From assembly GCF_006438825.1 (NCBI RefSeq), contig NZ_RCZP01000021.1, positions 1 through 64,000 on the forward strand: DNA of 64,000 nucleotides, read 5' to 3'. The DNA is from Muricoccus nepalensis (GTDB lineage: Bacteria; Pseudomonadota; Alphaproteobacteria; Acetobacterales; Acetobacteraceae). Below the pieces are notes generated by a model. That model made no database searches. It saw nothing but the letters and a program-made list of their open reading frames with translations, and was not told the origin of the DNA. Below, one piece after another: positions 1 through 64,000 of this stretch. The number at the start of each line of letters is the position of its first letter. Positions within the stretch are counted from its first letter, which is position 1. The translations under genes were made by a program, and so were the position numbers.

Positions 1-297
1 TGCGCCCAGAACAACATCGATCACCGACTGACCAAGCCCCGGCATCCTTGGACGAACGGGCAGGTCGAGCGGATGAACCGCACGATCAAGGAAGCAACCG
101 TCAAGCGCTACCACTACGAGACGCACGACGAACTCCGACAGCACCTCGACCAGTTCGTCGCCGCCTACAACTTCGCCCGTCGCCTGAAGACTCTACGCGG
201 CCTCACGCCCTACGAAGCCATCTGCAAAGCCTGGACAGAAGAACCGTCCAGGTTCATCCATGACCCGCACCACCAAACCCCGGGACCAAACATCTAG
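1..297 (+). CDS. IS481-family transposase, C-terminal fragment
   Basis: The reading frame is open from the first base and ends at TAG 295-297, giving the last 98 residues of a DDE transposase. The segment PWTNGQVERMNRTIKEA carries the catalytic glutamate (the E of VER) of the integrase core. The following NFARRLKTLRGLTPYEAI stretch is typical of IS481 elements. G+C is near 60%, against about 74% around it, which fits acquired DNA. The 5' part lies outside the window, so I cannot tell whether the element is intact. Only six bases separate its stop from the convergent stop of the next gene, so the usual non-coding right end is missing or overlaps that gene. Family assignment is firm; activity is unknown. 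Confidence 0.85.
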   Translation, partial: CAQNNIDHRLTKPRHPWTNGQVERMNRTIKEATVKRYHYETHDELRQHLDQFVAAYNFARRLKTLRGLTPYEAICKAWTEEPSRFIHDPHHQTPGPNI

Positions 298-303
298 GCC
301 GCC

Positions 304-1875
304 TCACCCCGGGAGGGGCGCGGGCCTGCCCGGGGCGGCGTCGCGGATAAGGCACCAGCCCGCGTCGCCCCCGGGCGCGCAGCCCGCGTGGAAGCTTTCC
401 CGGCAGGAGCGGTTGCCCCGCGTCTGCCAGCGGGGGGCGGCGAGGCACCGCGCCCAGTTGGCGGCGCTGGCGGCGGGGCCCTCGAGGTAGAGCGTCTCCA
501 GCCAGGCGAGGCCCAGCTCCTCCACCACCGGCAGGATCTCCAGCACCCAGGGCCACTTCGCCGGCAGGGCCGGCCGCGCGACGGCGAGGGCGCCGCGCGA
601 GACAGCGCGGCGGTAGCCCTTCAGGAAGTGCGATTCGAGGCGAACGCCGAGCGCGCCGCCCTGCGTGCCGATCAGGGCCTCCACCACCGTCATGTCGCAG
701 CCGCCGGGCAGGATCATCGCGGTGGGAAAGGCGAGGGCGATGCCGGGGAAGGTGCCGGCGCGGGCGAAGAGGTCGACCTCGAAGAAGTAGCCGAGCACGC
801 GCATGCGGGAGGCGGTGGCTCGGATGCTCGCGGCCTCCCCGCCCGGGGGGATGGCGCGCCAGGCCCGGACCAGGGTCGCCCAGACGGCGGCGGCGCCCGC
901 GTAGGCGGGATCGGAGGCGGCCCAGTGGCGCTCGAGGTCGCGCGGCAGGCCGCGGCCGCCGTCCCGCCGCGCCTGGCCGATCATCCGCGCGATGACCTCC
1001 TCCGCGCCCGCCGCCCCCCAGGAGACGACCTGGGCGAGGCGGTGCGGGCGGCCCTCCGCGTCGAGGAGGGCCTGCAGCAGGTAGCCCACGCCCTGCGCCA
1101 CCAGCCCGCCCTGGCTCTGGCCGGTCAGCACCACCTCGCCGCCCCCGGGCGCGCGGGCGTAGTCGGCGGCGTCGGCGATCATCCGCAGCGCGGCGGTGGA
1201 GGTGACCTGCGCCCGGCCGAAGGTCAGGCCCGAGCCCCAGCTCCGGAAGTCGCGGTGCTCGAACACATGGGTGCCGGCGATGGCGTAGATGCGGTGCGGC
1301 GCCCGGCCGCCCCCGCCCTCCGCCTCGAAGACCGCGGCGGCGAAGCCGCTGAAGTCGTCGCCGTAGAGCCGCACGAGCCGGTAGCCCGCGAGCTGCGCCG
1401 CGCTGGCGGGGTCGAGCACCGGCGGGCCGGCCGGCGCGTCGGAGGCGGGCAGGCGGATGTCGTAGGCGATGTCGGCCGCCAGCACCGTCGCCTCGTCCAG
1501 CCGCCAGAGGTCCGGGATGCGGGAGCGGGGGTCGCGCAGCACCTCGGCGGCGCTGCGGCCGGGAAGGTAGAGGGTGGCGGGGTTGCCCTCCGGCAGGCGG
1601 ATCTCCCCCACGGCGTCGATGTGCAGCTCCAGCCGCAGGCGCCGCCCGCCCTCCTCGATCCGGCTGCGGACGGCGTGGTGGGCCAGGATGTCCCGCGCGA
1701 AGGGCAGCAGCCCGGAGAAGGTGAGCTCGAGGGGCCGCGTGGTGCCGGGGGGCGGGGGGAGGGCGGCGTCGCAGCGGGCCTCCGCCCCGGCCACGGCCCG
1801 GCCGGGGACGGCGAGGAGGAGGGCAAGGCCGATCAGCAGCGCCGCCAGCCGGCACCGGGCAGGGAATGAGGGCAA
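304..1875 (-). CDS. exported alpha/beta-hydrolase, lipase-like
   Basis: I read 523 residues from a TTG start at 1875, preceded by a GGAG about 9 bases upstream. The first ~29 residues form a signal peptide (LLIGLALLLAVPGRAVAG), so the protein should be periplasmic or secreted. A nucleophile elbow GQSQGG places the likely catalytic serine near residue 254, inside a VVLTGQSQGGLVAQ strand-turn-helix that is usual for lipases and esterases. The rest is not similar to a lipase subfamily I can name. The same frame is open far upstream to 2895, but that part overlaps the AI-2E transporter gene on the other strand and lacks a protein-like composition. Several cysteines near the C-terminus could form disulfides. 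The substrate is unknown. Confidence 0.75.
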   Translation of the reverse strand: MPSFPARCRLAALLIGLALLLAVPGRAVAGAEARCDAALPPPPGTTRPLELTFSGLLPFARDILAHHAVRSRIEEGGRRLRLELHIDAVGEIRLPEGNPATLYLPGRSAAEVLRDPRSRIPDLWRLDEATVLAADIAYDIRLPASDAPAGPPVLDPASAAQLAGYRLVRLYGDDFSGFAAAVFEAEGGGGRAPHRIYAIAGTHVFEHRDFRSWGSGLTFGRAQVTSTAALRMIADAADYARAPGGGEVVLTGQSQGGLVAQGVGYLLQALLDAEGRPHRLAQVVSWGAAGAEEVIARMIGQARRDGGRGLPRDLERHWAASDPAYAGAAAVWATLVRAWRAIPPGGEAASIRATASRMRVLGYFFEVDLFARAGTFPGIALAFPTAMILPGGCDMTVVEALIGTQGGALGVRLESHFLKGYRRAVSRGALAVARPALPAKWPWVLEILPVVEELGLAWLETLYLEGPAASAANWARCLAAPRWQTRGNRSCRESFHAGCAPGGDAGWCLIRDAAPGRPAPLPG

Positions 1876-2001
1876 GGGCGGCGGCTCCTGGGGGGAAGGA
1901 TAGCGCGGCTCCGCGCCACTGGCTTCCCCGGCCCGATCCGGCCGCGCGCCCTGGGCCGGGCGGCATGGCTCCGCGGGCGGCGCTGCGCCATCCTGCGGGC
2001 C

Positions 2002-3072
2002 ATGGAAAGCCCCGTCCCGCCCGCCCTCCGCTTCCGGCTGCAGCTCGCCGCCCGCGTGGCGGTCATCCTCGGCCTCGCGCTGCTGGGGGGCTGGATCCTG
2101 CGGGGGTTCCTCCCGGCCCTCGGCTGGGCGGTGATCCTGGCGGTGGCGACCTGGCCGCTCCTCCGCCGCCTCCGGGCGGGCCGCGCGGCGCCCTCCCGCC
2201 TCCTGCTGCCCGCCGGCGCGACGCTGGCGGTGGCGGTCGTCTTCCTCCTGCCCCTCGCCGTCACGGCGGTCGAACTCGGGCACGAGGCGCGGGCGGCGCT
2301 GCACTGGGTGGCGCGGGCGCGGGCCGAGGGGGCGGCGGTGCCGGCCTGGGTCTCGTCCCTTCCCCTCCTCGGGCCCGAGGCCTCGGCTTGGTGGACCCAG
2401 GCGCTCTCCGCGCCGGACGCGGGGGCGGGGTTCCTGCACCGGCTGAGCGAGGCGGAGCTGATCGGCCTCGGGCGCAGCTTCGGCGGCGCGGTGGCGCGCC
2501 GGGCGGTGCTCTTTGCCGTCACGCTGCTGGCGCTGTTCTTCCTCTTTCGGGACGGCGAGGCGCTCGCGGCCCAGGCGCAGCGCGTGGCGGACCGCCTGCT
2601 CGGCCCCGGGACGGAGCGGCTCTCGCGCCAGGCCGTCGCCTCGGTCCGGGGGACGGTCAGCGGGCTGGTCTTGGTGGGGCTGGGCGAGGGCCTGCTGCTC
2701 GGGATCGCCTACGCCGTCGCCGGGGTGCCGCACCCCGTGATGCTCGGGGCGCTGACGGCGATCGCGGCGATGGTCCCCTTCGCCGCGCCGCTCGTCTTCG
2801 GCGCGGCCGCGCTGCTGCTGCTGGCCCAGGGGGCGGCGGGGGCGGCGGTCGGCATCCTCGCCTTCGGAACGGCGGTGCTGTTCCTCGCCGACCACCTCAT
2901 CCGCCCGGCCCTCATCGGGGGGGCAACGCGCCTGCCCTTCGTGTGGGTTCTGCTCGGCATCCTCGGCGGCGTGGAGGGCTTCGGGCTGCTCGGCCTCTTC
3001 CTCGGCCCGGCGGTGATGGCGGTGCTGGTGATGCTCTGGCGCGACGCGGCCGGCGACGGGGCGGCGCCGTGA
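2002..3072 (+). CDS. AI-2E family transporter (PerM/TqsA-like)
   Basis: A 356-residue integral membrane protein starting at ATG. Two hydrophobic segments lie near residues 15-60, one at about 70-90, a long soluble stretch follows at about 95-170, and four or five helices fill the C-terminal half, including the glycine-rich VLVGLGEGLLLGIAYAVAGVP region and a final LLGILGGVEGFGLLGLFLGP motif. This layout and the closing motif are those of the AI-2E exporter family (UPF0118). Members export the autoinducer-2 signal or act as Na+(Li+)/H+ antiporters, so the substrate cannot be given from sequence. It is divergent from the lipase-like gene, 126 bases away. Confidence 0.88.
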   Translation: MESPVPPALRFRLQLAARVAVILGLALLGGWILRGFLPALGWAVILAVATWPLLRRLRAGRAAPSRLLLPAGATLAVAVVFLLPLAVTAVELGHEARAALHWVARARAEGAAVPAWVSSLPLLGPEASAWWTQALSAPDAGAGFLHRLSEAELIGLGRSFGGAVARRAVLFAVTLLALFFLFRDGEALAAQAQRVADRLLGPGTERLSRQAVASVRGTVSGLVLVGLGEGLLLGIAYAVAGVPHPVMLGALTAIAAMVPFAAPLVFGAAALLLLAQGAAGAAVGILAFGTAVLFLADHLIRPALIGGATRLPFVWVLLGILGGVEGFGLLGLFLGPAVMAVLVMLWRDAAGDGAAP

Positions 3073-3102
3073 TCGCGGCCCGTTTTGGCAAGCGGCCCCC
3101 CG

Positions 3103-3128
3103 GGAACCCGCCCCTATCCTATGACGTT
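3103..3128 (+). promoter_or_regulatory. EcfG-type general stress promoter
   Basis: GGAAC at 3103-3107 and CGTT at 3125-3128 are separated by 17 bases. This matches the alphaproteobacterial EcfG consensus (GGAAC, 16-17 bases, CGTT) exactly. It lies between the transporter stop and the histidine kinase, and predicts a transcript starting near 3135. Confidence 0.65.
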
Positions 3129-3213
3129 GTCACCTGCTGATGCCCGGTTAGCTTCAACGGGAGCCGAATCGAACTCCTGCAAAAGAGGCCTGACGGCTGG
3201 CGAGGATCATTCC

Positions 3214-4962
3214 GTGCCCGGATGGAGGCGAGCGAGCCTGGACCTGCTTTCGGCCGCCAGACGCCGCCTTCGACGCTCCGGACGCCGGCCTGCCGAGGGC
3301 GGCCCCTCCGCCGTGCCGCCGGCCTCGCCCGACCTTGTCCCGGCCGCCGCGGAGGCCGCGCCCGACGGCACGAAGGCCGCCCGGCTCGCCGCGGTGCTGG
3401 CGGGCATGAGCGACGGCGTGATGATGATCGACGCCGACCTCCGCCTGGTGGAGTGGAACGCGCGCTTTCCGGACTACACGGGCATCCCGGCCAACCTGCT
3501 CCGCGTCGGCCTGCCGATGGCGGAGATCCTCCGTGCCCAGGCCGAGGCCGGGGAGTTCGGCCCGGGCGACGTGGAGGACGAGGTCGCGCGCCGGCTCGAC
3601 CGGCTCCGCGCCGGCATCAGCACCGGCACGATCGAGCGGCGCCGCCCGAACGGGCAGGTGATGGAGCTTCGCCGCAACCGCCTGGCCGACGGCGGCTTCG
3701 TCACCCTCTACACCGACGTCACCGCGCGCCGGCAGGCGGAGGACCAGCTCCGGCAGGCGCAGAAGATGGAGGCGGTGGGGCACCTCACGGGCGGGGTCGC
3801 GCACGACTTCAACAACCTGCTGATGGTCATCCTCGGCAACCTCGACCGCGCCGAGCGCTCCTTGAAGGAGCTCGACCTCGACCGGGCCGGGCGCGGGATC
3901 GAGCAGGCGCGGAGCGGGGCGAAGCGCGCGGCCCTCCTCACCCAGCGCCTCCTCACCTTCTCCCGCCGGCAGCAGCGCGAGCCGCAGCCCATCGACCCGA
4001 ACGCCGTCATCGCGGGGATGGCCGACCTCATCCGCCAGTCCTCGGCGAGCACGCTCGTGGTCGACTTCCACCTCGCCGACTGCCCCTGGTGCGTGCTGGC
4101 CGACCAGAACCAGTTCGAGATCGCCCTGCTGAACCTCGTCATCAACGCGCGCGACGCGATGGCCGCGACCGGCGGGCCGGTGACGATCGAGACCGCCCGC
4201 GCCACGCGCGGGGAGGAGGGCGTGCCTGACCTGATCCCGGTGCCCGGGCAGGAGTTCATGCGGATCACCGTTCGCGACACCGGCGCCGGCATGTCGCCGG
4301 AGGTGGCCGAGCGCGCCTGCGAGCCCTTCTTCACGACCAAGGCGGCGGGCAAGGGAACCGGCCTCGGCCTCTACCAGGTGGTGGACTTCGCGACGAACTC
4401 GGGCGGCCATGTCATGATCGACAGCGAGCCCGGCGTCGGGACCGCCGTCACCATCCTCCTGCCCCGCCTCGTGATCGCGGACGCGACGGGCGAAGGGCTC
4501 CAGCCCCCCGCGGCGGAGCGCTTTGCGGGGAACGGCGAGATCGTCCTCGTCGTGGAGGACGAGCCGGAGATCCTCTCCTGCACCGCGGAAGGGCTGGAGG
4601 CGATGGGCTACCAAGTCCTCCGGGCCCAGGACGCCTCCGCCGCCCTCACCCTCCTCGAGAGGACGCCCGAGGTCGCGCTGCTCTTCACCGACATGGGCCT
4701 GTCCGGCATCTCCGGGCAGCAGCTTGCCCAGGAGGCCGCGCGCCGCTGGCCGCACCTGCCGGTCCTCGCCACCTCCGGCAGCCCGTCGGCCCTGCCGGCG
4801 GACGGCGCGCCCGCCCTCGCGCTCGCCTGGATCGAGAAGCCCTACGCGGTGCCGCGGCTGGCGCAGGCCATCCGGGCCGCCCTCGACGCCCGGCTCGGGA
4901 CCCCCGCGGAAGGTTCCCCGGGCGCGGCGGAGGCCCCGGACGCGCCTTGCGAGAAGGGCTGA
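3214..4962 (+). CDS. PAS hybrid sensor histidine kinase
   Basis: I choose GTG 3214 (582 residues), with GAGG 8 bases upstream. In-frame starts at 3085 and 3121 lie upstream of or inside the EcfG-type promoter. Domains in order: variable basic N-terminus (1-50), PAS (about 55-170), HisKA with phospho-acceptor H197 in GGVAHDFNNLL, HATPase (about 290-420) with N box NLVINARDAM and G boxes DTGAGMS and GKGTGLGL, and a C-terminal receiver with VVEDEPE, phospho-acceptor D493 (LFTDMGL) and a conserved lysine in IEKPY. There is no transmembrane segment, so it should sense a cytoplasmic signal. HDFNNLL is typical of alphaproteobacterial HisKA hybrids. Partner and signal are unknown; the upstream promoter suggests stress induction. 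Confidence 0.85.
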   Translation: MPGWRRASLDLLSAARRRLRRSGRRPAEGGPSAVPPASPDLVPAAAEAAPDGTKAARLAAVLAGMSDGVMMIDADLRLVEWNARFPDYTGIPANLLRVGLPMAEILRAQAEAGEFGPGDVEDEVARRLDRLRAGISTGTIERRRPNGQVMELRRNRLADGGFVTLYTDVTARRQAEDQLRQAQKMEAVGHLTGGVAHDFNNLLMVILGNLDRAERSLKELDLDRAGRGIEQARSGAKRAALLTQRLLTFSRRQQREPQPIDPNAVIAGMADLIRQSSASTLVVDFHLADCPWCVLADQNQFEIALLNLVINARDAMAATGGPVTIETARATRGEEGVPDLIPVPGQEFMRITVRDTGAGMSPEVAERACEPFFTTKAAGKGTGLGLYQVVDFATNSGGHVMIDSEPGVGTAVTILLPRLVIADATGEGLQPPAAERFAGNGEIVLVVEDEPEILSCTAEGLEAMGYQVLRAQDASAALTLLERTPEVALLFTDMGLSGISGQQLAQEAARRWPHLPVLATSGSPSALPADGAPALALAWIEKPYAVPRLAQAIRAALDARLGTPAEGSPGAAEAPDAPCEKG

Positions 4963-4963
4963 C

Positions 4964-4979
4964 CGCCCTGGGCAGGGCG
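4964..4979 (+). terminator. hairpin after histidine kinase
   Basis: CGCCCT (4964-4969) pairs perfectly with AGGGCG (4974-4979) across a 4-base loop, directly after the stop codon at 4960-4962. No T-run follows, so termination is inferred from position and stem strength. Confidence 0.45.
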
Positions 4980-5076
4980 CCGGCCGCCCAGCCCTCGACG
5001 TTCCATCAGACGCAACAATTCCCGCTTCCTTCCCGTTGGGCATCGGGTGCCGGCGACCGCCGGCCGGGGAGGACGG

Positions 5077-5973
5077 ATGGATCGGCTGGAGAGCTTTGCG
5101 CGGGAGGGGCAGGACCCTCTTTCCATGGCGCTGCTCGTGCGGGACGCCGCTTTGGTGGACGCGCTGCAGGCCCGCCTCTCGGCCGCCGGCCTGCTGGACC
5201 CGCCGACGGACGGCTTCCTCGGTCCCGTGACCCAGTGGGCGCTGATGGCCTTCTGCGGCCCGCTCGGCATCCCCTTCGAGGGTGCGCTCTCCCCGGCCGC
5301 CGCGCGGGCCCTGCTGGCGCCCGGCGCCGCGTGGCCGCTCCGCCCGGGCGACGACCTGGCCGGGCGGGTCGCCGCCGCGATGGAGCGGCGGGGCGACTGG
5401 ATCTGCCGGCATCCCGAGGGCCTCAACATCGTCTATGTCGAGGGCATGGACCCGGAGGGGGTGAAGCGCCCGCGCCGCCCGGACCACTTCGACGACCTGC
5501 GCCTCCTGCTGCGCGTGGCGCCCGGCGGGCGGCCGGAACTGGCCGGCGCCTGGCCCGCCACCACCGGCGGCGGCCGCCCCTCCGTGGAGGAGCCCGCCGA
5601 GCCCGCGGGCGCGCCCCGCCTGCGCCTCGGCCAGCACCGTGCCTGGGCGATCGGCCGCACCGCCATCGGGACCGGGCAGGAGCAGGACGCCCTCGTGCAG
5701 GTGGCGCCCCTGGCGGTGACGCGCGACGCCAACCGGGACTTCCACCGGGAGGGCGACCCGCTCGACAGCGGCCTTCTCATCATCGACCAGCACGGCGGGA
5801 TGGACGCGCCGCCGGGGGAGGTGGGGGGCGCCGGCGCGGGGTGCCTGGTCGGCCGCGAGCAGGAGGGCCATCGCGCCTTCATGGCGATGCTGCGCCGCGA
5901 CCCGCGCTGGCGGGCCAGCAGCGCGCACCGGTTCACGACCTCCGTGCTGGAGGCGAAGGAGCTCGACGGGTGA
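5077..5973 (+). CDS. peptidoglycan-binding-fold protein with conserved His/Cys
   Basis: ATG 5077 is preceded by GGGGAGGA, giving 298 residues. Residues ~20-75 (LVDALQARLSAAGLLDPP... and GPVTQWALMAF) resemble a PG_binding_1 helical repeat. The remainder is an uncharacterised domain with recognisable blocks: NIVYVEGMDPEG, AWAIGRTAIGTGQEQDALVQVAP, then IIDQHGG (H239) and GAGCLVGREQEGH (C256). I recall similar proteins in other bacteria, often annotated only as peptidoglycan-binding. No signal peptide is visible, which is odd for a wall-binding protein; non-classical release or a phage-like lysis role are possible. The paired His and Cys could be catalytic, but this is inference. It ends convergently with rlpA. 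Confidence 0.7.
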   Translation: MDRLESFAREGQDPLSMALLVRDAALVDALQARLSAAGLLDPPTDGFLGPVTQWALMAFCGPLGIPFEGALSPAAARALLAPGAAWPLRPGDDLAGRVAAAMERRGDWICRHPEGLNIVYVEGMDPEGVKRPRRPDHFDDLRLLLRVAPGGRPELAGAWPATTGGGRPSVEEPAEPAGAPRLRLGQHRAWAIGRTAIGTGQEQDALVQVAPLAVTRDANRDFHREGDPLDSGLLIIDQHGGMDAPPGEVGGAGAGCLVGREQEGHRAFMAMLRRDPRWRASSAHRFTTSVLEAKELDG

Positions 5974-5983
5974 GGGCGGGGAA

Positions 5984-6003
5984 GCCTCCGGGGCGGCGGA
6001 GGC
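5984..6003. terminator. bidirectional terminator hairpin
   Basis: GCCTCCG (5984-5990) pairs perfectly with CGGAGGC (5997-6003) over a 6-base loop, in the 36-base gap between two convergent genes. It could serve both strands. No T-run is present. Confidence 0.5.
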
Positions 6004-6009
6004 CCCGGC

Positions 6010-6510
6010 TCAGTTCGGCGCCTCGGCCACCTCGACCGGCCGGACCTCGACCGGGGCAACCCCCTCGGTCTTCATCCCCAGCCGCTCGGCGAGCCGCGGG
6101 CTGAGGTCGATGATCCGGCCGCGGATGAAGGGCCCGCGGTCCTCGACCGTCGCCATGGCGGAGCGCCCGTTGCCGAGATGGGTCACCAGCACCTGGGTGC
6201 CGAAGGGCAGGGTGCGGTGCGCGACGGAGATGGAGGCGGGGTCGAAGCGGCGGCCGTTGGCCATCTTCCGCCCCGTGAACTCAGGGCCGTAGTAGGAGGC
6301 CTGGCCGAGCTGCTGCTCGCCGGCGGGCCGGAGGCCGCGCTGCTCGAGCAGCGCCATGGCCGGGTCCGCGGGCGGCGGGGGCTCGGGGGCGGGCGGGGCA
6401 GCGATCGAGGCGACCGGCCCCTCCTCTCCGGTCGGGGCGCAGCCGATGACCAGGACCGCCAGGCCGAGAGCGGCGACGGCCGGGCCGGCGCGCCGGGCGA
6501 GCGCCCTCAA
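6010..6510 (-). CDS. rlpA: RlpA-family septal ring lipoprotein
   Basis: 166 residues read from TTG at 6510. A lipoprotein signal peptide ends in VIGC, making C24 the lipidated residue. After a Pro/Ala-rich linker (30-60), residues ~68-150 form the double-psi beta-barrel: QASYYGPEFTGRKMANGRRFDP, TLPFGTQVLVTHLGNGRSAMATVEDRGPF and GRIIDLSPRLAERLGM. These are the hallmark blocks of RlpA, in which the catalytic Asp lies in VEDRGPF. Family members cleave denuded glycan strands at the septum or act as wall-bound structural proteins. The C-terminal SPOR domain of longer RlpA proteins is absent. A very short upstream frame overlaps its start by four bases. A second RlpA is at 27097. Confidence 0.9.
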   Translation of the reverse strand: MRALARRAGPAVAALGLAVLVIGCAPTGEEGPVASIAAPPAPEPPPPADPAMALLEQRGLRPAGEQQLGQASYYGPEFTGRKMANGRRFDPASISVAHRTLPFGTQVLVTHLGNGRSAMATVEDRGPFIRGRIIDLSPRLAERLGMKTEGVAPVEVRPVEVAEAPN

Positions 6511-6581
6511 TCCTCCAGGCCCCGCGTCGCCGGCCCCGAAGGGCAGGGGGTCACGCGGGCGTGGGGGCGGGGAAGGGCCAT
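6507..6581 (-). CDS. possible 24-residue leader peptide upstream of rlpA
   Basis: ATG at 6581 has AAGGAGAC about 8 bases upstream, the best ribosome-binding site in this gap. The 24-residue frame ends in a TGA that overlaps the TTG start of rlpA by four bases, so its translation could deliver ribosomes to rlpA. The peptide (starting MALPRPHAR) matches nothing I know, and high G+C makes such frames common. It may also be chance. Confidence 0.3.
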   Translation of the reverse strand: MALPRPHARVTPCPSGPATRGLED

Positions 6582-6848
6582 CTGCGGCGTCTCCTTGAGG
6601 CCCGGCGGCCGTGCCGCCCCGAGGGGCGTGGCCGCGGCGGGCGAAGGGGCCGAAAGCAGGGGGCTTTCAGCAGGGCTGCCTCCGGTCCCGGGGGATGGAG
6701 GCGGGAGGTCCGCCGTCGAAACGACCGTCCGGCGAAGCACGAGATCGTGTGGTATGGACTCGCGCCATCCCTGGCAACCGCTGCAAGAGGGTTGCTCGCG
6801 GCTTCGTGATTGCTCCAGTTTTCTGTTTAGTAATGGATTTGAAACGAC
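6582..6848. other. intergenic region, no gene recognised
   Basis: This is the core of the only gap longer than 300 bases (6511-6866). It lies upstream of rlpA and downstream of the RidA gene, both on the minus strand, so it should hold the rlpA promoter. A GC-rich stretch with short inverted repeats (6600-6720) is followed by an unusually A+T-rich stretch at about 6805-6845. I recognise no riboswitch, tRNA or conserved small RNA. Open frames here are short and lack protein-like composition. Confidence 0.5.
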
Positions 6849-6861
6849 GCCGCGGCGCGGC
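6849..6861 (-). terminator. terminator after amine-oxidase operon
   Basis: On the minus strand GCCGC, a 3-base loop and GCGGC form a hairpin followed by GTCGTTT. It sits 5 bases after the RidA stop codon, so it likely ends the amine oxidase, cytochrome c, RidA transcript. Confidence 0.5.
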
Positions 6862-6866
6862 CGGCC

Positions 6867-7373
6867 TTAGTGGCGGGCGGCGGTCACCTCGATCTCCACG
6901 AGCCAGCCGGGGTTCACGAGCCCGGCCACCTGCATGACGGAGCGCGCGGGCAGGTTGGGCTGGGCGGCCGTGCCGAAGTGCTCGACGTAGGCGGCCATGA
7001 AGCCGTCGAAGTCCATGCGGCCGCCCTTGCCGGGGTCGCCGACGAGGAAGACCTGCATCCGCACGACGTCGCCGAGCGAGAGGCCGATCGACTTCAGGGA
7101 GGCCTCGATCCGCGACAGCACGCCGGCCGTCTGCGCGCGCGTGTCCCCGAAGCTCGCGAGGCTGTTGCGCGGCGCCGCCGGGTCCGCGACCGGCGGCACC
7201 ATCCCGCTGACCATCACCGTGGTGGCGCCCGGCGGCACCTCCACGGCCATGGCGATGGGGAAGTTCGAGCCGGGCGTGCGGTGGCGGGTGATCTCCTGGC
7301 CCGCCGCCGGCGAGAGGAGGGCGGGGGAGAGGACCGTGGCCAGCAGGCCGGCGGCGAGCAGGGGGACGCGCAT
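6867..7373 (-). CDS. exported RidA-family imine deaminase
   Basis: 168 residues from ATG 7373 with an AGAAGG site upstream. RidA/YjgF proteins are normally cytosolic ~130-residue trimers that hydrolyse reactive enamines and imines. This one carries a clear 26-residue signal peptide (PLLAAGLLATVLSPALLSPAAGQ), placing it in the periplasm. The family-defining arginine is present at about R144 in LPARSVMQVAGL, and the closing VEIEVTAA strand is conserved, so deaminase activity is plausible. It is the third gene after the flavin amine oxidase and the cytochrome c, 26 bases downstream of the latter. In that context it would hydrolyse the imine released by amine oxidation. The substrate is unknown. 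Confidence 0.88.
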   Translation of the reverse strand: MRVPLLAAGLLATVLSPALLSPAAGQEITRHRTPGSNFPIAMAVEVPPGATTVMVSGMVPPVADPAAPRNSLASFGDTRAQTAGVLSRIEASLKSIGLSLGDVVRMQVFLVGDPGKGGRMDFDGFMAAYVEHFGTAAQPNLPARSVMQVAGLVNPGWLVEIEVTAARH

Positions 7374-7399
7374 GCGGCGTGTGCCTTCTGTTGAACGGG

Positions 7400-7840
7400 T
7401 CAGGGGCGGGCCGCCCGCACCTCCTCGGGGGTCGCGGGATCCTCGGCATAGGCGTTGCCAAGGTTGGTGCGGACCCAGTTCACCACCGCCGCCACCTGCG
7501 CGTCGTCGAGCTGCGTGGCGAAGCCGGGCATGCCGTGCCGGCCGTGGAGGACGACGCCGACGGGATAGGCCGTGTGCTCCAGCTTCTCGTTCCCCGCCAG
7601 CGCCGGGTAGGCGCCGGCGCCCACGGCCCCGCGCCCGTTGGGCATGTGGCACCCCGCGCAGATCGCGGCGTAGAGGGCCCCGCCGTCGCGCTGGCCGAAG
7701 CGCGTGGCCGAGACGAAGCCGTGGCTGTCCGACGTCGCCTCCCCCACCCGCTGCTGCGCCGAGCGCGGCGGGGCGTCGGCCTGGGAAAGCGCGGGAAGCG
7801 GGGCGAGCGCGAGGCCCAGGAGGAGAAGGGCGGGGCGCAT
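7400..7840 (-). CDS. periplasmic c-type cytochrome
   Basis: 146 residues with an N-terminal signal peptide (PALLLLGLALAPLPALSQA). A single heme site CAGCH (C61, C64, H65) follows GALYAAI, and the distal ligand is probably M104 in HGMPGF; the end (VAAVVNWVRTNLGN) is the usual class I cytochrome c helix. Its ATG shares one base with the TGA of the amine oxidase gene (TGATG), so the two are translationally coupled. The obvious role is to accept electrons from that flavoenzyme and pass them to the respiratory chain. NicA2 and its cytochrome CycN in nicotine-degrading Pseudomonas are a known precedent. The pairing here is inferred from gene order. Confidence 0.92.
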   Translation of the reverse strand: MRPALLLLGLALAPLPALSQADAPPRSAQQRVGEATSDSHGFVSATRFGQRDGGALYAAICAGCHMPNGRGAVGAGAYPALAGNEKLEHTAYPVGVVLHGRHGMPGFATQLDDAQVAAVVNWVRTNLGNAYAEDPATPEEVRAARP

Positions 7841-9441
7841 CACGCGGACACCACGCGGCGGTGCAGGCGCGAGATCGCGTCGAGGGAGGAAAGGATGGCG
7901 CCTTCCTGCCAGGCGGGGATGTAGGAGGCGTGCTCGCCCGCGAGGACGATCCGCCCGTCGAGGGCGCAGAGGTTGTCGTAGTGCTCGTCCCGCTTGGCGT
8001 CCGTCCAGGCGCCGTTGCAGCCGAGCGCGCCGGGCACGCGGTGCCAGCCGACGGAGACGCCGCCGTCGAACTCGTCCTTGTATTGCGGGTGCAGCGCCGC
8101 GCCCCATTCCAGCGCCCGCTTCACGCGCTCCGCCGCCGGCAGGGCCGTGAACTCGTAGGCGTAGGGGCCGAAGGCGTAGGCGCCGAGCAGCACGCCCTTG
8201 CCCGGCGTGCCATAGGCCGTGGAGGGGTAGGAGATCATCCGGATCGGCAGGTCCGTGTAGGAGATGCCGCCGTAGATGTGCTCGTCCTGCTCCCAGAAGC
8301 GGCGCTTGAACTGCAGCCCGACCTTCACCGAGGCGGCGTAGGGCACCGCGCGGATCGCGGCGGCCATGGGCGCGCCGACGTTCATTTCGATCTGGCTGAG
8401 GATGGAGAGCGGGATGGTGCAGACGCACCAGTCCGCCCGCACCTGCTCCGCCCCGCCGGCGCCCTGCGCGTCCCGCAGCGTCACCGTCACGCCGCGGTCG
8501 TCCTGGCGGATCTCCGTCACCTTGGCGTTGTAGCGGATCAGCCCGTCCACCTCGCGCGCCATGGCCTTGGCGATCATGTCCATGCCGCCGACGGGCTGGA
8601 ACATCGTCGTCTGGAACTCGTAGAGCGAGCCGGTGACGAGGTAGGACCAGAGGCGCGAGGAGAGCACGTCCTTGATCGCCACCGGCTCCGACGGCACGGG
8701 GCGCGCGGTGAGCCCGCCGCCGGGGTCGCGGTCGAAGCCGCGGCGGTCGGAGGTGAGGACCGACTTCGCGTAGGTCATGTCCGTGTTCAGCGCGCCCCAG
8801 GCGCGGAGGGATTCGAGCAGGATCTCCTGGTCCTGCTTGCCCACGGCCTCGTCCAGCTTGCCCTGCTTCGTCGCCTTGGCGAGAAGCTCCGCGATGCCGC
8901 CCTGGTAGTCCGCGTTGATCGTGCGGTAGCGCTGCGGCTTGCCGCCGAAGGCGTTCCGGCCGTGCACCATCGCGTTGTGGTTCACCTGCACGAAGGGCTC
9001 GAGCGCGACGCCCAGGCGCTTGCAGTAGTCCAGCACGGCGTGGTGGTTGTAGGGGATGCGCCAGGGGCCGGGGTTGAAGTAGAGCCCGTGGTCGAAGCCG
9101 ACCGTCTGCGTCTCCCCGCCCAGCTCCGTGTAGCGGTCGCCGCCGCGCAGCGACCAGCAGCGGCCGCCGGGGCGGTCCGAGTATTCCAGCACCTGCACGC
9201 GGTAGCCGGCCTTGCGCAGCTCCATCGCCGCGACCATGCCGGCCACGCCCGCGCCGAGGACGAGCACGGAAGCGCCGCGCGCGTCTCCCTCGAGCTTCAC
9301 CGGCCCCGCATAGGCCGATTCCGCGGCGACGCCGAGCGCGGTCATCGCCTGGTACATCGCGGCGCCGCCCGCCACCGCGCCGATCCGCGCGAGCAGGGCC
9401 CGGCGGCTCGGGGACTGCTCGGGGCCGGGTTGTTCCGCCAT
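7840..9441 (-). CDS. Tat-exported flavin amine oxidase/dehydrogenase
   Basis: 533 residues from ATG 9441, preceded by a strong AGGAGGA; a further in-frame start at 9498 lacks such a site. The N-terminus has a twin-arginine motif (SRRALLARIGAVAGGAAM, R13-R14), indicating folded export with bound FAD. The dinucleotide fold VLVLGAGVAGMVAAMELRKAG (starting about residue 60) and DRPGGRCWSLRGGDRYTELGGE are the FAD-binding blocks of the monoamine-oxidase family. The C-terminal GRIVLAGEHASYIPAWQEGAILS closes the FAD site. It heads a three-gene operon with a c-type cytochrome and an exported RidA, so it probably works as a dehydrogenase using cytochrome rather than O2. The amine substrate cannot be inferred. 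Confidence 0.9.
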   Translation of the reverse strand: MAEQPGPEQSPSRRALLARIGAVAGGAAMYQAMTALGVAAESAYAGPVKLEGDARGASVLVLGAGVAGMVAAMELRKAGYRVQVLEYSDRPGGRCWSLRGGDRYTELGGETQTVGFDHGLYFNPGPWRIPYNHHAVLDYCKRLGVALEPFVQVNHNAMVHGRNAFGGKPQRYRTINADYQGGIAELLAKATKQGKLDEAVGKQDQEILLESLRAWGALNTDMTYAKSVLTSDRRGFDRDPGGGLTARPVPSEPVAIKDVLSSRLWSYLVTGSLYEFQTTMFQPVGGMDMIAKAMAREVDGLIRYNAKVTEIRQDDRGVTVTLRDAQGAGGAEQVRADWCVCTIPLSILSQIEMNVGAPMAAAIRAVPYAASVKVGLQFKRRFWEQDEHIYGGISYTDLPIRMISYPSTAYGTPGKGVLLGAYAFGPYAYEFTALPAAERVKRALEWGAALHPQYKDEFDGGVSVGWHRVPGALGCNGAWTDAKRDEHYDNLCALDGRIVLAGEHASYIPAWQEGAILSSLDAISRLHRRVVSA

Positions 9442-9605
9442 GCCGCTTCCTCCTGAACCGATAGCGCGGAGCAGAACACGCGTTGCGCCAGGCGGCAAGC
9501 CGCGCGCCGGGCGGCACCCCGCCGGCCGCCCGGCGGCGGGAAGGGCTTCCCTGGCCGCGCGGAAGGCCCATCATCAGGGGCCGACGCCGCCGCGGAGCCC
9601 TCTCC

Positions 9606-10562
9606 TTGACGATCCCCGTTCTCGATGCCCCCCCGATGGCGCCCGCCCGGTTCCGCGACCCCGCCCGGACGGCGAAGGGGGAGCGGCGCGCGGCGGTGTC
9701 CCTCGGCGCGCTGCGGACGCTGTGGTTCAACACCGGCACGCTCTGCAACCTGACCTGCGCGAATTGCTACATCGAGAGCTCGCCCCGCAACGACGCCCTC
9801 GTCTACCTCACCGCCGCCGAGGTGGCGGGCTACCTCGACGAGGCCGCGCGCGACCGGCTGCCGGTGGAGGAGATCGGCTTCACCGGCGGCGAGCCCTTCA
9901 TGAACCCCGACATGCTCGCCATGCTGGAGGACGTGCTGCGCCGAGGCCACCGCGCTCTGGTGCTGACGAACGCCATGCGCCCGATGATGCGCCACCGCGA
10001 GCGGCTGGCGGCGCTGAACGCGGCCCATCCGGGCCTTCTCACCGTCCGCGTCAGCCTCGACCACTACGGGCCCGCGCTCCACGACCTCGAGCGCGGCCGG
10101 GGCACCTTCGAGATCACGATGCAGGGCATGGCCTGGCTGGCGGAGCGCGGCTTCCGCCTCAACGTCGCGGGCCGCGCGGCCTTCGGGGCCGAGCCGGAGG
10201 CGGCGCTGCGGGCGGGCTACGCGCGGTTGTTCGCGGCCCGCGGCCTCCCGCTCGACGCCGCCGATCCGGTGGCGCTGATGCTCTTCCCGGAGATGGACCC
10301 CGGGGCCGACGTGCCGGAGATCACCGAGGCCTGCTGGGGCATCCTCGGCAAGTCGCCCGACAGCGTCATGTGCGCCTCCTCCCGCATGGTCGTGAAGCGC
10401 CGCGGCGCAGCGGCGCCAGCGGTGCTCGCCTGCACGCTTCTCGCCTACGACCCACAGTTCGAGCTCGGCGCGACGCTGGCCGAGGCGAGCCGGCCGGTGC
10501 CGCTGAACCATCCCCATTGCGCGCGCTTCTGCGTGCTGGGCGGCGCGGCGTGCAGCCGGTGA
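9606..10562 (+). CDS. radical SAM enzyme of a PhnDEC-like transport operon
   Basis: 318 residues from TTG 9606, which has GGAG 8 bases upstream; ATG 9636 is an alternative. The radical SAM cluster motif is C47-x3-C51-x2-C54 in CNLTCANCY, followed by FTGGEPFMNPD, so it should bind a [4Fe-4S] cluster and cleave S-adenosylmethionine. The C-terminal part has further cysteines (ACWGIL, VMCASS, VLACTLL, HCARFC, AACSR) resembling an auxiliary Fe-S (SPASM-like) region. It is the first of five genes with 4-base overlaps, followed by a PhnD/E/C-type importer and a metallophosphoesterase. This is not PhnJ, the C-P lyase radical SAM protein, whose cysteines are arranged differently. Substrate unknown; it may modify what the importer brings in. 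Confidence 0.85.
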   Translation: MTIPVLDAPPMAPARFRDPARTAKGERRAAVSLGALRTLWFNTGTLCNLTCANCYIESSPRNDALVYLTAAEVAGYLDEAARDRLPVEEIGFTGGEPFMNPDMLAMLEDVLRRGHRALVLTNAMRPMMRHRERLAALNAAHPGLLTVRVSLDHYGPALHDLERGRGTFEITMQGMAWLAERGFRLNVAGRAAFGAEPEAALRAGYARLFAARGLPLDAADPVALMLFPEMDPGADVPEITEACWGILGKSPDSVMCASSRMVVKRRGAAAPAVLACTLLAYDPQFELGATLAEASRPVPLNHPHCARFCVLGGAACSR

Positions 10563-11419
10563 GGGCCCCCCGCCGCGCGCTCCTGCTCGCCGCCCCGGCG
10601 CTGGCGCTGGCCACGGGCGCGGGCGCGCAGGGGCGGCCGCTGCGCTTCGCCGTCGGCCCCTTCCAGCCCACGGCCGGCGATACGCGCCGGGCCTACGAGC
10701 CCTTCTTCGCCCATCTCGCCGCCGCCGTCGGCCGCCCCTTCGAGCTGACGGTCACCACGGACTGGGCGGGCATCGCCGTCGCGCTGGCCAACGACCAGGT
10801 GGACGCCGCCTGGATGGGCCCCTGGGGCTACGTGCTGGCGAAGGACCGCGCGGGGGCGGAGGCGCTGGCGGTCGTGAAGTACCAGGGCCGCCCGACCTAC
10901 CACGCGATCATCATCGCGCGGCCGGAACTCGCCTTCCCGGACTTCCCGGCCGACGCGCGGGGGCGGTCCATCTCCTTCGCCGACGCCGGCTCCACCTCGG
11001 GCTGGCTGATCCCGAGCTACTGGTTCCGCACCCAGGGCATCGATCCCAAGACCTTCTTCCGCTACCGCGACGGCGCCTCGCACCCGGCCAACGTCACGGC
11101 GGTGGCGAACGGCCAGGTGGACCTCGCGACCGACTACGACCGCAACCTCGCGGCCATGATCGCGGCCGGGCGCGTGCGCGAGGACCAGGTGCGGGTCGTC
11201 TGGCGCTCCGATCCCCTGCCCAACGACGCCCTGGCCGTGCGCCGCGGCCTGGAGGCCCCGGTAAAGCGCGCCCTGCTGGACGCGGCCCTCGCGATCGGCG
11301 AGGCGACGGCCGCCCGCGTCATGCCGCCCAACTACACGGGCTGGGAGGCGGCGGGGCCAGAGAGCTACGCGATGATCGAGGCCGCCGGCCGGGCGCTCGG
11401 GCGGATCGGCGGGGGGTGA
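10559..11419 (+). CDS. PhnD-like periplasmic substrate-binding protein
   Basis: 286 residues from GTG 10559, which overlaps the TGA of the radical SAM gene as GTGA; GTG 10550 is also in frame. The signal peptide is RRALLLAAPALALATGAGAQ. The mature protein begins LRFAVGPFQPTAGDTRRAYEPFFAHLAAAVG and continues with DQVDAAWMGPWGYVLAK and SISFADAGSTSGWLIPSYWF, blocks shared with PhnD and related phosphonate/phosphite-binding proteins. In that family SxSTSG contacts the oxyanion; here it reads AGSTSG. The ligand may be a phosphonate, phosphite or another small oxyanion. The following two genes supply the permease and ATPase. Confidence 0.85.
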   Translation: MRAPRRALLLAAPALALATGAGAQGRPLRFAVGPFQPTAGDTRRAYEPFFAHLAAAVGRPFELTVTTDWAGIAVALANDQVDAAWMGPWGYVLAKDRAGAEALAVVKYQGRPTYHAIIIARPELAFPDFPADARGRSISFADAGSTSGWLIPSYWFRTQGIDPKTFFRYRDGASHPANVTAVANGQVDLATDYDRNLAAMIAAGRVREDQVRVVWRSDPLPNDALAVRRGLEAPVKRALLDAALAIGEATAARVMPPNYTGWEAAGPESYAMIEAAGRALGRIGGG

Positions 11420-12165
11420 GGCGGCGCTGGGCGGGCGGGCTGGCGCTCGCCGCCTTCCTCGCCTGGTGCACCTGGGTGGTCTCGCCGGACCTGGGGCGGC
11501 TGGTCGCGGGGCTGCCGCGGCTGGCGCGCTGGCTCGCGGGCGCCTTCCCGCCGGACTTCTCGGGGCCGGGGGACCTCGCCCGACGCGCCGCGGAGACGGT
11601 GGCCATCGCGAGCCTCGGCACCGCGCTCGCCGCCCTCGCCGCGCTGCCGCTGGCGGTGATGGGCGCGCGGCCGGTGGCGCCGGCGCCGGTGCTGTACCAC
11701 CCCGTGCGCGCGCTGCTGGACACGCTCCGCGGGGTGGACGGCTTCGTCTTCGCGCTCATCCTCGTCGCGGCGGTGGGCCTCGGCCCCTTCGCGGGGATGC
11801 TCGGCGTCGCGCTGCACTCCACCGGCTCCATCGCCAAGCTCTGGTCGGAGGCGCTGGAGGCGGCTGACCTCTCGCCCGTCGAGGCCGCCCTCTCGGCCGG
11901 GGCCTCCCGCGCCCAGGCCGCGGCCGTGGTGCTGCTGCCGGAGACCCTGCCGCAGACGGCCTCTGCCGTGCTCTATGTCTGGGAATTCAACATCCGCGCT
12001 TCCACCGTGCTCGGCGTGGTGGGGGCCGGGGGGCTGGGGCAGGAATTGAAGAACGCGGTGGACCTGCTCGACTTCGCGCGGGTGCTGGCCATCCTCATCA
12101 TCGTCGTCGCCATGGTCCTGGCGGCGGACCGCCTCTCCGGCGCGCTGCGCCGCGCGCTGCTTTGA
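11416..12165 (+). CDS. PhnE-like ABC transporter permease
   Basis: 249 residues from GTG 11416, overlapping the binding-protein stop as GTGA. There are about six hydrophobic helices. The cytoplasmic coupling loop is VEAALSAGASRAQAAAVVLLPE (EAA-type), and the ending STVLGVVGAGGLGQELKNAVDLLDFARVLAIL is characteristic of PhnE-type phosphonate importers. It pairs with the ATPase whose start overlaps its stop. A single permease gene suggests a homodimer. Confidence 0.88.
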   Translation: MRRRWAGGLALAAFLAWCTWVVSPDLGRLVAGLPRLARWLAGAFPPDFSGPGDLARRAAETVAIASLGTALAALAALPLAVMGARPVAPAPVLYHPVRALLDTLRGVDGFVFALILVAAVGLGPFAGMLGVALHSTGSIAKLWSEALEAADLSPVEAALSAGASRAQAAAVVLLPETLPQTASAVLYVWEFNIRASTVLGVVGAGGLGQELKNAVDLLDFARVLAILIIVVAMVLAADRLSGALRRALL

Positions 12166-12797
12166 CGGGCGGGCTGGTGGTGGAGGGGCTGTCGGTCTCG
12201 CTCGGCGGGCGCGCGGTGCTCTCGGGCGTCACCCTCGCCGTCGCGCCCGGGGAGGTGCTGGCGATCGAGGGGCCATCGGGCGCGGGCAAGACCACGCTGC
12301 TGCGCGCCGCGGCCGGGCTGGTGCCGCACGCGGGCACGGTGAGCGCGGGCGGCGCGCGGCCGGCGCTCGTGTTCCAGCACCACGCGCTGGCGCGGCGGCT
12401 GAGCGCGCGGAGCAACGTCCTCGTTGGCGCGCTCGGGCGCACCGGCTTCCTGCGCTCCGCCCTCGGCCTCTGGCCCGCGCGGGAGCTGGCGCTGGCGGCG
12501 GAGTGCCTCGGCCGCGTCGGGCTGGCGGGGCTGGCCGAGCGGCGGGCGGACACGCTCTCGGGCGGGCAGCGCCAGCGGGTGGCCATCGCCCGCGCCCTGA
12601 TGCAGCGGGCGCCGGTCCTCCTCGCGGACGAGCCCGTGGCGAGCCTCGACCCCGCCAACGCCGAGGCGGTGCTGGTGCTCCTGCGGGAGCTCGCGCGGGG
12701 CGGGCTCGCGGTGGTGGTCAGCCTGCACCAGCCGGAGCTCGCCCGGCGCCACGCCGACCGGCGCCTGCGGCTGGAGAACGGGAGGGTGGTGGCGTGA
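12162..12797 (+). CDS. PhnC-like ABC transporter ATPase
   Basis: 211 residues from TTG 12162, overlapping the permease stop as TTGA. Walker A is GPSGAGKTT, the Q loop lies in LVFQHHALARRLSARSNVLVG, the signature is LSGGQRQRVAIARAL and Walker B is VLLADEP followed by VASLDP. SARSNVLVGALGRTGFLRSALGLWP is a PhnC-type helical-domain segment. At 211 residues it is shorter than typical PhnC (about 260), lacking part of the C-terminal end. It energises the importer formed with the two preceding proteins. Confidence 0.9.
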   Translation: MTGGLVVEGLSVSLGGRAVLSGVTLAVAPGEVLAIEGPSGAGKTTLLRAAAGLVPHAGTVSAGGARPALVFQHHALARRLSARSNVLVGALGRTGFLRSALGLWPARELALAAECLGRVGLAGLAERRADTLSGGQRQRVAIARALMQRAPVLLADEPVASLDPANAEAVLVLLRELARGGLAVVVSLHQPELARRHADRRLRLENGRVVA

Positions 12798-13627
12798 CGG
12801 TGCCGCTCCTGCGCGCGGAAGGGCCGGTGCTCGTCTTCGGCGGCCCCTACTCAAACCGGCAGGCGACGGAGGCGCTGTTCGCCGAGGCGGCGCGGCTCGG
12901 CATCCCGCCCGCGCGCGTCGTCTGCACCGGGGACGTGGTGGCCTACGGCGCCGACCCCGGCCCGACGCTGGAGCGGGTGATGGGCAGCGGCTGCGCCGTC
13001 ATCGCCGGGAACTGCGAGGAGAACCTCTCGGCCGGGCGCGCCGATTGCGGCTGCGGCTTCGAGGAGGGCACGGCCTGCGACCGTCTCTCCCGCGCCTGGT
13101 ACCCCTACGCCGAGGCGCGCGTCACCGCCGCGCAGCGGGCCTGGATGGCGGCGCTGCAGGCGCGGATGGTGCTGGAGATCGGCGGGCGGCGCCTGGCGGT
13201 GATCCACGGCGGCGCCGGCGAGACGGCGCGCTTCCTCTTCCCCTCCGCGCCGGACGCCGCTCTCGCGGAGGAGATCCGGGCCACGGGCTGCGACGGCGTG
13301 GTCGCCGGCCACTGCGGCATCCCCTTCGCCCGCCGGGTAGGCGAGGGCCTCTGGGTCAACGCGGGCGCGATCGGCATGCCCGCGGACGACGGGACGCCCC
13401 GCGGGTGGTTCGCGCTGCTCCGGCCGCAGGGCGGGACGCTCCGCGTCGAGCTTCGCCCGCTCGACTACGACCACGCGGCCGCGGCCGCCGCCATGCGCGC
13501 GGCGGGGCTGCCCGAGGGCTACGCCGCGGCGCTCGGCAGCGGCCTCTGGCCCTCGGCGGACATCCTGCCGGCGGAGGAACGGCGGCGGCGCGGCCAGGCC
13601 CTCGCGCCGGTCGCGCTCGACGCGTAG
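12794..13627 (+). CDS. atypical metallophosphoesterase of the radical SAM operon
   Basis: 277 residues from GTG 12794, overlapping the ATPase stop as GTGA. The calcineurin-like fold is recognisable from VVCTGDVVAYGADPGPTLE (GD motif), VIAGNCEENL (GNxE), LAVIHGGAGE, VVAGHCGIPF (GHxxxPF) and WVNAGAIGMP. The first motif, normally D-x-H, reads VFGGPYSNRQA and lacks both metal ligands. A cysteine cluster CGCGFEEGTAC sits near residues 78-95. I recall relatives sharing the GGPYSN start, so this looks like a subfamily feature, not damage. It may be a phosphatase with a changed metal site. Whether it acts on the imported compound is unknown. Confidence 0.82.
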   Translation: MTVPLLRAEGPVLVFGGPYSNRQATEALFAEAARLGIPPARVVCTGDVVAYGADPGPTLERVMGSGCAVIAGNCEENLSAGRADCGCGFEEGTACDRLSRAWYPYAEARVTAAQRAWMAALQARMVLEIGGRRLAVIHGGAGETARFLFPSAPDAALAEEIRATGCDGVVAGHCGIPFARRVGEGLWVNAGAIGMPADDGTPRGWFALLRPQGGTLRVELRPLDYDHAAAAAAMRAAGLPEGYAAALGSGLWPSADILPAEERRRRGQALAPVALDA

Positions 13628-13654
13628 CGCGCGGGCCGGTTGTCCGCGCGGTTC

Positions 13655-13672
13655 CTCCCGGCCAACCGGGAG
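13655..13672 (+). terminator. terminator after the radical SAM/ABC operon
   Basis: CTCCCGG (13655-13661) pairs perfectly with CCGGGAG (13666-13672) over a CCAA loop, 27 bases after the metallophosphoesterase stop and before the next gene. TT follows, but there is no long T-run. Confidence 0.55.
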
Positions 13673-13774
13673 TTGGCGCCCCGCGCGGGGCAAGGCGCGG
13701 CCGGGCGGCCACGCCGCGGGGAATACGGCGCGCGCCGGTTGCGCCCGTCCGGGCGTCCTGCCAAATCCGCCCCC

Positions 13775-14836
13775 ATGCTCACCCGCCGCCTCCTCCTCGC
13801 CAGCGCCGGCCCGGCCCTTGCCGGCTGCGCCTCCTCCACCCCGGCGGCGCCCGTCACCGTCGCGGCACCGTTGGCCCCCGCGCCCGCGCCGTCCTCCGCC
13901 ACGGCGGTGACCGCCTCGCCGGAGCAGGTCGTGGCCGACGCGGCCGGCTTCGACACCTTCCTCACCGGCCTGCGCGCCGACGCACGGCGGGCCGGCGTCT
14001 CGCCCGCGACTGTGCAGCGCGCGCTGTCCGGCATCCGGCCGCTGGCGCGCGTGCTCGAGCTCGACCGCAAGCAGCCCGAGGGGGTGCTGAGCTGGGAGTC
14101 CTACCGCGACCGCATCGTCAGCCCCGCGCGCATCGAGAACGGCCGCCGCGCCTACGCCGAGAACCGCGCGCTGCTGGAGGGGATGCAGTCCCGCTACGGC
14201 GTATCGCCCCGCGTGGTCGTCGCGATCTGGGGGATGGAGACAAACTACGGCGCCAACACCGGCGGCTTCAACGTGATCGAGGCCCTCGCCACCCTGGCCT
14301 GGGAGGGCCGCCGCGCCTCCTTCTTCAAGGGCGAGCTGATCGCCGCGCTCCGCATCATCGACGCCGGCCACGTCACGCCCGAGGGGATGCGCGGCTCCTG
14401 GGCGGGGGCGATGGGCCATCCCCAGTTCATGCCGACGAGCTTCGAGCGGCTCGCGGTCGACTTCGACGGCGACGGCCGCAAGGACATCTGGGGCAGCCGG
14501 GCGGACGCGCTGGGCTCGATCGGGAACTACCTCGCCCGCAGCGGCTGGCAGGCCGACAAGGGCTGGGCGCTGGAGGCCCGCCCGCCCGCGGGCTTCGACA
14601 TCGAGCGGGTGGACACCGAGACCCGGCGCCCCATCGCCGAGTGGGCGCGCCTGGGCTGGCGCCGGGCGGACGGGTCGCCGCTCCCGGCGAGCGACACCCA
14701 GGCCTCGCTGGCCGTGCCCACGCGCAGCGCCGGGCAGGTCTTCCTCGGCCTGCCGAACCTTCGCGTGATCCGCCGCTACAACTCGCCCATGAACTACGGG
14801 CTGGCCGTCGGGCTGCTGGCCGACCGCGTGGCCTGA
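13775..14836 (+). CDS. MltB-type lytic murein transglycosylase
   Basis: 353 residues from ATG 13775. The signal sequence LTRRLLLASAGPALAGC ends in a lipobox with C18, so the protein is a lipoprotein. A low-complexity Ala/Pro/Thr linker (20-50) leads to an SLT_2 domain with AIWGMETNYGANTGG, where the Glu is the catalytic acid. WAGAMGHPQFMPTSF and VDFDGDGRKDIWGS are the second conserved group. The reaction is non-hydrolytic cleavage of peptidoglycan to 1,6-anhydro-muropeptides. The C-terminal tail (VFLGLPNLRVIRRYN and MNYGLAVGLLAD) is typical of this branch. It is convergent with the Bug gene and separated by a terminator from the upstream operon. Confidence 0.92.
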   Translation: MLTRRLLLASAGPALAGCASSTPAAPVTVAAPLAPAPAPSSATAVTASPEQVVADAAGFDTFLTGLRADARRAGVSPATVQRALSGIRPLARVLELDRKQPEGVLSWESYRDRIVSPARIENGRRAYAENRALLEGMQSRYGVSPRVVVAIWGMETNYGANTGGFNVIEALATLAWEGRRASFFKGELIAALRIIDAGHVTPEGMRGSWAGAMGHPQFMPTSFERLAVDFDGDGRKDIWGSRADALGSIGNYLARSGWQADKGWALEARPPAGFDIERVDTETRRPIAEWARLGWRRADGSPLPASDTQASLAVPTRSAGQVFLGLPNLRVIRRYNSPMNYGLAVGLLADRVA

Positions 14837-14867
14837 ACGGGCTTCGCGGGCGGCCGCGGCGGGCGCC

Positions 14868-15872
14868 TCACTCCACCCGGAAGCCGCCCTCGCGGATGAG
14901 GGGCTCCCACCGCGCCACCTCGCGCGCGACGTGGTCGGCGAAGTCCTTGGGGGTGCCGCCGACCATGCGCCCGGCCTGGGAGCGGAAGACAGCCTCCCGC
15001 ACCTCGGGCACGGCGGCGATGCCGTTGAACACGGCGTTGATCCGCGTGGCGAGGGCGGGGTCGAGCCCGGCCGGCGCCATGATCCCGTGCCAGACCGCGA
15101 GGTCGAAGCCGGGCAGCGTGTCGGCCACCGCGGGGATTCCCGGCAGGGCCGGGGTGCCGTCGGGCGTGCTGACGGCGATGGCGCGCGCGTTGCCGCCGCG
15201 GATCATCTGCAGCGCCGAGGAAACCGTCGGGAAGCCGAACTGCGCGTCGCCCCGCACCAGCGCCGTGACCATCTCCGCGCCCGAGCGGTAGGGCACGTGG
15301 ACCATGTCCACCCCGGCCTGGCGCAGCAGCAGCGCCATGAAGAGGTGGCTGCCGTTGCCGGTGCCGGCGGAAGAGTAGGTGAAGTGACCCGGCCGCGCCT
15401 TCGCCTGCGCGATCATGTCCGGCAGGTCCCGCACCGTGACGGAGGGATGGGCGATCACCACCCCCGGCAGGTTCACGAGGTGCACGATCGGCGTGAAGGC
15501 GGTCACGGGGTCGTAGGGCAGCGCCGGGTTCAGCAGCTTGCCGATGGCGTTGGACCCGACATCGGCCATCATCAGCGTGTAGCCGTCCGGCTTCTCCCGC
15601 GCGACCGCGGCGCCGCCGACCGTGCCGCCCGCGCCCGAGCGGTTCTCCACCACCAGGGTCTGGCCGTTCGCGAACTCGCTGAAGCGCTGGGCGACGGTGC
15701 GGGAGAGGGTGTCGATCGCCCCGCCGGCGCCGAAGGGCACCACCAGCCGCACCGGCCGGTCCGGCCAGGCCGCGGCCTGGGCGCGCGCCGCGCGCGGCGC
15801 CGCGAGCCCCGCCGCGAGGCCGCCGGCGCCGAGCGCCCCCAGCCCGCGCCGGGAGAGGCTTCCCTGGTGCAT
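14868..15872 (-). CDS. Bug/TctC-family solute-binding protein
   Basis: 334 residues with a Tat-like signal (SRRGLGALGAGGLAAGLAAPRAARA). The mature part begins WPDRPVRLVVPFGAGGAIDTLSR, then VVENRSGAGGTVGGAAVA and KPDGYTLMMAD, followed by the tail EPLIREGGFRVE, all standard for tripartite tricarboxylate transporter receptors. Bug proteins usually bind carboxylated ligands such as dicarboxylates or nicotinate. No TctA/TctB membrane genes are nearby. It is divergent from the PurD-like gene, and its ligand is unknown. Confidence 0.93.
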   Translation of the reverse strand: MHQGSLSRRGLGALGAGGLAAGLAAPRAARAQAAAWPDRPVRLVVPFGAGGAIDTLSRTVAQRFSEFANGQTLVVENRSGAGGTVGGAAVAREKPDGYTLMMADVGSNAIGKLLNPALPYDPVTAFTPIVHLVNLPGVVIAHPSVTVRDLPDMIAQAKARPGHFTYSSAGTGNGSHLFMALLLRQAGVDMVHVPYRSGAEMVTALVRGDAQFGFPTVSSALQMIRGGNARAIAVSTPDGTPALPGIPAVADTLPGFDLAVWHGIMAPAGLDPALATRINAVFNGIAAVPEVREAVFRSQAGRMVGGTPKDFADHVAREVARWEPLIREGGFRVE

Positions 15873-15998
15873 GCGTGTTTCCTTCCCTTGCCGCGTTTCC
15901 CCGGGCCGCCCGGCGGCGCGCCGGATTCGGTCCGCCCGACACTAGCCGCAAGCGGCAGCGCTTTCCGAGGCCCCTTTTGGCGCGGTGCCGGGCCGGGC

Positions 15999-16024
15999 GG
16001 AACCGGGGCGCCGGCTTTGCCGTT
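15999..16024 (+). promoter_or_regulatory. EcfG-type general stress promoter
   Basis: GGAAC (15999-16003) and CGTT (16021-16024) are spaced by exactly 17 bases, the consensus for alphaproteobacterial EcfG sigma factors. Transcription would begin near 16031, leaving a leader of about 95 bases before the PurD-like gene. Confidence 0.6.
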
Positions 16025-16059
16025 GCGCCCGGGACCGCCATCCTCGCGGCCAGCCCCCA

Positions 16060-16100
16060 GGACCGCCCCGGTCCCCGCCACCCCCGGACCGCCCCGGTCC
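16060..16100 (+). repeat. two tandem inverted repeats in a leader
   Basis: GGACCGCCCCGGTCC occurs at 16060-16074 and again at 16086-16100, 26 bases apart. Each has perfect 5-base arms around GCCCC. They lie between the EcfG-type promoter and the PurD-like start, where they could be RNA hairpins or paired operator sites. Confidence 0.5.
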
Positions 16101-16127
16101 CTGCCACGCACGGAGCACGACGCGCGC

Positions 16128-17393
16128 ATGCGGATCCTTGCCATCGGACCCCGCGCCTATCTCGGCGACATCTACCTGGCCCTGCAGCGGGAGGGGCACG
16201 AGGTCCGCGTCCACGCCGAGGACCCGCCCGGCGACCGCGCCTTCGGCGGCCTCATCGACACCGTGCCGGACTGGCGGGCCGAGCTGGACTGGGTCGGGCG
16301 CGACGGGATCGTCTTCTTCGAGCGGATCGAGCGCGGGGCCGTGCAGGACGCGCTGCGGGCCCAGGGCTACCGCGTCGTCGGCGGCAGCGCCTTCGGCGAC
16401 CGGCTGGAGGGGGAGCGCGACTTCGGCCAGGCGGTGCTGCGCGAGGCCGGGCTCGCCATCGCCGAGAGCCACCCCTTCGAGCACCCCGCGCTCGCGCTCG
16501 AGTGGCTGGGGAGGAACCCCGGCCGCTACGTCCTCAAGCACGACGAGGTCGGGCGCAACACCTTCGTCGGCGACCACCCGGAGGGGCTGGACCTCGCCTT
16601 CATGCTCCGCCGCGCGGGCGAGGGGCGGGTGCTGCTGATGGAGCGGATCGAGGGGGTGGAGGTCGGCGTCGGCGCCTATTTCGACGGCACCGCCTTCCTC
16701 CGCCCCGCCTGCATCGACTTCGAGCACAAGCGCTTCTTCCCGGGCGAGATGGGCGAGATGACCGGCGAGATGGGCACCCTCGCCTCCTACGAGGGCGCGG
16801 AGCCCCTCTTCGCCGCCACCCTCGACCGCGTGGCGCCCCGCCTCGCCGCGGCCGGGCATGTCGGCTACGTGAACCTCAACCTCATGGTGAACGAGCGGGG
16901 CGTCTGGCCGCTGGAGTTCACCTGCCGCTTCGGCAACCCGGGCTTTGCCGTCCTCGCCGCGCTGCAGGCCGATGGCTGGGGCGACCTGATGGCGCGCATG
17001 GCGATGCCGCGGGAGCCGCGGCGCTTCGCGACCACCCCCGGCTGGTCCGTCGCCATCGTGCTGACCGTGCCGCCCTTCCCCGACCACCGCGCGACCGCCG
17101 AGCCCTCCGAGGACCCGCCCGTCTTCTTCCTCCGCCCGCCGGAGGGCGCGGAGCAGGACAGCTACCACTTCGTCGACATGCGCCGGGAGGACGGCCAGCT
17201 TCTCGGGCGCCGGCGCTCGGGGCACCTGATGATCGTCACGGGCACCGGCCCTACGATAGAGGCGGCGCAGGCCGCGGCGCGGGCGCGGGCCGGCAACGTG
17301 GTGGCGCCGGAGTTGCGCTGGCGGTCCGACATTGGCGACCGCTTCCTGGGTGGCGAGCGGGAGCGGCTGCGCGCGCTGGGCTGGCTGCCCTGA
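16128..17393 (+). CDS. PurD-like ATP-grasp ligase
   Basis: 421 residues from ATG 16128. The layout is that of phosphoribosylamine-glycine ligase: N-terminal fold MRILAIGPRAYLGDIYLAL, ATP-grasp region with YVLKHDEVGRNTFVGDHPEG and RVLLMERIEGVEVGVGAYFDG, then DFEHKRFFPGEMGEMTGEMGTL and PLEFTCRFGNPGF, which parallel the PurD blocks for ATP, metal and glycine binding. The canonical KADGLAAGKGV loop is replaced by KHDEVGRNTFVG, and no purine genes are near. I read it as a paralogue with a different carboxylate/amine substrate. The EcfG-type promoter upstream suggests stress induction. A genuine purD role cannot be excluded. Confidence 0.75.
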   Translation: MRILAIGPRAYLGDIYLALQREGHEVRVHAEDPPGDRAFGGLIDTVPDWRAELDWVGRDGIVFFERIERGAVQDALRAQGYRVVGGSAFGDRLEGERDFGQAVLREAGLAIAESHPFEHPALALEWLGRNPGRYVLKHDEVGRNTFVGDHPEGLDLAFMLRRAGEGRVLLMERIEGVEVGVGAYFDGTAFLRPACIDFEHKRFFPGEMGEMTGEMGTLASYEGAEPLFAATLDRVAPRLAAAGHVGYVNLNLMVNERGVWPLEFTCRFGNPGFAVLAALQADGWGDLMARMAMPREPRRFATTPGWSVAIVLTVPPFPDHRATAEPSEDPPVFFLRPPEGAEQDSYHFVDMRREDGQLLGRRRSGHLMIVTGTGPTIEAAQAAARARAGNVVAPELRWRSDIGDRFLGGERERLRALGWLP

Positions 17394-17413
17394 CGCATTC
17401 CGGGCGGCACGGC

Positions 17414-17442
17414 TTGACCCCGGGGGCGCATCGCCACCTATA
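17414..17442 (+). promoter_or_regulatory. sigma-70-type promoter giving a near-leaderless transcript
   Basis: TTGACC (17414-17419) is followed after 17 bases by CCTATA (17437-17442). The predicted start site falls at the ATG (17448), and there is no Shine-Dalgarno sequence between the -10 box and the start codon. Confidence 0.45.
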
Positions 17443-17447
17443 GCGGC

Positions 17448-19493
17448 ATGAGCGAGAGCAACCCCCTCCTGGCGCCCAACCCCCTTTTGACGCCATGGGA
17501 CACCCCCTTCGGCCTGCCCCCCTTCGACCGCATCCGCCCGGAGCACGTCGCGCCCGCCTTCGAGGCGGCGATGGCGGAGAACCTGGAGGAGATCGCGGCG
17601 ATCGGGAACGACCCCGCGGAGCCGAGCTTCGCCAACACGATCGAGGCGCTGGAGCGCAGCGGGCGGGCGCTGACGCGGGTGGGGCTCGTCTTCTCCAACC
17701 TCGTCGTCAGCCTCGGCGGCCCGGCGCTGGAGGCGCTGGACCGGGAGATGTCGCCCCGCCTGGCCGAGCACGGCATGCGCGTGGCGCTGGACCCGCAGGT
17801 CTTCGCCCGCGTGAAGTCGCTTTACGCGCGGCGCGAGGAGCTGGGGCTGGCCGAGGACCAGGCGCGGCTGCTGGAGCGCACGCATCTCGGCTTCATCCGC
17901 AGCGGCGCGGCGCTGGACGAGGCGGCGAAGGCGCGGATGACCGAGATCTCCGCCCGCCTTGCCGTGCTGCACACGCAATTCGGCCAGAACGTGCTCCACG
18001 ACGAGAACGACTGGCACCTGGCGCTCGACGGGGGCGACCTCGAGGGGCTGCCGGCCTTCCTGCGGGACGGCATGGCCGCCGCCGCGGCGGAGCGCGGCCT
18101 CCCGGGCTTCGCGGTGACGCTGTCGCGCTCCCTCATCGAGCCCTTCCTCACCTTCTCCGCCCGGCGCGACTTGCGCGAGACCGCCTACAAGGCCTGGATC
18201 GCCCGCGGCACCCATCCCGGCGAGCACGACAACCGGCCGCTGATCCCCGAGATCCTGGCGCTGCGGGCGGAGCGGGCGCGGCTGCTCGGCTACGAGACCT
18301 TCGCCGCCTTCCGCCTGGCCGACACCATGGCCGGCAGCGCGACCGCCGTGCAGGGCCTGCTGGCCGAGGTCTGGGCGCCCGCCAAGCGCAAGGCCGCCGC
18401 CGAGCGCGACCGCCTGCTCGCCCTCGCCCGCCGCGAGGGCTTCGAGGGCGACCTCGCCCCCTGGGACTGGCGCTACTACGCCGAGAAGGTCCGCCTGACG
18501 GACTACGCGCTGGACGAGGCGGAGCTGAAGCCCTTCTTCGTCTTCGGGAACATCCAGCTGGCCGCCTTCGACACCGCGACGCGGCTCTTCGGCGTGACCT
18601 TCACCCCGCGCGAGGACGTGCCGCTCTACCACCCGGACGTGCGCGCCTACGAGGTGCGGGACGCCGACGGCCATGTCGGCGTCTTCCTCGCCGACCCCTA
18701 CGCCCGGCCGGGCAAGCGCTCGGGCGCCTGGATGAGCAGCTACCGCGACCAGGAGGATCTCGACAGGCCGGTCTCGCCGGTGATCATCAACAACAACAAC
18801 TTCGCCAAGTCCGACCCGGTGCTGCTGAGCTTCGACGACGCGGAGACCCTGTTCCACGAGTTCGGCCACGCGCTGCACGGCATGCTGAGCCGGGTGCGCT
18901 ACCCCTCGCAGTCCGGCACCTCCGTGCGGCGCGACTTTGTGGAGCTGCCGTCCCAGATCTACGAGCACTGGATGGCCCTGCCGGAGACGCTGCAGCGCTA
19001 CGCGCTCCACCACCGCACGGGAGAGCCGGTGCCGGAGGCGCTGAGCGCGCGGCTGCTCTCGGCCCGCGGCTTCAACCAGGGCTTCGCGACGGTGGAGTAC
19101 ACCTCCTCCGCCCTCATCGACATGGCGCTGCACGGCCATCCCGACCCGGCGTCGATCGACATCGACCGCTTCGAGCGGGAGTTCCTGGCCGAGATCGGCA
19201 TGCCCGCGGAGATCGGCTTCCGCCACCGCCCCGCGCATTTCCAGCACCTCTTCGCGGGCGGCGGCTACGCGGCGGGCTACTACTCCTACCTCTGGGCGGA
19301 GGTGCTCGACGCCGATGGCTTCGAGGCCTTCACCGAGGCGGGCGACCCCTTCGACGCCGCGACGGCCGCGCGGCTGCGCACCCTGCTGAGCGCGGGCGAC
19401 ACGCGCGATCCCATGGAGCTGTTCGTCCACTTCCGCGGGCGACTGCCGAGCACGGCGGCCCTTCTCCGCGGGCGCGAGCTGGTGTCCGCGTGA
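17448..19493 (+). CDS. M3-family oligopeptidase
   Basis: 681 residues, the normal length for oligopeptidase A / dipeptidyl carboxypeptidase. The zinc site is H470-E471-F-G-H474 in TLFHEFGHALHGM, with the third ligand probably E499 in DFVELPSQ, 29 residues on as expected. Other family blocks are KRSGAWMSSY and FAGGGYAAGYYSYLWAEVLDADGF. The protein has no signal peptide and should degrade short peptides in the cytoplasm. The start is an ATG six bases after a likely -10 box with no ribosome-binding site, suggesting a leaderless mRNA. The MYG1-like gene starts within its stop codon. Confidence 0.95.
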   Translation: MSESNPLLAPNPLLTPWDTPFGLPPFDRIRPEHVAPAFEAAMAENLEEIAAIGNDPAEPSFANTIEALERSGRALTRVGLVFSNLVVSLGGPALEALDREMSPRLAEHGMRVALDPQVFARVKSLYARREELGLAEDQARLLERTHLGFIRSGAALDEAAKARMTEISARLAVLHTQFGQNVLHDENDWHLALDGGDLEGLPAFLRDGMAAAAAERGLPGFAVTLSRSLIEPFLTFSARRDLRETAYKAWIARGTHPGEHDNRPLIPEILALRAERARLLGYETFAAFRLADTMAGSATAVQGLLAEVWAPAKRKAAAERDRLLALARREGFEGDLAPWDWRYYAEKVRLTDYALDEAELKPFFVFGNIQLAAFDTATRLFGVTFTPREDVPLYHPDVRAYEVRDADGHVGVFLADPYARPGKRSGAWMSSYRDQEDLDRPVSPVIINNNNFAKSDPVLLSFDDAETLFHEFGHALHGMLSRVRYPSQSGTSVRRDFVELPSQIYEHWMALPETLQRYALHHRTGEPVPEALSARLLSARGFNQGFATVEYTSSALIDMALHGHPDPASIDIDRFEREFLAEIGMPAEIGFRHRPAHFQHLFAGGGYAAGYYSYLWAEVLDADGFEAFTEAGDPFDAATAARLRTLLSAGDTRDPMELFVHFRGRLPSTAALLRGRELVSA

Positions 19494-20446
19494 GCGCCGC
19501 CGCCCCCTTGCCCGTGCTGGCGACGCACAGCGGCAAGTTCCACTGCGACGAGGTCTTCGCCTACGCCGTGCTCCGCCTGGCGCTCGGCCTCCGCGCGCCC
19601 GGCGCGGACCACGTCCTGTTGCGGACGAGGAAGCCCGCGCCGATCGAGGCCGCGGATATCGTCTGGGACGTCGGCACCGTCTTCGACGCGGCGCGCAACC
19701 GCTTCGACCACCACCAGCGCGGCGCCCCCGCGCGGGAGGACGGCACGCCCTTCTCCTCCGCCGGGCTCGTCTGGCAGGTCTATGGCGAGCGCGCGGTGGC
19801 GCGCCTGCTGGAGGCCTCGGGCAGCGCGCGCTTCGCCCCCGCCATCGCGCAGGAGCTCGACCGCAAGCTCGTGCGGCGCATCGACGAGGTGGACAACGGC
19901 TTCTCCGTGACCGGCCCCGTGCAGGACGACGCGCTGGGCCTCGCGGCGCTTGTCGGCGACTTCAACCCGGCCTGGGACGACGCGGACGCGAACGGCCCGA
20001 CGGCGGGCGACGCCGCCTTCCTGGAGGCGACGGCCTTCGCGGAGGGCGTGCTGCGCCGCCGCGTGGACGGGCTGCGCGGCCGCCACGCGGCGGAGGCCTC
20101 GGTGCTCGCGGCGCACGGGGCGGGCGAGGACCCGCGCATCCTCGTGCTCGACCGCGGCATGCCCTGGAAGGGCGCGGTCTTCGCGCACGACCTGCCCGTC
20201 CTCTTCGCGGTCAGCCCGGCCTCGAACGGGAACTGGATGCTCGACACCATGCCGCCCGAGCCCGGCTCCTTCGCCCAGCGCCAGCCGCTGCCGGAGGAAT
20301 GGGCGGGGCTGCAGGAGGGCGAGCTCGCGGCGCGCTCCGGGGTGGCGGACGCGGTCTTCGTCCATGTGCGGCGCTTCGTCGGCGCGGCCCGCTCGCGCGA
20401 TGGCGCGGTGGAGATGGCGCGGCGGTCGCTGCCCGCGGAGGGGTGA
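19490..20446 (+). CDS. MYG1-like DHH-superfamily phosphoesterase
   Basis: 318 residues from GTG 19490, overlapping the peptidase stop as GTGA. Conserved blocks are VLATHSGKFHCDEVFAYAVL, VWDVGTVFDAARNRFDHHQRG (metal-binding DHH-type), FSSAGLVWQVYG, IDEVDNGF and a C-terminal SNGNWMLDTMP. These identify the MYG1/UPF0160 family. Eukaryotic MYG1 is a 3'-5' RNA exonuclease of nucleus and mitochondria; bacterial members have no settled role. Metal ligands appear intact. Translational coupling to an oligopeptidase suggests a joint housekeeping or salvage role, but that is inference. Confidence 0.9.
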   Translation: MSAAAPLPVLATHSGKFHCDEVFAYAVLRLALGLRAPGADHVLLRTRKPAPIEAADIVWDVGTVFDAARNRFDHHQRGAPAREDGTPFSSAGLVWQVYGERAVARLLEASGSARFAPAIAQELDRKLVRRIDEVDNGFSVTGPVQDDALGLAALVGDFNPAWDDADANGPTAGDAAFLEATAFAEGVLRRRVDGLRGRHAAEASVLAAHGAGEDPRILVLDRGMPWKGAVFAHDLPVLFAVSPASNGNWMLDTMPPEPGSFAQRQPLPEEWAGLQEGELAARSGVADAVFVHVRRFVGAARSRDGAVEMARRSLPAEG

Positions 20447-20480
20447 GCGGAGGCCCGGCCGGGCCCCACCGGGCTTCGAC

Positions 20481-21521
20481 CTAGAAGCGGAAGGAGGCGC
20501 TGAAGGCGCCGAAGGACTGGCGGCCGCGCTGGCCGTAGAACTCCTCGCTCCGCAGCACCTGGGTGTAGGCGAAGCGGATCCCGCGCCACAGCACGGCGAC
20601 GCCGGCCTGCGCGTCGCCCACGAAGGGGCGCTTGTCCACGCTCGGGCTGTCGCGGAAGCTGTTGCCGTCGAGGAAGATGTCGCGCGCGACGGCCCGGCCC
20701 TCCACCCCGCCGAACACGTACCAGCCGAACTCCTGCCGCGGCTGGAAGAAGCCCGAGCCCGCCAGCGCCGGGCGGATGCGCACCGGCCCCCAGTCGGCCT
20801 CCAGCCCCTGGCCGATCCGCAGCGTGCCGCCGCCGGAGGCGTAGGTCTGCACGTTGCCCAGCGCCACGGCCGCCACCGGGATGACCTCCGCCTGCACGCC
20901 GCCCAGCGTGCCGAGCGGCACGCGCCAGCGGCGCTCGATCAGCGCGGTCAGCGCCGGCTCGTCCTTCAGCTGGCGGTCCCAGCCATAGGCGCGGCGGACG
21001 TTGATCAGGTCGTGGTAGTTGTTCTGCACGAACTCGCCGCCGGCGGAGGGGCCGACGACGCCGAACTGCAGCTCCAGCAGGGTTTGCGTGCGCTCGGTGC
21101 TGCGGCTGAGGCTGGCCGCGCCGTAGAGGTAGCCCGCGTAGGGACGGTCGCGCGGGTCGGGGATGCGGCGGTCCGTGTCCTGGGGCGTGTAGATGTTCTG
21201 GCCGAAGGAGAGGCCCCAGCGAAGGCTTCCGGGGCCGAGCAGGAAGTCCAGCCGCTCGTCCAGCCCGGCCAGGACGCGCGGCAGGTCGGCGGAGCCGGAG
21301 CGCCAGGTCACCAGCAGGCCGTTGGTGTAGTAGCGGTCGCTCCCGCCGAAGAGGTCGTTCTCCACCGTGAAGCTGAGCGTGCCGCGCGGGTCCGGCGGCT
21401 CCTGCCCCGCCCCGGTCCGCACCGGCGGCACGGCCTGCGGCCCGGGCGCGGACCCGACCTGCGCCTGGGCGGGCAGGGCGAGCAGGAGCAGGAGGGCGGG
21501 CAGCAGGAAGGGCTTGGGCAA
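20481..21521 (-). CDS. LpxR-family outer-membrane lipid A deacylase
   Basis: 346 residues from TTG 21521, with AGGA about 9 bases upstream; the frame extends upstream but without a signal peptide. The signal sequence is PKPFLLPALLLLLALPAQAQ. After a Pro-rich stretch, LSFTVENDLFGGSDRYYTNGL contains N55-D56, matching the Asn-Asp pair of the LpxR active site. DRPYAGYLYGAASLSRS and FVQNNYHDLINV (with a candidate catalytic His) follow. Alternating hydrophobic strands and the final FSASFRF (terminal aromatic) fit an outer-membrane beta-barrel. LpxR removes the 3'-acyloxyacyl group of lipid A. Activity here is inferred from the retained residues. Confidence 0.85.
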   Translation of the reverse strand: MPKPFLLPALLLLLALPAQAQVGSAPGPQAVPPVRTGAGQEPPDPRGTLSFTVENDLFGGSDRYYTNGLLVTWRSGSADLPRVLAGLDERLDFLLGPGSLRWGLSFGQNIYTPQDTDRRIPDPRDRPYAGYLYGAASLSRSTERTQTLLELQFGVVGPSAGGEFVQNNYHDLINVRRAYGWDRQLKDEPALTALIERRWRVPLGTLGGVQAEVIPVAAVALGNVQTYASGGGTLRIGQGLEADWGPVRIRPALAGSGFFQPRQEFGWYVFGGVEGRAVARDIFLDGNSFRDSPSVDKRPFVGDAQAGVAVLWRGIRFAYTQVLRSEEFYGQRGRQSFGAFSASFRF

Positions 21522-21601
21522 GGCGGGGTTCCTGGCGGAGGGGGTGGCGGGCGCCCCGATTATGCGGGACCGGTCCGGTCGAGTAAAACCGGCCCGTCCC
21601 G

Positions 21602-22588
21602 TCAGGCTGCCAGGATCGCCTCCACGACCTCCTGCACCTCCAGCGCCTCCCGCAGCGTCGCCAAGTCCTGCGGCAGGCCGCGGGTCAGGGCGGCCACCTT
21701 CTCGAGCTGGCCGCGGAGGACCAGGGGCCGCTGGCGCTCGTTCGGCAGGGCGTCTGGGGCGGTGGACCAGCCGCCGCCCTCCGAGCGCTCGGCGATCGAC
21801 CAGTCCCGCAGCCGCAGGGCGCCGGCGCGGCCGCGCAGCGTCCAGGCGTTGGTGTCGTCCCGTTCCGTCCCGCCGACCGCGCCGCGGAGCCGGACCGGGA
21901 CGCCGCCCGCGCTCAGCCGCGCCTCGATCGCGCTCTCGGCGAGGTCGCCGCCGGGGAAGGTCGCGCGGGCCTCCTCCAGCACCAGCGGGCCGAGGAGGCG
22001 GCGCGTGAGGAAGAGGAAGTGCGACACCACCTCCCGCGTGAAGCCGCCCTCCGCCCGGCGGGAGAGCCAGCCCGAGGCGTCGCGCTGCCAGGAGCGGGGC
22101 CAGGCCGAGAAGGCGACCTCCACCTCCAGCGACTCCGGGTCGCCCAGCGCCCCATCCTTTCGCCAGGCGAGAAGCTGCGCCACGGCGGGGGAGGAGGCCA
22201 TGGGGAAGTTCACCGCGGCCCGCGCCCCCGCCGCCTCGGCCTCCGCCACGAAGCGGCGCGAGGCCTCCAGGTCGTGGGAGAGAGGCTTCTCGAGGAAGAC
22301 GGCGCGGCCGGCGGCCAGGGCCTGCGCGGCGAGGGGCAGGTGGGCCGCCGGCGGGGCGGCGACGTAGAGGCAGTCGCAGGCCTCGATGACCGCCGCCGCG
22401 TCCGGCAGCAGGGGAAGCCCCGGGGCGACGGCCGCGAGGCGCGCGGCGGCCTCCGGCGAGGGGTCCCAGGCGCCGGCCGGCCGCACCGCGGCGCCGGGCG
22501 CCTCGAGGGCGGCCCGCAGCAGCCGCTCCCCCATGATGCCGAAGCCGACGATGCCCAGGCGGGGCGGGGCGGAAGCGTTGTCGTCCAA
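21602..22588 (-). CDS. Gfo/Idh/MocA-family oxidoreductase
   Basis: 328 residues. An N-terminal NAD(P) fold is marked by LGIVGFGIMGERLLRAAL; the family EKPL motif is FLEKPLSHDLEA, whose lysine is the usual catalytic or cofactor-binding residue. A C-terminal alpha/beta domain (about 125-325) includes WLSRRAEGGFTREVVSHFLFL, the segment that lines the substrate site. Members oxidise or reduce sugars, inositols and related compounds. The gene is alone, divergent from the KaiC-like gene and 80 bases upstream of lpxR on the same strand, so context gives no substrate. Confidence 0.9.
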   Translation of the reverse strand: MDDNASAPPRLGIVGFGIMGERLLRAALEAPGAAVRPAGAWDPSPEAAARLAAVAPGLPLLPDAAAVIEACDCLYVAAPPAAHLPLAAQALAAGRAVFLEKPLSHDLEASRRFVAEAEAAGARAAVNFPMASSPAVAQLLAWRKDGALGDPESLEVEVAFSAWPRSWQRDASGWLSRRAEGGFTREVVSHFLFLTRRLLGPLVLEEARATFPGGDLAESAIEARLSAGGVPVRLRGAVGGTERDDTNAWTLRGRAGALRLRDWSIAERSEGGGWSTAPDALPNERQRPLVLRGQLEKVAALTRGLPQDLATLREALEVQEVVEAILAA

Positions 22589-22773
22589 GACGGATCTCCT
22601 CGGGGGCGGCGGACCATGCCCGCTGGCGGGGGCACCGGCCAGCCCGGGCCGGGGCGGCCCGGCGGTGGGCCTTCTTCCGACACGTGATTTGCATTCGGGG
22701 GGAAAATGGGACCCCTGGACCCTGAACGCCTCCCCTTGCCAGGCCGCCCGGCCGCGAAAGACACCCCTGACCA

Positions 22774-24294
22774 GTGACCAATGACGAGGATACCGCGGCC
22801 TCCCCCGACCCCAGGCGCGCCGGCACCGGCATCGCGGGGCTGGACGACATCCTGGGCGGCGGGCTGACGCGAGACCGGCTTTACCTCGTGGAGGGGACGC
22901 CGGGGACGGGCAAGACCACCCTGTCGCTCCAGTTCCTGCTCCAGGGCGCGGCGCGCGGCGAGGCGGGGCTCTACATCACCCTTTCGGAGACGGCCGACGA
23001 GCTGCGGGCGGTGGCGGCGTCGCATGGCTGGTCGCTCGACGGTCTGTCCCTCTTCGAGCTGGTCGGCGACCTCGGCCTCGACCCCGACAGCGAGCAGACC
23101 GTGCTGCACCCCTCCGAGGTGGAGCTGGGCGAGACCACGCGCGAGGTGATGCAGCAGGTGGAGGAGCTCCGCCCCGCCCGCGTCGTCTTCGACAGCCTGT
23201 CGGAGATGCGGCTGCTGGCGCAGAACCCGCTCCGCTACCGCCGGCAGATCCTCGCGCTGAAGGGCTTCTTCTCCAGCCGCCGCTGCACGGTGCTGATGCT
23301 GGACGACCGGACGGCGGACCCCACGGACCTGCAGCTCCACAGCATCGCCCACGGGGTGATCTCGCTGGAACAGGCGCCGCGGGACTACGGGGCGGAGCGG
23401 CGGCGGCTGCGCGTGGTGAAGATGCGCGGCATCAAGTTCCGCGGCGGCTACCACGACTTCGTGCTCGACACCGGCGGGCTGACCGTCTTCCCGCGCCTGA
23501 TCGCGGCCGAGCACCGCACGCCCTTCGATCCCACTTCCGTCTCGACCGGCAACGCCGGCCTCGACGAGCTTCTCGGCGGCGGGCTGGTGCCGGGAACAAA
23601 CCTTCTTCTCAGCGGGCCGTCGGGCGTCGGCAAGTCCACCACCGCGATCTGCTGCGGCCTGGCCGCCCTCGAGCGCGGGGAGCGCGTGACCTACTACCTC
23701 TTCGACGAGGGGCTGGGCACCTTCCTCGCGCGCGGCGCGGCCCTCGGGATGGACCTGCGGCCGCACCTGGACTCGGGCCGCCTGACCCTCCGCCAGATCG
23801 ACCCGGCGGAGCTCTCGCCGGGGGAGTTCGCCTCCCGCGTGCGCGCGGCGGTGGAGGAGGATGGCTGCGGCCTCATCGTCATCGACAGCCTCAACGCCTA
23901 TCTCCAGTCGATGCCGGGCGAGAACTTCCTCCTCCTGCAGATGCACGAGATGCTGACCTATCTCGGGCAGCGCGGCGTCAAGACGCTGCTCATCCTCGGC
24001 CACCACGGGCTGGTGGGGGACATCCGCAGCGACATCGACCTCAGCTACCTCAGCGACGCCATCCTCCTCTTCCGCTTCTTCGAGGCGGGCGGGGCGGTGC
24101 GCAGCGCCGTCTCGGTGGTCAAGACGCGGAGCAACGCGCACGAGCGCACGATCCGCGAGATCAAGCTCAGCTTCGGCGGCCTGCAGGTCGGCAAGGCTCT
24201 GACGGACTTCGAGGGCGTGCTGAGCGGGCTTCCCGCCTACAAGGGGGCGGTCTCCATGCTGACCGACCTTCCGCGGGACGAGGGCGAGGGCTGA
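22774..24294 (+). CDS. double-domain KaiC-like ATPase
   Basis: 506 residues from GTG 22774 with a weak ribosome-binding site. Two RecA-like KaiC domains are present: CI with GTPGTGKTT (residues 41-49) and CII with GPSGVGKSTT (K about 286). Each starts with the family block (GIAGLDDILGGGL and GNAGLDELLGGGL). Walker B strands are RVVFDSLSEM and LIVIDSLNAY. The region matching the KaiC phosphorylation sites reads LSYLSD at 423-428: S424 aligns with S431 of cyanobacterial KaiC, but Y425 stands at T432. No kaiA or kaiB is adjacent. The hybrid histidine kinase begins 7 bases after its stop, so they probably form one signalling unit. Confidence 0.9.
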   Translation: MTNDEDTAASPDPRRAGTGIAGLDDILGGGLTRDRLYLVEGTPGTGKTTLSLQFLLQGAARGEAGLYITLSETADELRAVAASHGWSLDGLSLFELVGDLGLDPDSEQTVLHPSEVELGETTREVMQQVEELRPARVVFDSLSEMRLLAQNPLRYRRQILALKGFFSSRRCTVLMLDDRTADPTDLQLHSIAHGVISLEQAPRDYGAERRRLRVVKMRGIKFRGGYHDFVLDTGGLTVFPRLIAAEHRTPFDPTSVSTGNAGLDELLGGGLVPGTNLLLSGPSGVGKSTTAICCGLAALERGERVTYYLFDEGLGTFLARGAALGMDLRPHLDSGRLTLRQIDPAELSPGEFASRVRAAVEEDGCGLIVIDSLNAYLQSMPGENFLLLQMHEMLTYLGQRGVKTLLILGHHGLVGDIRSDIDLSYLSDAILLFRFFEAGGAVRSAVSVVKTRSNAHERTIREIKLSFGGLQVGKALTDFEGVLSGLPAYKGAVSMLTDLPRDEGEG

Positions 24295-24301
24295 CCGCGC
24301 G

Positions 24302-26317
24302 ATGTCGGAGCGCATCCTCATCCTGGCCCCGCGGGGGCGCGACGGGCGCGTCATCCAGGACGTGCTGCAGCGCGCCGGCATCACCTGCCAGGTCTGCGAC
24401 GACCTCGCCTGCCTGCACGCCTGCCTGCAGGGCAACGTCGGCGGCGCGCTGGTGACCGAGGAGGCGCTGACCGGCCCGGAGGTGGAGCCGCTGCTCGCCC
24501 TCTGCGACGCCCAGCCCTCCTGGTCCGACATCCCCTTCATCGTGCTCGCGACGCGCCAGGTCGGGCGCCGCTCCGCCCTCGCGGCCGGCGTGCTGGAGCG
24601 GCTGGGCAACGTCGTGCTGCTCGAGCGGCCCGTGAACGCGGAGACGCTCGCCAGCGCCGCCCGGTCCTCGCTCCGCGTCCGGCGGCGCCAGTACCAGACC
24701 CGTGACCTGCTGCTCGAGCGCGAGCGGCGCGAGCACGATCTGCGTCTGCTGAACGAGACCCTCGAGCAGCGCGTGAACGAGCGCGCGCTGGAGCTGGAGC
24801 GGACGCAGGGCGCGCTCGCCTTCGCGCTCGACTCGGCGGGCATGGGCTCCTGGGACCTCGACCTCGTCACCGACATCTCGCGCCGCACCCCGCAGCACGA
24901 CCGCATCTTCGGCTACGCGGAGGTGCTGCCGTCCTGGGGCAGCGAGCATTTCCTCCAGCACGTCATCGAGGAGGAGCGCGCCGAAGTCATCGCGGCCTTC
25001 GCGCGCGCGACCGCCACGGGGGTGCTCGACGTCGAGTGCCGCATCCGCCGGGTGGACGGCGCGGTGCGCTGGATTACCGCTAAGGGCCGGTCGAGCTACG
25101 ACGTGACGGGACGCCCGGTGCGCATGGCCGGCGTCATCATGGACACGACCGACCGGCGCATGACCGAGGACGCGCTGCACCAGGCGCAGAAGATGGAGGC
25201 GATTGGGCAGCTCACCGGCGGCGTCGCCCACGACTTCAACAACCTGCTCACCGTCATCGTCGGGGGCCTCGACATGGTGCTGCGCCGGCCCGAGCAGACG
25301 GAGCGCGTGATGCGACTGGCGGGCGCGGCCATGACCGCAGCGCGGCGCGGGGAGCAGCTGACGCAGCAGCTCCTCGCCTTCTCGCGCCGGCAGATGCTGC
25401 GCCCGCAGACCCTGAACCCCAACCGCCTGCTCCTCGAGTTCGAGGGCCTGGCCCGGCGCGCGGTGGGGGAGGCCGTGACGCTGCGCTTCGAGCTGGACCC
25501 GGCGGTGGACCCGATCCGCATCGACCCCGCCCAGTTCGAATCCGCCGTGCTGAACCTCGTGGTCAACGCGCGCGACGCCATGCCGGCGGGCGGCGTGGTC
25601 ACGGTGTCCAGCCGCAACGTCCACCGCGACACGAAGGCGACCTCGGAGCGCGGCATCGCGCCCGGCGCCTACGTGATGGTGACGGTGACGGACAACGGGA
25701 CCGGGATCGACGCGCCGACCCTCAAGCGCGCCTTCGAGCCCTTCTTCACCACCAAGGAGGTGGGCAAGGGGTCGGGACTGGGCCTGAGCCAGGTCTACGG
25801 CTTCGCACGGAGCGCGGGCGGCGACGTGGCCATCGAGTCCGAGCTCGGCCGCGGGACGAGCGTGCGGCTCTTCTTCCCGCCCTCGGTCGACGCGCCGGCG
25901 GAGGAGCCCGCGCCCGCCTCGAACAAGGTTCCGCTCCGCCCGGCCTCGAACGGCGAGACGGTGCTCCTGGTGGAGGACGACGAGCAGGTGCTCGCCATGG
26001 CCGTCGAGAGCCTGGAGGAGCTTCGCTACACCGTGATCCTCGCCCACAACGCGCGGGAGGCGCTGGACCATATCCGGGGGCCGGCGCGGATCGACATCAT
26101 GTTCTCGGACGTCGTGATGCCGGGTGGCATGAACGGCGCGCAGCTCGCGGTGGAGGCGCGCCGGCTGCGGCCGGAGCTGAAGGTCCTGCTCACCTCCGGC
26201 TACGTGGGCGAGCCGTTGACGAGCAAGCCCATCGCGGACGACCTGGACGTGCTGAACAAGCCGTACCGCCGCGATGAACTGGCGCAGAAGCTGCGCGTTG
26301 TCCTCGGGCGCGGCTGA
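24302..26317 (+). CDS. hybrid histidine kinase with degenerate N-terminal receiver
   Basis: 671 residues from ATG 24302. Residues 1-125 have receiver-like alternation (RILILAPRGRDGRVIQDVLQRAG, PFIVLATRQ), but the phospho-acceptor position reads LVTEEAL, so this is probably a pseudo-receiver. A coiled coil (about 135-175) leads to a PAS domain (about 175-290), HisKA with H310 in GGVAHDFNNLL, HATPase with NLVVNARDAM, DNGTGID and GKGSGLGL, and a true receiver with LLVEDDEQ, D603 (MFSDVVMP) and NKPY. It is co-transcribed with the KaiC-like ATPase. Such pairs resemble noncanonical Kai signalling, with the ATPase modulating the kinase. It has no membrane segment, and its output partner is unknown. 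Confidence 0.88.
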   Translation: MSERILILAPRGRDGRVIQDVLQRAGITCQVCDDLACLHACLQGNVGGALVTEEALTGPEVEPLLALCDAQPSWSDIPFIVLATRQVGRRSALAAGVLERLGNVVLLERPVNAETLASAARSSLRVRRRQYQTRDLLLERERREHDLRLLNETLEQRVNERALELERTQGALAFALDSAGMGSWDLDLVTDISRRTPQHDRIFGYAEVLPSWGSEHFLQHVIEEERAEVIAAFARATATGVLDVECRIRRVDGAVRWITAKGRSSYDVTGRPVRMAGVIMDTTDRRMTEDALHQAQKMEAIGQLTGGVAHDFNNLLTVIVGGLDMVLRRPEQTERVMRLAGAAMTAARRGEQLTQQLLAFSRRQMLRPQTLNPNRLLLEFEGLARRAVGEAVTLRFELDPAVDPIRIDPAQFESAVLNLVVNARDAMPAGGVVTVSSRNVHRDTKATSERGIAPGAYVMVTVTDNGTGIDAPTLKRAFEPFFTTKEVGKGSGLGLSQVYGFARSAGGDVAIESELGRGTSVRLFFPPSVDAPAEEPAPASNKVPLRPASNGETVLLVEDDEQVLAMAVESLEELRYTVILAHNAREALDHIRGPARIDIMFSDVVMPGGMNGAQLAVEARRLRPELKVLLTSGYVGEPLTSKPIADDLDVLNKPYRRDELAQKLRVVLGRG

Positions 26318-26320
26318 TGC

Positions 26321-26338
26321 CCCGGCCTCCTGGCCGGG
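26321..26338 (+). terminator. terminator after KaiC/histidine kinase operon
   Basis: CCCGGCC (26321-26327) pairs perfectly with GGCCGGG (26332-26338) over a TCCT loop, three bases after the stop codon. There is no T-run. Confidence 0.55.
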
Positions 26339-26464
26339 TCTGCCATGGGTTTCGCGCGCTGTGAGCCGGCCGGAAAGTCGCTATGATGGCCCCGCGGTGC
26401 ACGACGACGGGAGTCCTTCCGGCGCGAGGGGCATCGGCCGCGCCGTCAGAAGAGGCTCCCGAAC

Positions 26465-26704
26465 ATGGTCAAGCGTCGCAAGCAGGAAGAGATCGCCGGC
26501 ATCCTGGAGTTCGCCGGGCGCACGAGCGAGGATCCCGAGTTCAAGGACTGGATGGCGGATCACAAGTCCCGCAACGGCGGCAAGCTGCGGGTGAGCAAGG
26601 GCGCCACGGGCGTGCGCGTCATGTTCAGCAAGGAGGCCGACATGGAGTTCTGGCAGGACCGCTCCAACCTGGCGAACGGCGCCCGCAAGGCCGGCGCCGC
26701 CTGA
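26465..26704 (+). CDS. small conserved-looking protein, unknown function
   Basis: 79 residues with GAGG 8-9 bases upstream of the ATG and a balanced, non-repetitive composition, which supports real coding. The sequence is hydrophilic and charged: VKRRKQEEIAGILEFAGR, EDPEFKDWMADHKS, then a possible two-strand segment LRVSKGATGVRVMFSKEADMEFW. No cysteine, signal peptide or membrane segment is present. I do not recognise a family. It stands alone between the histidine kinase terminator and a convergent small gene; TATGAT at 26382-26387 is a candidate -10 box. Confidence 0.6.
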   Translation: MVKRRKQEEIAGILEFAGRTSEDPEFKDWMADHKSRNGGKLRVSKGATGVRVMFSKEADMEFWQDRSNLANGARKAGAA

Positions 26705-26710
26705 GGCGGC
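26696..26710. terminator. hairpin whose loop is a stop codon
   Basis: GCCGCC (26696-26701), loop TGA (26702-26704) and GGCGGC (26705-26710) form a perfect 6-base stem. The loop is the stop codon of the 79-residue gene, and the stem lies between two convergent genes. Confidence 0.35.
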
Positions 26711-26716
26711 GCGGCG

Positions 26717-26944
26717 TCAGCCGAAGCCGATCCGCGACAGGCGCTTGAGGCATTCGGGGCAGGTCACGGCTTCCGCCGGCTGCTCCGACCAGGACGACCC
26801 GGCGCCGGGCTCGTCGGCGCAGAGGGACATGCGGCAGTTCGGCGTGACCGCATGGAACACGGCCGAGCGCCCGCGCGTGGAGCGGCCGGCTTTCTGGAGC
26901 GCGACGAAGGTGCGGCCGGAAACGGTGATGGCTCTCGATTGCAT
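26717..26944 (-). CDS. small putative zinc-ribbon protein
   Basis: 75 residues from ATG 26944. It begins MQSRAITVSGRTFVALQKAG and contains CRMSLC (Cx4C) and, about 24 residues on, CPEC (Cx2C), a spacing compatible with one zinc ion. The ending CPECLKRLSRIGF suggests a small ribbon. I do not recognise the family and see no enzyme motif. It is convergent with the 79-residue gene and divergent from the second RlpA gene. The same frame is open upstream to 27211, but that part overlaps the RlpA start. Coding is moderately supported by the cysteine pattern. Confidence 0.5.
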   Translation of the reverse strand: MQSRAITVSGRTFVALQKAGRSTRGRSAVFHAVTPNCRMSLCADEPGAGSSWSEQPAEAVTCPECLKRLSRIGFG

Positions 26945-27096
26945 GGCGCCCCGGAATGCCGTGTCCCCCGCCGCCCGGTCAACAGGTTGAATCCCATGGT
27001 ATTCGTTCCGAACTCGCTTCGGTTTCGTCCGGGGACGGATCCGGCAGCGGGTGGCGGGCACCGCCGGCCGGGGCGGGGCTGGAGGGGTAGATTGGC

Positions 27097-27639
27097 ATGA
27101 GGCGTTACGCCGCCACGTTTCTCGCCGCGCTGCTGGCTTTTGGATGGGCCAGCGGCGCTGCCCTGGCGCGGGCGGGCGCCCGCGACGACGGGCGCGCGAC
27201 GGCCATCTCACGGCACGAGCAAAGTCACGCGAATGTGCATGCCGCCCCTGCCGGCCGGGCGCGGGCCCCGCGGCGCGGGCGCCGCGCCCCGGCCGTGGCC
27301 TCGCCCGGCCTCACGCAGCGCGGCCACGCCTCCGTCTACGCGTCCCGCCTCGCGGGCCGCCGGATGGCCAATGGCGGGCGTTTCGACCCGCGTTCCGACA
27401 CCGTTGCCAGCCGGACCCTGCCCCTTGGGGCGCGGGTGCGGGTGACAAACCTCCGGACCGGGCGGAGCGCCGTCGCGCATGTCCGCGACCGCGGGCCGAG
27501 CGCGCGCCGGCGCATCCTCGACCTCAGCCCCGGCCTGGCCGCGCGGCTCGGGATGGGCCGGACCGGCACGGCGCCGGTCGCGGTGACGCTCCTGCCCGGC
27601 CTCTCGACCCCGGCGGAGGCGGCGCCCCGCCGGCGGTGA
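27097..27639 (+). CDS. second RlpA-family protein, secreted
   Basis: 180 residues, with GGAGGGG upstream of the ATG. A signal peptide (RRYAATFLAALLAFGWASGAALA) without a lipobox cysteine makes this a periplasmic protein, unlike the lipoprotein at 6010. After a basic Arg/Ala/Pro linker (30-70), the double-psi barrel has GHASVYASRLAGRRMANGGRFDP, TLPLGARVRVTNLRTGRSAVAHVRDRGP and RILDLSPGLAARLGM. The acid in the catalytic block is the D of VRDRGP. There is no SPOR domain. The basic linker may bind peptidoglycan or anionic polymer. Whether it cleaves glycan is unknown. Confidence 0.88.
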   Translation: MRRYAATFLAALLAFGWASGAALARAGARDDGRATAISRHEQSHANVHAAPAGRARAPRRGRRAPAVASPGLTQRGHASVYASRLAGRRMANGGRFDPRSDTVASRTLPLGARVRVTNLRTGRSAVAHVRDRGPSARRRILDLSPGLAARLGMGRTGTAPVAVTLLPGLSTPAEAAPRRR

Positions 27640-27756
27640 CCGGCCGGGCCGGGAGCGCCTGGCCGCGGGGAAACCGGACGGCCACCGGGCGCGCTGCCTC
27701 TGTCCTGCTCCCGGGCCCCGGCCTGCGGGGACCACGGATGATCCGGAGGCCAGCCC

Positions 27757-28740
27757 ATGCCCGACCCGCGATTCGCCCCGCCCGGCCCTCTCGGCTACGG
27801 CGGCGCCCCCCTCGGGAACATGTTCGGGCCGATCGACGAGGCCACGGCCCAGGCCGCGCTGGATGCCGCCTGGGAGGGCGGGATCCGCTACTTCGACACC
27901 GCGCCCCACTACGGGTCGGGGCTTTCCGAGCACCGCTTCGGCGAGGCGCTGCGGGGCCGCCCGCGCGGGGAGCTCGTGCTCTCCACGAAGGTCGGGCGGA
28001 TGCTGCGCCCGGACGCGGGGCGGCCCGAGAACCCACCCTTCGTCCAGGGCCTGCCCTTCCGGGTGGAGGTGGACTACTCCTTCGACGCCACCCTGCGCTC
28101 GGTCGAGGACAGCCTGCAGCGGCTGGGCCTGGACCGGATCGACATCGCCTTCATCCACGACCTGGCGGAGGACCATCTCGGGCCCGGTTGGACCGGGGTC
28201 TTCGACGAGGCGATGGAGGGCGCGGCGCGCGCGCTGATCCGCCTGCGCGAGGAGGGCACCATCAAGGGCTGGGGCCTCGGCGTGAACCGGACCGAGGCCT
28301 GCGAGCGGGCGCTGCGGGCCTCGGACCCGGACGTGTTCCTCCTCGCCGGGCGCTACAGCCTGCTCGACACCTCGGCGCTCGACGGGCTCTTCCCGGCCTG
28401 CGCGGCGCGGGGGGTGCACGTCGTGGTGGGCGGTCCCTACAACTCTGGCCTTCTCGCGGGCGGGAAGCACTACGACTACGCGGACGCGCCGGCGGCCAAG
28501 GTGGCGGCGCGGGACCGCATCGCCGTGGTCTGCGGGCGCTTCGGCGTCGACATCCGCGCGGCCGCCCTGCAGTTCTGCGCCGCCCACCCGGTCGTCGCCG
28601 CGGTCATCCCCGGCGCGCGCCACGCCGACCGCGTCCGGCAGAACCTGGAGCTCATGCGCCAGCCCATCCCCCCGGCCTTCTGGGCGGCGTTGAAGGCCGA
28701 GGGCGTGCTGGCGGAGACAGCGCCGACGCCCCAGGCGTGA
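27757..28740 (+). CDS. aldo/keto reductase
   Basis: 327 residues from ATG 27757 with GGAGG 7 bases upstream. The barrel blocks are LGYGGAPLGNMFG, IRYFDTAPHYGSGLSEHRFGEAL (catalytic Asp and Tyr), LSTKVGRMLRP (catalytic Lys), DIAFIHDL (catalytic His) and a cofactor segment near the end, VVAAVIPGARHADRVRQNLEL. This resembles the branch containing D-threo-aldose 1-dehydrogenase, L-fucose dehydrogenase and pyridoxal 4-dehydrogenase, which oxidise sugars or pyridoxal with NAD(P). Substrate is not decidable from sequence. It is monocistronic between rlpA-like and hflX. Confidence 0.92.
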   Translation: MPDPRFAPPGPLGYGGAPLGNMFGPIDEATAQAALDAAWEGGIRYFDTAPHYGSGLSEHRFGEALRGRPRGELVLSTKVGRMLRPDAGRPENPPFVQGLPFRVEVDYSFDATLRSVEDSLQRLGLDRIDIAFIHDLAEDHLGPGWTGVFDEAMEGAARALIRLREEGTIKGWGLGVNRTEACERALRASDPDVFLLAGRYSLLDTSALDGLFPACAARGVHVVVGGPYNSGLLAGGKHYDYADAPAAKVAARDRIAVVCGRFGVDIRAAALQFCAAHPVVAAVIPGARHADRVRQNLELMRQPIPPAFWAALKAEGVLAETAPTPQA

Positions 28741-28779
28741 TCCCGGCCCCCCGCTCGGCCGGCGAGGGCCGTGCCGGGA
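28741..28779 (+). terminator. imperfect long hairpin after aldo/keto reductase
   Basis: TCCCGGC (28741-28747) pairs with GCCGGGA (28773-28779), and the interior contains further GC-rich pairing. It starts immediately after the stop codon. Confidence 0.4.
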
Positions 28780-28814
28780 GGGGCAGGCCGCGCGTTCCGT
28801 GCTAGGTCACCGCC

Positions 28815-30167
28815 ATGGAAACCAAGCCCCCCACCCCGACCGCCGTCCTGGTCGGCCTCCAGATGCCCGAGGTGGACGACATCGCGCACGAGGCCAGCCT
28901 GGACGAGCTGGAGCGCTTGGTGAAGACGCTCGGCTACGCGGTGGTTGGGCGCGTGTCGCAGCGGCGGGATGGCACCGGGGCGGCGGCGGTGCTGGGCAGC
29001 GGCAAGCTGGCGGAGCTGGCGGCCCTGACGGGCGGCACCGGCCGGGTCGGCTCGATGGCGCCGCCGCCCCGGTCCAAGGCGCGGGAGCGCTTCGGCGACA
29101 AGGCGGAGGCGACCGGGCCGGAGGAGGCGGAGACGGACGCCGCCCCGCGGCCCCGCTTCGTCATCGTCGACCACGAGCTCTCGCCGAGCCAGATCCGCAA
29201 CCTCGAGCGCGCCACGGGCGCCGAGGTGCTGGACCGGACCGGCGTCATCGTCGAGATCTTCCACCGCCACGCCAACACGCGCGAGGCGAAGCTGCAGGTG
29301 GAGATGGCGCGGCTGAAATACGTCGCGCCCCGGCTGCGGGAGTCCTCGGGCGGCGGCGGGCGGCAGCAGGGGCCGGGCGCGGGCGAGAGCACCCTCGACC
29401 TCGACCGCCGCAAGATCCGCGACCGGCTCGCGGAGCTGAAGGAGCAGCTCGAGGCGGTGCAGCGCGACAGCGACCACCGGCGCTCCGCGCGGCGGGACCA
29501 GCTCCGGGTCGCGCTGGTCGGCTATACCAACGCAGGCAAGTCCTCCCTCATGCGGGCGCTGACCGGCAGTCAGGTGCTGGTGGAGGACAAGCTTTTCGCC
29601 ACCCTCGACACGACCGTGCGCATCCTGCAGCCGGAGACCCGGCCCCGCGTGCTCGTCTCCGACACCGTCGGCTTCATCAAGCAACTGCCGCACGACCTCG
29701 TGGCGTCGTTCCGCTCCACCCTGACGGAGGCGCTCGAGGCTTCGCTGCTGCTGTTCGTCGTCGACGCGTCGGACCCGACCTACGAGGCGCAGCTCGAGGT
29801 GAGCCGCAGCGTGCTGCGCGAGATCGGGGCCGACGCGGTGCCCTCCCGCCTCGTGCTGAACAAGATGGACCGCGTGGACGAGGCCGGGCGCGCCGCGCTG
29901 CTCGCGAAGCACCCGGACGCGATCCTTCTCTCGGCGCACGCGCCCGGGGACGTGAGCGCGCTGCGGGACACCATCATCGCCTTCTTCGAGGCGGAGATGG
30001 TGGAGGACGTGCTGGTGCTGCCCTACGCCAGGCAGGGCCTGATCGGCGAGATCTACGAGAGCGCTCGCGTGCTCTCGGAGGACTACGACGAGACCGGCCG
30101 GGTGCTGAAGGTCCGCGGCCTGCCCGGCGCCATCACGCGCCTGCGCCGGAGCCTCGCCGCGACCTGA
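28815..30167 (+). CDS. hflX: ribosome-associated GTPase HflX
   Basis: 450 residues. The HflX N-terminal nucleotide-binding domain is seen in RFVIVDHELSPSQIRNLERA and EVLDRTGVIVEIFHRHANTREAKLQVEMA. A coiled coil (DRRKIRDRLAELKEQLEAV) precedes the G domain with G1 GYTNAGKSSL, G3 DTVGF, and G4 NKMD. HflX binds the 50S E site and splits stalled ribosomes, especially after heat or antibiotic stress. A charged insert (about 70-110) interrupts the N-domain relative to E. coli. The usual hfq neighbour is absent. It is convergent with the membrane transferase gene. Confidence 0.95.
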   Translation: METKPPTPTAVLVGLQMPEVDDIAHEASLDELERLVKTLGYAVVGRVSQRRDGTGAAAVLGSGKLAELAALTGGTGRVGSMAPPPRSKARERFGDKAEATGPEEAETDAAPRPRFVIVDHELSPSQIRNLERATGAEVLDRTGVIVEIFHRHANTREAKLQVEMARLKYVAPRLRESSGGGGRQQGPGAGESTLDLDRRKIRDRLAELKEQLEAVQRDSDHRRSARRDQLRVALVGYTNAGKSSLMRALTGSQVLVEDKLFATLDTTVRILQPETRPRVLVSDTVGFIKQLPHDLVASFRSTLTEALEASLLLFVVDASDPTYEAQLEVSRSVLREIGADAVPSRLVLNKMDRVDEAGRAALLAKHPDAILLSAHAPGDVSALRDTIIAFFEAEMVEDVLVLPYARQGLIGEIYESARVLSEDYDETGRVLKVRGLPGAITRLRRSLAAT

Positions 30168-30173
30168 GCGCGC

Positions 30174-30190
30174 GGCGCGCCCGCGGCGCC
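30174..30190. terminator. hairpin between convergent genes
   Basis: GGCGC (30174-30178) and GCGCC (30186-30190) form a short stem, followed on the plus strand by the pyrimidine-rich stretch CCCCGTTCCCCTCTT. It lies just after the hflX stop. Confidence 0.35.
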
Positions 30191-30216
30191 GCCCCGTTCC
30201 CCTCTTCCGGAAAGGA

Positions 30217-31536
30217 TCACCCCGTCCCGGCCTCGCCCGTGCGGGGAAGCACCCGGGCGGCCAGCCGCGGCGGCAGGAGCGCGGCGAGGGTCACGCCCGC
30301 GCCGAGGAAGACGAAGGGCATGATCGGCAGCCGGTAGCGGTAGACCACGTAGAAGATCATGTGCACGGCCGTGTAGCCCGCGAGGGCGAGGAAGACGGCG
30401 CCCAGGCCGCGCGGATGGCGCCGGAGCAGCGCGAGGGAGCCGAGGCACAGCCCCGCCGCAGCCAGGAACTGCGCGAGCCAGGCGAGGCGCACGAGGCGGA
30501 CCAGCCATCCCTGCTCGTCGATGCCCGTATGGGTCGGCGGTTCCCAGAAGGCGGCGGCCTTGCGCAGCATCAGCATCGCCGTCTCGCCGGGATGGTCGCG
30601 CATGTGCTCGATCGCGAGGCGCCGCAGCAGCACGTCCACCCCGTGTTCGCCGAGTTGCTCCTGCAGCGCGGACCACTGCGGCGCGACCGGGGTCTCGGCG
30701 ATGCTGATGAAGTAGGGCTTCGCCGCCGGGTTGTTGCCGATGTAGAGGTTGAAGCCGCCGTTGTTGTTCAGCACCCAGGCGCCGAAGGCGGCGTGGTTGC
30801 GCAGCATCAGCGGCGCGATGGTCACGGCGCCCGCCATGGCGGCGACGAGCAGGTAGCGCAGCGTGCGGCCCGGGCTCCGCTGCGCCCGCCACACGAGGAA
30901 CAGCGCCGCCGGGACGAGGGTGAGGGCCGCGTTGCCGACCATGGCGATGGCCCCCGCGATGACCCCGAAGGCCAGCGGGTTGATCCACCGGGCACGGGAC
31001 GCCGACCGGTCCGCCGCGACCCACAGCAGGCCGATCATCAGCGGCATCATCAGGTTCTCCTTGGCCGCATAGGCGGTGTAGGCGATCGCCTCCGCGTAGG
31101 CGGCGAGAAGGAGAGCGGCGAGCGCCGCGACGAGCGGGGAGCCGAAGAGCCGGCGGGCCAGGAGGAAGAGCAGCAGGATCGACGCCACGCCGAGGAGGAC
31201 GTTCGTCGCCTTGACGACCGCGATGCTCGCCCCGGTCAGGCCGAAGACGCCCGCGAGGAAGAGGGGATAGCCGGGGCTCATGAAGGCCGTGGGCCGGCCC
31301 TCCGCGGTCACCAGCCCCAGCCCGGCCTGCAGGTTCGTCGCGAGGGTCCAGTAGTCGAGGTAGTCGCTGACGAGCGGCGAGGGCATGACGGCGACGCAGG
31401 CCGTGCGCAGCAGCGCGCCGAGCAGCAGGATGGCGGCCGGCAGCGCCCAGCCGTGCCGGCCCGGCGCGGCGGGCCGCGCGGGCGGCACCACGGCGCGGGC
31501 GGCGAGCGCCGCCTGGCCTGGCCCGTTATCTAGCAA
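30217..31536 (-). CDS. ArnT/GT39-like membrane glycosyltransferase
   Basis: 439 residues from TTG 31536, with GAGAGG just upstream; it overlaps the preceding gene's stop by 7 bases. About ten hydrophobic helices are visible. The first periplasmic loop holds SDYLDYWTLATNLQAGLGL, the acidic site found in GT-C transferases, followed by TAFMSPGYPLFLAGVFGL and AYTAYAAKENLMMPLMIGLLW. GT-C enzymes of this type transfer sugars from a polyprenyl-phosphate donor on the periplasmic face. The C-terminal YVVYRYRLPIMPFVFLGAG is the usual last block. It is last of four minus-strand genes, which include a possible donor synthase and flippase. The acceptor is unknown. Confidence 0.8.
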   Translation of the reverse strand: MLDNGPGQAALAARAVVPPARPAAPGRHGWALPAAILLLGALLRTACVAVMPSPLVSDYLDYWTLATNLQAGLGLVTAEGRPTAFMSPGYPLFLAGVFGLTGASIAVVKATNVLLGVASILLLFLLARRLFGSPLVAALAALLLAAYAEAIAYTAYAAKENLMMPLMIGLLWVAADRSASRARWINPLAFGVIAGAIAMVGNAALTLVPAALFLVWRAQRSPGRTLRYLLVAAMAGAVTIAPLMLRNHAAFGAWVLNNNGGFNLYIGNNPAAKPYFISIAETPVAPQWSALQEQLGEHGVDVLLRRLAIEHMRDHPGETAMLMLRKAAAFWEPPTHTGIDEQGWLVRLVRLAWLAQFLAAAGLCLGSLALLRRHPRGLGAVFLALAGYTAVHMIFYVVYRYRLPIMPFVFLGAGVTLAALLPPRLAARVLPRTGEAGTG

Positions 31537-33638
31537 GACCGCCTCTCCGCCCCGCGGGGGACGACCCGGTAGAGGGGATCGACCGCGTAATCCCCGATGG
31601 TCGTGTAGGGCGCGCCCGAGGAGGAGAGCCAGCGGAAGGCGCGCCGCGCCTCGGCGCTGTCCAGCACGTCGGCGATGCAGGCCAGCGAGACGAGGGCGAG
31701 CTGCGAGTAGTTCCCCGCGCTGTGCGACCAGCCGTTCTCGTTCGACCAGCCGCGCGCCTTCGTCTGCGCGCCGATCTCCGCCCAGCTTCGCAGCGGCGTC
31801 CGGCGCGCGTCCGTCGCCGCGAGCACGTAGGCCGCGCCGTCCCGCGGGTTGAAGCCCCGATCGCCGGCGAGGAAGCGCCCGACGCTGAAGTTGCTCATGA
31901 ACTCCAGCACCGCGCGGGCATCGGCGTTGCCCTTCCGTGCGGCAGCCGCGGCGGTGGAGACGAGGTAGTCCTGCGCCCAGGGCTTCACCTCGAAGGGCGG
32001 GTCGATGTCGCTCGGCACCCAGCCGAAGGCCTCCCCCTGCGCCTGCCGCCAGGTTGGGATCTGCGAGCGGAGATAGGCCCAGTTGTTCGCCTCGCAGCGC
32101 TGGAAGTAGGGGCGCTGCGGGTCACCGTCCGGCCCGATCCAGGCGGCCTCGTGCAGCTGCCGGATGGCCCAGGCAGTGCCGCGCGTCTGGTTGAACCGAA
32201 CCATGTTCGCGTCGGCGCCGCCGCGCGGGTCCGGCCAGGTGCACATGACGTTCCAGGCCGCCTGCGACTGGAGATGGTCCAGGAAGGCGCGGCGGCCGGT
32301 GAGGATGAAGGGAACGAAGGACAGGTCGGGCTGGTGGGCGCTCTCGGGCGTCCAGCCGGTGGCCTCGGGCACCCTCTGCATCAGCCCGCCCGGCGGCCGG
32401 CCGCCCCGTGGGTCGGTCCACAGCCGCGGCCAGCGCCGGGTGTCGAGCCAGCTTCCCCCCTCCGCGCCCTGGGGGTCCCAGTGGTGCCACGGGATGACCC
32501 CGGCCGCCTCGGCCTGCCCCATGGCATAGACCGCCGCGCGCCGGTCGCCGCTGATCAGCCAAGCCGCCTGGGACTGCGTCGCCGGGCCGATGTCGTCCCG
32601 CCCGCCCACCTCCGGCATGTACTGGTGGACCTTGCGGTTGTTGAACGGGGTGGACCAGGCGGGATTCGCCACGGTCTGGCCGTAGCGGGCGAGCGTCCCC
32701 TCGGAGACGGTGAGCGACGGGTCGTAGCGCGCGACCGCGCCGGTGTCGGCGAGGTAGGACAGGTCGTGCCGCACGAAGGCAGGCACGGGCGCCGGCGCGC
32801 CGCCGGGCCCGAAGGCGCTGATCCGGCCGAAGGCGGTGTAGTGGAAGTGGCGGAGCGGCGCGGTGTTCAGCAGCTCGCGCCCGTCCAGCAGCAGACGGGC
32901 GGTGTAGATGGCGTCGCCGCCCCCCTCCTGCATGGCGATGTCGTTGCGCAGCCAGAGATCCAGCCAGGTCGTCCCGTCCGCCCGCGCCGAGAGATCGGCC
33001 ACCAGGCGGAGCGAGGTGCAGCCGGTGGCGGCCGCCGGCACGTTCTGGCGCAGGCGCAGCTCGGTCACGAGGGGGCCGGACTGCCAGACCGTGGCGCCCG
33101 ACCGCGGCGTCGCGGCCAGCAGGGCGCGCAGGTCGGCACGCCAGGGCGAGCCCGCCACGGGCTGGATCTCGAGGATGAGCGGCCGGTTGCCGAGGACCGC
33201 GGCGGGGTCCAGCGGGCGGGCGCCGGCGGGGGGATCCCCGGCGTGGAGCTGGAGCTCGAGCGTCTGCCGGGGCGACAGGGCACGCGGCAGCGCCACGCTG
33301 ACGAGGCCGAAGCGCACGGAGCCGTCCTCGTGCCGCGCGACCACGTCGAGCTGCGTCGGAACCGCCTGCTCGCCGGCCCGGGCAAGGACGCCGGTCCGCG
33401 CGGGGACGTCGCCCGGCCGGAACACCTGGCCGAAGACGACGACGGCCCCAGCGGCTGCGCCGTTCCCCTCCAGCGTGATCTTCGTGATCATCCCGGCGGC
33501 GCAGCGCGGCGCGCCGCCGCGGCCCGCCGGCGCGGCGCCCTGCGCGGTCGCGCCGCCGGTGCTGCCGAGCGACAGGAGCGCCGCGCCGCCGAGCGCCACG
33601 GCGCGGCGGCCATGGGCGCGGTTCCAGGGATTGGTCAT
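31530..33638 (-). CDS. large Tat-exported protein of unknown function
   Basis: 702 residues from ATG 33638. The N-terminus NRAHGRRAVALGGAALLSLGSTGGATAQG is a Tat-like signal. The mature part has a beta-rich N-terminal half (for example ITLEGNGAAAGAVVVFGQVF and SVRFGLVSVALPRAL), then a Trp-rich helical half (SQAAWLISGDRRAAVYAMG, IPWHHWDPQ, SWLDTRRWPRLWTDPRG, NENGWSHSAGNYSQLALVSLA). Such a beta-sandwich plus alpha-toroid layout resembles some polysaccharide lyases and unsaturated-glycan hydrolases, but I cannot place it in a family. It lies between the GT-C transferase and the flippase-like gene, so a role in trimming or attaching a surface glycan is possible. Confidence 0.7.
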   Translation of the reverse strand: MTNPWNRAHGRRAVALGGAALLSLGSTGGATAQGAAPAGRGGAPRCAAGMITKITLEGNGAAAGAVVVFGQVFRPGDVPARTGVLARAGEQAVPTQLDVVARHEDGSVRFGLVSVALPRALSPRQTLELQLHAGDPPAGARPLDPAAVLGNRPLILEIQPVAGSPWRADLRALLAATPRSGATVWQSGPLVTELRLRQNVPAAATGCTSLRLVADLSARADGTTWLDLWLRNDIAMQEGGGDAIYTARLLLDGRELLNTAPLRHFHYTAFGRISAFGPGGAPAPVPAFVRHDLSYLADTGAVARYDPSLTVSEGTLARYGQTVANPAWSTPFNNRKVHQYMPEVGGRDDIGPATQSQAAWLISGDRRAAVYAMGQAEAAGVIPWHHWDPQGAEGGSWLDTRRWPRLWTDPRGGRPPGGLMQRVPEATGWTPESAHQPDLSFVPFILTGRRAFLDHLQSQAAWNVMCTWPDPRGGADANMVRFNQTRGTAWAIRQLHEAAWIGPDGDPQRPYFQRCEANNWAYLRSQIPTWRQAQGEAFGWVPSDIDPPFEVKPWAQDYLVSTAAAAARKGNADARAVLEFMSNFSVGRFLAGDRGFNPRDGAAYVLAATDARRTPLRSWAEIGAQTKARGWSNENGWSHSAGNYSQLALVSLACIADVLDSAEARRAFRWLSSSGAPYTTIGDYAVDPLYRVVPRGAERRSC

Positions 33639-33662
33639 GGCCGCAGGTTCCTTCGCAAGGCT

Positions 33663-34028
33663 TCAGCTCCGCGCCACGAGGAGCACGCCGGTGACGATCA
33701 GCGCGACGCCCGCCGCGCGCATCAGGCCCACCTCCTCGCCGAACAGGACGTGCCCGGCGACGGCGGTGAGGACGAAGCCGAGGCTGACGAAGGGGTAGGC
33801 GCGCGACAGGTCGGTGCGCGAGAGCGCGCCGAGCCAGAGCAGGGCGCCGAGCCCGTAGAGCGCCAGCCCGGCGAGGACGGCAGGGCGCATCAGGAAGCCG
33901 AGGATGGCCTCGCCGAGGCCGTCCGGCGCCGCCGCCCCGCGCGGGGAGACGCCGGCCTTCAGCAGGACCTGCGCCACCGCGGAGGCGAGCACGCTCGCGA
34001 GGATGAGGCCCAGGGTGCCGCGGGTCAT
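33663..34028 (-). CDS. half-size EamA/SMR-type lipid-sugar flippase
   Basis: 121 residues with four transmembrane helices: GLILASVLASAVAQVLLKAG, PAVLAGLALYGLGALLWLGAL, AYPFVSLGFVLTAVAGHVLF and AAGVALIVTGVLLVA. The size and the AQVLLKAG and SRTDLSRAYPFVSLGF blocks match the EmrE/ArnE-ArnF class, not ten-helix EamA carriers. ArnE/F flip undecaprenyl-phosphate-aminoarabinose. With a UbiA-type synthase upstream and a GT-C transferase downstream, flipping of a polyprenyl-phosphate sugar is the best guess. It may act as a homodimer. Confidence 0.8.
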   Translation of the reverse strand: MTRGTLGLILASVLASAVAQVLLKAGVSPRGAAAPDGLGEAILGFLMRPAVLAGLALYGLGALLWLGALSRTDLSRAYPFVSLGFVLTAVAGHVLFGEEVGLMRAAGVALIVTGVLLVARS

Positions 34029-34098
34029 GGCCGCCCCGCTCCCGCGCCGCGCGGCGGGTTGCCCCGGGGGAACGACCGCCCGCCTTCACTCCGCCGCA

Positions 34099-35580
34099 TC
34101 AGGCGGCCCCGCCATAGGACTTCGCTGCGACGAGGATGAGGAAGACGAGCGTGGCGACGACCCAGGACACCCGGTCGCGGGCGGCGTAGACGATGGGGTC
34201 GTCGTGCATGTAGCCGCGCGCGGCGGAGAGCCAGATCCGGCAGAGCCAGAAGACCACGAGCGGCACGACCGCCCAGAGCAGGCCGGGGGAGGCGTAGCGC
34301 TGCGCTGTCGTCTCCGATTGCACGAAGAGCGCCAGCACCAGCGTCGCCGCGAAGGCGGCCGCGACGCCGAAGGTCTGGAGGATGCCCGCATCCGCCGGCC
34401 GGTAGCCGCGGCGGTTCAGCCACGCGTTGCCGTGCTCGGCCGCGGCGCGCAGCTCCTCGGAGCGCTTCACCAGCGCGAGGCTGAGGAAGAAGAAGGCGGA
34501 GAAGCCCATCAGCCAGAGCGAGAGGGGCTGCCCGAGCGCCTCCGCGCCGGCGAGCAGGCGGAGCGTGTAGAGGCCGGCCAGGGTGAAGACGTCCACCAGC
34601 GGGAGCTCCTTCAGCCGGAGCGAGTAGGCGGTGGAGAGGACGGCGTAGAGCAGCAGCGTCGGCAAGGTGCCCGAGAGGCCCCCGGTCGCCAGCCCCGCGA
34701 GGAGGAGCGCGCCCGCCGCCAGGATGCCGAGGCGCGGGGGGACCCTCCCGCTCGCGAAGGGCCGGAGCCGCTTGCGCGGGTGGCGCCGGTCGGCCGCGAG
34801 ATCGGTGAGGTCGTTGATGAGGTAGATCGCGGAGGCGGTGGCAGAGAAGGCGAGGAAGGCGAGGAAGGCGAAGAGCCAGGCCTCGGCCAGGCCCTCCAGG
34901 TGGGCGGTGAAGACGGGCACGAAGACGAGCAGGTTCTTCGACCACTGGTGCGGCCGCACGGCCCGCAGCAGCCCGCGCGCCGTGTCCGAGGAGGGCGGGA
35001 ACTCGGCCTCCACCGGGCAGAGGCCGCGCGCGGCGGCCGCGACGCGGGGCGGCGCGTTGACGAGGATGGCCGCGCCCGCCGCCCGCCAGACCAGGAGGTC
35101 GGTGGCGTCGTTCCCGGCATAGGCGAAGCCGCCGTGGCCGAATCGGCGCACCAGCGCCGCCGCCTTCGCCGCGCCCCGGAGGTTCTCGCGCCCGTCGGAG
35201 GCGATGACCTCGTCGAAGAGGCCGAGATGGTCCGCGACCCGCCGCGCAACGTCCCGGTCCGCGGCCGTGACGAGGACGACGCGACGCCCGTTCACGCGCT
35301 GGGCCCGCAGGTAGCGGAGCAGCGGCTCGGAGTAGGGGAGGAGCGATGCCTCGAGCGGCGCCGCCTCCGCCACGAACCGCTTCAGGCCCGCGCGCCCGCG
35401 CCGGAGAAGCGCGGGCAGGACGCCGAGGGTCGACGGCCGGCCAAGGGTGGCGAGAAGGCCTTCGAGGAGCGTGTCGGACGGCGTCAGCGTTCCGTCGAGG
35501 TCGACGCAGAGCGGGAGCAGCCGGGCGTCGTCCAGGGCGGGCGGCGCCGGGTTCGCCGCGAGGGCGGGCGAGACGGGCAT
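34099..35580 (-). CDS. HAD-UbiA fusion, likely polyprenyl-phosphate phosphoribosyltransferase
   Basis: 493 residues in two domains. The HAD phosphatase (1-200) has LCVDLDGTLTPSDTL, VVLVTAADRDVARRVADHLGLF and FAYAGNDATDLLVWRAA. The membrane UbiA domain (about 205-493) has YLINDLTDLAADRRHPRKRLRPFASG, the first Asp-rich site, and a polar second site near SLRLKELPLVDVFTLAG. In decaprenyl-phosphate phosphoribosyltransferases a UbiA domain moves 5-phosphoribose from PRPP to polyprenyl phosphate, and a separate phosphatase removes the 5-phosphate. The fused HAD may do that step. It is first in a four-gene minus-strand group. No DprE1/DprE2 epimerase genes are in the window. Confidence 0.82.
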   Translation of the reverse strand: MPVSPALAANPAPPALDDARLLPLCVDLDGTLTPSDTLLEGLLATLGRPSTLGVLPALLRRGRAGLKRFVAEAAPLEASLLPYSEPLLRYLRAQRVNGRRVVLVTAADRDVARRVADHLGLFDEVIASDGRENLRGAAKAAALVRRFGHGGFAYAGNDATDLLVWRAAGAAILVNAPPRVAAAARGLCPVEAEFPPSSDTARGLLRAVRPHQWSKNLLVFVPVFTAHLEGLAEAWLFAFLAFLAFSATASAIYLINDLTDLAADRRHPRKRLRPFASGRVPPRLGILAAGALLLAGLATGGLSGTLPTLLLYAVLSTAYSLRLKELPLVDVFTLAGLYTLRLLAGAEALGQPLSLWLMGFSAFFFLSLALVKRSEELRAAAEHGNAWLNRRGYRPADAGILQTFGVAAAFAATLVLALFVQSETTAQRYASPGLLWAVVPLVVFWLCRIWLSAARGYMHDDPIVYAARDRVSWVVATLVFLILVAAKSYGGAA

Positions 35581-35829
35581 CAGCCGCGCCCCGGGCCGGT
35601 GCAGCCCGCCCGCCGATGGCGCCGGGGCGCCGTCCCGGGCGACGAAGCCGTCTCAGTCGCTCCAGCCATGCCACTCCATCCCACGAGGCGAACTTTGTCT
35701 CTTTACCGCAACGGGATTTAAGTTGGCCTAACATGATGCGGCGCTCACGCCCCGCGTTCGGCTGTGCGGCACGCGCCCTGGTGGCTCTGGTGGCTCTGGG
35801 GGTGGAGGGTGGGGGCGAGGCCCCGGCGG
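35581..35829. other. intergenic region with an A+T-rich island
   Basis: A stretch at about 35690-35735 (CTTTGTCTCTTTACC, GGATTTAAGTTGGCC) is far richer in A+T than its surroundings and lies upstream of the HAD-UbiA gene, so it probably holds that operon's promoter. I see no clear -35/-10 pair and no coding frame. The rest is downstream sequence of the epimerase gene. Confidence 0.4.
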
Positions 35830-36843
35830 TCAGCCCGCGCCGAAGCGCAGCCGGGTGGTGGAGCGGAACACCTCGCCCGGGCGCAGCACGGTGCCCGGGA
35901 AGTCCGGCCGGTTCGGGCTGTCGGGGAAGTGCTGCGTCTCCAACGCCACCCCGTCGCCGCTGCGGTAGGCCCGCCCGGAGGGGCCCACCAGCGTGCCGTC
36001 CAGCAGGTTGCCGCTGTAGAATTGCAGGCCCGGCTGGTCCGTCAGCACCTCGAGCACCCGCCCGCTGCCGGGGTCGCGCAGGCGCGCGGCGGGCTCGGCG
36101 CCGCCGTTGAGGACCCAGTTGTGGTCGTAGCCGCGGCCGATTCGAAGCTGCGGGTCGTCGTCCCGGATCCGGGCGCCGATCGGCCGCGGCGCGCGGAAGT
36201 CGAAGGGCGTTCCCTCGACCGCCCGCTGCTCCCCGGTGGGGATGAGGGTGGCGTCGACCGGGGTGAAGCGGTCCGCCGCGATCTCGAGCTCGTGGTCGAG
36301 GACCGTGCCCGATCCCTCGCCGGCGAGGTTCCAGTAGCTGTGGTTGGTCAGGTTCAGCACCGTCGGCGCGTCGGTTTCCGCGGCGTAGTCGATTCGCAGC
36401 GTGCCGCTCCCCTCCACGGCGTAGGTGACGCGGACCCGGAGCGCGCCGGGATACCCCTCCTCGCCGTCGGGGCTGTGGAGGGAGAGGTCCAGGCGCCCCG
36501 AATCGGCGGCCTCGACGCGCCAGAGGCGCTTGTCGAAGCCGCGCGCCCCGCCGTGGAGGCTGTTCGGCCCGTCGTTGGTAGCCAGCCGGTGCTCGCGCCC
36601 GTCGAGGGTGAAGCGGCCGCCGGCGATGCGGTTCGCGTAGCGGCCGATCAGCGCCCCGAAATAGGGGCCCTGGGCCGCGTAGTCGGCGGGGCGGCGCAGC
36701 CCGAGGGCGACGTTCGCGAGGCGGCCGGCCCGGTCCGGGACCTCCAGCCGCTCGATCACCCCGCCGAGGGTTAGGATCGTGGCGCGAAGGGCGGGGCCCT
36801 CGAGGGCGAGGCGCTGCGCCCCGCTGGGGTCGTCGACGGGCAT
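35830..36843 (-). CDS. galM: aldose 1-epimerase (galactose mutarotase)
   Basis: 337 residues. Conserved blocks are LGLRRPADYAAQGPYFGALIGRYANRIAGGRFTLDG, NDGPNSLHGGARGFDKRLW (first His), VLNLTNHSYWNLAGEGSG (catalytic acid His), GRGYDHNWVL and the C-terminal VLRPGEVFRSTTRLRF with the catalytic base Glu. This is the full GalM pattern at full length. It interconverts alpha and beta anomers of aldoses in the cytoplasm; no signal peptide is visible. It has no sugar-catabolic neighbours, so the substrate range is open. Confidence 0.95.
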   Translation of the reverse strand: MPVDDPSGAQRLALEGPALRATILTLGGVIERLEVPDRAGRLANVALGLRRPADYAAQGPYFGALIGRYANRIAGGRFTLDGREHRLATNDGPNSLHGGARGFDKRLWRVEAADSGRLDLSLHSPDGEEGYPGALRVRVTYAVEGSGTLRIDYAAETDAPTVLNLTNHSYWNLAGEGSGTVLDHELEIAADRFTPVDATLIPTGEQRAVEGTPFDFRAPRPIGARIRDDDPQLRIGRGYDHNWVLNGGAEPAARLRDPGSGRVLEVLTDQPGLQFYSGNLLDGTLVGPSGRAYRSGDGVALETQHFPDSPNRPDFPGTVLRPGEVFRSTTRLRFGAG

Positions 36844-36921
36844 GCGGGCCTCCTGGCTTCGGGCATAGAAGCCTGGGGCCGGGCGCGCGTTGCACGGCGG
36901 AGGGGGCGGGAAGCCCCGCCG

Positions 36922-37317
36922 TCAGCCCTCCGGCGGGAGCTCCGCGCAGTGCTTCATCACCGCGGCCCCCGTGATGTTCCAGGTGGTGATGCCCCCGACC
37001 ATCAGCACCTGCACGAGGCCTTCCGCGAGCTCCGGCAGGGTAAGGCCGAGCCTCATCGCCGCGGCGGCGTGGTTCTTGGCGCCGTTGGTCTGCCCGACGA
37101 GCGTGTCGAGCAGCGCGAAGACGAGCTCCTTCGTCTTCAGGTCCAGCGCGCCGCCCTCCGCCCGGTCCCGCATGACGAAGCCGCGCAGGAGGCCGTAGCC
37201 GGCGAAGGCGCCGGGCGCGTGCTCGGCCAGGAGGCGGAAGTTGTCGGGCACGCGGCCGAAGGTGGCCATGAAGCTGTCCATCCCCTGCTGGATGGCGGCC
37301 TGGGTGACGTCGGTCAT
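36922..37317 (-). CDS. carboxymuconolactone decarboxylase-like protein lacking cysteines
   Basis: 131 residues of the CMD/AhpD fold: MDSFMATFGRVPDNFRLLAEHAPGAFAGY, LDLKTKELVFALLDTLVGQTNGAKNHAAAAMRLGLTLPEL. In AhpD-type members the segment after KEL carries CxxC and His; here it reads GQTNGAKNH, so the His is kept and both cysteines are missing. A peroxidase role is therefore unlikely. True 4-carboxymuconolactone decarboxylases also lack the CxxC pair, but no protocatechuate genes are adjacent. The exact reaction is open. Confidence 0.8.
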   Translation of the reverse strand: MTDVTQAAIQQGMDSFMATFGRVPDNFRLLAEHAPGAFAGYGLLRGFVMRDRAEGGALDLKTKELVFALLDTLVGQTNGAKNHAAAAMRLGLTLPELAEGLVQVLMVGGITTWNITGAAVMKHCAELPPEG

Positions 37318-37344
37318 GCTCTGCTCCGTCGAGGGAGCGGAAGG

Positions 37345-38583
37345 CTAGCCCGGCTCGCGCCCGCGCTCGATCCTCGGGAGGAGGGCGGTGAGCACGCCCA
37401 GCAGCGGCAGGAAGGAGCAGAGGCTGTAGACGGCGTCGATGCCGATCCGGTCCGCGAGCTCGCCCAGCGCCGCGGCCCCCAGCCCGCCGAGGCCGAAGGA
37501 GAAGCCGAAGAACAGGCCGGCCACCAGGCCGACCTTCCCCGGCAGGAGGTCCTGCGCGTAGACGAGGATGGCCGAGAAGGCCGAGGACATGATCACGCCG
37601 ATCACCACGCTCAGCACCACCGTCAGCGGCAGGCCGGCATAGGGCAGCGCGAGGGTGAAGGGCAGGACGCCGAGGATGGAGAACCAGATCACCGGCAGGC
37701 GCCCCACCCGGTCCCCCACCGCCCCGCCCGCGAGGGCGCCGGCGACGAGGGAGGCGAGGAAGACGAACAGCAGCACCTGCGCCGCCTGCACCGATACGCC
37801 GAAGCGGTGGATGAGGTAGAAGGTGTAATAGGAGCTGAGGCTGGCGGTGTAGACGTTCTTGGAGAAGAGCAGCACCACGAGCACGCCGATCGCGAAGAGC
37901 ACCCGCCCGCGGGACAGCGGCGCGGCGCCGGCCTCGCGCCCGGCCCGGCGTGCCCTTGCCGGCCGCCGGCCCCGGTACCAGCCGCCCACGCGGACCAGCA
38001 CGAGCATCGCCAGCAGCGCGGCGCCGGAGAACCAGGCGATGCTGCCCTGCCCCCGGGGCGCGACGATGAAAGCGGCGAGCAGGGGCCCCACGGCCGAGCC
38101 GACGTTGCCGCCGACCTGGAACAGCGACTGCGCGAGGCCGTAGCGCCCGCCCGAGGCCAGCCGCGCGACGCGCGAGGATTCCGGGTGGAACACCGAGGAC
38201 CCCACCCCGATCAGCGCCGCCGCCCCCAGGATGACCGGGTAGCTGGAGGCCTGGGACAGGACGAGCAGCCCGGCCAGCGTCGAGGCCATTCCCACGGGCA
38301 GCGAGTAGGGCAGGGGGTGCCGGTCCGTGTAGGCGCCGACCAGCGGTTGCAGGAGCGAGGCGGTGCACTGGAAGGCGAGGGTGATGAGGCCGACCTGCCC
38401 GAAGTCGAGCCCGTAATTCGCCTTCAGGATCGGGTAGAGCGCCGGCACCAGCGACTGCATCATGTCGTTCAGCAGGTGGCAGAAGCTGAGCGAGAGGATG
38501 ACCGCGAAGGAGGCGCCGCCCCCGCCGGCCGGCAGGGGCGCGGCGACGGGGCCGGGCGGCGGGACGGCGGCGGTCTGGCTCAT
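37345..38583 (-). CDS. MFS transporter, fosmidomycin-resistance (Fsr) type
   Basis: 412 residues with 12 predicted helices. The first block SLSFCHLLNDMMQSLVPALYPILKANYGLDFGQVGLI and GVGSSVFHPESSRVARLASGGRYGLAQSLFQVGGNVGSA are diagnostic of the Fsr family of drug/H+ antiporters, which export fosmidomycin and other small anions. A Pro/Gly-rich cytosolic N-terminus (1-25) precedes helix 1. No regulator gene is adjacent. The native substrate is unknown. Confidence 0.9.
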   Translation of the reverse strand: MSQTAAVPPPGPVAAPLPAGGGGASFAVILSLSFCHLLNDMMQSLVPALYPILKANYGLDFGQVGLITLAFQCTASLLQPLVGAYTDRHPLPYSLPVGMASTLAGLLVLSQASSYPVILGAAALIGVGSSVFHPESSRVARLASGGRYGLAQSLFQVGGNVGSAVGPLLAAFIVAPRGQGSIAWFSGAALLAMLVLVRVGGWYRGRRPARARRAGREAGAAPLSRGRVLFAIGVLVVLLFSKNVYTASLSSYYTFYLIHRFGVSVQAAQVLLFVFLASLVAGALAGGAVGDRVGRLPVIWFSILGVLPFTLALPYAGLPLTVVLSVVIGVIMSSAFSAILVYAQDLLPGKVGLVAGLFFGFSFGLGGLGAAALGELADRIGIDAVYSLCSFLPLLGVLTALLPRIERGREPG

Positions 38584-38655
38584 GGTGGCGCGAGCTCCTT
38601 GCGGCCGGTGCCGCGGACTCGCCCCGGCGCCGCCCAGGCTAGGCCAGGACGGGCG

Positions 38656-40821
38656 TCAGGGCAGCCAGACCTCGATGGTGCCCGGCCGCGGCTGCGGGCG
38701 GTAGCCGGAGAAGTCCTGCACCCGCGCGGCGATGCCGCCCGCGGACAGCACGCCGGCAATGCCCTCCGCGTTGCCCGCGTCGACCGGGAAGAAGTAGCGG
38801 ACGAGCGGGAAGCTCGGTCCCCTCTCGCCTCGGCGGGTCACGAGGTCCGGGAAGCGCGCGCCGAGCTCGGCCAGGGGCCGCTCGGACCGCTCCTGCGCGG
38901 CCTGGGAGAGCATGCGCACGATCACCCGGGCCGGGAGAGACGGCGGCAGCACCGTCACCGCCGCCGTGGGCGCCGGCGGCGGTTCCGGAGCGGCCGGCGG
39001 GGAGAGGGGCGGCGCGGCCGGGGCTTCGGCGGTCGTGGCCGGTGCTGGGGCCGGTGGCGCTGCCGCTGTCGTCGCCGGCGCGGGCACCGGCGGGGCGGCG
39101 GGCGGCTCGGGGGCGGCCTCGCTCCGGACGGTCGCTCGATCGGGAAGATCCGGGAGCGCGGGCGGAGACGCGGGGGTGGGCTCCGGCACGGCCTCGACGG
39201 TCGCTGCGGGCTCGGGCCGGAGAGGCGGGCTGGGCGGCGCGGCGAGGGGAGCCGGGGCCGGAGGGTTCTCCGGGACGGGGGGATTCGTGCTTGCCGGTGC
39301 CGGTGCGGATGTCGATGCCGCGGCGAGGGATGGAGCGGCTTCGCTGCCCTGGCTCCCGCGCTGGCCCTCTTCCTCGGTGGCGGCCGGGGCGAGGCCCGCC
39401 CGCTGCATCAGCCAGGCCCGGACAGGGGCGACCCGCGCGAGCGGACTGTCCGGCGGCGCGTCCTTCGACCGTTCCAGCGCGAAGGCGGCGCCGCCGAGAA
39501 GAAGCAGCAGCGCGGCGGCGTAAGCCCAGCCGTGCCCGCGTCGGGCCGGCGGCTCGGGCCGCACCGCCGCGGCGGGAAGCGGCGCCACCGGCCTGGCGCC
39601 GGACGGCGGCACGGCCACGGAGGGCTCCGGGGTGACCGGGCGGGCGGCCGGCGCCGGCATTGGGCGCGGCGCGGGTTCCGGGGGGAGGTCGGCGCGCGGG
39701 GGGGACGGCGCGGCGTCGCTCCTCGCGGCCGGTGCAGCAACCGGTGCCTCGGCGGGGGGCGGGACGGCGAGTTCCGGCTCGGCCGGGGTAGCCAGGGAGA
39801 GGGGGGCGGGTTCCTCCGCGGCGGGCGAGGGCACCGGAGTCCCAGGCGGCTCCGGAGGCACGGCCAATTCGGGCTCGACCGGGGGCTGCGGCGGGATGGC
39901 GATGTCGTCGGACGCCTCGACCACCGCCGGGGCGGGCGGCTCCTCCGCGGGAGGATCGGCCCGCTTCCCCTCGGGAGCTTTCGCGACGGGGGCGGGCGCC
40001 GGGGCGGGCCCGAGCGTGTCCACCCAGCGGGCGGCGGCGTCCACGAGGTGCGGGCGCGCGGGCGAGCCGGACGGGGCGGCCGCGCCGGGGGCGGGCGGCT
40101 CGGCGAAGACCTTGGGCAGCGCGCTCGGGTGGACGATCTGCGCGGAGCCCGCCGCGTGGCGCGTGGCCTCGAGGACGTGGTGGGCGGTGACCTCCGGCGC
40201 CCCGTCCAGCGAGGCCGCGAAGGCGGCGGCGGCGGTGAGCACGTTGATGAGCCGCGGCACGCCGCCCGAGCGGCGGGCGAGCTCCTCCACCGCCTCGGCG
40301 GTGAAGAGGTCGCGCGGGTAGCCGGCCGCGTCCAGGCGGGCCGCGATGAAGCCCGGCAGCTCCGCCCGTGCCACGGGTCCGAGGGTCACCGCCGCCGCGG
40401 GGCGGCCGAGCGCCTCCAGCCGGCGCAGGAGGGAGGGCAGGCCGGCGAGGATGCGGGCGGGCACCGTGCCGTCCCGCCCCGGGGCGAGCAGGGCGGCGAG
40501 CTGGGCGTCCGTCGCGCGGTCCGCCTCGTCGAGCAGCAGGAGGGTGTCGTCGCGCTCCGGCCGGTAGGTCAGCAGGTCGTGCGTCGTGCGCAGGTGGCGA
40601 AGGCCGGGATGGCGCGCGCGGAGGGCCTCGGCCAAGTCGCCGAGGAGCAGCGTCTTGCCGGTTCCCGGGGCGCCGACCAGCGCGACGACCGGTGCGCCCC
40701 CCTCGAGCGCCTCCAGGACGCGGCGGCGGGCGTCGTCGAGGGCGGCGTGCGGGATGAGCTGGCGCGCGGCCTCCGCCGGGGGCGCCCCCGGCCCGATTGC
40801 GGCGTCGGTCGCGCGGTACAA
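38656..40821 (-). CDS. ExeA/DamX-like membrane AAA ATPase with Pro-rich linkers
   Basis: 721 residues from TTG 40821, preceded by GAGGAGG. Residues 20-260 are an ExeA/GspA-type AAA domain: VALVGAPGTGKTLLLGDLAEAL (Walker A), TLLLLDEADRATDAQLAALL (Walker B) and ARRSGGVPRLINVLTAAAA (sensor 2). Residues ~270-430 and ~470-630 are low-complexity Pro/Ala/Glu linkers, split by one transmembrane helix (WAYAAALLLLLGGAAFAL, near 440). The last ~90 residues form a small alpha/beta domain (RVIVRMLSQAAQ, VRYFFPVDAGNAEGIAGVLSAGGIAARVQDFSG). Cytosolic ATPase plus extracytoplasmic wall-facing end resembles GspA and DamX, which insert secretin or septal components. No type II secretion genes are nearby. Confidence 0.82.
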   Translation of the reverse strand: MYRATDAAIGPGAPPAEAARQLIPHAALDDARRRVLEALEGGAPVVALVGAPGTGKTLLLGDLAEALRARHPGLRHLRTTHDLLTYRPERDDTLLLLDEADRATDAQLAALLAPGRDGTVPARILAGLPSLLRRLEALGRPAAAVTLGPVARAELPGFIAARLDAAGYPRDLFTAEAVEELARRSGGVPRLINVLTAAAAFAASLDGAPEVTAHHVLEATRHAAGSAQIVHPSALPKVFAEPPAPGAAAPSGSPARPHLVDAAARWVDTLGPAPAPAPVAKAPEGKRADPPAEEPPAPAVVEASDDIAIPPQPPVEPELAVPPEPPGTPVPSPAAEEPAPLSLATPAEPELAVPPPAEAPVAAPAARSDAAPSPPRADLPPEPAPRPMPAPAARPVTPEPSVAVPPSGARPVAPLPAAAVRPEPPARRGHGWAYAAALLLLLGGAAFALERSKDAPPDSPLARVAPVRAWLMQRAGLAPAATEEEGQRGSQGSEAAPSLAAASTSAPAPASTNPPVPENPPAPAPLAAPPSPPLRPEPAATVEAVPEPTPASPPALPDLPDRATVRSEAAPEPPAAPPVPAPATTAAAPPAPAPATTAEAPAAPPLSPPAAPEPPPAPTAAVTVLPPSLPARVIVRMLSQAAQERSERPLAELGARFPDLVTRRGERGPSFPLVRYFFPVDAGNAEGIAGVLSAGGIAARVQDFSGYRPQPRPGTIEVWLP

Positions 40822-40970
40822 ACGGCCTCCTCACGAGAAATGCGACGGGCGTCATAACCCAGAACGGCCCGAGTCCGATCCCTTCGGCCCGGATGGGAGG
40901 GGGTTATGGCGATGAGTTGAAGACCCCGCCCGGGCCCGCCGGCGCCGCGCGGGCCGGCGGCCCGCCCCGG

Positions 40971-42056
40971 TCAGCGCTGCCCGAGCGGGGCGACGCCGGC
41001 CTCCTCGGCCAGGCGGTCCAGCAGGGAGAGGAGGGCCGGCGGGAGCGGGACGCCGCGCGCCACCCGGTCCCGCCGGCGCTCGGCGCGGAGCTCGCCGGGG
41101 GTGCGGATGCGGTCCACGCCGGGGAGCTTCGCGGAGCTGCGGAGGTCCGCGAGGTGCCGCGCGACCTCCGCCTGGAAGGCCGCGGGGTCGAGGAAGCGGG
41201 CGACGTCGAGGGCGATGAGGACGTGGCCGGTCTCCGTCACCGTGCGGTCGTCGGCGTTGAAGTCCACCACGTCGCGCCCGAAGGCCGCGCGGTTGAGCGG
41301 GCCGGCGAGGAGGCCGAGCACGAGGGCGAGCCCGCTGCCCTTGTAGCCGCCGACCGGCAGAAGGATGCCCTCGTGGCTGCGGGCGGGGTCGGTCAGCGGC
41401 TCGCCGGTCCGGGCGTCGATCATCCAGCCCTCCGGCATGGGCGCGCCGCGCAGCGCGTGGCCCTTCACCGTGCCGTAGGAGACGACGGTGGTGGCCATGT
41501 CGAGCACCACGGGGTCGGCCTCGCCCATGGGGATGGCGATGGCGAGCGGGTTGGTGCCGAGGAGCGACTCGGTGCCGCCCCAGGGCGCCATGTGGTTGGC
41601 GCTGGCGACCACCGTGTAGATGCCGACCATCCCGGCCGCGAGCGGCAGGCAGGCGTGGACGGCGCCCGAGCCCGCGTGGTTGGAGCCCCGCGCGCCGACC
41701 CAGGCGATGCCGGCCTCCCGCGCGATCTCGACCGCCGTTTCGGCCGTGCGGGACATCACGAGGTGGCCGAGGCCGTTGTCGCCCTCCACCATCGCGACCG
41801 CGGGCGCCAGGCGGCGCACGGTGATGTCGGGCTGCGGCTTGGCCCCGCCCGCGCGGAGGCGGCGGACGTATTGCGGCAGGCGGAAGATGCCGTGGGCGTC
41901 GGCGCCGGTGAGGTCCGCCTCCACCATGAGTTCGGCGGCGCGGGCGGCGTCGGCGGGGCGCAGGCCCTCCGCGGCCAGGACGTCGGCGGCGAAGGCGATC
42001 ATCGCCTCCGCGCGGTGGCGGGGGAGGGTGGCGGCGGTGGCGTCGTCGAGGGCCAT
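40971..42056 (-). CDS. Ldh-family NAD(P)-dependent 2-hydroxyacid dehydrogenase
   Basis: 361 residues of the malate/L-sulfolactate dehydrogenase type II family, unrelated to classic LDH. Recognisable blocks: AAELMVEADLTGADAHGIFRLPQYVRRLRAG (catalytic His in DAHG), GIAWVGARGSNHAGSGAVHA, ASANHMAPWGGTESLLGTNPLAIAIP, VVLDMATTVVSYG and LPVGGYKGSGLALVLGLLAGPLNRA. The reaction is NAD(P)-linked oxidation of a small 2-hydroxyacid or reduction of the oxoacid or an imine. It starts 4 bases after the amidohydrolase stop, so the two probably share a transcript and pathway. Confidence 0.92.
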   Translation of the reverse strand: MALDDATAATLPRHRAEAMIAFAADVLAAEGLRPADAARAAELMVEADLTGADAHGIFRLPQYVRRLRAGGAKPQPDITVRRLAPAVAMVEGDNGLGHLVMSRTAETAVEIAREAGIAWVGARGSNHAGSGAVHACLPLAAGMVGIYTVVASANHMAPWGGTESLLGTNPLAIAIPMGEADPVVLDMATTVVSYGTVKGHALRGAPMPEGWMIDARTGEPLTDPARSHEGILLPVGGYKGSGLALVLGLLAGPLNRAAFGRDVVDFNADDRTVTETGHVLIALDVARFLDPAAFQAEVARHLADLRSSAKLPGVDRIRTPGELRAERRRDRVARGVPLPPALLSLLDRLAEEAGVAPLGQR

Positions 42057-42060
42057 GGCG

Positions 42061-43062
42061 TCAGGCCGCGACCGGCGTGCCGAGGAGGCGCCGCGCGTTG
42101 CCGGAGAGGATGGCCGCGCGCGCGGCGGAGTCCGGGATGGCCTCCTCGATCTCCCCCACGCCGCGGGTGGTGCCCATGTCGAAGGGGTAGTCGGTGCCGA
42201 AGAGGATGCGCTCCGGGCCGACCTCGTCGAGCAGGAAGCGCAGCGCGCCGGGGGCGTGGGTGATGCTGTCGTAGAGCAGGCGGCCGAGGCTTTCCACGGG
42301 GTCGCCCTTCAGCCGCGCCCGCGGTTCCTGCCGGACCTTCCACCCGTGGCGGAAGCGGCCGGCCTGGAAGGGCACGAAGCCGCCGGCGTGGGAGAGGAGG
42401 AAGCGGATGTTTGGGTGCCGCTCGATCACGCCGCCGAAGACGAGGGAGGCGGCGGCGATGGTGGTCTCCAGCGGGTTGCCGATGAGGTTGGTCAGGTAGT
42501 AGCCGCGCATCCGCTCGGCCGCGACGACCTTGTGGGGATGGACGAGGACGAGCAGCGCGTGGCGGTCCAGCACCTCCCACACGGCGTCCAGCGCGGGGTC
42601 GTCGAGGTTGCGGCCGGCGATGTTGCTGCCGAGGTGCAGGCCGCGCAGGCCGTGCTGCGTCACCGCGCGCTCGAGGGTCGCGGCGGCGCCGGCGGGGTCC
42701 TGCATGGCGGCGGTGGCCAGGCCCAGGAAGCGGTCGGGGTGCTGGCGGCAGAGGGCGCCGATGGCCTCGTTCTGGATCTCCGAGACCGCGGCGGCGGCGC
42801 CGGTGTCGGCCTCGTAGAGGAAGGTGTGGGGGATGTTGCAGACGACGTGCAGGTCCACGCGCTGCGCCGCCATGTCGGCGAAGCGGCGCTCCAGGTCCCA
42901 GGCGGCGCGGGGGAAGGGGTTCTGCTTCACGTCGAGGATCTCGAGGAGGGCCGCGTCGTCGCTGACGCGCGTGAGGCGCGGCGCGAGCGCGGGCACGTCC
43001 CGCGCGATGGCGGCGATCATCGCCTCGGTCAGGACATGCGTGTGCGCGTCGATCACGGTCAT
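42061..43062 (-). CDS. amidohydrolase-family decarboxylase/hydrolase
   Basis: 333 residues of the ACMS-decarboxylase-like amidohydrolase family. Metal ligands are visible in VIDAHTHVLTE (HxH), LVHPHKVV (His), FLLSHAGGFVPFQ (His) and ILFGTDYPFDMG (Asp). Relatives include aminocarboxymuconate-semialdehyde decarboxylase and gamma-resorcylate decarboxylase, which use one zinc or manganese ion for non-oxidative decarboxylation. Substrate is not given by sequence. It is upstream of and nearly touching the Ldh-family gene, and divergent from two Bug proteins that may import the substrate. Confidence 0.88.
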   Translation of the reverse strand: MTVIDAHTHVLTEAMIAAIARDVPALAPRLTRVSDDAALLEILDVKQNPFPRAAWDLERRFADMAAQRVDLHVVCNIPHTFLYEADTGAAAAVSEIQNEAIGALCRQHPDRFLGLATAAMQDPAGAAATLERAVTQHGLRGLHLGSNIAGRNLDDPALDAVWEVLDRHALLVLVHPHKVVAAERMRGYYLTNLIGNPLETTIAAASLVFGGVIERHPNIRFLLSHAGGFVPFQAGRFRHGWKVRQEPRARLKGDPVESLGRLLYDSITHAPGALRFLLDEVGPERILFGTDYPFDMGTTRGVGEIEEAIPDSAARAAILSGNARRLLGTPVAA

Positions 43063-43153
43063 GGCGTTCCCCCTCGGCCCGGCTTGGCCGGTGCCTTTCG
43101 CCCCCCGTCATAGGGCGGATGCCGGGGCAGGGGTAGGCGGCCCCGGGCGGCGC

Positions 43154-43178
43154 TTGACAGGCCTCGTGGCGGCCTGTG
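43154..43178 (+). promoter_or_regulatory. -35 box with overlapping inverted repeat
   Basis: A perfect TTGACA at 43154-43159 begins a stretch in which CAGGCC and GGCCTG form an inverted repeat around TCGTGGC, in the divergent gap before the Bug gene at 43231. The matching -10 box is weak. The repeat could be an operator. Confidence 0.35.
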
Positions 43179-43230
43179 TCCTCCCCGCCGAAGCGGCACG
43201 CGGGACCACCGCGGCCCGGGGGGATCCGCG

Positions 43231-44205
43231 ATGCGCCGATGGCTGCTGGCCTGCACGATGGCCGCTCTCGCGGGGCTGGCGCCGCGGGGCGTCGCGGCGC
43301 AGGCCGCCTATCCCGACCGCCCCATCCGCGTGATCGAGCCCCTGGCCGCGGGCAGCGCGGTGGACGTGGTGGTGCGGATCGTGGCCGAGCGGATGGGCGA
43401 CCTCCTCGGCCAGCGGCTGCTGATCGAGAACCAGACCGGCGCCTCCGGGATGATCGGGATGCGCGCCGGGGCGCGGGCGCCGGCGGACGGCTACACGCTG
43501 CTGGCGGTGAACGACGCCGTGCTGACCATGCTGCCGAATCTCAACGCCCAGGCCGGCTACGACCCGCTGCGCGACTTCGCGCCCATCGGGCAGATCGTGC
43601 GGATCCGCTGGGCGCTCGTGGCCCACCCCTCGGCGCCCGCGACCGACATCGCCGGGATGATCGCGCAGGCGCGGGCGCGGCCGGGGGTGATCGACTACGC
43701 CTCCGGCGGCGCGGGCAGCCCGCAGCACATCGCGATGGAGATGTTCCTCCAGCGCGCGGGCGTGCGGATGAACCACATCTCCTACCGCGGCGCGACGCCG
43801 GCGCTGACGGCGGTGACGGCGGGCGAGGTGCCCTACGGCTTCTTCGGCCTGCCCACGCCGAACCCCTTCGTGCGCGACGGGCAGCTTCGCGTGCTCGGCA
43901 CCGCCGGCCCCGCGCGCATCGCCTCCTTCCCGGACGCGCCGACGATCGCGGAGTCGGGGCTGCCCGGCTTCTCCTTCTTCACCTGGGGCGCCTTCCTCGC
44001 GCCCGCCGGCACGCCGCCCGCGGTGGTGGCGCGGCTGAGCGCCGCGCTGCGCGAGGCGCTGGCGGTGCCGGCCGTGCGGGAACGGCTGGAGGGGCTCGGC
44101 TACGAGGTGGTGGGCAACGCGCCCGAGGCCTTCGCGGAGGTCCTGGCGCGCGACCACGCGGCGATGGCGGAGCTCATCCGCACCGCCGGCATCCGGATGG
44201 AATAG
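43231..44205 (+). CDS. Bug/TctC-family solute-binding protein
   Basis: 324 residues. Signal peptide RRWLLACTMAALAGLAPRGVAAQA; mature start YPDRPIRVIEPLAAGSAVDVVVRIVAERM, then LIENQTGASGMIGMRAGARAPADGYTLLAVND, and the domain-2 blocks IDYASGGAGSPQHIAMEMFLQRAGV and HISYRGATPALTAVTAGEV. These are standard for carboxylate-binding Bug receptors. It is divergent from the amidohydrolase/Ldh pair and 22 bases upstream of another Bug gene, so it probably binds a substrate or product of that pair. TctA/TctB partners are not in the window. Confidence 0.93.
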   Translation: MRRWLLACTMAALAGLAPRGVAAQAAYPDRPIRVIEPLAAGSAVDVVVRIVAERMGDLLGQRLLIENQTGASGMIGMRAGARAPADGYTLLAVNDAVLTMLPNLNAQAGYDPLRDFAPIGQIVRIRWALVAHPSAPATDIAGMIAQARARPGVIDYASGGAGSPQHIAMEMFLQRAGVRMNHISYRGATPALTAVTAGEVPYGFFGLPTPNPFVRDGQLRVLGTAGPARIASFPDAPTIAESGLPGFSFFTWGAFLAPAGTPPAVVARLSAALREALAVPAVRERLEGLGYEVVGNAPEAFAEVLARDHAAMAELIRTAGIRME

Positions 44206-44227
44206 CGCGCCCACAAGGAGACGACCC

Positions 44228-45217
44228 ATGACGGCCATCGCCCGCCGGCTCCTGGGGGCCGCGCTGATCCCCGCCCTCGCGCGGCCCCTGCTCGTCCGGC
44301 CGGCCCTGGCGCAGGCCTGGCCGTCGCGGCCGGTGCGGCTGGTGGTGCCGCTGGTGCCCGGGGGCACGACCGACCTCATCGCGCGGCTGATCGCCGAGCC
44401 GCTGGGGCGCGCAATCGGCGGGAACGTGGTCGTGGAGAACCGGCCCGGCGCGAACGGCTGGATCGCGAACGAGTACGTCATGCGCGAGCGGCCGGACGGG
44501 CACACGCTGATCGTCAACAACGTCTCCACCCACGGCATCAACTCCGCCATGGCGGGCGACCGGGCGCTGGTGCCCTCCCGCGGGCTGGTGCCGGTCACGA
44601 ACCTCATCGAGGCCGCGCAGGTCTTCCTCTCGCCGGCGGAGTTCCCGGCGGCGTCCCTCGCCGAGTTCGTGGCGCGCGCCCGGGCCGCGCCCTCGCCGCT
44701 CGTCTACGCCTCCGCGGGGGTGGGGTCCTACCAGCACATCGACCTCGAGACCTTCGCCAGCCGGGCCGGGATCACGCTCACCCACCTGCCGCTGCGCGGC
44801 GCGGGGGAGATGGTGCCGGTGATGCTGCGGGGCGACGCGCAGATCACCGAGTTCAACATCGCGGCCGCCCTGCCGCACATCCAGGCCGGGCGGCTGCGGG
44901 CCCTGGCCGTCGTCTCGCGGGAGAGGGTGGCGGTCCTGCCGGGGGTGCCGACCACGATCGAGGCGGGCTTCCCGGACCTGGTCACCACCCTCTGGAACGG
45001 CCTCTTCGCGCCGGCCGGGACGCCCGCGCCCCTCGTCGCCACCCTGCACGGCGAGGTCACCCGCATCCTGCGCGACCAGGAGGTGCTCGCGAACCTCGAG
45101 CGCCAGGCGGTGCGGGCCACGCCCAGCGAGAGCCCGGCCGCCTTCGCCGACTACGTCGCGGCGGACGTCGCGCGGTGGACCGCCCTGACCCGCGAGTTCA
45201 ACATCGCCCTCAACTGA
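44228..45217 (+). CDS. Bug/TctC-family solute-binding protein
   Basis: 329 residues with AAGGAGA upstream of the ATG. Signal peptide AIARRLLGAALIPALARPLLVRPALAQA; mature start WPSRPVRLVVPLVPGGTTDLIARLIAEPLG, VVENRPGANGWIANEYVMRERPDGHTLIVNN and domain-2 block VYASAGVGSYQHIDLETFASRAGITLTHLPLRGAGEMVPVML. It follows the previous Bug gene by 22 bases on the same strand, so the two are co-transcribed; they are paralogues, not duplicates of recent origin. Ligand unknown. Confidence 0.93.
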   Translation: MTAIARRLLGAALIPALARPLLVRPALAQAWPSRPVRLVVPLVPGGTTDLIARLIAEPLGRAIGGNVVVENRPGANGWIANEYVMRERPDGHTLIVNNVSTHGINSAMAGDRALVPSRGLVPVTNLIEAAQVFLSPAEFPAASLAEFVARARAAPSPLVYASAGVGSYQHIDLETFASRAGITLTHLPLRGAGEMVPVMLRGDAQITEFNIAAALPHIQAGRLRALAVVSRERVAVLPGVPTTIEAGFPDLVTTLWNGLFAPAGTPAPLVATLHGEVTRILRDQEVLANLERQAVRATPSESPAAFADYVAADVARWTALTREFNIALN

Positions 45218-45264
45218 CCGCGCCGGGCCGGACGGCATGATGGCACGCGCCTTGCTCACGTAAC

Positions 45265-45280
45265 CCGGCCAAGGGGCCGG
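45265..45280 (+). terminator. hairpin between Bug gene and ABC operon
   Basis: CCGGCC (45265-45270), loop AAGG and GGCCGG (45275-45280) form a perfect 6-base stem between the second Bug stop (45217) and the ATPase start (45293). It may terminate the Bug transcript or, being so close to the start codon, act as an attenuator. Confidence 0.4.
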
Positions 45281-45292
45281 TCGGCCAGGGGA

Positions 45293-46350
<1,058 letters not shown>

Positions 46351-46354
<4 letters not shown>

Positions 46355-47640
46355 ACGACATCAAGCGGCCCGGTCAGGGGCCAATCGGCCGGCGCGGCAT
46401 GCTGCGCGCGACGGCGGGCCTGGGCCTGGCCGGCGCGGCGACGCGTCTGGCCGCCCCCGCCGTTCACGCGCAGGAGCCGGTGGTGCTGCGCTACCTCGGC
46501 ACCGCCGTGAACCAGAGCGCCGAGATCGCCACGAAGGCGAAGCAGGACCTGGGCATCACCATCGAGTACATCCCGGTCACGACCGACGACGTGATCCGTC
46601 GGGCGGTGACGCAGCCCAACACCTTCGATCTGCTGGACATGGAGTACTTCTCCACCAAGCGCGTTGCCCCCTCGGGCAACCTGCAGGGGATCGAGGCGCG
46701 GCGGATCAAGCTGTTCGACAAGATCACGCCGGTCTTTACCCGCGGCGTCACCGCCGGCGGCAAGACCCTCGGCGACCAGGGCACCGCGCCGAAGAAGGTG
46801 CAGTTCCTGACGGGCCGCAACAGCAAGGAGTTCGCGACCTCCCCCACCGAGTGGATGTCGCTCATCCCCACCACCTACAACGCGGACACGCTGGGCATCC
46901 GCCCTGACCTGATCGGCCGGCCGATCGAGAGCTGGGCGGAGCTGCTGAACCCGCAGTTCAAGGGCAAGGCCTCGATCCTCAACATCCCCTCCATCGGCAT
47001 CATGGACGCGGCGATGGTGATGGAGGCGACCGGGCAGTATAAGTACCCGGACAAGGGCAACATGACGCGGGCCGAGATCGACCGCACCATGGCAATGCTG
47101 ACGGAGGCGAAGAAGGCCGGCCAGTTCCGCGCCTTCTGGTCCGACTTCAACGAGAGCGTGAACCTGATGGCCTCCGGCGAGACGGTCATCCAGTCCATGT
47201 GGTCCCCGGCCGTGACGAAGGTGCGCAGTCAGGGCGTCCAGTGCATCTACCAGCCCCTCAAGGAGGGCTACCGCGCCTGGGCGACCGGCTTCGGCATGCC
47301 GCGCACGCTGGAGGGCCGCAAGCTCGACGGTGCCTACGAATTCATCAACTGGTTCCTCTCGGGCTGGGCGGGCGCCTTCCTGAACCGCCAGGGATACTAC
47401 TCCGCGGTGCTGGAGACGGCCCAGGCCAACATGGAGCCCTACGAGTGGGCCTACTGGATGGAGGGCAAGCCGGCCGCGCAGGACATCAAGGCGCCGGACG
47501 GCTCGCTGCTCGAGAAGGCCGGCACGGTGCGCGACGGCGGCTCCTACGAGGAGCGGATGGGGCGCGTGGCCTGCTGGAACGCGGTAATGGACGAGAACAC
47601 CTATCTCATCCGCAAGTGGAACGAGTTCATCGCGGCGTGA
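46351..47640 (+). CDS. ABC transporter substrate-binding protein (PotD/type 1-like)
   Basis: 429 residues from ATG 46351. The N-terminus has a Tat motif (GRRGMLRATAGLGLAGAATRLAAPAVHAQ). Mature blocks include LRYLGTAVNQSAEIATKAKQDLGITIEYIPVTTDDVIRRAV, FDLLDMEYFSTKR, SLIPTTYNADTLGIRPDLI, SWAELLNPQFKGKASILNIPSIGIMDAAMVM and YEFINWFLSGWAGAFLNRQGYYSAV. The fold is that of periplasmic polyamine-binding proteins, but it is longer than PotD (about 350 residues) and the ligand cannot be deduced. The two permease genes follow directly. Confidence 0.9.
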
Positions 47641-48566
47641 TGGATGGGGCGGGGCGCGTGTCCGGGGTGAAGGTCGGGGACGCGCGCCCGGTGCGGCGCG
47701 GGCGGGGCGCGGCCTATTGGCAGGCGGCGCCCTTCGCCCTCCTGTTCCTCCTCTTCTTCATCGTGCCGCTGGTGCTGACCGTCGCCGTCTCCTTCTGGCG
47801 CTTCGACGACTACGTGCTGACGCCCGAGCTCAACCTCGACGCCTACCGCGAGATGTTCGAGGGCTGCATCGACCGGCTGCCCTCGCTCTGCGTGACCTTT
47901 GCGACCTATCTCTCGACCCTTCGCTTCGCGCTGATGGCCTGGGCGGTGACCCTCGTGCTCGGCTTCGCCATCGCCTACTTCCTTGCCTTCCACGTGCGCA
48001 GCGTGCCCATGCAGATGGCGCTCTTCCTGCTGTGCACCGTGCCGTTCTGGACCTCCAACATCATCCGCATGGTGGCCTGGGTGCCGCTGCTCGGGCGGAA
48101 CGGGCTCGTGAACCAGGCTTTGCAGGGTGTGGGCGCGACGGACGCGCCGCTGGACTGGCTGCTCTATTCGGAGTTCTCGGTCGTGCTCGCCTTCGTGCAC
48201 CTCTACACGCTGTTCATGATGGTGCCGATCTTCAACTCCATGGCCCGGATCGACCGGTCCCTGCTCGAGGCGGCGCGCGATGCCGGGGCCTCGAGCTGGC
48301 AGACGCTGTGGAACGTGGTGATCCCGCTCTGCAAGCCCGGCATCGTCATCGGCTCGATCTTCGTGCTGACCATCGTGATGGGCGACTTCGTGACGGTGGG
48401 CATCATGGGCGGGCAGCAGATCGCCTCCATCGGCAAGGTGATCCAGGTGCAGATGAGCTACCTCCAGTTCCCCGTCGCCGCCGCCAACGCGGTGGTGCTG
48501 CTCGGCATCGTGCTGCTGATGATCTGGGCGCTGACGAAGCTGGTCGACATCCGGCGGGAGCTGTGA
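47640..48566 (+). CDS. ABC transporter permease (PotB-like)
   Basis: 308 residues from ATG 47640, which shares one base with the previous TGA; GTG 47637 and 47658 are alternatives. Six helices are visible, beginning with WQAAPFALLFLLFFIVPLVLTVAVSFW. The EAA coupling loop is LLEAARDAGASSWQTLWNVVIPLCKPGI. TVPFWTSNIIRMVAWVPLLGRNGLVN is the usual PotB/YdcU block. It forms a heterodimer with the next permease. Confidence 0.92.
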   Translation: MDGAGRVSGVKVGDARPVRRGRGAAYWQAAPFALLFLLFFIVPLVLTVAVSFWRFDDYVLTPELNLDAYREMFEGCIDRLPSLCVTFATYLSTLRFALMAWAVTLVLGFAIAYFLAFHVRSVPMQMALFLLCTVPFWTSNIIRMVAWVPLLGRNGLVNQALQGVGATDAPLDWLLYSEFSVVLAFVHLYTLFMMVPIFNSMARIDRSLLEAARDAGASSWQTLWNVVIPLCKPGIVIGSIFVLTIVMGDFVTVGIMGGQQIASIGKVIQVQMSYLQFPVAAANAVVLLGIVLLMIWALTKLVDIRREL

Positions 48567-49453
48567 TGAACCGCGACGGCGACCGCCGCCCGCCCGCCTT
48601 CTGGTGGCTCGCGGCCCTGTTCAGCCTTTTCGTCCTCTTCCTCTACGGGCCAATCCTCGCGATCGTCGTGCTCAGCTTCCAGGGACCCTCGGGCGGGCTC
48701 ACCTTCCCGATGAACGGCGTCTCGACCTTCTGGTTCTCCAAGCTCTGGCAGGGCGTGGGCGTCGTGGACATCTGGGCGGCCTTCGGGCGCTCGCTCCGGC
48801 TCGGCGCGGTGGTGATGCTGCTGACGGTGCTGCTGGCGCTGCCGGCCGGGCTTGCCTTCCGCAAGCGCTTCGTCGGGCAGGGCGCCCTGTTCTACGTCGC
48901 GGTGGCAAGCCTGATCGTGCCCTCGATCGTGGTCAGCCTCGGCATCGGCCTCGAGTTCCGCATCATCGACGACGCCGTGAAGGCGCTGGCGGAGGGCACG
49001 GGATGGGGCTTCCTGCGGGGCTACGAGACCGCGGCCGGGCTCTACACCTCGGCGCTCGGCGCGCACCTGACCTGGACGCTGCCCTTCGGGCTGCTGATCC
49101 TCTTCGCCGTCTTCAACCGCTTCAACCCCGCCTACGAGGAGGCGGCGCGCGACCTCGGCGCAACGCCCGGGCGGACGCTGCGCCACGTCGTGCTGCCGAT
49201 CATCGCACCCTCCCTCGTCGGCGTCGCGCTCTTCGGCTTCACCCTTTCCTGGGATGAGGTGGCGCGCACCAGCCAGGCGATCGGCGGCCGCAACACCCTG
49301 CCGCTGGAGCTGCAAGGGCTGACGACGACGGTGACGACGCCCGAGATCTACGCGCTCGGCACGGTCACCACGGGGCTGTCGCTCGCGGTGATCGGCGTCG
49401 CGCTCGCCGGCGTGATGATCCTGCGCCGGAGGAGGGCCGCGGCCTCGCGCTGA
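48566..49453 (+). CDS. ABC transporter permease (PotC-like)
   Basis: 295 residues from ATG 48566 overlapping the previous TGA by one base. Helix 1 is WLAALFSLFVLFLYGPILAIVVLSFQ, and the EAA loop is YEEAARDLGATPGRTLRHVVLPIIAPSLVGVALFGFTLSWDEVARTS. LSWDE is typical of PotC-type permeases (LSFDE). It completes the importer of ATPase, binding protein and two permeases. No catabolic gene is attached to the operon. Confidence 0.92.
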   Translation: MNRDGDRRPPAFWWLAALFSLFVLFLYGPILAIVVLSFQGPSGGLTFPMNGVSTFWFSKLWQGVGVVDIWAAFGRSLRLGAVVMLLTVLLALPAGLAFRKRFVGQGALFYVAVASLIVPSIVVSLGIGLEFRIIDDAVKALAEGTGWGFLRGYETAAGLYTSALGAHLTWTLPFGLLILFAVFNRFNPAYEEAARDLGATPGRTLRHVVLPIIAPSLVGVALFGFTLSWDEVARTSQAIGGRNTLPLELQGLTTTVTTPEIYALGTVTTGLSLAVIGVALAGVMILRRRRAAASR

Positions 49454-49673
49454 GGGCGCGGCGCGCTACTCCGCGGCGCGCGGCGGCCGAGGGTTCGACC
49501 GAGCGCCTCCGTCAGCCCTCCTGGCGCGCCAGGCGACGTGCCTGTCGGGACCGGCGGGCGTGCACCCGAACACCGGGGGTGCTGAGCGCCAGCGCTGCCG
49601 AACCCGGCAGGACCATGGCCAACAGCCAGCGCGTCCGTCTCGGTCATCCTGCTTTCTCGCCCCCCGCGGGCCG

Positions 49674-50735
49674 TCATCCCGCCGGGCGCCTCCCGTGCCA
49701 GGCGTCGTCCAGCAGGGCGCGGATGGCGGGGCGCTCCACCGGGCGGGGGTTCCAGTAGGGGTTGGCGGTGGCGAGGTCGGCGGCGCGGTCCAGCCCGTCC
49801 TCGGGCATGCCGAGCTCGCGCAGGGACAGCGGCGCGCCGAGCGAGGCGGCGAGGTCGAAGAGGCCGGTCGCTGCCTCCGGCGCGCCGAGCGCTCGGGCGA
49901 CGCACGCCATCGCCTCGGGCGCGGCCGGGGCGTTAAAGGCGGCGGCGTGGGGCAGCACCACCGTGTGGGTCTGGGCGTGCGGCAGGTCGAAGGAACCGCC
50001 GAGCGTGTGGCAGAGCTTGTGGTGCAGCGACATGCCGACGGTGCCGAGGCAGACCCCGCAGGCCCAGGCGCCGAAGAGCGCGTCCGAGCGCGCCTCGCGG
50101 TCGCCGGGATCGGCCACGATTCGCGGCAGGGCACGGGCAAGGGCCGCGATGCCCTGCTCCGCCAGCGCCGCGGTGACGGGATTGCCGTCGCGCGCGTAGA
50201 GCGCCTCCACGGAATGCGCGATGGCGTTCATGCCGGACGTCGCGGAGAGCGCGGGCGGCAGGCTGAGCGTGAGGTCCACGTCGTAGAGGATGACCTCGGG
50301 CAGGACCTTCAGCGTGCGCTGCGTCGTCTTCCGCCCGCCCTCGGTCTCGCCGAGGATCGGCGTCGCCTCCGAGCCCGCGTAGGTGGTGGGGATGGCGATC
50401 TGCGGCAGGTCGGTGCGCAGCGCGATAGCCTTGCCGAGCCCGGTGGTGGAGCCGCCGCCCAGCGCCACCGTGCAGTCGGCGCCGGTCGCGCGCAGCGCCT
50501 CCATCGCGCGCGCCGTCACCTCCACCGGCGTGTGCATCGCGGCCTCCGCGAAGACCCCCGCCGAGAGAGGGCCGAGGCGGGCCGCGAGGGCCTCGGCCAT
50601 GCCGCGCTGCTCGGGGGTGGAGAGCACGAGGGCGCGCCGGCAGCCGAGGGCCTCCACCTCCTCGCCGAGCCGGGCGAGGGTGCCGGCGCCGAAGATCACG
50701 CGCGCGGGCAGCGCCTCGTAGGTGAAGGGTCCCAT
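49674..50735 (-). CDS. iron-containing alcohol dehydrogenase, maleylacetate reductase-like
   Basis: 353 residues. FTYEALPARVIFGAGTLARLGEEVEALG is the maleylacetate-reductase start. Cofactor binding is GGGSTTGLGKAIALRTDLPQIAIPTTYAGSEATPILGETE; metal-site or substrate residues lie in MNAIAHSVEALYA, GMSLHHKLCHTLGGSFDLPHAQTHTVVLPH. TYAGSEAT and HHKLCHTLGG are characteristic of maleylacetate reductases rather than general iron alcohol dehydrogenases. The reaction is NAD(P)H-dependent reduction of maleylacetate to 3-oxoadipate. It is divergent from the LLM monooxygenase. A ring-cleavage dioxygenase that could supply its substrate lies 10 kb away at 60703. Confidence 0.88.
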   Translation of the reverse strand: MGPFTYEALPARVIFGAGTLARLGEEVEALGCRRALVLSTPEQRGMAEALAARLGPLSAGVFAEAAMHTPVEVTARAMEALRATGADCTVALGGGSTTGLGKAIALRTDLPQIAIPTTYAGSEATPILGETEGGRKTTQRTLKVLPEVILYDVDLTLSLPPALSATSGMNAIAHSVEALYARDGNPVTAALAEQGIAALARALPRIVADPGDREARSDALFGAWACGVCLGTVGMSLHHKLCHTLGGSFDLPHAQTHTVVLPHAAAFNAPAAPEAMACVARALGAPEAATGLFDLAASLGAPLSLRELGMPEDGLDRAADLATANPYWNPRPVERPAIRALLDDAWHGRRPAG

Positions 50736-50933
50736 CCTCGTCGTCTCCCCGGTGCTCTCGCCCGGCCGGTTCCCGGCCCGTCCGCGGCGGGGGATCATCG
50801 CGCCGCCGCGGCCGGGTTGCCAGAGGGGGCGCCCCGTTGCCAAGGCGCCGCGACTGGGGAAGGCTGGCCGCGAGGCGGCGCGGACCACCGGGGCCGGGAG
50901 ACGCCACGGCGGCCGCACCGATCGGAGACCGAC

Positions 50934-52250
50934 ATGCCCCGTCCCTTCCATCTCGGCTGGTTCCTGCAGGGATCGAGCGTCCAGGCCTGGGGCGAGCCGT
51001 GGACGGGCGCGATCGGGCGGGACTGGATGCGGCCCGACCTCTTCACCGACATGGCCCGCGCGCTGGAGCGCGCGTGCTTCGACTACATCCTCGTCGAGGA
51101 CAGCTCCTATGTCGGGGAGGCCTATGGCGGCTCGCGCGAGATCTATCTCCGCCACGGCCTCTCCGTGCCGCGGCAGGACCCCTCCATCGTGGCCACGCTG
51201 CTCTTCGCGGCGACGCAGCGGATCGGCGTCGCGACGACGCTCGCGACCTTCACCCACCACCCCTACCTTCTCGCGCGCATCATGGCGACGCTCGACCAGG
51301 TCTCCGCCGGGCGGGCCGGCTGGAACATGGTGACCGGCAGCAGCGACATGGCCGCCCGCAACCTCGGTCTGGACGGGCTGCCCGAGCATGACCTGCGCTA
51401 CGACATGGCCGACGAGTACATGGCCTGCGTGAACGCGCTGTGGGATTCCTGGGAACCGGGCGCCATCCTGGCCGACACGGAGAGCGGCGTGCTGGTGGAC
51501 CACGAGAAGGTCCACAGCGTCGACTTCAAGGGCCGTTGGTACAGCTCCCGCGGGCCGCTCAATTCCGGCCCCTGCATGCAGGGGCGGCCGGTGATCGCGC
51601 AGGCCGGCGGGTCACCGCGCGGGCGGCGCTTCGCGGCGACGCACGGCGAGACCGTGGTGGCGAATCCCAAGGGAATCGCCGCGATGAAGGCCTACCGCGA
51701 CGACATCCGCGCCCTTGCGGCGGCGGCGGGGCGCGACCCTGACAGCATCAAGGTCCTGTTCCTCGTGAACCCCATCATCGGCGAGAGCGCGGAGCACGCG
51801 GAGATGCGCCGCCTGGAGCGGATCGCCGCCGCCGATCGCCGCATCGCGCAGCGGCTCGCGCATTTCAGCAAGGTGACGAACATCGATTTCTCGGGCTTCG
51901 ACCTCGACCAGCCGATCGACGAGGGACTGCGCACCAACGGCCACCAGCAGAACCTCGACACCCTCAAGAGGATGGGCGCGGGCGGCAAGACGCTGCGCCA
52001 GGCCTTCACCGAGTACAGCGGCACGGGGCTCTCGGTCGACCTCTGCGGCACGGTGGACGCGGTGGCCGGGCAGATGGCGGAGGCGATGCAGGAGATCGGC
52101 GGCGACGGCTTCCTCTTCTCCATGGGCGATGTCAGCCGCCGCGTGGTGGCGGAGGTGGCGGACGGGCTCGTGCCGGCCCTCCAGGCGCGGGGCCTCGTGC
52201 GGCGTGCCTACGCGCACGCGACCTTCCGCGAGAACCTGCTGGAGTTCTGA
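50934..52250 (+). CDS. LLM-class flavin monooxygenase (NtaA/DszA-like)
   Basis: 438 residues from ATG 50934 with GGAGA upstream. FHLGWFLQGSSVQAWGEPWTG, FDYILVEDSSYVGEAYGGSREIYL, RIGVATTLATFTHHPYLLARIMATLDQVSAGRAGWNMVTGSSDMAARNLG and VIAQAGGSPRGRRFAATHGETVVA are the FMN-binding blocks of the NtaA/SnaA/DszA branch. These two-component enzymes need reduced FMN from a separate reductase and oxidise aminopolycarboxylates, sulfones and similar compounds. No flavin reductase gene is adjacent. PhoD follows 20 bases downstream. Substrate unknown. Confidence 0.92.
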   Translation: MPRPFHLGWFLQGSSVQAWGEPWTGAIGRDWMRPDLFTDMARALERACFDYILVEDSSYVGEAYGGSREIYLRHGLSVPRQDPSIVATLLFAATQRIGVATTLATFTHHPYLLARIMATLDQVSAGRAGWNMVTGSSDMAARNLGLDGLPEHDLRYDMADEYMACVNALWDSWEPGAILADTESGVLVDHEKVHSVDFKGRWYSSRGPLNSGPCMQGRPVIAQAGGSPRGRRFAATHGETVVANPKGIAAMKAYRDDIRALAAAAGRDPDSIKVLFLVNPIIGESAEHAEMRRLERIAAADRRIAQRLAHFSKVTNIDFSGFDLDQPIDEGLRTNGHQQNLDTLKRMGAGGKTLRQAFTEYSGTGLSVDLCGTVDAVAGQMAEAMQEIGGDGFLFSMGDVSRRVVAEVADGLVPALQARGLVRRAYAHATFRENLLEF

Positions 52251-52270
52251 CCGATGGCAAGGCGCGCCGC

Positions 52271-53797
52271 ATGACCCTCCTCCTGCCCCGCCGCGGCGTG
52301 CTGCGGGCCGGCCTGGCCGCGCCCGGCCTCGCGCTGCTCGGCCATCTTCCGGCGCGGGCGGCGGAGGATCCCTTCGCCCTCAGCGTGGCCTCCGGCGAGC
52401 CCAGGCCGGACTCGGTGGTGCTCTGGACGCGGCTGGCGACGCGCTGGCAGGGCGGCGGCATGGGCGAGGCACCCGTGCCGGTGGACTGGGTCGTGGCGCG
52501 GGACGAGGGGCTGCGCGACGTGGTGCGCCGCGGCCGAGCGGTGGCGGTGGCGGAGGACGCGCATTCCGTCCACGCCGAGGTCTTCGGGCTGGAGCCGGAC
52601 CGGCCCTATTGGTACCGCTTCACCGCCCTCGGCGCCGTGACGGAGACGGCGCGCACGCGCACGGCGCCGCGGCCGGGCACCCTGCCGGCGCGGCTGCGCC
52701 TCGCGGTCGCGTCCTGCCAGCAATACGAGCAGGGCTACTACGCCGCCTACCGCCACATGCTCGCGGAGGATCCCGACCTCGTCGTCTTCCTCGGGGACTA
52801 CATCTACGAGGCCTCCTGGGGGCGCAACCTCGTCCGCAGCCACGAGGGGCCGGGCGCGCGGGACCTGGCGGGCTACCGGGACCGCTACGCCCTCTACAAG
52901 ACCGACCCCGACCTGCAGGCGATGCACCGCGCCTGCCCCTGGCTCGTCACCTGGGACGACCACGAGGTGAGCAACGACTACGCGGCCGACCGCGGCGAGG
53001 CGGAGGAGGGCGAGGCGTTCCTCGCGCGCCGGGCCGCGGCCTACAAGGCCTTCTGGGAGCACATGCCGCTCCCGGCCTCGGCGCGCCCGGACGGCCCCTT
53101 CGCGCGGATCTACCGGCGCGCGGGTTTCGGCGACCTCGCGGGGTTCCATCTCCTCGACGACCGGCAGCACCGCGCCTACCAGGCCTGCCAGCGCCCGGGG
53201 CGCGGGGGCGGCGGCTACGTCTCGCGCGAGGCCTGCGCGGAGCTGGACGACCCCTCGCGCTCCATGCTCGGGCAAGCGCAGGAATCCTGGCTGCGGGACG
53301 GGTTGCGCGAGGCGCGGGCGCGCTGGACGATCCTCGCGCAGCAGACCCGCATGGCGCGGCTCGGCACGGCGCGCACGCCCGTGACCTACTGGACGGACGG
53401 GTGGGACGGCTATCCCGCCGCGCGCGCCCGGCTGCTGGAGGAGCTGGCTGCGAGCGGCGCGCCGAATCCGCTCGTGATCGGCGGCGACATCCACGCGAAC
53501 CTCGTCGCGGAGCTTCGGCCCGACTTCGACCGGCCGGAGGCGCCGGCGGTGGCGGTGGAGTTCACGGGCACCTCCATCACCAGCCAGGGACGGGCCTACC
53601 GCGAGACCTACGCGGCGGACCCGCACATCGCCTACGCGAATGGCAGCGCGCGCGGGTACCTCCTGATGACGTTGACGCCGGGCACGGCGACCACCGACCT
53701 GCGCGTCATCGGCGACGCCCGCGACCGCGACACGGGCATCGCCACGCAGCGGCGCTTCGTGGTGGAGGCCGGGCGCTCCGCCCTCCACCCGGGATAG
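52271..53797 (+). CDS. PhoD-type alkaline phosphatase/phosphodiesterase
   Basis: 508 residues. The N-terminus RRGVLRAGLAAPGLALLGHLPARAAE is a Tat signal. The PhoD N-terminal domain (about 35-140) begins PFALSVASGEPRPDSVVLWTRLA. Metal-site blocks are ASCQQYEQGYYAAYR, DLVVFLGDYIYE, LVTWDDHEVSNDYA, RWTILAQQTRMA, NPLVIGGDIHANLVAEL and VAVEFTGTSITS. PhoD enzymes bind Fe3+ and Ca2+ and hydrolyse phosphomonoesters and diesters in the periplasm. It is 20 bases downstream of the monooxygenase, so probably co-transcribed. Its stop codon abuts the stop of the convergent Bug gene. Confidence 0.95.
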   Translation: MTLLLPRRGVLRAGLAAPGLALLGHLPARAAEDPFALSVASGEPRPDSVVLWTRLATRWQGGGMGEAPVPVDWVVARDEGLRDVVRRGRAVAVAEDAHSVHAEVFGLEPDRPYWYRFTALGAVTETARTRTAPRPGTLPARLRLAVASCQQYEQGYYAAYRHMLAEDPDLVVFLGDYIYEASWGRNLVRSHEGPGARDLAGYRDRYALYKTDPDLQAMHRACPWLVTWDDHEVSNDYAADRGEAEEGEAFLARRAAAYKAFWEHMPLPASARPDGPFARIYRRAGFGDLAGFHLLDDRQHRAYQACQRPGRGGGGYVSREACAELDDPSRSMLGQAQESWLRDGLREARARWTILAQQTRMARLGTARTPVTYWTDGWDGYPAARARLLEELAASGAPNPLVIGGDIHANLVAELRPDFDRPEAPAVAVEFTGTSITSQGRAYRETYAADPHIAYANGSARGYLLMTLTPGTATTDLRVIGDARDRDTGIATQRRFVVEAGRSALHPG

Positions 53798-54808
53798 TCA
53801 GGTCGCGGTGATGTTGTTCGCGCGCACCACCTCGCCCCAGAGGGCGTGGTCGCGGCGGACCATGGCGGCGAACTCCTCCGTCGTGCCGCTGCCGGGCTCG
53901 TCGCCCTGGGTGGTGATGCGCTCGCGCAGCGTCGCGTCCTGCAGCGCCGTGTTCTGCGCGGCGTAGACCTTGCGGATGATGTCGTCGGGCGTGCCCTTGG
54001 GGGCGAAGAGGCCGATCCAGGCGGTGAAGGTGAAGTCGTTCAGCCCCTGCTCGGCGGAGGTCGCGACGTCCGGGAAGGCGGGGGAGCGGTTGGCGCCGGT
54101 GACGAGGATGGCGCGGAGCTGCCCGGCCTTCACGAAGGGCGCCATAACGGAGGCGCCGTCGAACATCGCGCTGAAGCGGTTCGCGATGAAGTCCTGGATG
54201 GCGGGGCCACTGCCGCGGTAGGGCACGCTCTCCATCGTCGGGCTGCCGATGCGGCTGCGGAACAGCTCCATCGCGCAGTGGGAGAGGCTGCCGGCGGCGG
54301 CCGTGCCGTAGTTGATCCCGCCGCGCTGCGCCTTCACCCAGGCGGCGAATTCCTGGACGTTGGTGGCGGGCACCGAGGGGTGCACGCAGAGGACCATGGA
54401 GCTCTGCAGGGACAGCCCGATCGGCACCATGTCGAGCGGGTTGATGGTCATGTTCGGGAAGGTGTGCGGGTTGATCGCCATCGGGCTCGAGTTGCCCGCG
54501 AGCAGCGTGTAGCCGTCCGGCCGCGCGCGCATCACCGCCTCGGTGCCGAGGTTGCCGCCGGCGCCGCCGCGGTTCTCGATCACCACGGTCTGGCCGAGCG
54601 CGGTGCCCAGGCCGGGCTGCACCATGCGGGCCGCGAAGTCAGTCTGCCCGCCCGGCGGGAAGCCGACGACGAGGGTGATGGGGCGGCTGGGCCAGGGCGC
54701 CTGGGCGCGGGCGGCGATGGGAAGGGCGAGGCCCGCGCCCAGGCCCAGGCCGGCGCCAAGGGCGAGCCGGCGGGAGAGCGGGCGCGCCGCGGGGTTGTCA
54801 GGGCTCAT
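53798..54808 (-). CDS. Bug/TctC-family solute-binding protein of the sugar-acid regulon
   Basis: 336 residues from ATG 54808 with AAGGAA upstream; an in-frame start at 54898 is rejected because it lies within an operator palindrome. The Tat-like signal is SRRLALGAGLGLGAGLALPIAARAQ. Mature blocks are WPSRPITLVVGFPPGGQTDFAARMVQPGLG, VVIENRGGAGGNLGTEAVMRARPDGYTLLAGNSSP and ESVPYRGSGPAIQDFIANRFSAMFDG. Divergent from the dehydratase and controlled from the same region, it probably binds the sugar acid catabolised by that operon. No TctA/TctB genes are near. Confidence 0.93.
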   Translation of the reverse strand: MSPDNPAARPLSRRLALGAGLGLGAGLALPIAARAQAPWPSRPITLVVGFPPGGQTDFAARMVQPGLGTALGQTVVIENRGGAGGNLGTEAVMRARPDGYTLLAGNSSPMAINPHTFPNMTINPLDMVPIGLSLQSSMVLCVHPSVPATNVQEFAAWVKAQRGGINYGTAAAGSLSHCAMELFRSRIGSPTMESVPYRGSGPAIQDFIANRFSAMFDGASVMAPFVKAGQLRAILVTGANRSPAFPDVATSAEQGLNDFTFTAWIGLFAPKGTPDDIIRKVYAAQNTALQDATLRERITTQGDEPGSGTTEEFAAMVRRDHALWGEVVRANNITAT

Positions 54809-54876
54809 CTCGTGGTTTCCTTCCCTCGCGCGCGGCCGTCGCGCGCCTGCCAGCCGGGGCTGGACTTCCTGGCAGA

Positions 54877-54905
54877 ACGGTAATTTGGATCGATCCAATG
54901 GGCAA
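54877..54905 (-). promoter_or_regulatory. likely promoter of the Bug gene
   Basis: On the minus strand TTGCCC (54905-54900) and TACCGT (54882-54877) are separated by 17 bases. The spacer contains the complete 14-base palindrome, so a bound repressor would block this promoter. Confidence 0.4.
54885..54898. promoter_or_regulatory. LacI-type operator 1
   Basis: TTGGATCGATCCAA is a perfect 14-base palindrome with the central CG typical of LacI-family operators. It lies in the divergent gap upstream of the Bug gene. Confidence 0.65.
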
Positions 54906-55037
54906 GGCTCGTGTCGGAGGAATCATGCCGCGGCGCCTCGTTGCAGGAAGCGCCCTGTTGCTCGTGTAACCGGCCCACGGTGCCGCGGCGCCGGCGTGGC
55001 CGCTCGGCGCCTTTTCCCGGCGGTGGGTGCCTTTCGC

Positions 55038-55049
55038 TGGATCGATCCA
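55038..55049. promoter_or_regulatory. LacI-type operator 2
   Basis: TGGATCGATCCA repeats the core of operator 1 with its centre 152 bases away. It lies 56 bases upstream of the dehydratase start, just before a possible -10 box TAGCAT (55055-55060). The likely binder is the LacI regulator at 56882. Confidence 0.62.
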
Positions 55050-55105
55050 ACCGTTAGCATGGCGGCGGGCGCAGGAAGCAGCCCGCGGAAGCAAGGGGAG
55101 TCGTC

Positions 55106-56875
55106 ATGGTCAAGCTGCGCAGCCAGGCATGGTTCGACGATCCCCACGACCCCGGCATGACGGCGCTCTACCTCGAGCGCTACCTCAACTACGGCATCAC
55201 GCGCGCCGAGCTCCAGTCCGGCCGTCCCATCATCGGCATCGCCCAGACCGGCAGCGACCTCGCGCCCTGCAACCGCCACCACCTGATGCTGGCCGAGCGC
55301 GTGAAGGCCGGCATCCGCGAGGCCGGCGGCATTCCCATGGAATTCCCGGTCCACCCGATCCAGGAGACGGGCAAGCGGCCGACGGCCGCGCTGGACCGCA
55401 ATCTCGCCTATCTGGGCCTCGTGGAGGTGCTGTTCGGCTACCCGCTCGACGGCGTGGTGCTGACGACCGGCTGCGACAAGACGACGCCCGCCTGCCTCAT
55501 GGCGGCGGCGACGGTGAACATGCCGGCTATCGTCCTCTCGGGCGGGCCGATGCTGGACGGGCATTGGAAGGGGCGGCTGGCCGGCAGCGGCACGATCATC
55601 TGGGAGGGGCGGCAGCGCCTGGCGGCCGGCGAGATCGACTACGGCGAGTTCATGGACATGGCCGCGGCCTCGGCGCCGAGCGTCGGCCACTGCAACACCA
55701 TGGGCACCGCGCTCTCGATGAACTCGCTGGCGGAGGCGCTCGGCATGAGCATTCCGACCTGCGCCTCCATCCCCGCGCCCTACCGCGAGCGCGGGCAGAT
55801 GGCCTACCGCACGGGGCTGCGCATCGTCGACATGGTGCGGGAAGACCTGACCCCGCGGAAGGTGATGACGAAGGAGGCCTTCGAGAACGCGATCCTCGTG
55901 GCGTCCGCCATCGGCGCCTCCACCAACGCGCCGCCGCACCTCATCGCCATCGCGCGCCATGTCGGCGTGGAGCTGTCGCTCGAGGACTGGCAGCGCGTGG
56001 GGCACGACGTGCCGATGCTCGTGAACTGCCAGCCGGCCGGCCAGTATCTCGGCGAGGCCTTCCACCGCGCGGGCGGCGTGCCCGCCGTCATGCGCGAGCT
56101 GCTCGACGCCGGGCTGCTGCGCGGCGGCGCGCTGAGCGTCACCGGCCGCACCGTCGCCGAGGAGATGGCTGGCGCGGAGTCGCAGGACCGCGACGTGATC
56201 CGCCCCTTCACCGAGCCCCTGATGACCGAGGCGGGCATGCTGGTGATGAGCGGGAACCTCTTCGACTCCGGCGTCATGAAGACGAGCGTCATCTCGCCCG
56301 AGTTCCGCGCCCGCTACCTCTCCAACCCGGATGACCTCGACGCCTTCGAGGGGCGCGCGATCGTCTTCGAGGGGCCGGAGGACTATCACCACCGGATCAA
56401 CGAGCCCTCGCTGCAGATCGACGAAGGCTGCATCCTCTTCATCCGCAACTGCGGGCCGGTCGGCTATCCCGGCTCGGCGGAGGTGGTGAACATGCAGCCG
56501 CCGGACGAGCTGATCCGGCGCGGCGTGCACGCGCTGGCCTGCATCGGCGACGGGCGGCAGAGCGGCACCTCGGCCAGCCCCTCGATCCTCAACGTCTCGC
56601 CCGAGGCGGCGGCGGGGGGCAACCTCGCCATCCTCCACACCGGGGACCGCGTGCGGGTGGACCTGCCGAAGCGCCGCGTGGACCTGCTCGTCTCCGACGA
56701 CGAGATCGCGGCGCGGCGCGCGGCCCTGCCGCCGCTGAAGCTGAACAACCAGACGCCCTGGCAGGCGCTCTACCGCGGGACCGTCGGGCAGCTCTCCACC
56801 GGGGCCTGCATGGAGGACACGGTGGCCTACCAGGACCTCGTGCACACGGCGGGCCTGCCGCGCAACTCGCACTAG
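55106..56875 (+). CDS. IlvD/Edd-family sugar-acid dehydratase
   Basis: 589 residues with GGGGAG upstream of the ATG. The start [58 protein letters not shown] is typical of pentonate and hexonate dehydratases such as L-arabinonate and D-xylonate dehydratase. Cysteines for the Fe-S cluster are in [17 protein letters not shown] and [15 protein letters not shown] and the C-terminal [26 protein letters not shown] complete the active-site pattern. It converts an aldonic acid to a 2-keto-3-deoxy acid, the substrate for the kinase encoded downstream. Which sugar acid is used cannot be read from the sequence. Confidence 0.9.
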
Positions 56876-56881
56876 CGCGGC

Positions 56882-57964
56882 ATGCCCGCGCCCCCGCTTC
56901 CCGCCCGACGGGGCCGGCTCACGCTGCGCGAGGTCGCGGCGCGGGCGGGGGTGTCGCGGGCCACCGCCTCCCTCGTGCTGCGGGAGAGCCCGCTGGTGGC
57001 GGCGGAGACGCGGGCGCGGGTGCGGGCGGCGGTGGACGCGCTCGGCTACACCTACAACCGCGGCGCCGCGACGCTGCGCGCCCGCCGCTCGATGACGATC
57101 GGGCTGCTGGTGACAGAGCTGACCAATCCCTTCTTCGCCGAGCTTGCGCTGGGCGTGGACGCGGTGATGGACGCGGCGGGCTACGTCTCCTTCCTGGTGG
57201 GCACGGAGGAGTGCCTCGGCCGGCAGGAGCGCTTCCTCCGCCGCATGCGGGAGCAGGGGGTGGACGGCGTGGTGCTCTGCCCCGCCGCCGGCACCGCGCC
57301 CGAGCTGATCCGCCGGCTGCAGGAGTGGCGGATGCCCTGCGTGCAGGCCATGCGCCAGGTCCTGCCCGGCGCCGGCGAGGCGGAGGGCGACCACGCGGCG
57401 GCCGACAACCGCTTCGGGGTGGAGCAGGTGGTGGAGCACCTGGTCGGCCTCGGCCACCGGCGCATCGCCTATGTCGGGGGAGAGCTGAGCCACTCCGTCA
57501 GCCGCGCGCGCCGCGCGGGCTTCGAGGCCGCGATGCGTCGCCACGGCCTCGACACGGGCCCGCTGCTGAAGGGGCCGCCCACGCGCCACGCCGGCGCCGA
57601 GGCGATCGGTGCGCTGCTGGACGGGCCGCGGCCGCCGACGGCCGTGGTCTGCTTCAACGACCTCGTGGCCTTCGGCGTGATGCTGGGCCTCGAGCGCCGC
57701 GGCCTGCGCGCCGGGCGCGACATGGCCGTGACGGGCGTGGACGACCTGCCCGAGGCCGCGCTGCGCGAGCCCGGCCTGACCACCGTCGCCACCCTGCCGC
57801 GGCTGGTGGGGGAGGAGGCGGGACGGCTGCTGCTGCGCCGCATCGCCGATCCGGACCGCCCGCCGGAGCGGGTGATCTTGCCCGCGCGGCTGGTGGTGCG
57901 CGGCTCCTGCGGGGCGCGGGCCGCGCGGGAAGCGGGCGCGGTCCTCGAGGAGGCGGTTCCATGA
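56882..57964 (+). CDS. LacI-family transcriptional regulator
   Basis: 360 residues. Residues ~12-60 are the helix-turn-helix and hinge (LTLREVAARAGVSRATASLVLRESPLVAAETRARVRAAVDALGYTYN). The sugar-binding region (60-345) starts MTIGLLVTELTNPFFAELALGVDAVMD, a normal periplasmic-binding-like effector domain. It sits inside the sugar-acid operon, 6 bases after the dehydratase and overlapping the kinase by ATGA. It is the natural candidate to bind the two GGATCGATCC palindromes and respond to a pathway intermediate. Confidence 0.93.
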   Translation: MPAPPLPARRGRLTLREVAARAGVSRATASLVLRESPLVAAETRARVRAAVDALGYTYNRGAATLRARRSMTIGLLVTELTNPFFAELALGVDAVMDAAGYVSFLVGTEECLGRQERFLRRMREQGVDGVVLCPAAGTAPELIRRLQEWRMPCVQAMRQVLPGAGEAEGDHAAADNRFGVEQVVEHLVGLGHRRIAYVGGELSHSVSRARRAGFEAAMRRHGLDTGPLLKGPPTRHAGAEAIGALLDGPRPPTAVVCFNDLVAFGVMLGLERRGLRAGRDMAVTGVDDLPEAALREPGLTTVATLPRLVGEEAGRLLLRRIADPDRPPERVILPARLVVRGSCGARAAREAGAVLEEAVP

Positions 57965-58911
57965 GCGGTCCCCGCGTGGCCTGCCTCGGCGAGTGCATGA
58001 TCGAGCTGCGCGAGCGCCCGGACGGGCTGCTGGCGCGCGCCTTTGGGGGCGACACGCTGAACACGGCCGTCTATCTCGCCCGCCTCGGCGCCGGCGTGGA
58101 CTACGCGACGGCGCTGGGCGACGACGCGCACAGCGAGGCGATGGTCCGCGCCTGGGAGGAGGAGGGGGTCGGCACCGGCCTCGTGCTGCGCCTGCCCGGC
58201 CGGCTCCCCGGCCTCTACCTCATCCAGACCGACAGCCAGGGCGAGCGGCGCTTCTCCTACTGGCGCGACCAGGCGCCGGTGCGGCAGCTCTTCGAGCAGG
58301 CGGAGACGCCGCGGGTCGAGGCCGGGCTGGAGGCGGCGGGGCTCGTCTATCTCTCCGGCATCACCCTCTCCCTCTTTCGCGGCGCCGCCCGCGCGCGTCT
58401 CTTCGCGGTGCTGGAGGCGGTGCGCGCGCGGGGCGGCGCCGTCGCCTTCGACAGCAACTTCCGCCCCCGCGGCTGGCCGGACGCGGCGGAGGCCCGCGCC
58501 GCCTACGACCGCGCGATCGGCCTCAGCACCACGGTGCTGGCGGGGGTGGAAGACTTTACCCTCCTCGACGGCGCGGCGACGCCGGAGGGGCTGATCGCGC
58601 GCCTGCGCGCGGCGGGGGTCGGGGAGGTGGTGGTCAAGCTGGCCGAGCCCGGCTGCATCGTCGCCCCCGCCGGCCGCGAGACGCCGGTGCCCCCGCCCGC
58701 CCCGGTGAAGCCCGTGGACACCACCGGCGCGGGCGACAGCTTCGCCGCCGCCTACCTCGCCGCCCGCCTGCGCGGCGCCTCGCCCGAGGCGGCGGCGCTG
58801 GCCGGGCACCGCCTGGCGGGCGTCGTCGTCCAGCATCCCGGGGCCATCATCCCGCGCGAGGCCATGCCCGCCGGCATCCTGGTTCCCCCCAGCCCCCTGG
58901 AGCCCGCATGA
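57961..58911 (+). CDS. PfkB-family 2-keto-3-deoxygluconate-type kinase
   Basis: 316 residues from ATG 57961, overlapping the regulator stop by four bases. VACLGECMIELRERPDGLLARAFGGDTLNTAVYLARLG, YLIQTDSQGERRFSYWRDQAPVRQLF, VAFDSNFRPRGW and PVDTTGAGDSFAAAYLA (catalytic Asp in GAGD) match KDG kinases of the ribokinase family. It phosphorylates a 2-keto-3-deoxy sugar acid at the expense of ATP. With the dehydratase upstream and the aldolase downstream it forms an Entner-Doudoroff-like branch. Confidence 0.92.
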   Translation: MSGPRVACLGECMIELRERPDGLLARAFGGDTLNTAVYLARLGAGVDYATALGDDAHSEAMVRAWEEEGVGTGLVLRLPGRLPGLYLIQTDSQGERRFSYWRDQAPVRQLFEQAETPRVEAGLEAAGLVYLSGITLSLFRGAARARLFAVLEAVRARGGAVAFDSNFRPRGWPDAAEARAAYDRAIGLSTTVLAGVEDFTLLDGAATPEGLIARLRAAGVGEVVVKLAEPGCIVAPAGRETPVPPPAPVKPVDTTGAGDSFAAAYLAARLRGASPEAAALAGHRLAGVVVQHPGAIIPREAMPAGILVPPSPLEPA

Positions 58912-59549
58912 CCACGCCCAACCCGACGGCCGACCTCCTGCGCGCGGCGCGGATCGTGCCGGTGCTGACCATCCGCGACGCCGCCCAGGCCGTGCCGCTC
59001 GCCCGCGCGCTGGTGGCCGGCGGGGTGACCACGCTGGAGGTGACGCTGCGCACCGAGGCCGGCGCCAAGGCCGCCGAGGCCATCATGGCGGAAGTGCCGG
59101 GTGCGGTCGTCGGGCTGGGCACGGTGCTGGCCCGGCGCGACCTTCTCCTCGCGCGCCAGCTCGGCGTCACCTTCGCCTTCTCGCCGGGGGCCACGCCCGA
59201 GCTGCTGGACGCGGCGGCGGAGGACGGCATCCCCTTCGTGCCGGGCATCGCCACGGCCTCGGAGCTGATGGCCGCCGCCGCGCGCGGCTTCACGACGGTG
59301 AAGCTCTTCCCAGCCGCGCAGCTCGGCGGGATCGGCGCGCTGAAGGCGCTCGGCGCGCCCTTCCCCGAGGCGCGCTTCTGCCCCACGGGCGGCATCAGCG
59401 AGGAGGAGATGCGCGACTACCTCGCCCTGCCCAACGTGGTGGCGGTCGGCGGCTCCTGGCTGGCCCCGGCGGCCGAGGTGGCGGCGGGGGAGTGGGAGGC
59501 GATTGAGGCGCGGGCCCGGCGCTCCATGGAGCGGGCCGGCCCGCGGTAG
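58908..59549 (+). CDS. eda: KDPG/KHG aldolase
   Basis: 213 residues from ATG 58908, overlapping the kinase stop as ATGA. IVPVLTIRDAAQAVPLARALVAGGVTTLEVTLRTEAG contains the catalytic Glu, TTVKLFPAAQLGG holds the Schiff-base lysine K132, and CPTGGISEEEMRDYLALPNVVAVGGSW is the phosphate-binding end. The enzyme cleaves 2-keto-3-deoxy-6-phosphogluconate (or a close analogue) to pyruvate and glyceraldehyde 3-phosphate. It is the last gene of the sugar-acid operon. Confidence 0.95.
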   Translation: MTTPNPTADLLRAARIVPVLTIRDAAQAVPLARALVAGGVTTLEVTLRTEAGAKAAEAIMAEVPGAVVGLGTVLARRDLLLARQLGVTFAFSPGATPELLDAAAEDGIPFVPGIATASELMAAAARGFTTVKLFPAAQLGGIGALKALGAPFPEARFCPTGGISEEEMRDYLALPNVVAVGGSWLAPAAEVAAGEWEAIEARARRSMERAGPR

Positions 59550-59570
59550 GGGCCCCTTGCCCGCCCGCAG

Positions 59571-60626
59571 CTAAAGGGACCCGGCGTCGCCTTCCCCGGC
59601 GCGCGGCGGCCCGGAGGATCCCCGCTCCACCAGCGTGGGCGCCAGCACGACCGCGCCGGCCGGCGCGCCCTGGTGGATGCGGTCCAGCAGCAGCCGCGCG
59701 GCCCGGCGGCCCATCTCCTCGTGCGGGATGCGCACCGTGGTGAGCGGCGGCTCGATCATGTCCACGAGCGGCATGTCGTTGTGGCCGGTGACGGAGATCG
59801 CCGCGGGGATGCGGAGCCCGGCGCGGCGGCAGGCGTCGTAGGCCCCGAGCGCCAGGAGGTCGTTCGCGCAGGCCAGCGCCGTGACCCCCGGGCAGCGCGC
59901 GAGGAGGAGGGAGGCCGCGGCCTCGCCCTCGGCGCGGCCATAGGCGGTCGCGGCCTCGACCCAGCCCGGCGGGACCGGCAGCCCCAGCGCCGCCATCGCC
60001 TCCTCGAAGCCCTCCCGCCGCTGCAGGCCGGTCGAGAGGGGGGCGGGGCCGCCGACATGGGCGATGCGGCGGTGGCCGAGCGCGGCCAGGTGCCGCACGG
60101 CGAGCGCCATGCCCGCGCGGTCGTCGGATACGACGGCCGGAACCCCTTCCCCGCCGCTGCGGTTGATCAGCACGGCGGGCAGGCCGCGCGCGAGGCAGGC
60201 GGCGAGGGCGGGGTCGTCGCGCAGCGAGACGGTGGCCAGGAGCAGCCCGTCCACCCGCCGGGCGGCCAGCTCGGCCACGAACTCGGCCGCGCGCTCCGGG
60301 TCGTCCCCGGGGTCCGCGACGAGGAGGGCGTGGCCGTCCTCGGCCAGGGCGGCGGCGGCGGCGGCCAGGATCGGGGCAAAGACCGGGTTGGCGATGCCCG
60401 GCACGAGCGCGCCTACGAGGCGCGAGCGCCCGGTGCGGAGCGACATGGCCGCCGCGTCCGGCCGGTAGCCCAGCCGCGCCGCCGCCTCCTGCACCCGGCC
60501 GGCGGCGGGGGCGGCGACGAGGTGGCGGGTGGCGGGGTTGAGCGCGCGGGAGGCGGTCGAGGGGTGCACGCCCGCCTCGTCGGCCACGCGGCGCAGGTTC
60601 ACCGAGCGGGGGGTTGGAGTCGTCAT
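59571..60626 (-). CDS. LacI-family transcriptional regulator
   Basis: 351 residues from ATG 60626. The helix-turn-helix and hinge are VNLRRVADEAGVHPSTASRALNPATRHLVAAPAAGRVQEAAARLGYRPDAAAMSLRTGRS, and the effector domain begins RLVGALVPGIANPVFAPILAAAAAALAEDG. VTGHNDMPLVDMIEPPLTTVRIP is the usual C-terminal block. It is divergent from the dioxygenase operon, and a CAATCGATTG palindrome lies between them, so it probably represses that operon and responds to an aromatic or ring-cleavage metabolite. It is a diverged paralogue of the regulator at 56882. Confidence 0.93.
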   Translation of the reverse strand: MTTPTPRSVNLRRVADEAGVHPSTASRALNPATRHLVAAPAAGRVQEAAARLGYRPDAAAMSLRTGRSRLVGALVPGIANPVFAPILAAAAAALAEDGHALLVADPGDDPERAAEFVAELAARRVDGLLLATVSLRDDPALAACLARGLPAVLINRSGGEGVPAVVSDDRAGMALAVRHLAALGHRRIAHVGGPAPLSTGLQRREGFEEAMAALGLPVPPGWVEAATAYGRAEGEAAASLLLARCPGVTALACANDLLALGAYDACRRAGLRIPAAISVTGHNDMPLVDMIEPPLTTVRIPHEEMGRRAARLLLDRIHQGAPAGAVVLAPTLVERGSSGPPRAGEGDAGSL

Positions 60627-60643
60627 TGGCGGCAAGATAGCAG

Positions 60644-60681
60644 TTGCGCGCCCCGCATCAGCGCCTCTACAATCGATTGCA
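60644..60681 (+). promoter_or_regulatory. promoter with LacI-type operator on the -10 box
   Basis: TTGCGC (60644-60649) and TACAAT (60668-60673) are 18 bases apart. The palindrome CAATCGATTG (60670-60679), extendable by one more pair at 60668/60681, overlaps the -10 box, so a bound repressor would exclude RNA polymerase. Confidence 0.55.
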
Positions 60682-60702
60682 GAGAATTTGGGAGGGCGCT
60701 CC

Positions 60703-61587
60703 GTGATCATCAACGGCGAAGCCATGGTCACCCCGGCGGTGCTGGAGGCGATGGCCGGCACGAAGGACGAGCGGCTGCGGGAGGTCACCGCGGCCCTCGT
60801 CCGGCACCTGCACGCCTTCATCCGGGAGGTGCGGCCGAGCGAGGAGGAGTGGGAGTTCGGCGTGGATTTCCTCGGCCGCATCGGCCAGGCGAACAGCCCG
60901 ACGCACAACGAGGGCGTGCTCTTCTCGGACGCGGTCGGGGTCTCCACGCTGGTGTGCCTGCTGAACAACGGGGCAGACGGCGCTACCGAGACGGCGGCGG
61001 CGCTGCTCGGGCCCTTCTGGCGGGACAACTCGCCGGCGGTGGAGGACGGCGGCAGCATCGTGCGCGGGCCGACGCCGGGGCCGAAGCTCTTCGCGAACTG
61101 CCAGGTGCTCTCGGGCGGGAAGCCGGTCGCGGGCGCGCGGGTGGATGTCTGGCACTCCTCGCCAGAGGGGGTCTACGAGAACCAGGACCCGGACATGGCC
61201 GACATGAACCTTCGCGGCCGCTTCACGACCGACGCGGAGGGGCGGTTCCGCTTCACCTCGGTCAAGCCCGCGGGCTACCCGGTGCCGACGGACGGCCCCA
61301 CGGGCGACCTGCTGCGGGCCCAGGGGCGGCATCCCTTCCGCCCCGCCCACCTGCATTTCCTCGCCTACAAGCCCGGGCTGAAGACGCTCATCACCCAGGT
61401 CTTCGTCGATGACGACGAGCACCTGGAGAGCGACGTGGTCTTCGGCGTCACCCAGGCGCTGGTCGGCGGCTACGTGCGCGGCGAGGGGCCGGCGCCGGAC
61501 GGGAGCGAGGGAGAGTGGTGGTCGCTCGACTACACCTTCCACATGGAGCCGGGTGATTCCCGCCTGCCGGTGCCCCCGATCCAATGA
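60703..61587 (+). CDS. intradiol ring-cleavage dioxygenase, hydroxyquinol 1,2-dioxygenase-like
   Basis: 294 residues from GTG 60703 with GGGAGGG 6-7 bases upstream; GTG is the only well-placed start. An N-terminal helical dimerisation domain (10-110) precedes the catalytic domain with WHSSPEGVYENQDPDMADMNLRGRF (first Tyr ligand), FTSVKPAGYPVPTDGPTGDLL (second Tyr) and HPFRPAHLHFLAYKPG (two His), the non-heme Fe3+ site of intradiol dioxygenases. The DMADMNLRG and PVPTDGPTG blocks resemble hydroxyquinol 1,2-dioxygenases, which form maleylacetate; catechol or chlorocatechol use is possible. It heads an operon with an SDR and a BKACE enzyme. Confidence 0.9.
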   Translation: MIINGEAMVTPAVLEAMAGTKDERLREVTAALVRHLHAFIREVRPSEEEWEFGVDFLGRIGQANSPTHNEGVLFSDAVGVSTLVCLLNNGADGATETAAALLGPFWRDNSPAVEDGGSIVRGPTPGPKLFANCQVLSGGKPVAGARVDVWHSSPEGVYENQDPDMADMNLRGRFTTDAEGRFRFTSVKPAGYPVPTDGPTGDLLRAQGRHPFRPAHLHFLAYKPGLKTLITQVFVDDDEHLESDVVFGVTQALVGGYVRGEGPAPDGSEGEWWSLDYTFHMEPGDSRLPVPPIQ

Positions 61588-62324
61588 GCGCGCTGCAGGG
61601 AAAGACCGCCGTCATCCTCGGCGGCTCCGGCGGCATCGGCGCCGCGACGGCACGGGCGCTGGCCGGGGCGGGCGCCTCGGTCATCGTCAGCTACCGCGGC
61701 CGGGAGGCGGAGGCGCGCGCGCTGGTCGCCTCGCTGCCGGGGGAGGGCCACGACGCGCGCCCGGCCTCCATGGAGGACCGGGCCTCGATCGAGGCGCTGG
61801 CCGCGGACGTTGCGCGGAGCCACGGGCGCTGCGACGTGCTGGTGAACAGCGCGGGCTTCACCCGGGCCATTGCCCACGCCGACCTCGACGCGCTGGACGA
61901 CGACTTCCTCGATTCCATGTGGCGCGTGAACTGGCGCGGGCCGCTCGCCGCCGTGCGGGCCTTCCGCCCGCTGCTCGAGACGTCCGAGGGGCTGGTCGTG
62001 AACATCTCCTCCATCGCGGGGCTGAACGGCTCGGGCTCGAACCTCGTCTACGCCGCGGTGAAGGCGGCGACGGACAGCCTGACGAAGTCCCTGGCGCGCG
62101 CGCTGGCGCCGGCGGTGCGGGTGATGTCGGTCTCGCCGGGCGTGGTGGAGACAGGCTTCGTGCCGGGGCGCGGGCCGGAGGCGAACGCGAAGCTCGCGCC
62201 CTCCATCCCGCTGAAGCGCGTGGCGCAGCCGGAGGACGTGGCGAACGCCGTCCTCGCCTGCGCGACGCTCCTGACCTATTCCACGGGATCGCTGATCCTC
62301 GTCGACGGAGGGCGTGCGCTGTGA
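61584..62324 (+). CDS. short-chain dehydrogenase/reductase
   Basis: 246 residues from ATG 61584, overlapping the dioxygenase stop as ATGA. The cofactor motif is ILGGSGGIGAATARALAGAGASVIVSYRG, which favours NAD(P) binding. The catalytic set is S of VNISSIAG and Y-K in NLVYAAVKAATDSL. PGVVETGF and LILVDGGRAL are the usual end blocks. Its place between the dioxygenase and BKACE genes suggests a role in the same aromatic or keto-acid pathway. Substrate unknown. Confidence 0.93.
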   Translation: MSALQGKTAVILGGSGGIGAATARALAGAGASVIVSYRGREAEARALVASLPGEGHDARPASMEDRASIEALAADVARSHGRCDVLVNSAGFTRAIAHADLDALDDDFLDSMWRVNWRGPLAAVRAFRPLLETSEGLVVNISSIAGLNGSGSNLVYAAVKAATDSLTKSLARALAPAVRVMSVSPGVVETGFVPGRGPEANAKLAPSIPLKRVAQPEDVANAVLACATLLTYSTGSLILVDGGRAL

Positions 62325-63205
62325 GGTCCATTCGGGACGAGGTCTTCATCACCTGCGCGGTGACAGGCAACCTGACCACGCGCGAGCAGCACCCCGGGCT
62401 GCCGGTCACGCCCGAGGAGATCGCCGACGCCGCCCTGGCCGCGGCGGAGGAGGGCGCGGCGGTCGTGCACCTGCACGTGCGCGACCCCGCCACCGGCAAG
62501 CCGAGCATGGCGCTGGAATACTACCAGGACGTGGTCGCGCGCATCCGCGGCCGCAACAAGGACCTCATCATCAACCTCACCACCGGCCCCGGCGGCCGCT
62601 TCGTGGTGGGGGAGGAGGACCCGAAGGTGGCGGGCCCTGGCACGACGCTGACCACGCCGGAGATCCGAACGGCGCACGTCACCGCGCTCCGGCCGGACAT
62701 CGCGACGCTCGACCTCAACACGATGAATTCCGGGCGCGAGGTGGTGATCAACACGCCGCGCAACGTCCGCCGCATGGCCGCCTTCCTGCGGGAGGCCGGG
62801 GCGGTGCCGGAGATCGAGCTCTTCAATTCCGGCGACATCGCCCTCATGCGCGACATGCTGGCCGATGGCAGCCTGGCCGCGCCCGCGCTCACCTCCTTCG
62901 TCATGGGCGTGAAGTACGGCTTCCAGCCCTCGCCGGAGACGGTGATCTACGCGCGCAACCTGCTGCCCGCGGACGCGCAGTTCACCGCCATCGGCATCGG
63001 CCGCAGCGCCTTCCCTATGGTCGCGCAGTCGGTCCTGGCGGGCGGCCACGCGCGCGTCGGGCTGGAGGACGCGACGATGATCGCGCGCGGCGTGCTCGCC
63101 CCCTCCAACGCCGCCATGGTCGAGAAGGCGCGGCGGATGGTGGAGGACCTCGGACCGCGCGTCATCGGCCCCGCCCGCGCGCGCGAAATCATCGGCCTGT
63201 CCTGA
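62321..63205 (+). CDS. BKACE-family beta-keto acid cleavage enzyme
   Basis: 294 residues from GTG 62321, overlapping the SDR stop as GTGA. Blocks of the DUF849/Kce family: DEVFITCAVTGNLTTREQHPGLPVTPEEIADAALAAAEEGAAVVHLHVRDPATGKPS (zinc-binding HLH), IINLTTGPGG, PEIELFNSGDI, and GHARVGLEDA. BKACE enzymes condense a beta-keto acid with acetyl-CoA to give a CoA ester and acetoacetate. In this operon a keto acid derived from ring cleavage is a plausible substrate, and 3-oxoadipate is one candidate. That assignment is inference. Confidence 0.93.
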   Translation: MRSIRDEVFITCAVTGNLTTREQHPGLPVTPEEIADAALAAAEEGAAVVHLHVRDPATGKPSMALEYYQDVVARIRGRNKDLIINLTTGPGGRFVVGEEDPKVAGPGTTLTTPEIRTAHVTALRPDIATLDLNTMNSGREVVINTPRNVRRMAAFLREAGAVPEIELFNSGDIALMRDMLADGSLAAPALTSFVMGVKYGFQPSPETVIYARNLLPADAQFTAIGIGRSAFPMVAQSVLAGGHARVGLEDATMIARGVLAPSNAAMVEKARRMVEDLGPRVIGPARAREIIGLS

Positions 63206-63219
63206 AGGGGCCCGCGACC

Positions 63220-64000
63220 ATGTCAGCTTCCCTCAAGCCCCGGCGCCGCAGCGGCCCGGGACTGCGCATCGAGGCCAAGGCCGCGGGCCCGGCGGCGCTC
63301 GGCCTGACTCACGCCGACGTCTCGCCCGACCTGCCGCCCGGCTGGTGCCTGGTGGAGGTGGCGGCGGCGGGGGTGAACCCGTCCGACGTCAAGGCGCTGA
63401 TGGGCGTCATGCCCAAGGCGGTGTTCCCGCGCACGCCGGGCCGCGACTTCGCAGGAAGCGTGGTGGAGGGCCCGGCCGAGATGATCGGGCGCGAGGTCTG
63501 GGGCTCCGGCGGCGATGTCGGCATCTCCCGCGACGGCAGCCACGCCAGCCTGCTCGCCCTGCCGCCGGACGCGATCTTCGCCAAGCCGCGCAACCTGTCG
63601 ATGCGTGAGGCCGCGGCCACCGGCGTCCCCTTCGTCACGGCGGAGGTCGGTTTCCGCGAGGCGGGCGGCGTGAGGGCGGGGCAGGTGGTGCTCGTGCTCG
63701 GCGCCAACGGACGCGTGGGGCAGGCCGCCTGCCGGATCGCGCGGGCGGCCGGCGCGCGGGTCTTCGCGGGCGTGCGGCGGCCGGGCCTTTCGGTGGAGGG
63801 CGCGGAGGCCGTGCTCGACAGCGAGACGGGCGACGTGGCCGCGGCGGTCCGCGCGGCGACCGGCGGGCACGGCGCCGACCTCGTCTTCAACTGCGTCGGC
63901 TCGCCCTGGTTCGCGGCGGGCAACGCGGCCATGGCGCACGGGGCCACGCAGGTCTTCATCGCGACCCTCGACCGCGCCGTGCCCTTCGACATCTTTGCCT
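63220..64000 (+). CDS. zinc-independent quinone oxidoreductase-like (MDR), 3' truncated by window
   Basis: At least 260 residues from ATG 63220, open to the window end. Medium-chain dehydrogenase fold: LVEVAAAGVNPSDVKALMG, PRTPGRDFAGSVVEGP and the Rossmann block VVLVLGANGRVGQAACRIARAAGARVFAGVRRPG, then GADLVFNCVGSPWF. The usual zinc-binding cysteines and GHE motif are missing, so it groups with quinone oxidoreductase-type MDR enzymes using NADPH. It follows the BKACE gene by 14 bases and probably belongs to the same operon. The C-terminus lies outside the window. Confidence 0.88.
   Translation, partial: MSASLKPRRRSGPGLRIEAKAAGPAALGLTHADVSPDLPPGWCLVEVAAAGVNPSDVKALMGVMPKAVFPRTPGRDFAGSVVEGPAEMIGREVWGSGGDVGISRDGSHASLLALPPDAIFAKPRNLSMREAAATGVPFVTAEVGFREAGGVRAGQVVLVLGANGRVGQAACRIARAAGARVFAGVRRPGLSVEGAEAVLDSETGDVAAAVRAATGGHGADLVFNCVGSPWFAAGNAAMAHGATQVFIATLDRAVPFDIFA

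Follow-up and report, generated by a model that had tools for sequence, protein, structure and literature searches.

A recurrent radical SAM–metallophosphoesterase gene module with an HtxB-like importer and a genomic context that favours arsenic over phosphonate

In a 64,000-nucleotide stretch of Muricoccus nepalensis DNA (the window), five overlapping genes encode a radical SAM protein (rSAM1), the three components of an ABC importer with an HtxB-like periplasmic binding protein (SBP) and a degenerate metallophosphoesterase (MPE). Judged by gene content and order across genomes, this cluster is one form of a recurrent module whose core is the radical SAM protein and the cysteine-bearing degenerate MPE, and the radical SAM protein occupies the genomic place of ArsS. 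The genomic context favours arsenic over phosphonate, with a small arsenic oxyanion as the candidate ligand, and we put the chances at about even that the cluster covers uptake and conversion, one half of an organoarsenical pathway of the arsenosugar type. No description of the module or its gene set was found in the open-licence literature.

All five frames are present at the positions first reported for them, and the features are as follows:

9606..10562, + strand: rSAM1, radical SAM protein (P0001); 318 aa, start TTG; PF04055, 69.9 bits
10559..11419, + strand: SBP, periplasmic binding protein of HtxB-like 'hybrid' type (P0002); 286 aa, start GTG; PF12974, 196.7 bits
11416..12165, + strand: ABC permease, PhnE type (P0003); 249 aa, start GTG; TIGR01097, 241.7 bits
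12162..12797, + strand: ABC ATPase, PhnC-like (P0004); 211 aa, start TTG; TIGR02315, 192.4 bits, and PF00005, 92.7 bits
12794..13627, + strand: MPE, degenerate metallophosphoesterase (P0005); 277 aa, start GTG; PF12850, 39.0 bits
13655..13672, + strand: hairpin with a perfect 7-bp stem and 4-base loop, 3' of the MPE gene; from sequence, putative terminator

The initial annotation had described a radical SAM enzyme, a PhnD/E/C-like importer and a metallophosphoesterase, and these assignments hold by domain and family scores. The 4-base overlaps at all four junctions (GTGA, GTGA, TTGA and GTGA) can be read directly. From them we infer, as had been proposed, that the five proteins are produced together, and this reading is strengthened because the same order recurs elsewhere and the first and last genes can be fused. 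The hairpin that had been cited in its support does have a perfect stem, but the fold of its region (z −1.41) was matched by 19 of 200 dinucleotide shuffles, and a hairpin of this kind falls within chance expectation for DNA so rich in G+C.

Two-metal calcineurin-like phosphoesterases share a set of metal-binding motifs: DxH, GD, GNH(D/E), H and GHxH. In the MPE, DxH is changed to GxY (GGPYSN), GNH to GNC and GHxH to GHCG; GD, the Asn, the middle His and the first His of GHxH are kept, whereas DxH and the second His are lost and the two-metal set is incomplete. An MPE paralogue (L032) retains SDIHGN, GNHDE and GHTH. With these motifs degenerate and four cysteines (C44, C85, C87 and C95) invariant in 39 aligned sequences, the earlier description of the phosphoesterase as atypical is upheld. 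The tied best VIA matches of its structure model (pLDDT 94.9) were PH1004 (2gju; Z 26.8, r.m.s.d. 2.7, 235 aligned residues) and SapH (3qfm; Z 26.7, r.m.s.d. 2.8, 244 aligned residues). The MPE thus has the fold of SapH/PH1004-type metallophosphoesterases (3qfm, 2gju and 3rqz; Z about 26–27, 212–244 residues, r.m.s.d. 1.8–2.8), but differs from them in lacking DxH and the second His of GHxH, in its cysteine insert (CGCG...C) and in that many members are fused to a radical SAM domain.

The recurrence of the module was followed in a family draw of 150 genomes, a phylum draw of 299 genomes and 80 named loci. Because several contigs are common to the named loci and the genome draws (for example, L162 and L034), these sets were never summed; counts for named loci use 77 of the 80, the other three having no MPE gene called by the gene finder. 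In the family draw, the MPE was found in 29 genomes (strong matches plus two fragments; 46 at E 1e-3), 28 of which also carry the radical SAM gene, and a close SBP (>500 bits) in ten (13 at E 1e-30), in every one of which it adjoins the MPE. MPE and radical SAM protein are fused in one open frame of ~600 aa in 24 of the 77 named loci. The initial annotation had called for such a co-occurrence search and had conceded that its reading would suffer if the homologues rarely occurred together; the genes do associate (28/29, 10/10 and 24/77), and that objection fails. The importer is the exchangeable part: within four genes of the MPE, 36 of the 77 named loci have an SBP or PhnE gene, 18 an MFS gene and six an SSS gene, and in two of the 17 for which no importer was called a MIP channel gene lies directly upstream of the MPE gene.

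rSAM1 scores well over the radical SAM superfamily cut-off (PF04055, cut-off 29.5 bits), and its CxxxCxxC motif (C47, C51 and C54) is invariant in alignments of 19 and 31 sequences, in which five C-terminal cysteines (C256, C276, C305, C309 and C316) are also invariant or nearly so. No SPASM/twitch domain model matched the C terminus at E 0.01. The earlier statement that the enzyme differs from PhnJ is borne out, and rSAM1 also scores far under the ArsS model (TIGR04167; 58.4 bits, cut-off 300). Its best named family is the Rv1681/Rv1680 pair model of Mycobacterium tuberculosis (NF049973 and NF049985), a radical SAM protein with a partner that is SBP-like by name; however, rSAM1 (92.9 bits) and the SBP (23.1 bits) are far under the cut-offs (380 and 400), and no function for the pair was found in the open-licence literature. 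VIA matches of the rSAM1 structure model (pLDDT 86.4) were tied among BlsE (7vob; Z 19.5, r.m.s.d. 3.1, 246 aligned residues), SuiB (5v1s; Z 19.2, r.m.s.d. 3.5, 240 aligned residues) and SkfB (6efn; Z 19.1, r.m.s.d. 3.1, 237 aligned residues), with anSME (Z 16.7) and MoaA among the further fold neighbours.

The radical SAM genes of the module lie among genes known from the ArsS cassette. As annotated on a plasmid of Acinetobacter portensis, this cassette runs arsS – TVP38/FAD – DUF547 – TIGR04283 – TIGR04282 – methyltransferase – phosphate transporter – mtnP – sterol desaturase. The same accessory families (TIGR04282, TIGR04283, TVP38/FAD reductase, DUF547 and sterol desaturase) surround module radical SAM genes, although the 'arsenosugar' names of TIGR04282 and TIGR04283 are the annotators' own, and the plasmid methyltransferase is 60% identical to an ArsM-like protein near a module radical SAM gene. 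TIGR04283, counted at 120 bits or more (77 of 150 genomes; tally 86), is present in 63 of 64 family genomes with the radical SAM gene versus 14 of 86 without it. Unlike the cassette, the module has a radical SAM protein that is not ArsS, adds an MPE and an importer, and usually has no ArsM.

ArsS itself was found in 0 of 150 family genomes (match at E 1e-25). In the phylum draw, 22 genomes carry the radical SAM gene (E 1e-50 or better; tally 25), 29 the ArsM subfamily and eight both. Of the 29 genomes with ArsM, the eight that also carry the module radical SAM gene all lack ArsS, whereas 17 of the other 21 have it, and in the remaining 14 radical SAM genomes it was found in none; Fisher tests here ignore shared descent. 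In two phylum genomes (G250 and G156) the radical SAM gene is immediately next to an ArsM-like gene of this subfamily, and in two more (G275 and G279) the ArsM-like gene is one gene away, 4 of 299 in all; the two genes also adjoin in one family genome (G132). The ArsM-like proteins fall short of the cut-offs of the curated ArsM models (173.7 versus 263 bits, and 100.5 versus 400 for one member). MPE genes in this draw comprise five strong matches (six at E 1e-20) and two diverged ones (L112 and L114). ArsM was found in 0 of 7 radical SAM genomes with an MPE versus 8 of 15 without (p 0.02), a difference to which we give little weight because diverged MPEs of the other class were sought in only some genomes.

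Further arsenic genes are found beside the MPE itself. One locus (L193) runs arsR – arsI – arsC – MIP channel – MPE, with a 4-base overlap between the MIP and MPE genes, and a second (L182) runs arsC – MIP – MPE. In a third (L185), arsR – arsI – arsC-like – ArsJ-GAPDH – arsJ – acr3 is followed by two small genes and then by ABC–PhnE–SBP genes divergent from the MPE gene; its ArsR, ArsI, GAPDH, ArsJ and ACR3 all score over their cut-offs. In M. nepalensis, another contig (C1) holds TIGR04282 and TIGR04283 genes and a FAD2–TVP38–FAD1 run, the first two scoring under their cut-offs (119.1 versus 134 and 158.8 versus 182 bits). The 20 kb surrounding the M. nepalensis cluster (L062) gave no blast match to the ars proteins of L193. 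Several observations count against the arsenic reading: only three of the 80 named loci, two of which are close relatives, have ars genes nearby; ArsM of the cassette type is absent from the M. nepalensis genome, from all 80 named loci and from all but 4 of 150 family genomes (>390 bits; 18 at E 1e-30); and neither ArsM nor MPE was found in 7 of the 22 radical SAM phylum genomes.

By sequence, the binding protein is nearest to a hypophosphite-binding protein. The SBP scores over the cut-offs of the phosphonate/phosphite binding-protein domain (PF12974; cut-off 27) and the phosphate/phosphite/phosphonate subfamily (TIGR01098; 161.3 bits, cut-off 112.05) and under that of PhnD (TIGR03431; 171.6 bits, cut-off 261.1); the permease is over the PhnE cut-off (216.7) and the ATPase under the PhnC cut-off (266.1). 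Of the PDB chains compared with its profile, HtxB (5me4) is nearest with 285 bits over 258 positions, against 107 for the best PhnD-type, 100 for the best PtxB-type, 61 for Aio-named chains and 38 for ArrX. The pocket (W69, W85, P88, Y114, S145, T146, S147, H175, Y193, R195 and D223) is invariant in 37 of 37 sequences save position 193, which is Y in 18 and F in 19. Compared with the hypophosphite importer protein HtxB and the phosphite importer protein PtxB, the SBP belongs to the same family and conserves the HtxB cap Trp, the D206/R178 pair and the two-oxygen-site residues; eight of the eleven HtxB pocket residues are kept, but three (N128S, F158H and M176Y/F) are changed as in the larger 'hybrid' pocket. 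This hybrid pattern, with W52, R178 and D206 kept, was found in all 37 sequences, including those of Bradyrhizobium BTAi1 and Lutibaculum, both of which carry the same cluster type (L199 and L191). SBP paralogues in four genomes (G112, G024, G141 and G095) were considered as a ligand clue and set aside, lying beside polysaccharide or other genes and being uninformative.

Read together with the cassette context, the organoarsenical pathway would proceed as follows. In genomes without cassette-type ArsM, the HtxB-like ABC system would take up a small oxyanion of arsenic, most probably in methylated form: dimethylarsinate, which resembles hypophosphite, or methylarsonate, which resembles methylphosphonate. 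The MPE, probably no longer a normal two-metal phosphoesterase, may use its conserved CxC cysteines to hold the arsenic species or pass it on, and the radical SAM enzyme would make the C–As bond made elsewhere by ArsS, described as adenosylating arsenic (PMC12159101). Reductase, TVP38, TIGR04282 and TIGR04283 genes, on contig C1 in M. nepalensis, may finish the product. In favour of the arsenic reading, the SAR11 phnD gene is reported to rise 2-fold on dimethylarsinate (PMC6426599); HtxB showed no methylphosphonate binding up to 10 mM, which counts against the arsenic reading. We hold with less confidence, as a tentative proposal, that bacteria without ArsM scavenge the methylated arsenic of others through the hybrid ABC importer (or MFS or SSS transporters) and that the MPE–radical SAM pair, often fused, forms the C–As bond of an arsenosugar-like product.

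Cells normally exclude arsenic or pump it out. If the proposal is true, the presence of a coupled importer would imply that certain bacteria gather arsenic to build organic arsenic compounds, by a second, ArsS-independent route whose radical SAM enzyme differs from ArsS. The hybrid binding proteins named for 'phosphite', a group proposed for phosphite bioengineering (PMC6629693), would then be re-assigned to arsenic.

With HtxB as the closest match of the SBP, phosphite has to be taken seriously as an alternative ligand. On this reading, the importer takes up phosphite, hypophosphite or methylphosphonate, which the radical SAM enzyme and the MPE turn into usable phosphorus or into a phosphonate-like compound. 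HtxB-like proteins of BTAi1, Methylopila and Lutibaculum sharing the three pocket changes have been modelled to fit phosphite, the ligand that this published model predicts for the hybrid sub-group (PMC6629693), and the SBP also passes the TIGR01098 cut-off. PhnJ is encoded in all ten genomes with a close SBP, the ten that the search covered; thus the earlier remark that C-P lyase genes are absent stands within the five genes, which hold no phnGHIJKLM set and no ptxD or htxA, but not genome-wide, with PhnJ on contig C81 of M. nepalensis. Against it, the translations of the listed recurrent neighbours showed neither a phosphite dehydrogenase nor a C-P lyase gene, MFS, SSS and MIP genes can replace the importer, and both the accessory genes and the ars genes agree with arsenic. 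The phosphonate or phosphite reading of the initial annotation is not supported as the first choice, because importers are swappable and the wider gene set resembles the ArsS cassette, and we regard a reduced-phosphorus role as unlikely.

Less likely again is a module for inorganic arsenic, in which the SBP would bind arsenite or arsenate, as its distant relatives AioX and ArrX do, and the enzymes would detoxify without a methylated substrate. The Aio-named and ArrX matches, the arsC and MIP genes ahead of the MPE (L182 and L193) and acr3 near L185 fit this reading, but HtxB is a much nearer match to the SBP, deliberate uptake of inorganic arsenic would be surprising, and a methylated arsenic is the substrate in ArsS-type chemistry. 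A selenium or sulfur module is highly improbable: FAD2 of M. nepalensis has a sub-threshold match (233.2 bits; cut-off 310) to TIGR03169 (N-terminal to SelD), TVP38 genes are present, a rhodanese-like gene occurs in five Roseomonas-type loci (from translation) and the SBP matches the 'putative selenate' model TIGR04553, but at 82.9 bits this last falls short of the cut-off of 250, HtxB is a far better match and the ArsM, ArsS and ars links point to arsenic. That rSAM1 is a SPASM/twitch-type peptide maturase with the importer as a chance neighbour is hardly credible despite its SuiB, SkfB and anSME fold neighbours, which score no better than BlsE, because the overlapping junctions leave no precursor gene inside the cluster and the MPE fusion and recurring order speak against chance.

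Radical SAM copies without an MPE were also seen in the family. Many of them sit beside seemingly unrelated RecQ, CydDC-like, OmpA and bacterioferritin genes, as read from translations. At four loci (L123, L126, L132 and L138) they adjoin cassette genes, and for the other such copies the cassette link is one of co-occurrence alone.

The five genes at 9606-13627 have the frames, ends and junctions (GTGA, GTGA, TTGA, GTGA) described in the initial annotation. The perfect hairpin that it placed after the last gene is present at 13655-13672 but is nothing unusual for this base composition. The features in this part of the window are as follows.

6867-9441 (-): flavin amine oxidase-, cytochrome c- and RidA-like genes (named from translation only), tightly spaced, with a 4-base overlap between the first two
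9606-13627 (+): the five genes, in order
Gene 1: radical SAM family
Gene 2: PF12974 binding protein (SBP)
Gene 3: PhnE-type permease, over the family cut-off
Gene 4: PhnC-like ATPase, under the family cut-off
Gene 5: degenerate metallophosphoesterase (MPE), weak family match

That these genes belong together, as initially proposed, is borne out by co-occurrence, recurring order and fusion, and the sense of a new gene set also held, no description having been found in the literature searched. Among 150 genomes of the family Acetobacteraceae, MPE occurred in 29 (strong matches plus two fragments), 28 of which also encode the radical SAM protein; the sole exception carries an MPE fragment on a short contig. 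A close SBP (>500 bits) was found in 10 of the 150 and adjoins MPE in all 10. A scan of named genomes gave at least 529 stretches encoding relatives, and all counts in the remainder of this paragraph and in the next refer to the best 80 of these, with genes called by our own gene finder, itself checked against one annotated locus. MPE was called in 77 of the 80 loci; an SBP or permease lay within four genes of it in 36/77, an MFS transporter in 18/77, an SSS transporter in 6/77 and none of these in 17/77. The radical SAM domain was fused to MPE in 24/77 loci, encoded within seven genes in 21/77 and not seen in 32/77, some of which are short contigs. Exact window order was found at seven of the 80 loci (L156, L157, L158, L162, L163, L164 and L167), and also on a plasmid of Roseomonas haemaphysalidis, with a 10-base gap instead of the window's first overlap. 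When the gene upstream of MPE was on the same strand, the distance was 20 bases or less for the ATPase (19/22), MFS (14/16), permease (9/10), SSS (3/3) and MIP channel (2/2) genes; the upstream gene was divergent in 13/77 loci.

At 10 loci, among them L154, L159, L168, L169, L188, L197, L201 and L207, no ATPase gene is present and the PhnE gene directly precedes MPE, by 20 bases or less in nine; such importers may borrow an ATPase. Within seven genes of MPE we also observed an ECF sigma factor (16/77), an NrsF-type anti-sigma factor (17/77; loci with these regulators include L034, L035, L037, L155-L158 and L160-L164) and a DUF692 gene (5/77), neighbors that suggest metal-stress control.

MPE and the radical SAM domain form, in that order, a single frame of ~600 residues in several bacteria, Bradyrhizobium BTAi1, Acidiphilium and Azospirillum among them, and we therefore regard the pair as the core and the importer as an exchangeable part. 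Two genomes from another class of the phylum (L112 and L114) encode diverged versions of the pair together (MPE identity 25% across 228 residues), along with an SSS gene and a TVP38-flavoprotein fusion. MPE folds like SapH and PH1004, with altered motifs (DxH to GxY, GHxH to GHCG and GNH to GNC) that are canonical in a paralogue from the same bacterial family (L032); because the third of these motifs reads GNW in SapH, the GNH change alone does not imply loss of activity. Four new cysteines (C44, C85, C87 and C95) show no variation across 39 sequences, and the CxC is retained in the diverged forms as well. The radical SAM protein carries CxxxCxxC and five conserved C-terminal cysteines, and matches BlsE, SuiB, SkfB and MoaA over most of its length. 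Its nearest named family belongs to the Mycobacterium tuberculosis pair Rv1681/Rv1680 (NF049973/NF049985), which consists of a radical SAM protein and one resembling an SBP and also matches gene 2 weakly; no function for the pair was found in the literature searched. A second radical SAM gene, nearest to TrsS (100.4 bits, cut-off 490), occurs at L033 (7429-8808), L149, L179 (same contig as L038) and L226; it recurs with DUF547 and often with chalcone-isomerase-like and DoxX genes, and once lies close to an ArsM-like gene (L149).

The initial annotation pointed to import of phosphonates, phosphite or similar oxyanions, a reading that should yield first place to arsenic on the accessory genes, the ArsM/ArsS pattern and the ars neighbors; from sequence, the gene cluster is probably linked to arsenic. 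The core pair repeatedly has as neighbors TVP38 and a MerA-like flavoprotein, in many cases as one fused gene, together with TIGR04283, TIGR04282, DUF547 and a sterol desaturase. Members checked individually scored under curated cut-offs, and TIGR04283 exceeded its curated cut-off in 61/150 family genomes; at ≥120 bits it was present in 63 of the 64 family genomes that encode the radical SAM protein versus 14 of the 86 that do not. Another contig (C1) of the window's genome carries TIGR04282, TIGR04283 (both under cut-off) and TVP38 together with two flavoprotein genes, FAD2 and FAD1; in Roseomonas haemaphysalidis, counterparts of this whole set flank the five genes within ~6 kb. On an annotated Acinetobacter portensis plasmid the accessory set accompanies arsS, a methyltransferase, a phosphate transporter and mtnP. 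This plasmid (L140), with its complete ArsS-type cassette, is mobilizable and has NDM-1 in its name.

ArsS was found in none of the 150 family genomes. A draw of 299 phylum genomes showed the radical SAM protein in 22, the cassette-type ArsM methyltransferase in 29 and both in 8 (p 4e-4, shared descent ignored). Within the 29, ArsS was present in 17/21 genomes without the radical SAM protein versus 0/8 with it (p 1e-4, shared descent ignored); the four genomes lacking both are 81-93% complete. ArsM adjoins the radical SAM gene directly in two phylum genomes (G250 and G156) and is separated from it by one flavoprotein gene in two others (G275 and G279); among the family genomes, G132 has it 150 bases off in divergent orientation and G086 at a distance of 3.6 kb. 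The chances that the radical SAM protein takes the role of ArsS appear roughly balanced. ArsS was also absent from the 14 radical SAM genomes of the phylum draw without ArsM, and neither ArsM nor MPE was found in 7 of the 22. That most carriers lack ArsM of this type suits import and also suits no arsenic role.

Arsenic genes lie near MPE at the following loci.

L193: arsR, arsI, arsC, MIP channel, MPE, with a 4-base overlap between channel and MPE
L182: arsC, MIP channel, MPE
L185: arsR, arsI, arsC-like, ArsJ-GAPDH, arsJ, acr3, two small genes, and an importer divergent from MPE

At L193, the ArsI score exceeds its cut-off and the ArsR score equals its own (55.0); ArsC (68.8 bits) and the MIP channel fall below NCBIfam cut-offs, and the channel (L182 version tested) is over the Pfam cut-off. 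In Sinorhizobium meliloti, the ars operon is known to include an aquaglyceroporin, AqpS (PMC6205960). At L185, ArsR, ArsI, GAPDH, ArsJ and ACR3 all exceed cut-offs; the arsC-like product is 61% identical to L193 ArsC and matched no NCBIfam model at E 1e-15. A BLAST search using the L193 proteins, able to detect near relatives only, placed close ars genes at 3 of the 80 named loci (best 80 of at least 529), with a weak arsC match at L228 and none in the other 85 annotated loci; L182, L185 and L193 thus weigh by arrangement, not number. L228 also encodes, at 18651-20370, an ArsR-type regulator and a weakly SaoE-like permease (98.7 bits, cut-off 325), ~8 kb from an SSS-MPE pair.

As for the importer, it might serve a methylated arsenical, a tentative suggestion: dimethylarsinate, having two oxygens and two small non-polar groups, is similar to hypophosphite, as methylarsonate is to methylphosphonate. 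The competing view, that the ligand is a phosphorus compound such as phosphite or phosphonate, draws on an SBP score over the cut-off of the phosphate/phosphite/phosphonate subfamily and on PhnJ, found in 10/10 SBP genomes searched, so these genomes may still support phosphonate use. By profile, the SBP matches the hypophosphite-binding HtxB at 285 bits, PtxB- and PhnD-type chains at <110, an Aio-named chain at 61 and ArrX at 38. In HtxB numbering, W52, W68, P71, Y97, T129, S130, R178 and D206 are retained in 37/37 SBPs, and N128S, F158H and M176Y/F are changed. The same changes are reported in HtxB-like proteins from Bradyrhizobium BTAi1, Methylopila and Lutibaculum, which have a larger modeled pocket (88 versus 68 cubic angstroms) and a predicted phosphite ligand (PMC6629693); the sub-group is called 'hybrid' in PMC5700983. 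BTAi1 and Lutibaculum both carry the MPE cluster, placing the window-type SBP in this sub-group, whose genomic setting is not discussed in the available text of either publication (PMC6629693, PMC5700983). HtxB is described there as not binding methylphosphonate up to 10 mM (PMC5700983), which argues against a ligand bearing methyl groups unless the enlarged pocket alters this. SAR11 phnD rose 2-fold on dimethylarsinate (PMC6426599). At two loci (G112:C6, L144; G024:C34, L145), an SBP ~70% identical, with no permease adjoining, is next to genes that read like polysaccharide synthesis.
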